This document shows, in pieces, positions 1 to 38,482 of a stretch of 38,482 nucleotides of DNA; position 1 is the stretch's first letter; every line of letters starts with the position of its first letter. Location of the stretch: assembly GCA_015064795.1 (NCBI GenBank), contig SVRO01000003.1, positions 1 through 38,482 of the forward strand. Direction: 5' to 3'. A model generated the notes under the pieces. It was not told the origin of the DNA and made no database searches. It worked only from the letters and a program-made list of their open reading frames with translations. Source of the DNA: Oscillospiraceae bacterium. Lineage in GTDB: Bacteria; Bacillota; Clostridia; Oscillospirales; CAG-272. Position numbers and translations under genes: made by a program.

Positions 1-473
1 AGCATCATTACCGCCACGTTTACGTTTTCGGAGCTTGCTACAAACTCAAAAAACTCATGAAGCGATATGTTAGAACGGTAAAAATGCGATATCTCAGACG
101 GAAAAACATTCTCTCTATCATAAACATCATCATTATATTTAGAAACTGTTCCATACATAGCCGTAATAAGTGCTTTTACTGCTTCAAATGCTTTTAGCAC
201 AGATTCGCGGCGATCAAGCCCTTCAAACAAAGAACAGATTTCTTCTGCCGTGCTTTGCTTTTTGTCCTCGGAAAGTCCGAGAAGCGTGTCAGTAGTGACA
301 CCATAATATTTTGAAAGCTCTACAAGCATTGAAAGATCAGGTGTCGAGGCACCATTCTCCCATTTGGAAATCGTTTTATTTGAAATAGATAGGCTTTGTG
401 CCACATCTTCTTGTGTTACTCCCTTTGAAGTGCGGAGCTCCACCAATTTTTCTGCAATCTTACATTTGTACAT
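1..473 (-). CDS. XRE-family helix-turn-helix transcriptional regulator (partial, runs off the left window edge)
   Basis: Reverse-strand translation MYKCKIAEKLVELRTSKGVTQEDVAQSLSISNKTISKWENGASTPDLSMLVELSKYYGVTTDTLLG..., a classic HTH_3 domain; open to position 1, so absent from the ORF track. Confidence 0.9.
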   Translation of the reverse strand, partial: MYKCKIAEKLVELRTSKGVTQEDVAQSLSISNKTISKWENGASTPDLSMLVELSKYYGVTTDTLLGLSEDKKQSTAEEICSLFEGLDRRESVLKAFEAVKALITAMYGTVSKYNDDVYDRENVFPSEISHFYRSNISLHEFFEFVASSENVNVAVMM

Positions 474-518
474 ATTTTTTACCTCTCGAAAAATTCAAGT
501 TCCGGAGCTTGTAACTAT

Positions 519-547
519 ATTATATACGAAACTGGCAGTAGAGTCAA
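519..547 (-). promoter_or_regulatory. Sigma-A type promoter for the XRE gene: -35 TTGACT (542-547), 17 bp spacer, -10 TATAAT (519-524)
   Basis: Read on the reverse strand: TTGACT-N17-TATAAT about 45 bp upstream of the XRE start codon. Confidence 0.75.
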
Positions 548-633
548 CAGAGAGAAATTTTATTATTTCTCTGAAACAGAGATTTATCGAAAGGATAACA
601 AAATGGTGGTTGAAATTGTAAAATGTATAAAAT

Positions 634-669
634 ACCGCCGAGAGCGACCAAACGGTTACTCTCGGCGGT
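634..669 (-). terminator. Intrinsic terminator downstream of truB
   Basis: Inverted repeat ACCGCCGAGAG...CTCTCGGCGGT followed on the reverse strand by ATTTTAT. Confidence 0.75.
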
Positions 670-688
670 GTTCTTATCTGTATACATA

Positions 689-1615
689 TTATTCTAACTC
701 AAAAAGCTTGATGGACTTGATGACACTTCCCTCCTCGTACTCGCGCACTTCTCCAAGCGCAAAAAAACTTCCATCCTCACGGCATACGCGCACACGCGTA
801 TTTTCTGCCAAGGTCGTTCCGATCTTTTTTTGATAGATTTCACATCCGCTTCGGAAAAGCCGTTCGTAGAATGCCGGAAGCTTTACGCGCGGAAGTAACG
901 CAAAAAGCGACTCGATTGGTATCAAAAGTGATTGCAAGGCCGCATTGTCCATATTTTGCAAAGCTTCAAGTGTATAACTTTGATCGATGCAAAAGCCGCC
1001 CGTTTCGGTTCGTTCCAGGGAGGCCATAACGGCACCGCAACCAAGCGTCTTACCAATGTCGGCACAGAGCGTGCGAATATAGGTTCCGGAGGAGCATTCC
1101 ACGTCAAGAATATAGTCGCTCGCGCTCTCGGTTGGTGTGCATACGAGCGAGAAAATTGTAACCTCGCGCGCCTGACGCTCCACGGTAATCCCCTTCCTTG
1201 CCAGGTCAACCAGCTTTTGCCCCTGCACCTTAAGTGCGCTATACATCGGGGGAACTTGGGAAATATTGCCCACAAAGCCTTCACAAGACGCCAAAACCTG
1301 CTCGGTGCTTGGCAATTCCTTGGTTTCGGAAAGAATATTTCCCGTAATATCCTCGCTATCGGTCGTGATACCAAGACGCATAACGGCACGGTAACGCTTT
1401 TGGTCAGACACCAAATACTCCGCCGCTTTTGCCGCACGACCGACAAGCACCACCAAAACGCCCGTTGCCATGGGGTCAAGCGTTCCCGTGTGACCGACAC
1501 GCCGCGTTCCGTATAAGCGTCTCACCTTATTCACAATATCGTGCGAGGTGACGCCCGCGTGCTTGTTGATCACAAGAACGCCGCTTGGATCAAGACCTCC
1601 GTTTTGTTCTTTCAT
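689..1615 (-). CDS. truB: tRNA pseudouridine(55) synthase TruB
   Basis: GVLVINKHAGVTSHDIVNKVRR...GHTGTLDPMATGVLVV signature. Confidence 0.95.
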   Translation of the reverse strand: MKEQNGGLDPSGVLVINKHAGVTSHDIVNKVRRLYGTRRVGHTGTLDPMATGVLVVLVGRAAKAAEYLVSDQKRYRAVMRLGITTDSEDITGNILSETKELPSTEQVLASCEGFVGNISQVPPMYSALKVQGQKLVDLARKGITVERQAREVTIFSLVCTPTESASDYILDVECSSGTYIRTLCADIGKTLGCGAVMASLERTETGGFCIDQSYTLEALQNMDNAALQSLLIPIESLFALLPRVKLPAFYERLFRSGCEIYQKKIGTTLAENTRVRVCREDGSFFALGEVREYEEGSVIKSIKLFELE

Positions 1616-1625
1616 TCCGATCTCC

Positions 1626-2180
1626 TCACAGAATCATATCCTCGGTTTTCATCTTGGGGACGTGATGTACGTCGTTTTCGTCACGGTAGTATGTAAGTTT
1701 GCCGTCTACTGCATCTTCAATGATCACAGTCTCGTCGGGCTTGCCAAGCGCAAGGATCAAACGAGGCTTTTTCTCCGGCGGAATGTTAAGAAGCGTAGAG
1801 ATCTTTTCCGCATCAAAGCTTCCGATCATACAACCGCCAAGCTCCATCTCGGCCGCTGAAAGCATAATAGTCTGCGCGGCAATGCCAACATCACGTGTAA
1901 AAATATCTTGCTCGGCACAAATCACAATGTAAGCGGTGGGCTCGTGTCCCGTTGGTGGAAAACGGCGGTCGGTAAGCGCGCCCGCCCACTTCGTGAGAGC
2001 CAGCACCTTGTCGCACTCAGCCTTTTCGTAACACAAACGGAAACGAAGCCCTTGCGCATTTCTTGTGGATGGCGTATATCTTACGTTATCAACAAAGCTC
2101 ACAAGTGTTTCTTTTGATACACTTACAGAGCTGTCAAAGCTGCGATAGCTTCTATTTTTCAGCAAAAGATCTCGAATCAT
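1626..2180 (-). CDS. Nitroreductase family protein
   Basis: LLKNRSYRSFDSS...TPSTRNAQGLRF; IAAQTIMLSAAEMELGGCMIG pattern of the FMN nitroreductase fold; start overlaps the trmB stop (ATGA). Confidence 0.85.
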   Translation of the reverse strand: MIRDLLLKNRSYRSFDSSVSVSKETLVSFVDNVRYTPSTRNAQGLRFRLCYEKAECDKVLALTKWAGALTDRRFPPTGHEPTAYIVICAEQDIFTRDVGIAAQTIMLSAAEMELGGCMIGSFDAEKISTLLNIPPEKKPRLILALGKPDETVIIEDAVDGKLTYYRDENDVHHVPKMKTEDMIL

Positions 2181-2845
2181 TCTTCATTCTCCTTTATTGG
2201 AAATCGCAAACAAGCCGCATAGATCGGCTGACCTTTCGACGAAAAGAGTGTTTCGTATTCGGTCATTACGTTGCCCTCGTTGTGTTCGGAGTTGTGCAGA
2301 TCACGCGTGATCCACTCGCTCTCAAGCCCAAATGCCGCAAATTCCTCAATGCTGAAATCAAAAAGCCCTTCGTTATCGGTCTTAAAGACAAGAATACCGT
2401 TCGGCACTAACAATTCCTGATACAACGCAAGAAACGTGTGATAGGTCAAGCGTCTTTTCGCGTGTCCCGATTTGGGCCAAGGGTCGCTGAAATTGAGATA
2501 AATGCAGTCGATGCTTCCCTTGGGAAACCACTCGAGCAGATTTTTTGCGTCACCAATCAAGAAACGCAGATTGTCATTTCTCTCCTCGGAAGACTTTTTC
2601 GCCTTTTCCAAGGCAAGACATGCAACGTCCGGCACCTTTTCCATGGCAATAAAATTCACGTCGGGATGCGCGTTTGCCATGCCGCAAGCAAAGCTCCCCT
2701 TTCCGCAACCGATCTCCAAATGAAGTGGTCTCTTACAGGAAAAGGCGTACCCCGGCTCTTCCTTCAGTCTTTCGACCTCGGTTATCAAAAGCTCGCGGCA
2801 TGCCTCAATTCTTGCCGCGCCATTTTTCTTTTTTCTCATTCTCAT
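2177..2845 (-). CDS. trmB: tRNA (guanine-N7-)-methyltransferase TrmB
   Basis: LEIGCGKGSFACGMA...IYLNFSDPWPKSGHAKRRLTYHTFL signature. Confidence 0.95.
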   Translation of the reverse strand: MRMRKKKNGAARIEACRELLITEVERLKEEPGYAFSCKRPLHLEIGCGKGSFACGMANAHPDVNFIAMEKVPDVACLALEKAKKSSEERNDNLRFLIGDAKNLLEWFPKGSIDCIYLNFSDPWPKSGHAKRRLTYHTFLALYQELLVPNGILVFKTDNEGLFDFSIEEFAAFGLESEWITRDLHNSEHNEGNVMTEYETLFSSKGQPIYAACLRFPIKENEE

Positions 2846-2873
2846 AAAGCATCGTTCTCCTTTAGGTGAAAGT

Positions 2874-2904
2874 AAGGGGCATCTCCCAAGGAGGTGGCCC
2901 CTTT
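2874..2904. terminator. Hairpin between ychF and trmB; possible weak terminator or attenuator
   Basis: AAGGGGC-ATCTCC...GGAGGT-GCCCCTT inverted repeat; the T-rich tract is better on the + strand although the flanking genes are on -. Confidence 0.4.
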
Positions 2905-2917
2905 CTTTTATCTTCGA

Positions 2918-4012
2918 TTATACATTAAAGCGGAAAAGTACGATATCACCGTCGGCAATCACGTATTCCTTACCTTCGCTTCGAAGAAGACCTGCCTCCT
3001 TCACGGCGTTCATGGTTCCCAAGCGAACAAGGTCGTCAAAGGACACGATCTCGGCGCGAATGAAGCCGCGTTCAAAATCACTGTGGATCTTTCCTGCCGC
3101 CTGTGGTGCCTTGGTACCCTTGGTGATCGTCCACGCGCGAACCTCCTTGGGACCTGCCGTCAGGTAACTTATAAGACCAAGAAGTGCGTAGCTTGCCTTG
3201 ATCAAGCGGTCAAGACCGCTCTCCTCAATGCCCATGTCCTCAAGGAATGCCTTCTTTTCTTCTGCGTCAAGCTCGGCGATCTCAGCCTCAATCCCTGCGC
3301 AAATGGCAATGATCTCGGACTTCTCACTTTCGGCATAGGCCTTCAGCTTACAGTATCTCTCGTTTTCAAGCGGTTCGTGCCCCGCCTCCTCCTCACAAAC
3401 GTTTGCCACATAAATGATTGGCTTCATCGTGAGAAGCGGAGATTCCTCCAGTATAGACCGTTCTTCCTCGGAAAGCTCCATAGTTCTTGCGCACTTGCCT
3501 TCTTCCAGGACGACCTTTACGCGCTCCAAAAGCTCAACCTCGGTGGCAAGCGTCTTGTCACCCTTCATAGCCTTTTTGACGCGGTCGATTCTTCTATCAA
3601 GAATTTCAATATCCGAGAAGATAAGCTCAAGGTTAATGGTCTCAAGATCGCGCATCGGATCAATATTTCCGTCCACGTGAATAATATTATCGTCCTCAAA
3701 GCAACGGACAACGTGAACAATAGCGTCCACCTCGCGAATGTGCGAAAGGAACTTGTTGCCAAGGCCCTCTCCCTTGGAGGCACCCTTGACAAGACCTGCA
3801 ATATCCACGAATTCGATCACGGCGGGCGTGTATTTTTCGGGGTTATACATCTCGGCCAAAACGTCAAGACGGCTGTCGGGAACAGCTACCACGCCGACGT
3901 TCGGCTCGATCGTACAGAACGGATAGTTTGCAGATTCCGCGCCTGCATTGGTGAGCGCGTTAAAAAGTGTACTTTTGCCAACGTTTGGCAAACCAACGAT
4001 TCCAAGTTTCAT
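2918..4012 (-). CDS. ychF: Redox-regulated ATPase YchF (OBG-type GTPase family)
   Basis: [42 protein letters not shown]...; start placed at MKLG (4012) rather than the upstream in-frame start. Confidence 0.95.
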
Positions 4013-4271
4013 GTTTCTGCCTTTCAAAGTCTTTTTTTATCCTACCTATTATATACCATTTTTCATCTTTTGGCAAGAGCGTTTTTATATTTTTAGGCGT
4101 TTTTTGCAACAAATTCTAAAAAAACTATTTTCATTTTCACAAAAACATGGTATACTATATAGGAATAGGAATAATTTACTTATTTTTGGCAAAATTCACA
4201 AACTCATCACAGGATTTCCTATTTCTTATTTTATAATAAAATTGAAATACTTATATGCAGGAGGACTTGTT

Positions 4272-4964
4272 ATGATGGACACCAAAATACTCATTGTAGA
4301 CGATGATCCCGCCATTTGCGATGTGATCAAGATCTACTTTGAGAATGAGGGTTACGAGATCAAAATTGCAAATGATGGCGCGGAGGGCGTGAATTATTTT
4401 AAAATGTACGAGCCCGATCTCGTATTGCTCGATATCATGCTTCCCAAGAAGGACGGCTGGCAGGTCTGCCGCGAGATCCGCGAAATCTCTTCCAAGCCCG
4501 TTATCATGATCACTGCTAAAGGCGAGGTCTTTGATAAGGTTTTAGGTCTTGAGCTCGGTGCCGACGATTTCGTGGTAAAGCCCTTTGATATGAAAGAGCT
4601 TTCGGCAAGAGTAAAGGCGGTCCTCCGTCGCTCGCAGGCACATTCCGCGCATGACGACGACGAGGTCATCAAATTTGAAAATATCGAGATCAGTCTTCAA
4701 AAATATGAGTTGAAGCTGAACGGCAAATCGGTGGATATTCCCCCCAAGGAGCTTGAGCTTCTCTACTTCCTTGCATCCAATTACAATCGCGTATTTACGC
4801 GCGATCAGCTTTTGGACAAGGTATGGGGCTTTGATTATCTCGGCGACTCCCGTACCGTAGACGTTCACGTGAAACGCTTGCGCGAAAAGCTGGAGGGTGT
4901 TTCGGATAAGTGGAACCTCAAAACCGTTTGGGGAGTTGGTTATAAATTTGAGATTTTGAGCTGA
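4272..4964 (+). CDS. OmpR/PhoB-family response regulator
   Basis: MMDTKILIVDDDPAICDVIK receiver; C-terminal winged helix (FTRDQLLDKVWGFDYLGDSRTVDVHVKRLREKLE); start corrected from the over-long ORF. Confidence 0.93.
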   Translation: MMDTKILIVDDDPAICDVIKIYFENEGYEIKIANDGAEGVNYFKMYEPDLVLLDIMLPKKDGWQVCREIREISSKPVIMITAKGEVFDKVLGLELGADDFVVKPFDMKELSARVKAVLRRSQAHSAHDDDEVIKFENIEISLQKYELKLNGKSVDIPPKELELLYFLASNYNRVFTRDQLLDKVWGFDYLGDSRTVDVHVKRLREKLEGVSDKWNLKTVWGVGYKFEILS

Positions 4965-5003
4965 CGTCCTGTCAAGCGAGACAAACTGAAAAAAGGGTGC
5001 AGT

Positions 5004-6467
5004 ATGTTTAAAAGCGTTTTTGCCAAATATATTACGGCGTTTATCCTTATTATTTTCATCAGTTTCTCTATGATGCTTTCGATCATCGTCTCCCTTGTCA
5101 ACAATTATTCGGTCAATATTCGCTCGGAAATCGTAAAAAGCGCGGCGCGCTCAGCGGAATCGTATTTGACTCTCCGCTTTGAAGAAGCCGACTCCTACGA
5201 TCTGCGCGATTTTGTTCTTGAGAACTATACCGATGTCAACAACATCATGGAATCGGTTGCCAAAAAATGCGATGGTGTTTCTCTTATGCTGGCTGACCGT
5301 AGCGGCAATCTGATCCTATATGCGCACCCCGAAAAATCGGGATATTTTCAAACGCCCATCTTTCTCCCCGCGGATATGCACGAATTGCTTCTTGATAAGC
5401 AGGATGCAAGATCGGTGGGAACGCTTTCTGGCGTGTTTGAATCCGCGTATATCTCCTATGCTACGCCGATGTTGGACGATGAAGCGAATTATTGCGGCTC
5501 GGTGATTGCCAGCACCTCGGGAAGCTCGGTAGAAACGCTTCTCAATAAGATGATCAAAACCATCTTCATTTCTTCGCTTTGGATCCTGATTGCCGTGTTG
5601 ATCGCCGTGTATTTTATCACGGAAATGATCACGGGCCCGCTTCGCGAGATGAACAAGGCAGCTAAAAAATTCGGAAGCGGACGCTTTGATATCCGCGTAC
5701 CCGTGCGAGGAAACGACGAGGTGGCCGAGCTTGCCAAAGCCTTCAACGACATGGCTACGTCACTTGACAATTTCGAAAACACGAGAAATACGTTTATGGC
5801 AAATGTTGCTCACGACCTGCGAACCCCCATGACCACCATTTCGGGTTTTATCGACAATATTTTGATCGGTGCCATTCCTAAGGAAAATGAGGCTTATTAT
5901 CTCGGTATCATCAAAGAGGAAATCAAACGCCTCTCAAGGCTTGTCTCTTCCCTGTTGGATATTACGCGTTTGCAGGCGGGTGACCGCAAGCTTGTTATGG
6001 CAGATTTTGATATCTGTGAGCTTGCCCGCTTGATCCTTATCTCCTTCGAGCAAAAGATCGATTCTAAAAAGCTCAACGTAGAATTTGATTGCGAAGAAGA
6101 ACGGATGACGGTAAATGCCGACCGCGATGCCATTTATCAAATTCTGTATAATATTTGTGACAACGGGGTTAAATTTGCAAGAAATGGCGGCGATTACCGC
6201 ATTCGCATCCAAAATGCCGACAAAAAGAAAATACTCGTAAGCGTTTATAACACGGGGGAAGGAATCTCCCCGGATGACCTCCCTCATATTTTTGAACGCT
6301 TTTATAAAGCCGACAAGAGTCGCGGCGTCGACAAAAACGGGGTGGGCTTGGGTATGTATATCTCGCGAACCATCATAGAAGCTCACGGCGAGAAAATATG
6401 GGTAGAAAGCAAACACCACCAATTCAGCGAATTCTTCTTCACTCTTCCCAAAGGAAGTCAAAATTAA
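5004..6467 (+). CDS. Membrane sensor histidine kinase (HAMP, HisKA, HATPase_c)
   Basis: Two TM segments flanking an extracytoplasmic region; HAMP; FMANVAHDLRTPMTTISGFIDNIL H-box; N and G boxes (NGVGLGMYISR). Confidence 0.94.
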   Translation: MFKSVFAKYITAFILIIFISFSMMLSIIVSLVNNYSVNIRSEIVKSAARSAESYLTLRFEEADSYDLRDFVLENYTDVNNIMESVAKKCDGVSLMLADRSGNLILYAHPEKSGYFQTPIFLPADMHELLLDKQDARSVGTLSGVFESAYISYATPMLDDEANYCGSVIASTSGSSVETLLNKMIKTIFISSLWILIAVLIAVYFITEMITGPLREMNKAAKKFGSGRFDIRVPVRGNDEVAELAKAFNDMATSLDNFENTRNTFMANVAHDLRTPMTTISGFIDNILIGAIPKENEAYYLGIIKEEIKRLSRLVSSLLDITRLQAGDRKLVMADFDICELARLILISFEQKIDSKKLNVEFDCEEERMTVNADRDAIYQILYNICDNGVKFARNGGDYRIRIQNADKKKILVSVYNTGEGISPDDLPHIFERFYKADKSRGVDKNGVGLGMYISRTIIEAHGEKIWVESKHHQFSEFFFTLPKGSQN

Positions 6468-6506
6468 GATAACATCCTCATTATCATAAGCAAGGAAAGG
6501 TACACC

Positions 6507-7955
6507 ATGGACGAAAAAAATACGAATTTTGAAAATCAGAATACCGAGGAGGCGGCGGAGACAAACGAGCCGAACGATAGCGTAAAGCAAGACGAGGTAT
6601 CCGTTACCGAAAAAGCGGAAGAACAGAACGCACCCGTTTCCGCGCAACCTGAAACGGAAATTCCTGCGCCTACTGTCGTATACCGTTGGGACTATAACGA
6701 GCAAGCGCGGGTTGACCGTTCCCGTTCTTCTAAAAGAAAAAACAGCGGCAAGGCTCTATACGCCGCTATTCTCGCCTCGATCTTTTTGCTTACCGTATTT
6801 CTTTTGGTTGGTGCAATGTTCCTTGGTAGTTTTGTCAATTCAAGAAAGGATGACGACGCATACGCGTCGCTCAGCGATCTCTATGACGCGTGTCTTCCCT
6901 CTTACGTGGCAATAAGCACCGTCACCTCGTCGGGTGAAGGTACGGGTTCGGGTATCATCCTTACATCCGACGGATATATCGCCACTAACTACCACGTGGT
7001 AGAAAACGCCAAAACCATCCGAGCCATCACAAGTGACGGGCAATCCTACGATGCGGAATTCATCAACGGCGATGAGTTGAACGACGTTGCCGTGCTCAAG
7101 GTAGAAGCACACAACCTCAAGGCCGCCAAAATCGGAACCTCGGAAAATTCCCGAGTGGGTGACCAAGTCATAGCAATCGGAACCCCTCATAGCATTGATT
7201 ATCAAGGGACGATGACGTCGGGATATATTTCGGCACTGAACCGCCGCTTCGTTGAGCAAAACGAAAACGGAACGGTAAAAAAGGTTCTGTACCTCATTCA
7301 GACCGACACGAGCGTAAATCCGGGAAACTCGGGTGGCCCGCTCTTTAACCGAAACGGTGAAGTTATTGGTATCGTTACCCTGAAGATTGCAGGAGCGAAC
7401 TACGAGGGGCTTGGCTTTGCGATTCCGATGGAAAGCGTGATGCCTCTGATAAACGACATCATGAGAAACGGTGAGATCACGGATCCCGATGCAGGCGGTG
7501 CCAATCACGGCGCGGCGCTTGGCGTAAGTGGATTTGACGCCGTAAAGGATACAAAATATCTCCTGTCGGGCAGCTATCACTTCGAGGTCGTTTTCGACGA
7601 AGAGCTTGGCGAGGATTGCTTGTTATATCCTTCCATTTACGGAGATATCAAATTGCCGATCCGTGACGAAGCAGTGCTTGCAGAGTACAATATTACGGAA
7701 TACACATTCTTTACAGCAGAGCATACCGGTGTGGTAGTGATCTCTACTACGGAAAATTTTGACTCGGCAAAAAAACTGAAGTTATACGATATCATTCTTA
7801 CGGCCGACGGTCTTCCCTGCACGCAAACGACAACGCTTCGTGCATTGGTTTCCACAAAGAAGATCGGAGAGGAGATCAAGCTTGAGATCTTCCGCGACGG
7901 CGAAATCCGCACAGTAAACGTCAAGCTGGGCGCTTCCGCCGACATGACCGATTAA
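6507..7955 (+). CDS. HtrA/DegP-like S1C serine protease with N-terminal TM anchor and PDZ-like C-terminus
   Basis: TM segment ALYAAILASIFLLTVFLLVGAMFL; triad context IATNYHVVENA / LNDVAVLKV / NPGNSGGPLFN. Confidence 0.92.
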   Translation: MDEKNTNFENQNTEEAAETNEPNDSVKQDEVSVTEKAEEQNAPVSAQPETEIPAPTVVYRWDYNEQARVDRSRSSKRKNSGKALYAAILASIFLLTVFLLVGAMFLGSFVNSRKDDDAYASLSDLYDACLPSYVAISTVTSSGEGTGSGIILTSDGYIATNYHVVENAKTIRAITSDGQSYDAEFINGDELNDVAVLKVEAHNLKAAKIGTSENSRVGDQVIAIGTPHSIDYQGTMTSGYISALNRRFVEQNENGTVKKVLYLIQTDTSVNPGNSGGPLFNRNGEVIGIVTLKIAGANYEGLGFAIPMESVMPLINDIMRNGEITDPDAGGANHGAALGVSGFDAVKDTKYLLSGSYHFEVVFDEELGEDCLLYPSIYGDIKLPIRDEAVLAEYNITEYTFFTAEHTGVVVISTTENFDSAKKLKLYDIILTADGLPCTQTTTLRALVSTKKIGEEIKLEIFRDGEIRTVNVKLGASADMTD

Positions 7956-7960
7956 CAAAA

Positions 7961-7989
7961 AAGGTTGCAGAACAAAGTTCTGCAGCCTT
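7961..7989. terminator. Intrinsic terminator between the convergent htrA-like gene and fucI
   Basis: AAGGTTGCAGAAC-AAA-GTTCTGCAGCCTT flanked by A- and T-runs, so possibly bidirectional. Confidence 0.85.
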
Positions 7990-7995
7990 TTTTGT

Positions 7996-9822
7996 TTACT
8001 TATAAAGGGGACCGTAGGTCGCGCAAGCGCGGTAGTCCTGACCTTCCTTATCCATGCCAAATGCGTTCCATGCAGCAGGACGGAAAATATCGTCCTTGGG
8101 AACATTGTGCATACATACGGGGATGCGAAGCATCGAACACATGGTGATCAGGTCGGCGCCGATATGGCCGTAGGAAATGGCACCGTGGTTGGCTCCCCAA
8201 TTTTGCATTACGTCATAAGCCGTCTTGAAGGGCGATCCCTCCTTGCCGTCACAACGGGGCGCAAACCAAGTGCAAGGCCACGTGGGGTCGGTGCGTGCCA
8301 TCAGCTTATCGGTAACCTCGTCGGGAAGCTTCACAGTCCATCCCTCTGCAATCTGAAGAACCGGGCCAATACCCTTTACCAGATTGAGACGGATCATGGT
8401 AGCGGGCATTTCGGCACGGGTTACGAAATGGCTGGAGAAGCCGCCGCCACGGAAGTTATCAAAGCCTGCTTCGCACCACACGGTTGCGTCGGTCATCTTC
8501 TTAATATCTTCCTCGGTAACCTCCCACCATCTCTTCATAATGGGGTTACCGTTCTCATCGGTGCATTCGCCGCAAGCATCAAGACAAGCAGCACCCGAGT
8601 TAAGCAGGTGAATAATACCGTCGGATTCAGCAGCCTTACCTTCGAGCTTATATCCCGTAACTCTTTCGGTAGCATCGCCCGACCAATAGGTACGAACATC
8701 GGCAAAGATCTGTGCGCGATGCGTAAGCAGTCTCATAAAGAGCATACCGAGACCGTTGAGCACGTCGTTTTCGGTAGCAAGCGTATAGGGCTCACGCGCG
8801 CCCTCGTAGTCAAAGGTCGAGGAAAGAAGAGCCTCGGGATAGTCACAGTTGGGCCAATGGTCGGTCCACTGTCTCTGTCCCTGGAAGCCGCCTGCAATCG
8901 CATTGTGACCAACCTTTTCCTCCTCGGCAAAGGCAGGAAGATTGGGATTACCGCGCATAAGATCCTTGATGATGCAGTACATCTTGACGGTAAATTCCCA
9001 CTGCTTTTCCTTTTCCTCGGGCGTGAACTTGATACGGCGCGTTTCGCCAAGGAATTCCACTTCCTCGGGGTTGTTGTCGGGGCCTTCCTTGCAATGTTCC
9101 TTCGTCCATGCAAGTGCCTTCTGATACTCTTCCTCATTGTAGATTCCCTCTTCCATGCGGCGAAGGATCTCTACTTCGTCAACCGACTCGACGCGCATGC
9201 CAAGATACTTTTCGATGAAATCCTGATCGATAATGGAGCCCGCAATACCCATGCACTGCGAACCGATCTGGAGATAGGATTTACCACGCATGGTAGCAAC
9301 CGCCACGGCGGCGCGACCGAAACGGAGAAGCTTTTCCTTCACGTCCTCGGGGATCTCGGTCACCTGATCTCTGTCCTGCACCTCATGGCCGTAGATGCCA
9401 AATGCGGGAAGTCCCTTCTGCGCGTGTCCGGCAAGAACGGCGGCAAGATAAACGGCGCCGGGTCTCTCGGTTCCATTAAAGCCCCAAACACCCTTGATCG
9501 TATGCGGATCCATGTCCATCGTCTCGGAGCCGTAGCACCAACAAGGAGTTACCGAAAGTGTGATGGAAACGCCTTCCTTCTTAAACTTGTCGGCACAAGC
9601 AGCTGTTTCCGGAACACGGCCGATCGTGGTATCGGCCATAACCACCTTCACGGGCTCACCGTTGGAGTAGAACAGATTCTCCTCAAACAGTTTTTTGGCG
9701 GCTTTCGCCATAGCCCAAACCTGAGGTTCAAGGCTCTCTCGGAGCTGTCTCGGGCCGCGGCGGCCGTCAACGATGGGACGAATACCGATTACGGGATAAT
9801 CACCAATGATTTTGTTTGCCAT
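7996..9822 (-). CDS. fucI: L-fucose isomerase
   Basis: 608 aa; [26 protein letters not shown]..., [19 protein letters not shown]...[19 protein letters not shown]. Confidence 0.93.
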
Positions 9823-9939
9823 TCTTTTTTCTCCTTTTTAATATTTTGGTTTTTTATTGACAAAATGAACAAACTGTGTTAAACTGATTTTATATTTATG
9901 TGCTTTCTTACATAATATCATCTTTTGAAGCACATTTAC

Positions 9940-9977
9940 ATGGATTTTTGTAACAATTTTATGGATTTTTGAACAAT
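9940..9977. promoter_or_regulatory. Tandem direct repeats with 21-bp period, candidate AraC-family operator
   Basis: ATGGATTTTTGTAACAAT (9940-9957) and ATGGATTTTTGAACAAT (9961-9977) in the fucI/araC divergent intergenic region. Confidence 0.6.
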
Positions 9978-9988
9978 GAGGCCATTTT

Positions 9989-10798
9989 ATGAAACTTTCA
10001 CAACAACCGTTGTTTCCAATCAATGCAAGCAAATCCAATATTTCCATTGCAGCAGGCGGCTTTGTTATTACCGACGAGAGATGGCATCGTGAACCCGTTT
10101 CGGATCCCTTTTCAAGACTGTATTACGTCACCGACGGAAGCGGTGTCATCTATTCGGATACCGAAAGCATGAAGCTCGAGCCGGGGTACGTTTATCTTGC
10201 CCCCTGCGGCTCAAAATTCGGACATTATGGTACCGATTCGGTGGAAAAGCTGTATTTTCATATTGGTATGATCCTTCCAAACGGCTACGATTTCTTGGAC
10301 GGCTTTGATCATTTTTCCCGTCTGCCTTGGCCGATCGAGCATACCCAAAAAATGACGAAATGGTATCTCAGTGACGATTTCACCGACCACTTGCTTTTAA
10401 AGGGCGAGATCGACCGTACGGTTATGGCGTTTGTGGAAGCCGAAAAATATACGCCAATACACCGCATGAAATATTCCGCCTCGGTCACGAACGCAATCAA
10501 TTTTATAAGAAAGAATCTTTCGGCTTCGCTCTCGGTGCAAGACGTTGCCGATCACACGCTCTGCTCGCGCGGAAGACTTTCCTCCGCGTTCAAAGAGGAG
10601 CTTGGACAATCTACCGCCCGTTACATCGAAAATCTTCTCATGATCCGTGCGCAGACCATGTTGCTTTACACCGACTACACCATCGGCGAGATCAGTACAC
10701 TTCTCGGATTTTGTGATCAGTTTTATTTCTCACGGCGGTTTAAACAGTACTTTTCTCTATCTCCCAAGGAATACAGAAAACGCAAGGAAGAACCATAA
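9989..10798 (+). CDS. AraC-family transcriptional regulator
   Basis: N-terminal cupin-like region; C-terminal AINFIRKNLSASLSVQDVADHTLCSRGRLSSAFKEELGQSTARYIENLLMIRAQTMLLYTDYTIGEISTLLGFCDQFYFSRRFKQYFSLSPKEYRK. Confidence 0.93.
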   Translation: MKLSQQPLFPINASKSNISIAAGGFVITDERWHREPVSDPFSRLYYVTDGSGVIYSDTESMKLEPGYVYLAPCGSKFGHYGTDSVEKLYFHIGMILPNGYDFLDGFDHFSRLPWPIEHTQKMTKWYLSDDFTDHLLLKGEIDRTVMAFVEAEKYTPIHRMKYSASVTNAINFIRKNLSASLSVQDVADHTLCSRGRLSSAFKEELGQSTARYIENLLMIRAQTMLLYTDYTIGEISTLLGFCDQFYFSRRFKQYFSLSPKEYRKRKEEP

Positions 10799-10819
10799 TA
10801 TAAAGGAGATTGCTTACTC

Positions 10820-11461
10820 ATGAAAACCATTCTTTTTCAAGGAGATTCCATAACCGATTGCGGCTGGGATCGCAACAATCCAAACTCGCTCGGACAAGGA
10901 TACGCACAGCTTGTGGCGGCCGAGCTTGGATTTGAAGCCCCCGGCGAATATACTTTTTATAACCGCGGCATTAGCGGCAACCGCATTGTCGATCTCTATG
11001 CGAGGATCAAAGCAGACATCATCAATCTGAAGCCTGATTATATGAGCATTTTGATTGGGGTCAACGACGTGTGGCATGAGATCATGAAGAACAATGGCGT
11101 AGACGCTGAAAAGTTTGAAAAAATCTACACCATGCTTTTGGAGGAGGTTTTGCAGGCACTTCCGAACTTGAAAATTTTTCTGATTGCCCCCTACGTTGTC
11201 AAAGGCAGCTCTACTGACAATACGCAGGACGCCCCAAACCGCTTTCAAATCTTTCGCGAGGAAGTGGATAAACGCATTGCGGCCGTGGAAAAACTCGGTG
11301 AAAAATTCCATCTTCCCGTTCTGCATTTACAAGAGAAATTTGATGAACACATTGCCAAAAACAACAACGCTTCATATTGGGTTCGTGACGGCGTGCATCC
11401 CGCGCTTTACGGCCACGAGCTGATCGCACGCGAATGGCTCCACATCTTTCGCACGCTATAA
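10820..11461 (+). CDS. SGNH/GDSL-type hydrolase (esterase family)
   Basis: LFQGDSITDCGWDR (block I GDS), GISGNRIVDL, LIGVNDVWHE, VRDGVHPALYGHELIA. Confidence 0.9.
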   Translation: MKTILFQGDSITDCGWDRNNPNSLGQGYAQLVAAELGFEAPGEYTFYNRGISGNRIVDLYARIKADIINLKPDYMSILIGVNDVWHEIMKNNGVDAEKFEKIYTMLLEEVLQALPNLKIFLIAPYVVKGSSTDNTQDAPNRFQIFREEVDKRIAAVEKLGEKFHLPVLHLQEKFDEHIAKNNNASYWVRDGVHPALYGHELIAREWLHIFRTL

Positions 11462-11474
11462 TGGCAAAATATAA

Positions 11475-11530
11475 AAAAGAGTCGCCAAGGGTGAGCGAAA
11501 CGGGGTTCACTTCATCAAAGCGACTCTTTT
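11475..11530. terminator. Intrinsic terminator with long apical segment between the SGNH hydrolase and ispE
   Basis: AAAAGAGTCGC (11475-11485) perfectly complementary to GCGACTCTTTT (11520-11530), with A/T runs on both sides. Confidence 0.7.
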
Positions 11531-11533
11531 CTT

Positions 11534-12403
11534 TTAAACGGGATAGCAAATCTTTGCCATAGCTCCCCTTTCTACAAGCTTACGCCGTGCGCCCTCGGCT
11601 TCTTTTTCGGTCTCAAAAAGACCGAATACCGAGGGGCCGCTTCCGCTCATTCTTGCGGCATACGCGCCGTTTTCACGCAAGATATTCATGGCTTCGGTCA
11701 CTGAAGGGCGAATCTCGCAAATAACACCCTCAAATACGTTGAAAAAGCCTTTTGACGCCATTTTTGCGTCTCCCGCCATCATTCCCTCGCGCAACGCTTT
11801 CAGCGCACTTTCGTTCCACGCGCGATTCGAAAAATCATCATACCTCTCATCTAAGCGGCGGTATGCCTCGGGCGTAGAAACTCCTTCTCCAAGCTTTGCG
11901 CACAAAATGGGACATTTGGGAAAGGAGGTCTCGCAGGGAAATATTTCTTCACCGATCCCGCGAACGACCTTCGTGCCGCCCAAAACGCAAAAAGGAACAT
12001 CCGCACCAATCGAGAGGGCAAGACGCAAAAGCTCTTCCTGCGAAAGACGGTTATCAAAAAGACGGTTCATTCCCCTAAGAACCGCGGCCGCGTCCGTGCT
12101 TCCACCTGCCATGCCAGCCGCAACGGGAATTCGCTTGCGGATCTCGATTGCAACACCGCAATCCTTGGAAATTGCTTCCAAATATTTCGCAGCGGCACGA
12201 TATGCCGTATTTTCTTTTCCAACGGGAATGCTCTTGGTGTCAATTACCAATTTTATCTCGTTTGATACACTTTTCTCTATATAAACCTCGTCATACCAAT
12301 CAACACTCTGCATAACGCTGACGATGTTATGGTATCCGTTTGGACGTTTATTTTCAATATCGAGAAAAAAATTCAATTTGGCATACGCTTTTTCAAAAAC
12401 CAT
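11534..12403 (-). CDS. ispE: 4-(cytidine 5'-diphospho)-2-C-methyl-D-erythritol kinase
   Basis: AYAKLNFFLDIENKRPNGYHNIVSVMQSVDWYDEV; IPVAAGMAGGSTDAAAVLRGMN GHMP kinase motif; MSGSGPSVFGLF. Confidence 0.95.
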   Translation of the reverse strand: MVFEKAYAKLNFFLDIENKRPNGYHNIVSVMQSVDWYDEVYIEKSVSNEIKLVIDTKSIPVGKENTAYRAAAKYLEAISKDCGVAIEIRKRIPVAAGMAGGSTDAAAVLRGMNRLFDNRLSQEELLRLALSIGADVPFCVLGGTKVVRGIGEEIFPCETSFPKCPILCAKLGEGVSTPEAYRRLDERYDDFSNRAWNESALKALREGMMAGDAKMASKGFFNVFEGVICEIRPSVTEAMNILRENGAYAARMSGSGPSVFGLFETEKEAEGARRKLVERGAMAKICYPV

Positions 12404-12503
12404 AAAAACTCTCCTCAGTATTTGCTACGACATTATTGTACCATATTTGCGTTCAAAAAGAAAGGTTTTTGCAAAAAATTATATTTATTAACATTTCTAT
12501 GTA

Positions 12504-12532
12504 TTGACGAAAACGTGAAAACGAGTTATAAT
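12504..12532 (+). promoter_or_regulatory. Sigma-A type promoter: TTGACG (12504-12509), N17, TATAAT (12527-12532)
   Basis: Consensus match just upstream of the AI-2E transporter gene. Confidence 0.7.
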
Positions 12533-12559
12533 AGAATATATATTGCTATTATTGAAAGG

Positions 12560-13948
12560 ATGTCGGGACAAAGGATGTTTGATTTTAACGACAAGAAGAA
12601 AAAAACACTTGCGATCTGCGCCGCGATCTACGCCGTATTGGTGCTTCTTTTTGTGCTGATCGTAAATTTTGATAAATTCAGCGCATGGGGAAATTGGATC
12701 AAAGAGAAGTTTGACGTTTTCACCCCCATTATTATCGGCGCGATTCTTGCCTATCTCTGCGCCCCGCTTGTGCGCTTCTTCCAAAACGTCTTTTTGAAGC
12801 GCATGAAGAACAACCGCGCCAAGCGCGGTCTGTCCATTCTGTTTACGTATATCGTTGTATTCGGCGTAGTAATTGCTTTTGTTGCCTTGATCATTCCCCA
12901 GCTTCTCAGCAGTGCGGAGGAATTTTTCAAAAAGATGACGGATGGAACGTACTTGAATAACGCCATCGAATCGGTAAATGAAATCTTAAACAAGTTCTTG
13001 CGCGATAAAGCTGAGGATCAGTTTGAGTTTATTGATAAGCAAAAGATTATTGAATACATCCGCGCATTCTTCAACAATTCCGGTACTCTTTTCCAAAAGC
13101 TCGGTAATTTTGTTTTAGCTTATGCGTCCAACTTCGTGATCAGCATCAAAAACATTTTTCTCGGTTTCCTTCTTTCCGTTTACTTCCTCATCTTTAAAGA
13201 AAAGATCTATGCGCAAACCAAAAAGGCCATGCTTGCGATCTTCCCAACGAAAAAATACGAATCCATTTCTTCGTGGGCCTCGTATGCCAACGATACCTTT
13301 GGTGGCTTCGTCGTAGGCAAATTGCTCGACGCCATGTTCATGGTGATCGCCTGCTCCATTGTCTTTGGTATTGCCGGCATTCCTTATACGATACTCATTT
13401 CGGTTATTATCGGTTTTTCCAATATCATTCCCTTCTTTGGCCCCTTTATCGGTGCAATCCCCTCGGGCTTTATCGTACTGATCGCATCCGACACCTCCAA
13501 GCTCATCCTGTTCGTTGTTCTGCTGCTTATCATTCAGCAGTTTGACGCTAACGTAATGGAGCCGAAGATCGTGGGTGATAAAACGGGGCTCACCTCGCTC
13601 GGCGTTATCGTGGCCGTCCTTATCATGAGTGGATATTTTGGCATTCTCGGCACTGTCTTTGGTGTTCCAATCTATGCCATCCTCTGCTCCCTCATTGGCA
13701 GTTGGGTAGACGGCGGCCTGAAAAAGAAGGAGCTTTCCACCGAGCTTGCTGATTATTATCCTGAAAATTCCTTGGTCAATCCCAGAGAAACGACCGAAAA
13801 GAAGTCCAGAAATATTTTCCATCTCATTGGCATCTTCTTTGCCTTTCTTTTCCGAAAGATCAAGAAGCTCTTCGCTTTTTTCGCCGCGAAGTCAAAGGCA
13901 AAAAAGCGTCACAACGAAGAAAACAAAAATAACGAAGATGAAAAATAA
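12560..13948 (+). CDS. AI-2E family transporter (PerM/YdiK-like permease)
   Basis: Multiple TM segments; AYLCAPLVRFFQNVF; VISVIIGFSNIIPFFGPFIGAIPSGFIVL; QQFDANVMEPKIVGDKTGLTSLGVIVAVLI; start uncertain between 12560 and 12575. Confidence 0.88.
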   Translation: MSGQRMFDFNDKKKKTLAICAAIYAVLVLLFVLIVNFDKFSAWGNWIKEKFDVFTPIIIGAILAYLCAPLVRFFQNVFLKRMKNNRAKRGLSILFTYIVVFGVVIAFVALIIPQLLSSAEEFFKKMTDGTYLNNAIESVNEILNKFLRDKAEDQFEFIDKQKIIEYIRAFFNNSGTLFQKLGNFVLAYASNFVISIKNIFLGFLLSVYFLIFKEKIYAQTKKAMLAIFPTKKYESISSWASYANDTFGGFVVGKLLDAMFMVIACSIVFGIAGIPYTILISVIIGFSNIIPFFGPFIGAIPSGFIVLIASDTSKLILFVVLLLIIQQFDANVMEPKIVGDKTGLTSLGVIVAVLIMSGYFGILGTVFGVPIYAILCSLIGSWVDGGLKKKELSTELADYYPENSLVNPRETTEKKSRNIFHLIGIFFAFLFRKIKKLFAFFAAKSKAKKRHNEENKNNEDEK

Positions 13949-13978
13949 TAAACTTCGTCCTTGTTGGGAGGTTATAAC

Positions 13979-15829
13979 ATGTCAGAAATGAAAAAAGGAA
14001 GCATTTCCGTAGAAACACAAAATATTTTCCCAATCATTAAGCGTTGGCTCTATTCCGAAAAGGATATTTTCCTGCGCGAAATCGTTTCCAATGCCACCGA
14101 CGCCATTACGAAAATGAAGCGCCTTTCATCGCTCGGTCAGATTCCTGCCACCGACGAGGCTTACCGCATTGACATTACACTTGACAAAGCGGAAAAGACC
14201 ATCACCGTAAGCGACAACGGCATCGGTATGTCCGAGGAGGAGCTGACGAAATATATTTGTCAGATCGCACTTTCGGGTGCCGTTGACTTTGTTCAAAAAT
14301 ACGAGGACAAGAACGATACTGCCGCCGGTGGCATCATCGGGCACTTCGGCCTTGGCTTCTATTCGGCCTTCATGGTAAGCGAAACGGTGGAGATCCTTAC
14401 GAAATCCTACACCGATGCCCCTGCTGTTCATTGGATCTGCTCGGATGCTGACGAATACCAGATCGAGCTTGACGAGCGCGAAGCGGGACGCGGCACGACC
14501 ATCGTGATGCACATTGCCTCCGACGAGGAGGAATATCTCAACGCATTCAAGCTTCAGGCAATTCTTGACAAATATTGCTCGTTTATGCCCGTTGAAATCT
14601 TCTTCAAGGAGATTGGTGAAGAAAAGGCCGATGGAGAGGTTGCCGAGGAAAAGCCGATCAACGACACAACGCCGCTTTGGCAAAAAAACGCCTCAGAATG
14701 CTCCCCCGAAGAATATAATGCTTTTTATAAGAAGGTTTTTGCCGATTATAAGGATCCGCTTTTCTACATTCACATCAATGCCGACTATCCGCTGAATTTC
14801 AAGGGTATCCTTTTCTTCCCGAACATCACCAACGACTTTGAGTCGCTTGAGGGACAGGTCAAGCTCTATTACAATCAGGTCTTTGTAGCTGACAATATTA
14901 AGGAAGTCATTCCTGAGTATATGCTCATGCTCAAGGGCGTTCTCGATTGCCCGGAGCTTCCGCTGAACGTCTCACGAAGCTATTTGCAGACCAATTCTTA
15001 CGTTTCCAAGCTTTCGGCGCACATTGTCAAAAAGGTGGCGGATAAGCTGAATGCGCTTTGCAACACCGACCGTGAAAACTACGAGAAGATATGGGAAGGC
15101 ATCAAGGTGTTTGTGGAATACGCTTGTATTCGTGACCGAAAATTTTACGAAAGAGTGAAGGATTCCCTTCTCCTCAAACTGACCGACGGCTCGCACGTTA
15201 CCTTCAAGAATTATTTGGAGGAAGCCAAGGAAAAACACGAAAACACCGTTTACTATACCTCCGACAAGGCACTTCAAGCTCGTTACATCTCGCTTTTTGA
15301 GGAAGAAGGCATTCGCGTTGCTTCCTTCGAAAAGGCGGTGGAAACGCAGTTCCTATCCGCGCTTGAGCAGAATATGGAAAACGTCAAATTCGTCCGTGTG
15401 GACGCCGACGTGGCCTCTGCGCTCAAAACGGGAGAGACCACCGAGGAGAATGAGGAGCTGGTTGCACTCTTTCGTAAGGTAAGCGGCAACGAAAAGCTTC
15501 AAGTAAAATTGGAGGCTTTAAAATCTGCCAAAACTCCTGCGATTTTGAATTTGGACGAAAATGCGCGTCGTTTTGAGGATATGATGCGGATGTACAACAA
15601 CGCCGAGGTTCCCGTAGGACTCGCCAAGGAGGGCGAAACGCTGGTGCTTAACACCGCGTCTACCTTGATCACAAAGCTTGCCGAGGATCTGAAAGCCAAG
15701 AACAACGAACGTGCAGAAAAACTCGCCGCTCACATTTACAGACTTTCGGTCATCTCCCAAAGGCGCTTGACCGCTGAAGAAATGCAGGACTTCTTGGACG
15801 AAAGTTTCTCGCTTCTTGAGGAAATATAA
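13979..15829 (+). CDS. htpG: Molecular chaperone HtpG (Hsp90)
   Basis: KGSISVETQNIFPIIKRWLYSEKDIFLREIVSNATDAITKMK; SDNGIGMSEEEL; IIGHFGLGFYSAFMVS; start at 13979 after GGAGG. Confidence 0.95.
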   Translation: MSEMKKGSISVETQNIFPIIKRWLYSEKDIFLREIVSNATDAITKMKRLSSLGQIPATDEAYRIDITLDKAEKTITVSDNGIGMSEEELTKYICQIALSGAVDFVQKYEDKNDTAAGGIIGHFGLGFYSAFMVSETVEILTKSYTDAPAVHWICSDADEYQIELDEREAGRGTTIVMHIASDEEEYLNAFKLQAILDKYCSFMPVEIFFKEIGEEKADGEVAEEKPINDTTPLWQKNASECSPEEYNAFYKKVFADYKDPLFYIHINADYPLNFKGILFFPNITNDFESLEGQVKLYYNQVFVADNIKEVIPEYMLMLKGVLDCPELPLNVSRSYLQTNSYVSKLSAHIVKKVADKLNALCNTDRENYEKIWEGIKVFVEYACIRDRKFYERVKDSLLLKLTDGSHVTFKNYLEEAKEKHENTVYYTSDKALQARYISLFEEEGIRVASFEKAVETQFLSALEQNMENVKFVRVDADVASALKTGETTEENEELVALFRKVSGNEKLQVKLEALKSAKTPAILNLDENARRFEDMMRMYNNAEVPVGLAKEGETLVLNTASTLITKLAEDLKAKNNERAEKLAAHIYRLSVISQRRLTAEEMQDFLDESFSLLEEI

Positions 15830-16080
15830 TGAAACACATTGAATATTTTACCTCCGGTGTTTGCTCGCGTAAAATTGATGTAGATATTGAGGATGGCATC
15901 ATAAAAAAGGTTGTTTTTACAGGCGGCTGCGCCGGAAACACACAGGGCGTTGCCGCGCTCATTCAGGGGATGACAGTGGAAGAAGCCATTTCCCGCCTTG
16001 ACGGTATTAAGTGCGGCTTTCGCCCTACCTCTTGCCCCGATCAGCTGGCAAAAGCGTTAAAGAAAGCATTAAAATCCTAA
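15829..16080 (+). CDS. TSCPD domain-containing protein (TIGR03905-like)
   Basis: 83 aa; FTSGVCSRKIDVDIEDGIIKKVVFTGGCAGNTQGVAALIQGM...TSCPDQLAKAL. Confidence 0.85.
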   Translation: MKHIEYFTSGVCSRKIDVDIEDGIIKKVVFTGGCAGNTQGVAALIQGMTVEEAISRLDGIKCGFRPTSCPDQLAKALKKALKS

Positions 16081-16119
16081 ATTTTTTTGCATATTTGTCA
16101 ATAAATTTTGGTAATTTTG

Positions 16120-16148
16120 TTGACAAATGATGAATTCGGTTGTATAAT
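16120..16148 (+). promoter_or_regulatory. Perfect sigma-A promoter TTGACA (16120-16125), N17, TATAAT (16143-16148) driving the lysine riboswitch leader
   Basis: Direct sequence match; predicted +1 at about 16155 falls at the P1 stem start. Confidence 0.9.
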
Positions 16149-16153
16149 AAAAT

Positions 16154-16311
16154 AGATAGAGGTGCGAGCTTGATGACTACTCTGCAAAAAGGTGAACCAG
16201 CACCGCAGAGGAAAGGCAAGCCCGCCGAAATGAACCACTCACTGCTTGGGGTGGCTCGTTGGACCGTCGCAAAATATGCGCCGGACTGTCACGTACCGTG
16301 GAGCGCTATCT
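16154..16311 (+). ncRNA. Lysine riboswitch aptamer (L-box)
   Basis: AGATAGAGGTGCGA...GAACCAGCACCGCAGAGGAAAGGCAAGCCCGCCGAAATGAACC...GGGGTGGCTCGTTGGACC...GCCGGACTGTCACG...GTGGAGCGCTATCT; conserved L-box segments and closing P1 (AGATAG/CTATCT). Confidence 0.92.
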
Positions 16312-16342
16312 CATTTTCCGAATTTTAAAATTTCGAGCTTTT

Positions 16343-16373
16343 GGGATAGTGTTACCGATGGTGACTCTATCCC
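16343..16373 (+). terminator. Riboswitch expression-platform terminator
   Basis: GGGATAG...CTATCCC stem followed by TTTCTTAATTTAATTTTTTT. Confidence 0.85.
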
Positions 16374-16407
16374 TTTCTTAATTTAATTTTTTTAGGAGGA
16401 CATGGTC

Positions 16408-18024
16408 ATGTCAAAAACACGTAAGCTGACAACGGCCATCGCACTTGTGCTTGCGCTGGTTGTCATTGTTCTTGCCGCTATCTTGACGCACGAGAATGGC
16501 GCAAGCGAAACGGCATGGGCACTTCTTGCTCCCGTAATCGCTATTGCGCTCGCTCTCATCACAAAAGAGGTTTATTCTTCCCTCTTTATCGGTGTCGTCG
16601 TCGGCGCACTTCTTCATTCCCAGAGTAGCTTTACCGGAACACTCGATACCGTGATCAACGATGGCTTGATCGCCGCCGTTTCGGACAGTGCTGGTATCTT
16701 CATCTTCCTCGTGCTTCTCGGCATTATTGTGGCTCTCGTCAACAAGTCGGGCGGCTCACAGGCGTTTGGCCGTTGGGCAGAAACGCACATCAAGTCCAAA
16801 GTTGGTGCACTTCTTGCCACCTTTGCTCTCGGTGTTCTGATTTTCATTGATGACTATTTCAACTGCTTGACGGTAGGCTCGGTTATGGGCCCCGTAACCG
16901 ACTCGCATAAGATCTCGCGTGTTAAGCTTGCGTATATCATTGATGCCACCGCCGCTCCCATCTGCATGATCGCACCGATCTCCTCTTGGGCAGCCGCCGT
17001 TTCCGGTGCCGTTGAAGGAACCTCTTATTCCGGTCTTGAGCTTTTCGTTCGCGCCATTCCCTTCAACTTCTATTCGCTTCTTACCATCGTTTTCGTTGTG
17101 GCTCTCTCTATTATGGGCTTTGACTACGGAAAGATGTCGAACTTTGAAATCAAAGCACAGAATGGTGACCTTTACGGAAATGACGATCGCGAACAGGCAC
17201 ACGAGACCGAAGCATTTAATGCAAAGGGACGCGTAATCGACCTTCTGCTTCCCATTGTTGTACTTATCGTTCTTTGCGTCATCGGTCTTATTTATGTTGG
17301 CGGCTTCTTTGGTGTTGACGCTTGGGGTGGCACCGATTACAAGGGAGACTTTATCGGCGCGTTTGGTAACACCGATGCATACATAGGACTTCCTTGGGGT
17401 GGATTGATTTCGCTCATTTTTATGGTAATTTATCTGATGGCTCGCCGTCTAATCACCTTCAAAGATGCTATGGCTTGTATCCCGAAGGGCTTCATTGCCA
17501 TGGTGCCTGCCATTTTAATCTTGACGCTTGCAACAGCGCTTAAGAACACCTCTGGACTCCTTGGTGCAGACGTATTCGTTAAGGGCGTAATGGAGACCTT
17601 CCCTGTGGCACTTGCTAAGCTTTTGCCTGCCGTTATCTTCCTTGTTGCCAGCTTCTTGGCTTTTGCAACGGGAACCTCGTGGGGAACTTTCGGTATTCTT
17701 ATCCCAATCGTCACTAATATGTTTGACGAAAGCTCTCCCCTCTTCTTCGTCGGTATTTCCGCTTGTCTTGCAGGTGCTGTTCTCGGAGACCACTGCTCGC
17801 CTATTTCGGATACCACCATCATGGCATCGGCCGGTGCACAGTGCAATCACGTTGACCACGTTTCCACGCAGCTGCCTTACGTTCTCAGTGTTGGCGCGAT
17901 TTCCTTCTTGATGTTTATTCTTGCAGGATTTATCCAAAACGCAATTATTACGTTGGCAGTTGGCACCGTTCTTACGGTTCTCTTCCTCTTTGTTGTGAAG
18001 AGAATTGTCAAGAAAAAGGCATAA
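16408..18024 (+). CDS. Na+/H+ antiporter NhaC family protein, candidate lysine transporter
   Basis: Multi-TM protein; LGVLIFIDDYFNCLTVGSVMGPVTDSHKISRVKLAYIIDATAAPICMIAPISSWAAAVSG; GDHCSPISDTTIMASAGAQCNHVDHVSTQLPY; preceded by a lysine riboswitch; start chosen for spacing to AGGAGG. Confidence 0.9.
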   Translation: MSKTRKLTTAIALVLALVVIVLAAILTHENGASETAWALLAPVIAIALALITKEVYSSLFIGVVVGALLHSQSSFTGTLDTVINDGLIAAVSDSAGIFIFLVLLGIIVALVNKSGGSQAFGRWAETHIKSKVGALLATFALGVLIFIDDYFNCLTVGSVMGPVTDSHKISRVKLAYIIDATAAPICMIAPISSWAAAVSGAVEGTSYSGLELFVRAIPFNFYSLLTIVFVVALSIMGFDYGKMSNFEIKAQNGDLYGNDDREQAHETEAFNAKGRVIDLLLPIVVLIVLCVIGLIYVGGFFGVDAWGGTDYKGDFIGAFGNTDAYIGLPWGGLISLIFMVIYLMARRLITFKDAMACIPKGFIAMVPAILILTLATALKNTSGLLGADVFVKGVMETFPVALAKLLPAVIFLVASFLAFATGTSWGTFGILIPIVTNMFDESSPLFFVGISACLAGAVLGDHCSPISDTTIMASAGAQCNHVDHVSTQLPYVLSVGAISFLMFILAGFIQNAIITLAVGTVLTVLFLFVVKRIVKKKA

Positions 18025-18038
18025 ATTTATTTAAATAA

Positions 18039-18070
18039 AAAATGCGGTTGCCGCTTGGCAACCGCATTTT
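18039..18070. terminator. Intrinsic terminator between convergent NhaC-family and serine hydrolase genes
   Basis: AAAATGCGGTTGCC-GCTT-GGCAACCGCATTTT. Confidence 0.88.
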
Positions 18071-19843
18071 TCATTGGATATTTTCTGCTTTTTTTACTTT
18101 GAGTATAGGAGCAAAAGCCTTTCGAAGCTTCAGCTCCACATAATCCTCACCAAATCGGTTGATAACACCCGAGACCAAGGGAATCGGCGCTTCGGAGACC
18201 TGTTTAAGAAGGTCAGTCGCCGTTTCGATAACGAATTCTTCCCCCGGTAACTCAGCATGAAAGATGCGAACATCACCGCATACTCCAAAAACAAATTTTA
18301 AAATTCTTGAGCACGGAGTTTCCAGAAAATCAAGCCGAACGATAAGAACCAATCGATCCTCTTCGTCGTATTTAAATTTGGCCGAGGATGCAACCAAAAA
18401 ATCCAATGTTCCAAAAAGACAATGCGTTTGAATCGGCGTTTCAAAGCCAAGAGGTATCTCCCTTTCCACGTTTGTCTCACGGTAAACGAGATAGGGGATT
18501 CCCTCTTTTTTTAAGAAAGAGATCGATTCAAAGCCTTTGGTATATTGGTTGTGAACACCTTGCAGAACAAGCGGCATAAGACCTACTGCGTTTTTATCTC
18601 CCTTTTCAAAAGCATAATCTCCAACGATATCCTCAAAGAGATCCTTTCCTTTTCCCACAAGCCAAGTGAAAACCCGCTCACGCCATGTTTTTTTGACGGG
18701 ATAGTAAAGGGACAGGGATTTTATTTTTGCTTGTAGGCACTTTTTTGCTTTAACGTTTTTGGGCAATACGGATTCAAAATCACGGTCAAACGCTTTTATC
18801 GCATAATGAAAATACGAGCCTGTATGGAAGAATTCACCGTTTCCCGCATGAGAGAGTAGCACGATGCCGCTTCGGCGGAAGCAAAGAACGTTCTGCCCAA
18901 GCATTCCGTTGAACAAGAAGACATCCGCGTGCTTCCCTACCCAAAACTGATAGCCGTAATCAAAATCTTGGCTTTCCTTAGTAACCTCTACGTGCTTGGC
19001 AGTGGCAATCTGCACATACTCGGAAGAAAGGATGCGCTTTCCCTCGTAAATGCCGCCTGCAAGAACCGTATGTGCGATCTTTACAAGATCCTTCGGTAAC
19101 AGGTAAAGTCCCCATCCACCTTTTTCAATATTTTGTGGCGACTTTTCCCAATAATAATTGGTAATGCCAAGCGGCGCAAAAAGACGCTCATCCAAAAAGG
19201 CTGTCAGGCTTTTTCCCGTTTTTTTCACGATGATTGCTGCAAGGAGATAGGTGTTTAAGCTATTATAACGAAAGGTTTTTCCAAGCTCACCCTTGGTTGC
19301 CGAGTTCAAAAATTCCTTCAGCCACTCGGTCGTGGTCATCGAATCCAACTCTGCAAATTGCAATGTGGATCGCATGGTAAGAACATCGTTTACGCGCAGA
19401 TCCTTGAGCTTGAGCTTGGCGATCGCCCCAAATTCCTTGGGAAATATATCCAAAATTTTTTCATCGGTGGAAAGAAGGCCGTCGTCAATCAGCATGCCGA
19501 TTGCAAGAGAAACAATGCTTTTACAAGCGGAAAACGTATGCTTCCAAATCCCCGTATCCTGTGCTCCAAAGCTTGCTTCACATAGCAGTTTCCCGTTTCT
19601 CGCGATCAAAATGCTGTGCATATTCAAAGACGGATCCTTGTGCAGTCGTTCCAGAAAATCGCAGATCAAATCCGAAGGAATCCCCGCCTCCTCAGGTAAA
19701 CAACAAGAAAGCGGCGTGCCAGAGTTCTCCACCGAAAAGGCAGGCTTAAAGGAGACCGCCTCCAAGATGGGCTCTGTCGCATTTTTGCTATCCAAAATTC
19801 TCGACAAAAGCTGTGCTGACGGTGGCAAAAGAAAAGAATTCAT
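18071..19843 (-). CDS. Serine hydrolase, class C beta-lactamase-like, with C-terminal extension
   Basis: SACK (SxxK) in HTFSACKSIVSLAIGMLIDDG; FRYNSLNTYLLAAII; LLSHAGNG. Confidence 0.85.
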   Translation of the reverse strand: MNSFLLPPSAQLLSRILDSKNATEPILEAVSFKPAFSVENSGTPLSCCLPEEAGIPSDLICDFLERLHKDPSLNMHSILIARNGKLLCEASFGAQDTGIWKHTFSACKSIVSLAIGMLIDDGLLSTDEKILDIFPKEFGAIAKLKLKDLRVNDVLTMRSTLQFAELDSMTTTEWLKEFLNSATKGELGKTFRYNSLNTYLLAAIIVKKTGKSLTAFLDERLFAPLGITNYYWEKSPQNIEKGGWGLYLLPKDLVKIAHTVLAGGIYEGKRILSSEYVQIATAKHVEVTKESQDFDYGYQFWVGKHADVFLFNGMLGQNVLCFRRSGIVLLSHAGNGEFFHTGSYFHYAIKAFDRDFESVLPKNVKAKKCLQAKIKSLSLYYPVKKTWRERVFTWLVGKGKDLFEDIVGDYAFEKGDKNAVGLMPLVLQGVHNQYTKGFESISFLKKEGIPYLVYRETNVEREIPLGFETPIQTHCLFGTLDFLVASSAKFKYDEEDRLVLIVRLDFLETPCSRILKFVFGVCGDVRIFHAELPGEEFVIETATDLLKQVSEAPIPLVSGVINRFGEDYVELKLRKAFAPILKVKKAENIQ

Positions 19844-19858
19844 AAATCCTCCTTTCTT

Positions 19859-20776
19859 TTATCGGAGTTCGTTCAAATTATAAGGTGTCGTTTGATAAAC
19901 GAAATAATTCAGCCAGTTGGAGAACAGAAGGTTTGCGTGTGCACGCCAAGTGACGAGGGGAGCCCTCGTGTCATCGTCATTCGGGAAATAGTTAAGCGGC
20001 ACGCCAATAGAAAGTCCCAAATTTTTATCACGCACATATTCTCGGTTCAAGGTTTCGGCATCGTACTCCGAGTGTCCCGTAATAAAGATCTGTCTGCCGT
20101 TTTCGGTAGAAATAGCGTAAAGTCCCGCCTCCTCGGAAGCGGCAAGCACCTTAAGCGCGGAGCAAGCCTTTACGTCTTCGGGGCGAATCGTCGTGTGTCT
20201 GGAGTGCGGAACCATAAAAACGTCGTCGAATCCACGGAACAGAATCGAGCTTTTTCGCACGACCTTGTGCGGAAATACACCAAACATTTTCTTTTCAAGC
20301 GGGTATTTTTGAATGCCGAAATGGTAATAAAGTCCCGCCTGTGCGCCCCAACAAATATGAAGCGTGCTATGAACGTGGCGCTTCGACCACTCCATGATTT
20401 CGCAAAGCTCCTTCCAATATTCCACCTCCTCAAACTCCAGCTTCTCTACGGGTGCCCCCGTAACGATCATGCCGTCAAAGGACTGATCCTTTACGTCGTC
20501 AAAGGTTTTGTAAAAGGTGCGAAGATGCTCCTTAGAAATATTTTTGGATTCATAGCTCTTAGTATGAAGCAATTCCACCTCAACCTGAAGAGCCGTATTT
20601 CCCAGCAAACGCATAAGCTGTGTCTCGGTGTCGATTTTGGTCGGCATCAAATTCACGATGGCAATGCGGAGAGGACGAATATCCTGAGAGACTGCTCGCG
20701 CCTCGTCCATAATGAAAATATTTTCATCGGTCAAGGTTTTATACGCGGGCAACTCGTTTGGTATCTTAATGGGCAT
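19859..20776 (-). CDS. metA: Homoserine O-acyltransferase MetA (predicted acetyl-CoA specific)
   Basis: [23 protein letters not shown]...; [49 protein letters not shown]. Confidence 0.94.
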
Positions 20777-20787
20777 AGTACAACTCC

Positions 20788-22071
20788 TTAATCAATCTGG
20801 TCAAGTGCCTGTTTAATGTCGTCGATCAGATCCTGCGCATTCTCAATGCCGCAGGAAAGCCGAACGAGGTCGGGCGAAACGCCTGCCGCCAAAAGCTCGT
20901 CATCGGTCATCTGGCGGTGCGTAGCACTTGCAGGATGCAAGCAGCAGGAGCGCGCGTCGGCAACGTGCGTTTCGATAGCAATCACGCGAAGCTTCTTCAT
21001 AAAGCTCTCTGCTGCCTTACGTCCACCCTTTACACCGAAGCTTACGACACCGCAAGAACCGTTCGGCAGATATTTTTCGGCAAGAGCGTGATATTTATCG
21101 TTTTTAAGGCCGCAATATCTGACCCAAGAGATTTTGTCACTGCTCTCAAGGAATTCGGCAACCGCCTGCGCGTTTTCGCAATGACGCTTCATACGAACGT
21201 GAAGGCTTTCGAGGCCAAGATTCAAAAGATATGCGTTGAAAGGAGCTTGGATCGAGCCGAAGTCACGCATAAGCTGTGCCGTTGCCTTGGTAATAAACGC
21301 GCCCTCAAGACCGAATCTTTCGGCGTAAACGACGCCGTGATAGCTGTCATCGGGTGTGCAAAGACCTGCAAATTTTTCAGGATACTTCGTCCAATCAAAT
21401 TTTCCCGAGTCCACGATACATCCACCGACGGCCGATCCGTGACCGTCCATGTACTTGGTGGTGGAATGCGTTACAATATCCGCGCCCCACTCAAACGGGC
21501 GGCAATTCACAGGCGTTGCAAAGGTGTTGTCAATGATCAGCGGAACGCCGTGCTTGTGTGCGGCATTCGCAAAGCGCTCAATATCTAAAACGCAGAGTGC
21601 GGGATTGGCAATGGTCTCACCAAACACCGCCTTGGTATTCGGCCTAAAGGCTGCCTCCAGCTCCTCGTCTGTGCAGTCGGGCGACACAAAGGTGAATTCA
21701 ATCCCCATCTTGCGCATGGTTACGGCAAACAGGTTGAAGGTACCGCCGTAAATCGACGAGCTGGACACAATATGGTCGCCACAGGTGGCGATATTGAAGA
21801 TGGCGTAGAAGTTCGCCGCCTGTCCAGACGAGGTCAGCATAGCAGCACATCCGCCCTCAAGCTCTGCAATTTTGGCGGCCACGAGATCGTTGGTCGGATT
21901 CTGAAGGCGAGAGTAGAAATAACCCGATGCCTCCAGATCAAACAGCTTTCCCATATCCTCGCTCGTATCGTATTTAAAGGTCGTGCTCTGCACGATCGGA
22001 ATCTGGCGAGGTTCGCCGTTTCCGGGGGTGTAGCCCCCCTGTACGCAAATAGTTTCCAATCTTTTTTTCAT
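20788..22071 (-). CDS. metY: O-acetylhomoserine aminocarboxypropyltransferase/sulfhydrylase (PLP)
   Basis: [54 protein letters not shown]-lysine motif; start placed at MKKRLE. Confidence 0.92.
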
Positions 22072-22096
22072 GATATATCGTTTCCTTTCTGTTGAA

Positions 22097-22843
22097 TTAT
22101 CGGAATGTTGTAACGCCGTCCGCAAGGAAAGCGTTCGTTCTCATTATGGTTACCCAAAACGTCTCTTCGTCGGTTTGGTCAATTTCACACTCCTTACAAA
22201 GCATATCCAAAAGGAGCGTGGGATTTAAATAATTGTCACTGCTTACGTTCAAAACGGCATTTACCTTGACCGTACCCGAAAGCTCATCGTAACAGGCGTC
22301 AAAGGAATGGATCTGCGGGATCATGTCAAATTCCTTTTCGCCCGATTTGGTGGTTTTGGTGGCCATCCATGAGGGCCTTGCCGCAAGCGCGTTCATCGTT
22401 TTCGCGACTTTCTCGGAAAGTCCTGCGTAAGAAATCTCCATTTCATAACCTGACCAAACGTAATCCGAAAATTTGGTTTCGGGAATATAAACATCGAGAA
22501 TACGCATCTCCTCTGTCACCTCACGGTTAAGAAGCGTTTTGATTTCCTCGCATGAGATCTCTCGCTCAATGCGGATGTCCAGCATCTCGCATTCGCTCTG
22601 TGTACCGATGGAAAGCGGCGTGGAAAAGACCAGCTTAATATGCGGGTTAAATCCTTTGGTATACCAAACGGGGATTCCCGCACGCGAAAGAATGCGATGC
22701 ATCGTTCGCTGAAGATCCAAATGGGAAATATACTGCAGATCTCCCACCTTGCGAAAACGAATACGCACGTTGATCGGCTCGTCAAGAAGTGGACGGTCTT
22801 TTTTGGTATAACAGGCTTTCAGCTCTTTGCTTTCGGACAACAC
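22097..22843 (-). CDS. TIGR03936 / DUF2344 family radical-SAM-associated protein
   Basis: NVRIRFRKVGDLQYISHLDLQRTMHRILSRAGIPVWYTKGFNPHIKLVFSTPLSIGTQSECEMLDI. Confidence 0.9.
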   Translation of the reverse strand: MLSESKELKACYTKKDRPLLDEPINVRIRFRKVGDLQYISHLDLQRTMHRILSRAGIPVWYTKGFNPHIKLVFSTPLSIGTQSECEMLDIRIEREISCEEIKTLLNREVTEEMRILDVYIPETKFSDYVWSGYEMEISYAGLSEKVAKTMNALAARPSWMATKTTKSGEKEFDMIPQIHSFDACYDELSGTVKVNAVLNVSSDNYLNPTLLLDMLCKECEIDQTDEETFWVTIMRTNAFLADGVTTFR

Positions 22844-24687
22844 GACCTCTCACCTCCCAGCTTATTAGCACCACAACCGCTGCACTGCTCGCGGCAATTC
22901 GGTGTGGTTCGTTCTTCATATGCCTTTTCGCTTTCGCGCAAAAAGAAGCTCTTTTCTACCCCGCAATCAATGATATCCCAAGGAAGCACCTCGTCCTTAC
23001 CAAATGTGCGGTTGGCGTAAAAGGCAGGATCAATGCCTGCTTTTTCAAAAACAGACAGCCATTTGTCATAATCGAAATATTCGTCCCATGCGTCAAAAAC
23101 AAAACCTTCGTCGGCCGCGATCGCAAGTGCCTTGGCAAGCTTACGGTCGCCTCTGGCAAGGACCGCCTCCACGCGCGACGTGCCGGGATCGTGGAAGAGA
23201 TAGCGAATTTTACGGTCATTGATCCTATCTCCGATCAATTCCTGCTTCCTTACAAATTCTTCTGCGCTATCCTGCGCCTCCCACTGAAAAGGCGTGAAGG
23301 GCTTCGGAACGAAGCAGGCTACGCTGATGGTCACCTGCGGTGCGCGCGCCTTGTTGCGCTTTGGATTTTTATAAAACTCGTCAAGCACCTTCTTGGCCAG
23401 TGCTACGATTCCTTCAAGATCCTCGTCGGTTTCGGTAGGCAGACCCATCATGAAATACAGCTTGACCTGCGTTTTTCCCGACTCAAACGCCACGTTTACC
23501 GCACGCAGCAAATCCTCCTCAAAGACGTTTTTGTTGATCACGTCACGAAGCCGTTGCGTACCCGCCTCGGGCGCGAAGGTCAGCGACGCACTTCGCACGG
23601 ACGCCACCTTGTCCATCAGCTCCTTGGTAAAGCTATCCACACGAAGCGACGGCAAGGAAAGGCTGACCATATGTTCATCCGTCCAGGAAAGAAGTGTGTC
23701 GGTAAGCTCGGGGAGTCTGGAGTAGTCACTGATCGAAAGCGAGGAAAGCGAGATTTCGTCATAACCCGTAGACTCAAACAAGCATTTGGCCTGACGGTTT
23801 AAGACCTCGGGGCTTTTTTCTCTTACCGGGCGGTATACCATACCCGCCTGGCAGAATCGGCACCCGCGGATACAGCCTCGGTAAACCTCAAGCATAATGC
23901 GGTCGTGTACCGTTTCAATGTAAGGCATAACTACCTTTTCCGGGAAATACGACGCATCCAAATCTTTCATGATACGCTTGGTGATTTTGGCGGGAATGTC
24001 GTCATAAACGGGGCGGTATTCCTTCACTGTGCCGTCCTCGTTGTAGGATACATCATAAAAGGACGGAACGTAAAGTCCACCGATCGTACGCGCCGCCTCA
24101 TGAAGAAATTCGCGCTTGGAATAGTGTCCGCTTTCCTTCATTTTAATGTAGAGCTTGGTGAACTCCACGAGCATATCCTCGCCCTCTCCGATCGAGAAGC
24201 AGTCGAAGAAATCGGCCACGGGCTCGGCGTTATACGCACACGGGCCGCCACCGATAATGATCGGGAGCTCGTCATCTCGATCCTTGGCGTAAAGCGGAAT
24301 GTTGGCAAGCTTGAGCATAGCCAGCACATTGGTGTAGGACATTTCATACTGAAGTGTAAAACCGATGATGTCAAAATCGGTAAGCTTGTCCTTGCTCTCG
24401 TGTGCGGTCAGCGGAAGTCCGTGCTTCTGCATTTTTTCCATCATATCAGTCCAGGGCATGTAAGCACGCTCACACCAAATGTCCTCTTCCTTATTCAGCG
24501 CGCCGTACAAAATACGAACGCCGAGGTTGGACATTCCGATCTCATACGAGTCGGGAAAGCAAAAGGCCCATCTTGCCTTGATCTTGCTTTTATCCTTTAG
24601 GATCTGATTATATTCTCCGCCCGAATAGCGACCGGGCTTGGAGACTGATTTTAAAATTGTACTTCTGTTTTTCATGTTATTACTCAT
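22819..24687 (-). CDS. TIGR03960 family B12-binding-domain/radical SAM protein
   Basis: KPGRYSGGEYNQILKDKSKIKARWAFCFPDSYEIGMSNLGVRILY; YRGCIRGCRFCQAGMVYRPVREKSP (CxxxCxxC); start overlaps the upstream stop as ATGA. Confidence 0.93.
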   Translation of the reverse strand: MSNNMKNRSTILKSVSKPGRYSGGEYNQILKDKSKIKARWAFCFPDSYEIGMSNLGVRILYGALNKEEDIWCERAYMPWTDMMEKMQKHGLPLTAHESKDKLTDFDIIGFTLQYEMSYTNVLAMLKLANIPLYAKDRDDELPIIIGGGPCAYNAEPVADFFDCFSIGEGEDMLVEFTKLYIKMKESGHYSKREFLHEAARTIGGLYVPSFYDVSYNEDGTVKEYRPVYDDIPAKITKRIMKDLDASYFPEKVVMPYIETVHDRIMLEVYRGCIRGCRFCQAGMVYRPVREKSPEVLNRQAKCLFESTGYDEISLSSLSISDYSRLPELTDTLLSWTDEHMVSLSLPSLRVDSFTKELMDKVASVRSASLTFAPEAGTQRLRDVINKNVFEEDLLRAVNVAFESGKTQVKLYFMMGLPTETDEDLEGIVALAKKVLDEFYKNPKRNKARAPQVTISVACFVPKPFTPFQWEAQDSAEEFVRKQELIGDRINDRKIRYLFHDPGTSRVEAVLARGDRKLAKALAIAADEGFVFDAWDEYFDYDKWLSVFEKAGIDPAFYANRTFGKDEVLPWDIIDCGVEKSFFLRESEKAYEERTTPNCREQCSGCGANKLGGERSCCPKAKS

Positions 24688-27413
24688 TTCAGTTTGGATT
24701 TCGTGTATATCAGCGAAGGCACTAACCAAAGCACCTGATAGATCACAATATACAAGGAAGGAACATACGCATACAGTTTTCCCACCATAACGAACGCGGA
24801 TAAAATTACGCCCAGCAAGAGCGACAAAAGGCGGAAGCATCTCTGCTTGCTATAAATACGCTTGATGTTAAAGCATTGCTCCAGGATCTTGAAGATCATA
24901 TGCGAATTCTTCGAGGTGACGATTCCGCTATCCGAATGCTTTCCGATGGGAATAAGCTCGTTAGGTGTAGGACGTATGACCTTGATGGACACATTCTTAT
25001 CGTTTCGAAGTGCTGCAATCATTTTCTCGTTCACGTTGGGATCCAGGGTTCGAATACCAACGCGAACACCGTTTCTCAACATCTCTGCGGCAAATTTTTC
25101 AAAACGCTGGGTAACCGTATACTGCACGTAAAGCTTCGCACAAAGCTCACCACCAATTGCCAAATACAGAATACAGATCTGTCCGCTTTCGATTTTTTTC
25201 TCGTCGTCAGTGTTACGCTTTGGGAAATATCCATGACTTCGCATAAAAGCAAGATTGCCGATGTAAACCGTTTGATCCTCAACAGTTGCTTTCACGCCAC
25301 CAACCGAAATATCGGTGATGCGTACGTTTTCTTTTTTCTCAATCTCCTTGGCCGAATTATCAAAAACGTTGCAAAGCGGTGCGCCGATAACGGTAAAGAC
25401 CGAAAGTGCATAAGAAAGCAACGAATAAAAGTCCATATCGTTATAAGAACGAACGCCAACCACGCGCGCACCGTGTTTTCCAAACATTTCCGAGTCCTCA
25501 AGGTAGATCGTATCGGTGTCGTTGTACTCCTCAGATACGGCGTCGCCGATCACCGCACTGTCAAGCTTGGAAAGTCCCTTCGTCAAGTGGAAGAAAGGAT
25601 ATATGTTGGCAATCAGAAATTGCATCGGCACGCAAATAAACATGGAAAAGGCAAACGACGCAAAGAAGGTGGAAATATCGTCGGTCAAAAACAAGGAAAA
25701 CAAGGAAACCACAAGAGCACCGAGAGTCGAAAAAGCAAGCTCATGGAAATATTCCGAAAGCTGAAGGGATCGGCGACCTGAGCGCGTGAAGAAGTTGCCC
25801 ACGAAAGTAACCTTCTCCACGAAGAATTCCTGCCCAAACGAAAAAACGTTGGATTCGTTTTGTGCCTTTTCTTCCAATCGTTCAAGTGAAAGCTTTGGTT
25901 TGCGATCCGAAACGACATCAAAGGCCAACCTTTCGCGCGTAAGACGCATACCATCGTCCGCAATACCAAACAAGAGGAAGATCGCCATTGCAAAATTGTA
26001 AACAGACATTCCGCTCTCTCGGAAAAAGAGCAAAACAATAAGATTATACGTAAAATTCAGCACAGAAAGACAAGCAATTGGTCCAAAAGGATCCCCCTGT
26101 AATACCATACACGAACGAAGTCCAATTCCTATCCTTTTGCGCGAAATAGCAATGAGCAATGCAGATAAGAGCAGTGCCGTAAAGTAATAAACCGACGGCT
26201 GATTCAGCCAATTTGAAAGATATGGCAGTCTTATGGCCGTCATGGGTAGATTTTCAAGGAACAGGATCAAAATACTCAAAAAAAATGTAGCGATCAAACG
26301 GTCACGAATCCTTCGGTTCTCGGAGGCATATCGCTTTTTTATAGAATCGATCTGTTTTGCATTGCGAAACTCCTCGCCGTCGTATCCGTACGTACGCTCA
26401 CCGGTGAATTCCTCAAAGAATGGGTCGTAAAATCCGTTTCTGGCAGAGCGAACGCGTGCATACCCCACCGAGCTTTCAAGCGCTTCCTTGCTACCGAGGG
26501 CTAACGCGAGATTGATATCAATATCATCAAAGTCCGGTGCGTCGATCGGCTCTTCTTCACGCAGTTTGTTTTCGGTTTTCGTTTTGCCCAAGCCAAAAAA
26601 ACGATTTGCCTCGTCATCCTCTAAATACAGGTCTTTATATTCGTCAAGAGGCTCGTAGCAAATTTTTTCCTCGCGTGCATCCAAAAGAATCAGCATGTCC
26701 TCTGCTTTCGTTTTCTCCTGTGAAAAAGAAACGCTCTCGTCCTTTGGTACATTCGCTTCGCAAGAAACAGCATTATCCAAAAGAATGTCCGCGTTGTCGG
26801 CAAGAGATTCCTTGTCCAATAGCCCAATGTCTTCTAACAACAGTGGCTCGCATTCGTCCGCAGCAAGATTTTCTTCGGGCTCAATTGCTTCTGACAGCTT
26901 GTCTACAGGGTCTTGGACAACCGGCTCGTTATCCGCATCACTTAGCATTTCCGAATTGTCGGTATCCACTTCCGAATGAAGCTTCTCCACCTTTTTTGGT
27001 AAGTTCCAAATCTCATCTGCGGAAACCGAATCGGAAACAAGGCTTTCCACGCGCTCGCGAAGCTTTTCTTCAAGCTCGGGATCTTCAACCTCCGCTTCGG
27101 GCTCATCTACAGCCAAAGCCTCCTCGACATCAAGAAAAATAACCGTTTCATCTTCCGCGACAACGGGCGTTCCCGCGGTATCCTCACCCGTTTCTACGGC
27201 AAACTCATACCCTTCGATGTTGTATTCCGAAGGTTCACAAGACTCGGCTTCCTTTTTGGGGGCACCGATATTTTTTTTCAAAAGATCAAGAAGCTCCTCG
27301 GGTGTTTCACCGCTCGGCTTCACCGAATCCACACCGGGAGCAGACTTCTTTTCCACCTTTTGCTGAAGGCGTGCAAGAAGCTCGGATATTTCGTTATTCG
27401 GCTTATTTTCCAT
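24684..27413 (-). CDS. Large membrane protein resembling a catalytically degenerate P1B-type ATPase, with acidic N-terminal extension
   Basis: About 8 hydrophobic segments arranged 4-2-2; ICVPMQFLIANIYPFFHLTKGLS..DTDTIYLEDSEMF in place of CPC...DTVVFDKTGT; N-domain-like QTVYIGNLAFMRSHG; VRVGIRTLDPN in place of TGDN. Confidence 0.7.
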   Translation of the reverse strand: MENKPNNEISELLARLQQKVEKKSAPGVDSVKPSGETPEELLDLLKKNIGAPKKEAESCEPSEYNIEGYEFAVETGEDTAGTPVVAEDETVIFLDVEEALAVDEPEAEVEDPELEEKLRERVESLVSDSVSADEIWNLPKKVEKLHSEVDTDNSEMLSDADNEPVVQDPVDKLSEAIEPEENLAADECEPLLLEDIGLLDKESLADNADILLDNAVSCEANVPKDESVSFSQEKTKAEDMLILLDAREEKICYEPLDEYKDLYLEDDEANRFFGLGKTKTENKLREEEPIDAPDFDDIDINLALALGSKEALESSVGYARVRSARNGFYDPFFEEFTGERTYGYDGEEFRNAKQIDSIKKRYASENRRIRDRLIATFFLSILILFLENLPMTAIRLPYLSNWLNQPSVYYFTALLLSALLIAISRKRIGIGLRSCMVLQGDPFGPIACLSVLNFTYNLIVLLFFRESGMSVYNFAMAIFLLFGIADDGMRLTRERLAFDVVSDRKPKLSLERLEEKAQNESNVFSFGQEFFVEKVTFVGNFFTRSGRRSLQLSEYFHELAFSTLGALVVSLFSLFLTDDISTFFASFAFSMFICVPMQFLIANIYPFFHLTKGLSKLDSAVIGDAVSEEYNDTDTIYLEDSEMFGKHGARVVGVRSYNDMDFYSLLSYALSVFTVIGAPLCNVFDNSAKEIEKKENVRITDISVGGVKATVEDQTVYIGNLAFMRSHGYFPKRNTDDEKKIESGQICILYLAIGGELCAKLYVQYTVTQRFEKFAAEMLRNGVRVGIRTLDPNVNEKMIAALRNDKNVSIKVIRPTPNELIPIGKHSDSGIVTSKNSHMIFKILEQCFNIKRIYSKQRCFRLLSLLLGVILSAFVMVGKLYAYVPSLYIVIYQVLWLVPSLIYTKSKLK

Positions 27414-27436
27414 AATCTTTCTCCGCAAAATTTCGT

Positions 27437-28282
27437 TTAGGCTTTCTTGTGATGCTGCTTGGACGCCTCCGCCAAAATGACCGACGCCGCGGTCGACACG
27501 TTAAAAGAGTTCACCTTTCCATACATGGGAATGGAAACCACAAAATCACTTCTCTCAAGAACCAGCTTGGAAACACCGTCGCCTTCGCTTCCAAACACGA
27601 TAACGGCACCACCCGAAAAGTCGGTATCGTAATAGTTTTGACCTCCCGCCTCAGCGGCGTATACCCAAAGTCCCTGCTTTTTCAAGGACTCCAGCGTAGA
27701 AACGATATTGGATACCTTGGCGATGGCCAAATGCTCGATCGCACCGGCAGACGCCTTGCTAACGAGTGGCGTAAGACCGCTTGCACGTCTCTTGGGAAGA
27801 ATGAGCCCGTGCGCCCCCACGCCCTCGGCACAACGGATCAACGCCCCGAGGTTATAAGGGTCCGTAATGCCGTCCGAAACGACGATCAACGGCTTTTCCC
27901 CACGTTCCTCGGCAATTTTCAAAATATCCTCAACCGACGAATATTCCTTTTCGGCCGCCATAGCAACGATGCCCTGATGTGGCGCAAAACCCGAAACCGA
28001 ATCCAATTTCGCCTTTTCTACCTCAAGGATCGGAATTCCCATCCTGCGAGCCTCAGCCACAAGGACGATGATCGAGCCCTCAAGCTCTCCCTTGCGAATC
28101 CAGATTTTATCAATCGAGCGTCCCGAACGCAACAGCTCACGAACGGCATTGCGGCCAATTACAAGCCCCGAGCTTTCTTCTTCCTCGCGCGGTTCACGGG
28201 AAACCGTTTTCTCGTCTCCGTTTCGCCAATCGCTCTTTCCTCGATACGATTTTTGATGACGTTCCGTTTTGTTATATGCCAT
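27437..28282 (-). CDS. rlmB: 23S rRNA (guanosine(2251)-2'-O)-methyltransferase RlmB (SpoU family)
   Basis: VIGRNAVRELLRSGRSIDKIWI; DGITDPYNLGALIRCAEGVGAHGLILPKRRA; VIVFGSEGDGVSKLVLERSDFVVSIPMYGKVNSFNVSTAASVIL. Confidence 0.93.
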   Translation of the reverse strand: MAYNKTERHQKSYRGKSDWRNGDEKTVSREPREEEESSGLVIGRNAVRELLRSGRSIDKIWIRKGELEGSIIVLVAEARRMGIPILEVEKAKLDSVSGFAPHQGIVAMAAEKEYSSVEDILKIAEERGEKPLIVVSDGITDPYNLGALIRCAEGVGAHGLILPKRRASGLTPLVSKASAGAIEHLAIAKVSNIVSTLESLKKQGLWVYAAEAGGQNYYDTDFSGGAVIVFGSEGDGVSKLVLERSDFVVSIPMYGKVNSFNVSTAASVILAEASKQHHKKA

Positions 28283-28327
28283 AAGTTTATCCTTCCCAAC
28301 AATGTCTATATTATATTAGTTCTTTAT

Positions 28328-28333
28328 ATTATA
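28328..28333 (-). promoter_or_regulatory. Candidate -10 (TATAAT) for the rlmB operon
   Basis: Reverse strand GATGCTATAATATAAAG about 46 bp upstream of the rlmB start; -35 only weakly matched. Confidence 0.5.
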
Positions 28334-28414
28334 GCATCTTTTTTCACTTTTGTATATACCTTTTTCAAATTTTTGATTTTTTCTTCCTTTTGAACAGAAA
28401 AACAGAAAAAGTCC

Positions 28415-28443
28415 TTGAAAAAAATGCGCAAATGTAGTATAAT
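28415..28443 (+). promoter_or_regulatory. Sigma-A type promoter TTGAAA (28415-28420), N17, TATAAT (28438-28443)
   Basis: Upstream of the Gfo/Idh/MocA gene. Confidence 0.75.
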
Positions 28444-28477
28444 AACTGTATATATAGTTTCAAAGGGAGGAGCGGGT

Positions 28478-29614
28478 ATGGATTTCAAACATTTGAAGAT
28501 CGGTCTGCTTGGCTTCGGCAGTATGGGACGTGCGCATTCCTATGCCATAAAAAATCTGCCATTCTTCTATACAGAGCTCCCCTTTTCCGCGGAAATCGTT
28601 GGCGTATGCACCACAAGTATGGAAAAAGCCGAGAAAGTCTGCCGTGAATTTGGCTTTTCCGTTCCCACGGTAAGCGAGGATGATCTGCTCCTGAGCCCTG
28701 ACGTTGATATCATTGATATCTGTACGCCCAATATTTATCATTACGACACCTTAAAGAAGGCGTTACTCGCAGGCAAGCATATCTATTGTGAAAAGCCTCT
28801 CTGTGTTTCCGCCGCGCAGGCCCACGAGATTGCCCTTCTTGCAGAAAAAAGTGGGAAAATACACAAGATCGTTTTCAACAACCGCTATATTCCCGCCGTT
28901 ATGCGTGCCAAGGAGCTGATCGAGGAGGGGCGCTTAGGAAGGCTTCTTTCTTTTGATGCCGCCTATCTGCACAGTAGCTCGGTTTTCACGGAACGAAACG
29001 CAGGATGGAAACAAAACAAAGACATCTGTGGCGGCGGCGTTCTTTTTGATCTTGGATCGCACGTTATTGACATGATATACCATCTTTGCGGTAACTTTCA
29101 CTCGGTTTGCGCCACCACGCAGATCGCCTTCCCAACTCGCACGGGAATGGACGGCAAGCCTTGGCAAACCAATGCCGATGAGGCCTTCTATATGCTGGCA
29201 AAGCTTTCGTGCGGTGCTATGGGAACCCTTCGCGCCTCCAAAATTTCCTGCGGTGCAAACGACGATCTTTTCTTTGAGATCTACGGTGAAAAGGGTGCGC
29301 TCAAATACTCGTTGATGGAGCCGAATTGGCTTTGGTTTTACGATAACACAAAAGAAGAAAAGGCACTCGGCGGAGAACGCGGCTTTACCAAAATAGAGGC
29401 CGCGGGCCGTTATGCGTTGCCCGGTGGCATTTTCCCCTCGCCGAAGGCACCGATCGGATGGCTTTCGGGACATGTAGAAAGCTATCGCGATTTTTTGAAT
29501 TCTGTCTCAAAAGAAACACAATCAAACCCAAATTTCTTCGATGCAGCTTACGTGCAAAAAATTATGGAAGCGGCATACCTCTCGGCTGAGCAAGGCGTAT
29601 GGATGGAGATTTGA
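28478..29614 (+). CDS. Gfo/Idh/MocA family NAD(P)-dependent oxidoreductase
   Basis: KIGLLGFGSMGRAHSYAIKN Rossmann motif; AGKHIYCEKPLCVSAAQA (EKP motif). Confidence 0.92.
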   Translation: MDFKHLKIGLLGFGSMGRAHSYAIKNLPFFYTELPFSAEIVGVCTTSMEKAEKVCREFGFSVPTVSEDDLLLSPDVDIIDICTPNIYHYDTLKKALLAGKHIYCEKPLCVSAAQAHEIALLAEKSGKIHKIVFNNRYIPAVMRAKELIEEGRLGRLLSFDAAYLHSSSVFTERNAGWKQNKDICGGGVLFDLGSHVIDMIYHLCGNFHSVCATTQIAFPTRTGMDGKPWQTNADEAFYMLAKLSCGAMGTLRASKISCGANDDLFFEIYGEKGALKYSLMEPNWLWFYDNTKEEKALGGERGFTKIEAAGRYALPGGIFPSPKAPIGWLSGHVESYRDFLNSVSKETQSNPNFFDAAYVQKIMEAAYLSAEQGVWMEI

Positions 29615-29627
29615 CAAGGAGAATACC

Positions 29628-30242
29628 ATGAAAATTATTGGTCTGACGGGCCCAAGCGGCGCCGGCAAAGGACTTTGCGACGAATATTTTCGCGCGGTGG
29701 GAATTCCGTGCATCGATACGGACAAGGTTTACCACGATCTGCTGATTCCCCCGTCTCAATGCGCCGACGAGCTTGCAAATCGCTTTGGCCAAGAAATACG
29801 AAACCCCGATCAAACGATCAACCGCCAAAAGCTTGCAAGTATCGTTTTTTCGGACAAAAGCGGCAAGGCCGCAAAGGATCTGAACGCGATTTCCCACAAA
29901 TACGTCCGCAAAAAAACGCTTGCCTTACTTGAGGAATTTCGGGTGGAGGCAAAAAGCGCGGCAGTAGTCGACGCACCGCTTCTCTTTGAAGCGTTGTTTG
30001 ACCGTTTTTGCGATTTTACCATAGCCGTTCTTGCCGAGCGTGAGATTCGTGCAGCCCGTATTATGAAGCGAGATACGCTTTCACGTGAAAAAGCCGACGA
30101 ACGGATCGCGGCACAACAAAAGGACGAATTTTACCGTTCGAAAGCCAAATATACCCTATACAACGACGGAGAAAAAAACGAATTATTTTTGTCACTGGCC
30201 GACATTTTAACAAAAGAAAGTGTCTCGTTAGAAACAAAATGA
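29628..30242 (+). CDS. coaE: Dephospho-CoA kinase
   Basis: MKIIGLTGPSGAGKGLCDEYFRAVGIPCIDTDKVYHDL; P-loop; VVDAPLLFEA. Confidence 0.9.
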   Translation: MKIIGLTGPSGAGKGLCDEYFRAVGIPCIDTDKVYHDLLIPPSQCADELANRFGQEIRNPDQTINRQKLASIVFSDKSGKAAKDLNAISHKYVRKKTLALLEEFRVEAKSAAVVDAPLLFEALFDRFCDFTIAVLAEREIRAARIMKRDTLSREKADERIAAQQKDEFYRSKAKYTLYNDGEKNELFLSLADILTKESVSLETK

Positions 30243-30255
30243 AAAGGAGAATCGT

Positions 30256-31623
30256 ATGAAGAACGAACTCATCTACCAAAAGAAAAACTTTTACGAGCTT
30301 TTCGGCACAGCCGAAAAAAAGGCGGCACACGATTACGCCGTTGGATATACGAATTTTTTGGATAAAGCAAAAACTGAGCGTGAGGCGGTAAGCTATGCCG
30401 TAGCCAAAGCCGAGGCCAACGGCTTTCTTCCCTATTCCTTCGGCATGAAGCTGAATGTCGGTGGAAAGTATTATTTCAATAATCGTGAAAAAAATCTATT
30501 TCTTTTTACGATTGGAAAAGAGCCGCTGGAAAACGGATTCCGAATTTCCGCCGCGCACGTGGATTCGCCTCGTCTTGACCTCAAGCCTTGCCCGCTTTAC
30601 GAGGAAGGCGGTATGAGCTTTTTGAAGACGCACTACTATGGCGGCATTCGTAAATATCAGTGGGTCACGGTACCGCTTGCCCTTCACGGCGTAGTGATCA
30701 AGGCGGACGGAACGTCGGTAAATGTTACCGTAGGCGAGGACGCGGGTGATCCTATCTTTTATGTAAACGATCTGCTCCCGCATCTTGGCCACGACGACGA
30801 TAAAAAGCCGCTCGGTGACGCCATCCCTGCCGAGAAATTGAACATTCTCGTCGGAAGCGAACCGCTCGGTGACACCGATGCGCCTATCAAAGCGAATATT
30901 CTCGCTATTCTTCATGAAAAATACGGCATCACCGAGGAGGACTTTTTGTCCGCCGAGCTTTCTGCCGTTCCTGCCGATAAGGCGCGCGATATCGGCTTTG
31001 ACCGCTCTCTCATCGGTGCATACGGCCACGACGACCGCGTGTGCGCTTACCCCGCACTCACCGCGCTCTTTGATTGCGCGGATAGCGAACACTCCCTTAT
31101 GTGCATTCTTGCTGACAAGGAGGAAACGGGAAGCGATGGAAACACGGGTATGCAGGCCGATCTCATCTGCGACCTCATTCACGAGATCTCACTCGCCATG
31201 GGCGTTAATCCCACCGTCGTAAGATACAACTCTAAATGTCTGTCCGCCGATGTTTCGGCTTGCTTCGACCCCAACTTTCCCGAAGTCTTTGAAAAGAGAA
31301 ATTCTCCCCTGCTTTCTTGCGGTGTCGTTTTGACCAAATATACGGGCGCACGCGGTAAGAGCAGCACCAACGACGCCAGCGCCGAATATATCGGCTGGCT
31401 CCGCGGCGTGATGGCCAAGGACAACGTTCTCTGGCAGGCGGGAGAGCTTGGAAAGGCCGATTGCGGAGGAGGCGGCACGGTGGCCAAGTATATCGCAAAG
31501 CATAATATCGAAACCGTCGATCTCGGCGTCCCCGTTCTTTCCATGCACGCGCCTTACGAGGCAGTGGCCAAGGTGGATGTCTACGAGACCTATCGCGCCT
31601 TCTGTGCCTTTTGCAAAAACTAA
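30256..31623 (+). CDS. M18 family aminopeptidase
   Basis: FRISAAHVDSPRLDLKPCPLYEEGG; GAYGHDDRVCAYPAL; LADKEETGSDGNTGMQ; LSMHAPYE. Confidence 0.93.
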   Translation: MKNELIYQKKNFYELFGTAEKKAAHDYAVGYTNFLDKAKTEREAVSYAVAKAEANGFLPYSFGMKLNVGGKYYFNNREKNLFLFTIGKEPLENGFRISAAHVDSPRLDLKPCPLYEEGGMSFLKTHYYGGIRKYQWVTVPLALHGVVIKADGTSVNVTVGEDAGDPIFYVNDLLPHLGHDDDKKPLGDAIPAEKLNILVGSEPLGDTDAPIKANILAILHEKYGITEEDFLSAELSAVPADKARDIGFDRSLIGAYGHDDRVCAYPALTALFDCADSEHSLMCILADKEETGSDGNTGMQADLICDLIHEISLAMGVNPTVVRYNSKCLSADVSACFDPNFPEVFEKRNSPLLSCGVVLTKYTGARGKSSTNDASAEYIGWLRGVMAKDNVLWQAGELGKADCGGGGTVAKYIAKHNIETVDLGVPVLSMHAPYEAVAKVDVYETYRAFCAFCKN

Positions 31624-31647
31624 TTTCCGAGAAAGGTTCTCTCACGT

Positions 31648-32712
31648 ATGCTTGAAAAATTAAAGGCCGCCGAAGGAAAATACATCGGCATGGAGGCAGA
31701 GCTTGCAGATCCCGCTATCTTTTCGGATAACGAAAAATATGCGACACTTATGAAGGAATACAAGACTCTGACTCCGATTATTGAAAAATATCGCGAATAT
31801 AAAAAGGCGGATGCCGAGCTTTCGGATCTCAAAGAAATGCTGGATGGTAGCCTGGATGCCGAGATGCGTGAAATGGCTTCGGAGGAATATAAGCAGACGC
31901 AAAAAACGCTCACAGAGCTTTTGGATGAACTAAAGATCCTTCTACTCCCCCGTGACCCCAACGACGACAAAAATGTAATCGTCGAGATCCGTGCAGGTGC
32001 GGGCGGCGAGGAGGCGGCACTTTTTGCGGCCGTGCTTTACCGTATGTATAGTATGTACGCCGAAACGGCAGGCTTTCGCACCTCGCTTATGAATGCCAAC
32101 GAAACCGAGCTTGGCGGATTTCGCGAGATCTCTTTTATGATTGAAGGAGACGGCGCGTACTCTCGCTTTAAATTTGAGAGCGGTGTTCACCGCGTACAAC
32201 GCGTTCCCGAAACCGAATCGCAAGGAAGAATACAGACCTCAACGGCAACGGTTGCCGTTCTTCCCGAGGTTGAGGAGGTTGAAGTTGAGATCAATCCGCA
32301 GGATCTCGTTTTTGAATCCTGTAAGTCCAGCGGTAGCGGCGGTCAGCATATTAACAAGACCGAGTCTGCCGTGCGCTTAACGCACAAACCCTCGGGCATC
32401 GTCGTAGAGTGTCAGGAGGAGCGGAGCCAATTCAAAAACAAGGACAAGGCTCTCAAAATGCTTCGCGCCAAACTCTACGAGATCAAGCAAACCGAGCAAT
32501 CGCAAAAGATCGCCTCAGAGCGTCGAAGCCAAGTCGGCACGGGCGACCGAAGCGAGCGCATCCGTACCTACAACTATCCGCAAGGTCGCGTGACCGATCA
32601 TCGCATCTCGCTTACGCTTTATTCGCTGGAGGCCTTTCTCAACGGCGACATTGGAGACATGATCGACGCACTGATCACGGCGGATACCGCAGAAAAATTA
32701 AAAAACAACTAA
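31648..32712 (+). CDS. prfA: Peptide chain release factor 1
   Basis: GVHRVQRVPETESQGRIQTSTATVAVLPE (PxT anticodon-like motif); SSGSGGQHINKTESAVRLTHKPSG (GGQ). Confidence 0.97.
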   Translation: MLEKLKAAEGKYIGMEAELADPAIFSDNEKYATLMKEYKTLTPIIEKYREYKKADAELSDLKEMLDGSLDAEMREMASEEYKQTQKTLTELLDELKILLLPRDPNDDKNVIVEIRAGAGGEEAALFAAVLYRMYSMYAETAGFRTSLMNANETELGGFREISFMIEGDGAYSRFKFESGVHRVQRVPETESQGRIQTSTATVAVLPEVEEVEVEINPQDLVFESCKSSGSGGQHINKTESAVRLTHKPSGIVVECQEERSQFKNKDKALKMLRAKLYEIKQTEQSQKIASERRSQVGTGDRSERIRTYNYPQGRVTDHRISLTLYSLEAFLNGDIGDMIDALITADTAEKLKNN

Positions 32713-32725
32713 AGCAGGTGTTATT

Positions 32726-33760
32726 TTGACCACAAAAGTAATTGACGTTAAGAACGGGTTTCAAAGCCAAGACGACATAAAGGAAGCCGCAAGCATCCTT
32801 TTGGCAGGAGGCCTCGTCGTGTTCCCTACCGAGACGGTCTACGGCCTCGGCGGTGACGCTACAAATGAAAGCTCTGCCCAAAAGATTTATGCCGCCAAGG
32901 GCAGACCCTCGGACAACCCTCTAATTATTCATATTGCATCCCCCGAGGAGGCCGAGCCGTACGCCGTGACGAGTGAGACTTATTACCGACTCGCTAAGGC
33001 ATTTATGCCGGGGCCGCTCACCGTGGTCCTGCCGCGCAAGGAAAGCATTCCGCTTCGCACAACCGGAGGACTCCAAACGGTTGCCGTTCGCTGTCCATCT
33101 CACCCCATAGCAAGAGCGTTGATACGCGAGGCGGGAATTCCCATTGCCGCGCCCTCGGCCAATCTGTCGGGCAAGCCGTCTCCCACCTGCGCGCGCCACG
33201 TAATCGAGGATCTTTCGGGACGCGTCGATATGATTCTTGACGGCGGCAACTCGGAGATCGGTTTGGAATCCACCATCGTCGCACTCGACGGAAACCGGGC
33301 AACGCTTTTGCGTCCCGGTGCCATTACCGCCGACGCCCTTCGGTGCGTTTGCGAAAGCGTGACAGTAGCTCCGTCCGTTGTCGCGCAGCTTGCCGAAAAC
33401 GAGCGCCCACTCTCTCCCGGCATGAAATACAAGCATTATGCGCCAAGCGTTCCTTTTGTCCTGTTAAAAGGAAGTAAAAATAACATTCTTGATTTCTTAA
33501 AAAAAGAGCAAAAGGAAAAAAAATGTGCAATCCTTTGCTACAGCGAAGAGACCGCAGAGCTTGAAAACAAAAACCTCGTCGACATTGGAAAATCGGAAAA
33601 TCTCGATGAACAGGCCAAGCGGCTTTTCACCGCGCTTCGCGACGCCGACAAGCTAGGAGTAGACATCATATACGGTCATCTGCCAACCACCGACGGCATT
33701 GGCCTTGCCCTTTATAACCGTATGCTTCGCGCCGCGGCGCATACCATCCTTGAAGTTTAA
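32726..33760 (+). CDS. L-threonylcarbamoyladenylate synthase (Sua5/YciO/YrdC/YwlC family), TTG start
   Basis: LLAGGLVVFPTETVYGLGGDATNESSAQKIYAAKGRPSDNPLIIHI; PGPLTVVL; C-terminal Sua5 domain (LSPGMKYKHYAPS). Confidence 0.94.
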   Translation: MTTKVIDVKNGFQSQDDIKEAASILLAGGLVVFPTETVYGLGGDATNESSAQKIYAAKGRPSDNPLIIHIASPEEAEPYAVTSETYYRLAKAFMPGPLTVVLPRKESIPLRTTGGLQTVAVRCPSHPIARALIREAGIPIAAPSANLSGKPSPTCARHVIEDLSGRVDMILDGGNSEIGLESTIVALDGNRATLLRPGAITADALRCVCESVTVAPSVVAQLAENERPLSPGMKYKHYAPSVPFVLLKGSKNNILDFLKKEQKEKKCAILCYSEETAELENKNLVDIGKSENLDEQAKRLFTALRDADKLGVDIIYGHLPTTDGIGLALYNRMLRAAAHTILEV

Positions 33761-33776
33761 CACACGGAGGTAGCTC

Positions 33777-36002
33777 ATGGCAAAGAAAAGCAAATACAAC
33801 GAGCCAAAGGAAATCGTTTACGCGCCCGCGCGCGAGCAGCTCATAACCGAAACCATTGAAAAAAACTATATGCCCTACGTTATGAGCGTCATCATTTCCC
33901 GTGCCATTCCCGAGATCGACGGCCTTAAGCCCTCGCACCGAAAGCTTCTGTATACCATGTATAAAATGGGGCTTCTGAAAGGCCCAAAGACCAAGAGCGC
34001 AAACGTCGTCGGACAAACAATGAAGCTGAATCCGCATGGTGATATGGCGATCTATGAAACGCTCGTCCGTCTCACGCGCGGCAACGAAGCATTGCTCCAC
34101 CCGCTGATCGACTCCAAGGGAAGCTTTGGTAAGCAATATTCCTCCGATATGCGCTTTGCTGCCTCGCGTTACACAGAGGTCAAGCTGGATCCGATCTGCG
34201 AGGAGCTTTTTAAGGGCATTGACAAAAACGCCGTAGAATTCGTTCCCAACTACGATAACACCATGGAAGAACCGCTACTTCTTCCCTCCACTTTTCCTAA
34301 TATTCTCGTCATGCCAAACTCGGGCATTGCCGTGGGTATGGCCTCGTCAATCTGCTCCTTTAACTTGGAGGAGATCTGCGACGGAACGATCGCTCTGCTT
34401 CGTAATCCGAAAACAAGCATCGAAAAGCTGCTTGACATCATCAAGGCACCCGACTTCCCGGGTGGCGGTACCATCATCTACAACCGCGATCAGATGCGCG
34501 AGATCTACGAGACCGGTCAGGGCTCAATTAAGGTGCGCGCGCGATACAATTACGATAAAGCCGCCAACTGCATCGACATTATTCAGATCCCCTACTCCAC
34601 TTCCATTGAGCTCATCATCAAGCGCATCACCGAGCTTGTGAAGGAAGGTAAGCTCAAGGAGATCACCGATTTCCGCGACGAGATCGACCTTTCGGGCTTC
34701 AAGCTGACCATCGACATCCGCAAGGGTACCGACCCCGACAAGCTGATGGCCAAGCTTTATAAGCTGACACCGCTCGAGGATAGCTTCAAATGCAACTTTA
34801 ATATTCTAATTGATTCTACACCGCGACAGATGGGCGTTGCCGAGGTTCTTACCGAATGGATCAAATTCCGCATGGGATGCCTCCGCCGTGAATTGCAGTA
34901 TGACCTGGACAAGAAAAACGAAAAGCTTCATCTGCTTCTCGGCCTTGCCAAGATTCTACTTGACATTGACAAGGCAATCAAGATCATTCGAAACACCGAG
35001 CATGACGCCGATGTAATCAAAAATCTTATGGAGGGCTTCGGCATCGATGAGATACAGGCCGACTTCATTGCCGACATCAAGCTTCGTCATCTCAACAAGG
35101 AATATATTTTGAGCCGCATCGACGAGATCAAGGGACTTCAAGAGGAGATCGCACAAATCGAGGATATCCTCGGTGACGACCTGAAGCTGAAGGCACTCAT
35201 CTCCAAGCAGCTCACCGAGGTCAAGAAAAAGTACGGCAAGCCGAGAAAGACCTATTTGATATACGACGGTGACGTTGAGGAATACGTGGAGGATGAAAAC
35301 GAGGACAACTACAACGTCAAGGTCTACCTCAGCCGCGAGGGATATTTCAAAAAGATCACCGCACTCTCACTCCGCGGAAATGACGAGCACAAGCTCAAGG
35401 AAGGCGACGAGATCGCGTATTCGTATGACGCCACGAACAACTCCGAGCTTATCTTCTTCTCAGATAAGTGCAAGGTCTACCGCGCAAAATGCTCGGATTT
35501 TGAAAACACCAAGGCCTCAGCCATGGGTGACTTTATCCCCGCCAAGCTCGGCATGGATAGCGGCGAAAAACCCATCTTCATGCGTCTGTACACAACGCCG
35601 ACCGCCGACGAAAACATGGTCTTTATCTTCGAGAACGGCAAGGGTGTTCGCGTACCCCTTTCCTCTTACGAGACCAAGGCGACGCGCAAAAAGCTCGTAG
35701 GTGCCTACTCGGACGCTTCGCCCATTGTGGCCGCGCTCTACGAGAAGGAAAAGGATCCGTATGACATTATGATGGTCAGCTCCGACGATCGCGCCATCGT
35801 CTTTAAGACCTCACTCATTCCACTTAAGACCACCCGTTCGTCGTCGGGCGTGACACTGATGAGCCTGAAAAAAGGCAGCAAGGTGGTAAGCGTTCGCACC
35901 GACGTACCCGAGGACACCAAGGGCTATAAGAAAACCAAGCTTCCCGCGACAGGCACTCTGCTTGCCGAAAAGGATATTAAAAAACAACAGCTTACATTTT
36001 GA
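33777..36002 (+). CDS. Type IIA topoisomerase subunit A (ParC/GyrA family; topo IV-like, no canonical GyrA box)
   Basis: ISRAIPEIDGLKPSHRKLLYTM; NPHGDMAIYETLVRLTRG; MRFAASRYTEVKL catalytic Tyr; no QRRGGKG in the C-terminal domain. Confidence 0.92.
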   Translation: MAKKSKYNEPKEIVYAPAREQLITETIEKNYMPYVMSVIISRAIPEIDGLKPSHRKLLYTMYKMGLLKGPKTKSANVVGQTMKLNPHGDMAIYETLVRLTRGNEALLHPLIDSKGSFGKQYSSDMRFAASRYTEVKLDPICEELFKGIDKNAVEFVPNYDNTMEEPLLLPSTFPNILVMPNSGIAVGMASSICSFNLEEICDGTIALLRNPKTSIEKLLDIIKAPDFPGGGTIIYNRDQMREIYETGQGSIKVRARYNYDKAANCIDIIQIPYSTSIELIIKRITELVKEGKLKEITDFRDEIDLSGFKLTIDIRKGTDPDKLMAKLYKLTPLEDSFKCNFNILIDSTPRQMGVAEVLTEWIKFRMGCLRRELQYDLDKKNEKLHLLLGLAKILLDIDKAIKIIRNTEHDADVIKNLMEGFGIDEIQADFIADIKLRHLNKEYILSRIDEIKGLQEEIAQIEDILGDDLKLKALISKQLTEVKKKYGKPRKTYLIYDGDVEEYVEDENEDNYNVKVYLSREGYFKKITALSLRGNDEHKLKEGDEIAYSYDATNNSELIFFSDKCKVYRAKCSDFENTKASAMGDFIPAKLGMDSGEKPIFMRLYTTPTADENMVFIFENGKGVRVPLSSYETKATRKKLVGAYSDASPIVAALYEKEKDPYDIMMVSSDDRAIVFKTSLIPLKTTRSSSGVTLMSLKKGSKVVSVRTDVPEDTKGYKKTKLPATGTLLAEKDIKKQQLTF

Positions 36003-36016
36003 AAGGAAATAAAACC

Positions 36017-36154
36017 ATGGCAAAAGATCAAGCAAAGAAACTGAGCAAAAGAGAGAGACGCAAGGTACTTATCGTAAGACTTATGTGCCTGTTTCTCACG
36101 CTTCTTATGGTGGCCGGCGTGGCATATTATGCCCTTGTCTTCCTTTTGCAGTAA
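36017..36154 (+). CDS. 45-aa single-TM small membrane protein, hypothetical
   Basis: MAKDQAKKLSKRERRKVLIVRLMCLFLTLLMVAGVAYYALVFLLQ*; RBS-like GAAAGGAAAT upstream; below the ORF-track length cutoff. Confidence 0.7.
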   Translation: MAKDQAKKLSKRERRKVLIVRLMCLFLTLLMVAGVAYYALVFLLQ

Positions 36155-36166
36155 TCGAAAAACGGC

Positions 36167-36205
36167 AACAAAGCACGGCGATGCAACGCATTGCCGTGCT
36201 TTGTT
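36167..36205 (+). terminator. Intrinsic terminator
   Basis: AACAAAGCACGGC...GCCGTGCTTTGTT, 13-bp perfect stem. Confidence 0.85.
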
Positions 36206-36210
36206 GTTAT

Positions 36211-36363
36211 TTATTCACTTACGAATGAGAGCGTAGGATAGCCGTTGGCATCCGGACTCGCTTTGTAGAGATCACCATCTCCGTTAAGACAAGTTTCCCA
36301 ATCCGCATAGCCACCGATAGCAATGCGAATAACACAGATAAAATTCTTGTTTCTCATACACAT
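36211..36363 (-). pseudogene. Possible remnant: short ORF resembling the C-terminal tail of a secreted-type protein
   Basis: MCMRNKNFICVIRIAIGGYADWETCLNGDGDLYKASPDANGYPTLSFVSE*; no evident RBS; tail resembles the GDLTDDGYPLFSVEK tail of the CDS at 37508. Confidence 0.35.
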
Positions 36364-36386
36364 TTCTATTTTTTTTCCTTTTTCTC

Positions 36387-36415
36387 TTGATTTTGGTGAA
36401 TAAATGTGGTAGAAT
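36387..36415 (+). promoter_or_regulatory. Promoter for fba: TTGATT (36387-36392), N17, TAGAAT (36410-36415)
   Basis: Consensus-like boxes 60 bp upstream of the fba start. Confidence 0.65.
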
Positions 36416-36475
36416 AATAATGTATGAATTAAATTCAGGAAACTCCGCCCTGTGCGGAGAGAAAGGGTAAAAAAT

Positions 36476-37435
36476 ATGGCACTTGTAACAACCAAGGAAA
36501 TGTTCAAGAAGGCATACGAGGGTAAGTATGCAGTTGGTGCGTTCAACATCAACAACATGGAGATCATTCAGGCAATCACCGAGGCTGCCGCTGAGCAGAA
36601 GTCTCCCGTGATCCTTCAGGTTTCCGCCGGCGCGCGCAAGTATGCAAAGCACGCGTATCTTATGGCTCTGGCTAAGGCTGCGGCTGAGGACAGCGGTGTG
36701 GATTTCGCGCTTCACCTTGACCACGGCGCAGATTTCGAGATCTGCAAATCCTGCATCGACGGTGGCTTCACCTCGGTCATGATCGACGGCTCGCACCATA
36801 GCTACGAGGACAACATTGCTCTCACGCGCAAGGTCGTTGAGTACGCACATGAGCGTGGCGTAGTCGTTGAGGGTGAGCTTGGCGTTCTTGCCGGTGTTGA
36901 GGACGACGTCGTTGCCGAGAAGTCCTCCTACACCCGTCCCGAGGAGGTTGAGGATTTCGTAAGCCGCACGGGCGTTGACTCGCTTGCGATCTCGATCGGT
37001 ACCTCTCACGGCGCATACAAGTTCACGGCAAAGCAGTGCACGAGAAACGAGGAGGGCATTCTCGTTCCCCCGCCCCTTCGCTTCGATATCCTTGAGGAGA
37101 TCGAAAAGAGAATCCCCGGATTCCCGATCGTTCTTCACGGTGCTTCCTCGGTTCCGCAGGATTACGTTAAGGAGATCAATGCCCTTGGCGGTAAGCTTCC
37201 CGACGCCGTTGGTATTCCCGAGGAGCAGCTTCGTCATGCGGCTACCTCTGCTGTATGTAAGATCAACATTGACTCCGATATCCGTCTCGCTATGACCGCA
37301 GGCATCCGCCGCGTTCTGAACGACGAGCCCTCGGTATTCGACCCCCGTGGATATCTCACCGTTGCACGCGCCGAAGTTAAGAAGATGGTCACGCACAAGA
37401 TCGTCAACGTTCTCGGTTCGAACGGTAAGGCATAA
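36476..37435 (+). CDS. fba: Class II fructose-1,6-bisphosphate aldolase
   Basis: VGAFNINNMEIIQAITEAA; FALHLDHGADFEICKSCIDGGFTSVMIDGSHHSYEDNI; PIVLHGASSVPQ; KINIDSDIRLAMTAGIRRVL. Confidence 0.94.
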   Translation: MALVTTKEMFKKAYEGKYAVGAFNINNMEIIQAITEAAAEQKSPVILQVSAGARKYAKHAYLMALAKAAAEDSGVDFALHLDHGADFEICKSCIDGGFTSVMIDGSHHSYEDNIALTRKVVEYAHERGVVVEGELGVLAGVEDDVVAEKSSYTRPEEVEDFVSRTGVDSLAISIGTSHGAYKFTAKQCTRNEEGILVPPPLRFDILEEIEKRIPGFPIVLHGASSVPQDYVKEINALGGKLPDAVGIPEEQLRHAATSAVCKINIDSDIRLAMTAGIRRVLNDEPSVFDPRGYLTVARAEVKKMVTHKIVNVLGSNGKA

Positions 37436-37451
37436 GATTATAAAAAAAGTC

Positions 37452-37479
37452 AGGGGCTACTGCATTGCAGTAGCCCCTT
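37452..37479 (+). terminator. Intrinsic terminator of fba
   Basis: AGGGGCTACTGC-ATT-GCAGTAGCCCCT followed by TTTCTCT. Confidence 0.88.
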
Positions 37480-37507
37480 TTCTCTCCGTTGCGGAAAGAT
37501 TTCGTTC

Positions 37508-38482
37508 TTATTTCTCAACCGAGAACAAGGGATAGCCGTCGTCCGTAAGATCCCCCTCATAAACAAGAGTAACACCTCTGCCGTAGCTTACCTCGCCGTT
37601 TTGCTTGGTAACGAAGGCACGGATCTCGAGTTTATAGTTGGAATCCAAAGCAAGCTCCGTTATCGTAACCAATGCGCCGTACTTATAGCCAAAATGTTCC
37701 TTAATGGTGTATTCAGTAGTGCCTCCGTAGATCGAGGAGTAGGCTTTCGTGCTTGTATCCGAAACCTTCTCTGTTCCACTCTCGGTGGTGATAGTCACCT
37801 CATATCCGAAATTCTTGTAGTTCAAGGAATCCAGACCCGCGATCGCACGAAGCGAGAACTTGCCCTCCTCACCCCTCGTTACCTGATAGGCAATGAAAGA
37901 AGCGTCAACATTGGGAAGCACGGGAACAACGGGCGTACCGTCAAAGCTCTCGTCGGCGACAGGCTTATCGTTGGTCACAACCCCAATTGCGCGCTCATTC
38001 TCGACACCGAGAACCAAGCGATCCTTTTCCGCGTTAACGGTCGGTACAGACTCCACCGACTTCAGATCATCTATCCAAAGAGTTACTTTCACACCGTCTC
38101 CCAGTTTCGTAAGACGGAAACCAAGCATACCCATCTCGTATTTCACGTGATCCTCGGTAACGGTAACGTTATAAGTGAGCGTCGTCCATTCGTTCGCCGC
38201 CAGATCCACGGTGAGATTGCCGCCCTTCCAGAAATAATTGTTAGCGTCAGGCACCTCTTTTCCGGGGGCCACCGTCTCGGCGACGGCAGATTTATGTGCA
38301 TTTATCATACCGTACTGCACGGTCGCGGCGGTGTCTGCCTTCACCTTCACCGTGATCGTAAAGCTTTTTCCGATATCGTCCACGGTAAGATAATCGTACT
38401 TCAATACGTTATAGAAGTTGATCAGGGAGTTGTTGTAGCCACCGGCCGCAACCACTTTCGAGCCGTCCACACTGGCAATAAC
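37508..38482 (-). CDS. Large, probably extracellular protein, C-terminal part only (beta-rich, carbohydrate-binding-like region); continues past the right window edge
   Basis: Frame stays open to 38482 (...VIASVDGSK); beta-sandwich-like segment WKGGNLTVDLAANEWTTLTYNVTV...KVTLWIDDLKSVE. Confidence 0.7.
   Translation of the reverse strand, partial: VIASVDGSKVVAAGGYNNSLINFYNVLKYDYLTVDDIGKSFTITVKVKADTAATVQYGMINAHKSAVAETVAPGKEVPDANNYFWKGGNLTVDLAANEWTTLTYNVTVTEDHVKYEMGMLGFRLTKLGDGVKVTLWIDDLKSVESVPTVNAEKDRLVLGVENERAIGVVTNDKPVADESFDGTPVVPVLPNVDASFIAYQVTRGEEGKFSLRAIAGLDSLNYKNFGYEVTITTESGTEKVSDTSTKAYSSIYGGTTEYTIKEHFGYKYGALVTITELALDSNYKLEIRAFVTKQNGEVSYGRGVTLVYEGDLTDDGYPLFSVEK

Follow-up and report, generated by a model that had tools for sequence, protein, structure and literature searches.

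A P1B-ATPase homologue that lacks the catalytic motifs, conserved across an order of gut bacteria, is probably a membrane receptor or scaffold

On the minus strand of the window (the whole 38,482-nucleotide stretch analysed here), positions 24684..27413 hold an open reading frame for a protein of 909 amino acids, which we refer to as pseudo-P1B-ATPase. The frame begins with an ATG at 27413, preceded by GGAGAAAGATT with its GGAG sequence, stays open across 909 codons and ends with a TGA stop at 24684-24686, so that the original prediction of a real, intact gene at this position holds. This stop shares bases with the ATG that starts the following gene (AAATGAGT), which fits the proposed translational coupling. 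This next gene (22819..24687, minus strand) encodes a TIGR03960 B12-binding radical SAM protein and is followed by its TIGR03936 partner; the function of this radical SAM pair, which was noted at 22097-24687, is unknown. At 19859-22125, a MetA homoserine O-acetyltransferase lies beside an O-acetylhomoserine sulfhydrylase, an ordinary methionine gene pair. Directly upstream of pseudo-P1B-ATPase, rlmB (27437..28282, minus strand; TIGR00186 above cut-off, conserved adjacency), the gene for the 23S rRNA (G2251-2'-O)-methyltransferase, ends at a distance of 23 bases. The protein itself falls into two parts: an acidic, mostly disordered N-terminal extension delimited by composition and AF2 pLDDT (residues 1-340; 26394..27413, minus strand) and a P1B-ATPase-like core with eight predicted membrane helices, supported by profiles, AF2, Foldseek and hhalign (residues 341-909; 24687..26393, minus strand).

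Over its last ~570 residues, the protein shows genuine, full-length homology to the P1B heavy-metal ATPases. Using a 46-sequence alignment of this region of the family as a search profile, we recovered LpCopA at E=1e-32, with CopA, CopB, HMA4, ZntA and ATP7B next and P1B chains filling the top ranks. Comparison by hhalign with intact P1B ATPases of the same order gave a probability of 99.9% (E=1e-33) over 536 columns. The AF2 model built on the alignment (pLDDT 88.1, pTM 0.85) has its helices and strands in the P1B order, and a Foldseek search of the PDB returned P1B pumps first (3rfu, 4bbj, ATP7B and AfCopA; E 2.5e-15, probability 1.00), while KdpB and other P-type ATPases, which are active and have intact motifs, matched in fold at lower similarity and further down the list. 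Whole-chain TM-scores for the P1B matches were moderate (0.42-0.60), as would be expected if the domains are differently placed and the actuator is reduced. The likeness to P-type ATPases that had been proposed is thus strong by all four approaches, and the profile and fold matches are colinear: eight membrane helices, an N domain and a P domain occur in the order shared with LpCopA (3rfu), AfCopA, ZntA and TIGR01525.

This homology is secure only through profiles, since single-sequence similarity stays below significance. Searched alone, the protein found LpCopA at E=0.098, nothing above cut-off in Pfam, and in NCBIfam only CopA and TIGR01525 at E ~0.005, far under cut-off. Among the 46 relatives, none scored convincingly against a Pfam family (best E 0.0077), and 30 matched TIGR01525 individually (best 1.4e-12, NCBIfam cut-offs not being compared). 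In a midpoint-rooted tree, the family forms one clade separate from the order's intact P-type ATPases, and it looks like a single old lineage as far as the sequences can tell; its branch is too long for this tree to resolve the P1B subgroup of origin. The window's own genome also carries an intact P1B ATPase. A search of a viral structure library gave just two P-type ATPase matches, both at low TM-score, and was not taken further as a lead.

Unlike the P1B pumps, pseudo-P1B-ATPase has no DKTGT, TGE, TGDN, GDGxND, CPC or E-HP motif, and its long acidic N-terminal tail also sets it apart from them. In a survey of 137 distinct relatives, orthologues with intact motifs were sought, and none carried DKTG(T), TGE, TGDN or GDGxND at the proper position; every DKTG, TGD or TGE string that turned up as a candidate falls outside the motif positions. 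By comparison, DKTGT and TGE are present in all 44 intact P-type ATPases that we took from the same order, and GDGxND in nearly all of them. All motif strings quoted in the original prediction are present in the sequence. At the DKTGT position (LEDSEMF, residues 638-644; 25482..25502, minus strand) the protein reads E639-D640-S-E, and E639 aligns with the phosphorylated Asp of P-type ATPases. The claim that Asp became Glu and that KTGT was lost is therefore right for this protein, and the loss of KTGT extends to all 137 relatives, but the replacement by Glu is not a family trait: the column holds D in 68, E in 21, N in 10, A in 9 and S in 9 members, besides others. The neighbouring Lys column is Asp in 128/137 (D640 here), and TGTLT is replaced in the family by x-[DE]-V-F-P. 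At the TGDN position, TLDPNV (residues 789-794; 25032..25049, minus strand) confirms that the motif is altered, although its T and D survive: the family reads T-x-D-P-N-I, with T or S at the T789 column in 124 members and Asp at D791 in 136 of the 137. The ATP-binding E-HP motif of the N domain has become GAPL (residues 677-680; 25374..25385, minus strand), or GGPL in relatives, with neither the E nor the HP residues present.

At the CPC position of M4 the protein has CVPM (residues 594-597; 25623..25634, minus strand), in agreement with the predicted V-P-M. No CPC- or SPC-type metal motif occurs in M4 of the family, where just the Pro is conserved (128/137) and the Cys residues are not kept; judging from these residues, the metal path is lost. 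The absence of TGE from the actuator was likewise confirmed: the TGE-bearing part is largely gone in the joint alignment, which leaves a remnant of ~46 residues (503-548; 25770..25907, minus strand). In the same alignment, the GDGxND segment is a gap in all 18 family members included, and a pattern search for it in 146 proteins found none. Neither the GDGxND block nor the stretch of the actuator that bears TGE is merely mutated; both have been lost. The string KHSDSGIVTSKNSHMI, which had been read as the GDGxNDxP hinge, cannot be that hinge, since the block is deleted in the aligned members; by alignment, DSGIV seems instead to correspond to ADVGIAMG, a segment further on.

Despite these losses, pseudo-P1B-ATPase is a kept gene under purifying selection, not a decaying one. 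For the core, dN/dS was 0.025-0.084 in 14 close pairs, and for the tail 0.11-0.29; these are simple Nei-Gojobori counts, and some synonymous distances were near saturation. A homologue was present in 56 of 58 related genomes in an initial search, and a profile search then placed the gene, in single copy each, in 192 of the 197 genomes of the order, a group of gut Clostridia. In a sample of the class, all 12 genomes of the order matched over the full length at 222 bits or more, and none of 231 genomes from its other orders gave a full-length match (maximum 116 bits); among the matches listed for those orders, coverage is limited to the stretch expected of ordinary P-type ATPases. Public records with the gene are metagenome-assembled genomes labelled Oscillospiraceae, Clostridia, Clostridiales or uncultured Ruminococcus, many of them from animal guts; from these labels we infer that the order is probably Oscillospirales.

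The predicted acidic character of the N-terminal extension was confirmed (94 D/E vs 34 K/R in the first 340 residues) and is widespread, the tail being acidic in 123 of 133 members with a median of 26% D/E and a median length of 300. In a full-length AF2 model, pLDDT lies below 50 across most of residues 24-291, indicating that the tail is largely disordered, and residues 7-23 form a helix. Within the window's family, the tail has three conserved elements, which many other families of the order have only weakly or lack: an N-terminal SAxELLxxLK (here NEISELLARLQ, residues 7-17; 27363..27395, minus strand), DxDIxxLxxKYL, and DETDxNLMIAFGMxDELxxTVG (here FDDIDINLALALGSKEALESSVGYARV, residues 295-321; 26451..26531, minus strand). 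The last lies ~43 residues ahead of the core and is modelled within three short helices (297-337) at pLDDT ~65-79; its LM.AFG string was counted in 38 of 132 tails, compared with 0.02 after shuffling. We rejected the idea that this element is a motif common to other proteins, because its profile clearly matches only the same gene (38 genomes). For a resemblance to UBA/TS-N there is one Pfam match at E=0.18. Comparison of the element profile with EF-Ts aligned nothing, but the profile had retained one sequence only.

In the core, the columns with more than 90% identity are P596, G623, D640, G719, Y765 and D791, with Y765 and D791 the most constant (99%); Tyr765 lies in QYTV (residues 764-767; 25113..25124, minus strand) and is present in 135 of 137 sequences. 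From established P-type ATPase structure, we take D640 to adjoin the former DKTGT Asp, Y765 to sit at the N/P hinge position and D791-P-N to occupy the place of TGD. We infer that D640, Y765 and D791 cluster around the former phosphorylation pocket, an inference from conservation and from the P-type ATPase alignment, without distances from a model. Variability is among the highest in the membrane segments, whose mean entropy is 2.6-2.8 bits vs 2.2 for the first P-domain segment and which contain almost no conserved polar or charged residue. Because pocket columns are conserved and membrane segments vary, we favor a P domain rebuilt as a binding site: the protein is probably a pseudo-P1B-ATPase that no longer pumps and now serves as a membrane receptor or scaffold, whose ligand and partner are unknown. 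According to this proposal, a member of the heavy-metal pump family would have lost autophosphorylation, CPC metal binding and pumping, as inferred from the missing residues, and would have kept the eight membrane helices, the N domain and the P domain, with the actuator down to ~46 residues and the GDGxND part deleted. The old phosphorylation pocket (D640, Y765, D791-P-N) would have become a binding site for a ligand or partner, which is an inference without binding data, and short elements of the acidic tail may reach further partners. The sensor, scaffold or regulator role originally suggested likewise remains an inference.

The degenerate motifs alone could point to a decaying pseudogene or an assembly artefact, but long open frames with conserved ends in nearly 200 genomes, together with dN/dS far below 1, already refute this, and the suggested repurposing without decay agrees with these data. 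It is unlikely, though harder to dismiss, that the protein still transports as a P1B-derived channel, scramblase or facilitator working independently of ATP through its kept membrane helices; all eight helices and their order are retained, and the M4 proline (93%), P606 (89%) and a Trp in M6 (87%) are conserved, yet the variability of these segments, their near lack of conserved polar or charged residues and the loss of the CPC cysteines speak against it. Conservation of D640, D791 and T789 at or beside the old active site would also suit an active HAD-type phosphatase or phosphotransferase with a new mechanism, in which D640 or the acidic residue at 639 is the nucleophile and acts with D791. 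We regard such an enzyme as quite improbable, given that the motif-IV block GDGxND, holder of the Mg2+ site, is deleted, no conserved Lys replaces that of motif III, and the old nucleophile column varies freely. Half of the family still has Asp in that column, so that some remaining role involving phosphate or metal cannot be ruled out, which also tells against the favored reading.

In 122 of the 127 loci whose flanks are long enough, rlmB immediately precedes the gene on the same strand, at a median distance of 28 bases, and this pairing is the sole functional lead for the favored receptor or scaffold. In four of the remaining five, rlmB is nearby on the same strand, and either the frame is split or the mechanically chosen start overlaps rlmB. 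The TIGR03960 gene is downstream in 68 of 132 loci, and across 20 mostly order-level loci no neighbour besides rlmB recurs in more than a few. A narrower form of the scaffold proposal, which overlaps with it in confidence, builds on this pairing: the protein would work with RlmB or in ribosome assembly, recruiting the methyltransferase or the 50S subunit to the membrane, or would sense translation. We hold this possibility only tentatively: gene pairs can persist through shared expression or translational coupling alone, RlmB works elsewhere without such a partner, and there are no interaction data. That the job of the scaffold touches the ribosome or RlmB at all is speculative and rests on the adjoining gene. 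The fullest version, in which a heavy-metal pump became a membrane receptor throughout the order, with a pocket that would bind a ligand or partner and a long tail that would link it to translation or the maturation of ribosomes at the membrane, is unlikely to be correct in every part.

Kinases and other enzyme families include well-known pseudoenzymes, and the present family offers a test of what remains of a P-type ATPase after pumping is lost. Almost all genomes of this major gut bacterial group have the gene, in single copy, and we found it described neither by a model in Pfam or NCBIfam nor in any paper; a concrete first hypothesis comes from how constantly it is paired with rlmB. The text of a review devoted to unresolved questions about P-type ATPases (PMC10654040) contains neither "inactive" nor "degenerate", and "pseudo" only inside a species name. 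Our search of the open-access literature for pseudo-P-type ATPases gave no relevant match, and we found no earlier description of a stand-alone, order-wide one; this is absence of evidence and does not prove novelty. The nearest analogue that we came across is Plasmodium GC-beta with its degenerate P4-ATPase domain, a protein whose cyclase domain makes cGMP independently of the ATPase domain (PMC6592433). That protein is eukaryotic, of P4 type and fused to a guanylate cyclase, whereas pseudo-P1B-ATPase is bacterial, of P1B type and without an enzyme fusion.

A few individual genomes depart from the general pattern. Among the five genomes of the order without the gene, two (G322 and G375) are from two species of one genus and are 95-97% complete, which suggests real gene loss and makes this genus a natural comparison. 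In another genome (G012), a single-sequence search found two strong copies, at C112:2505-4142 and C92:48150-49751 (E 1.6e-51 and 1.1e-46), which may reflect a strain mixture or a true duplication. Finally, the copies at locus L038 (genome G055), where the frame is split, and on contig C4 of genome G022 showed one in-frame TGA in some searches, which could be a sequencing error, decay or read-through at the edge of the frame.
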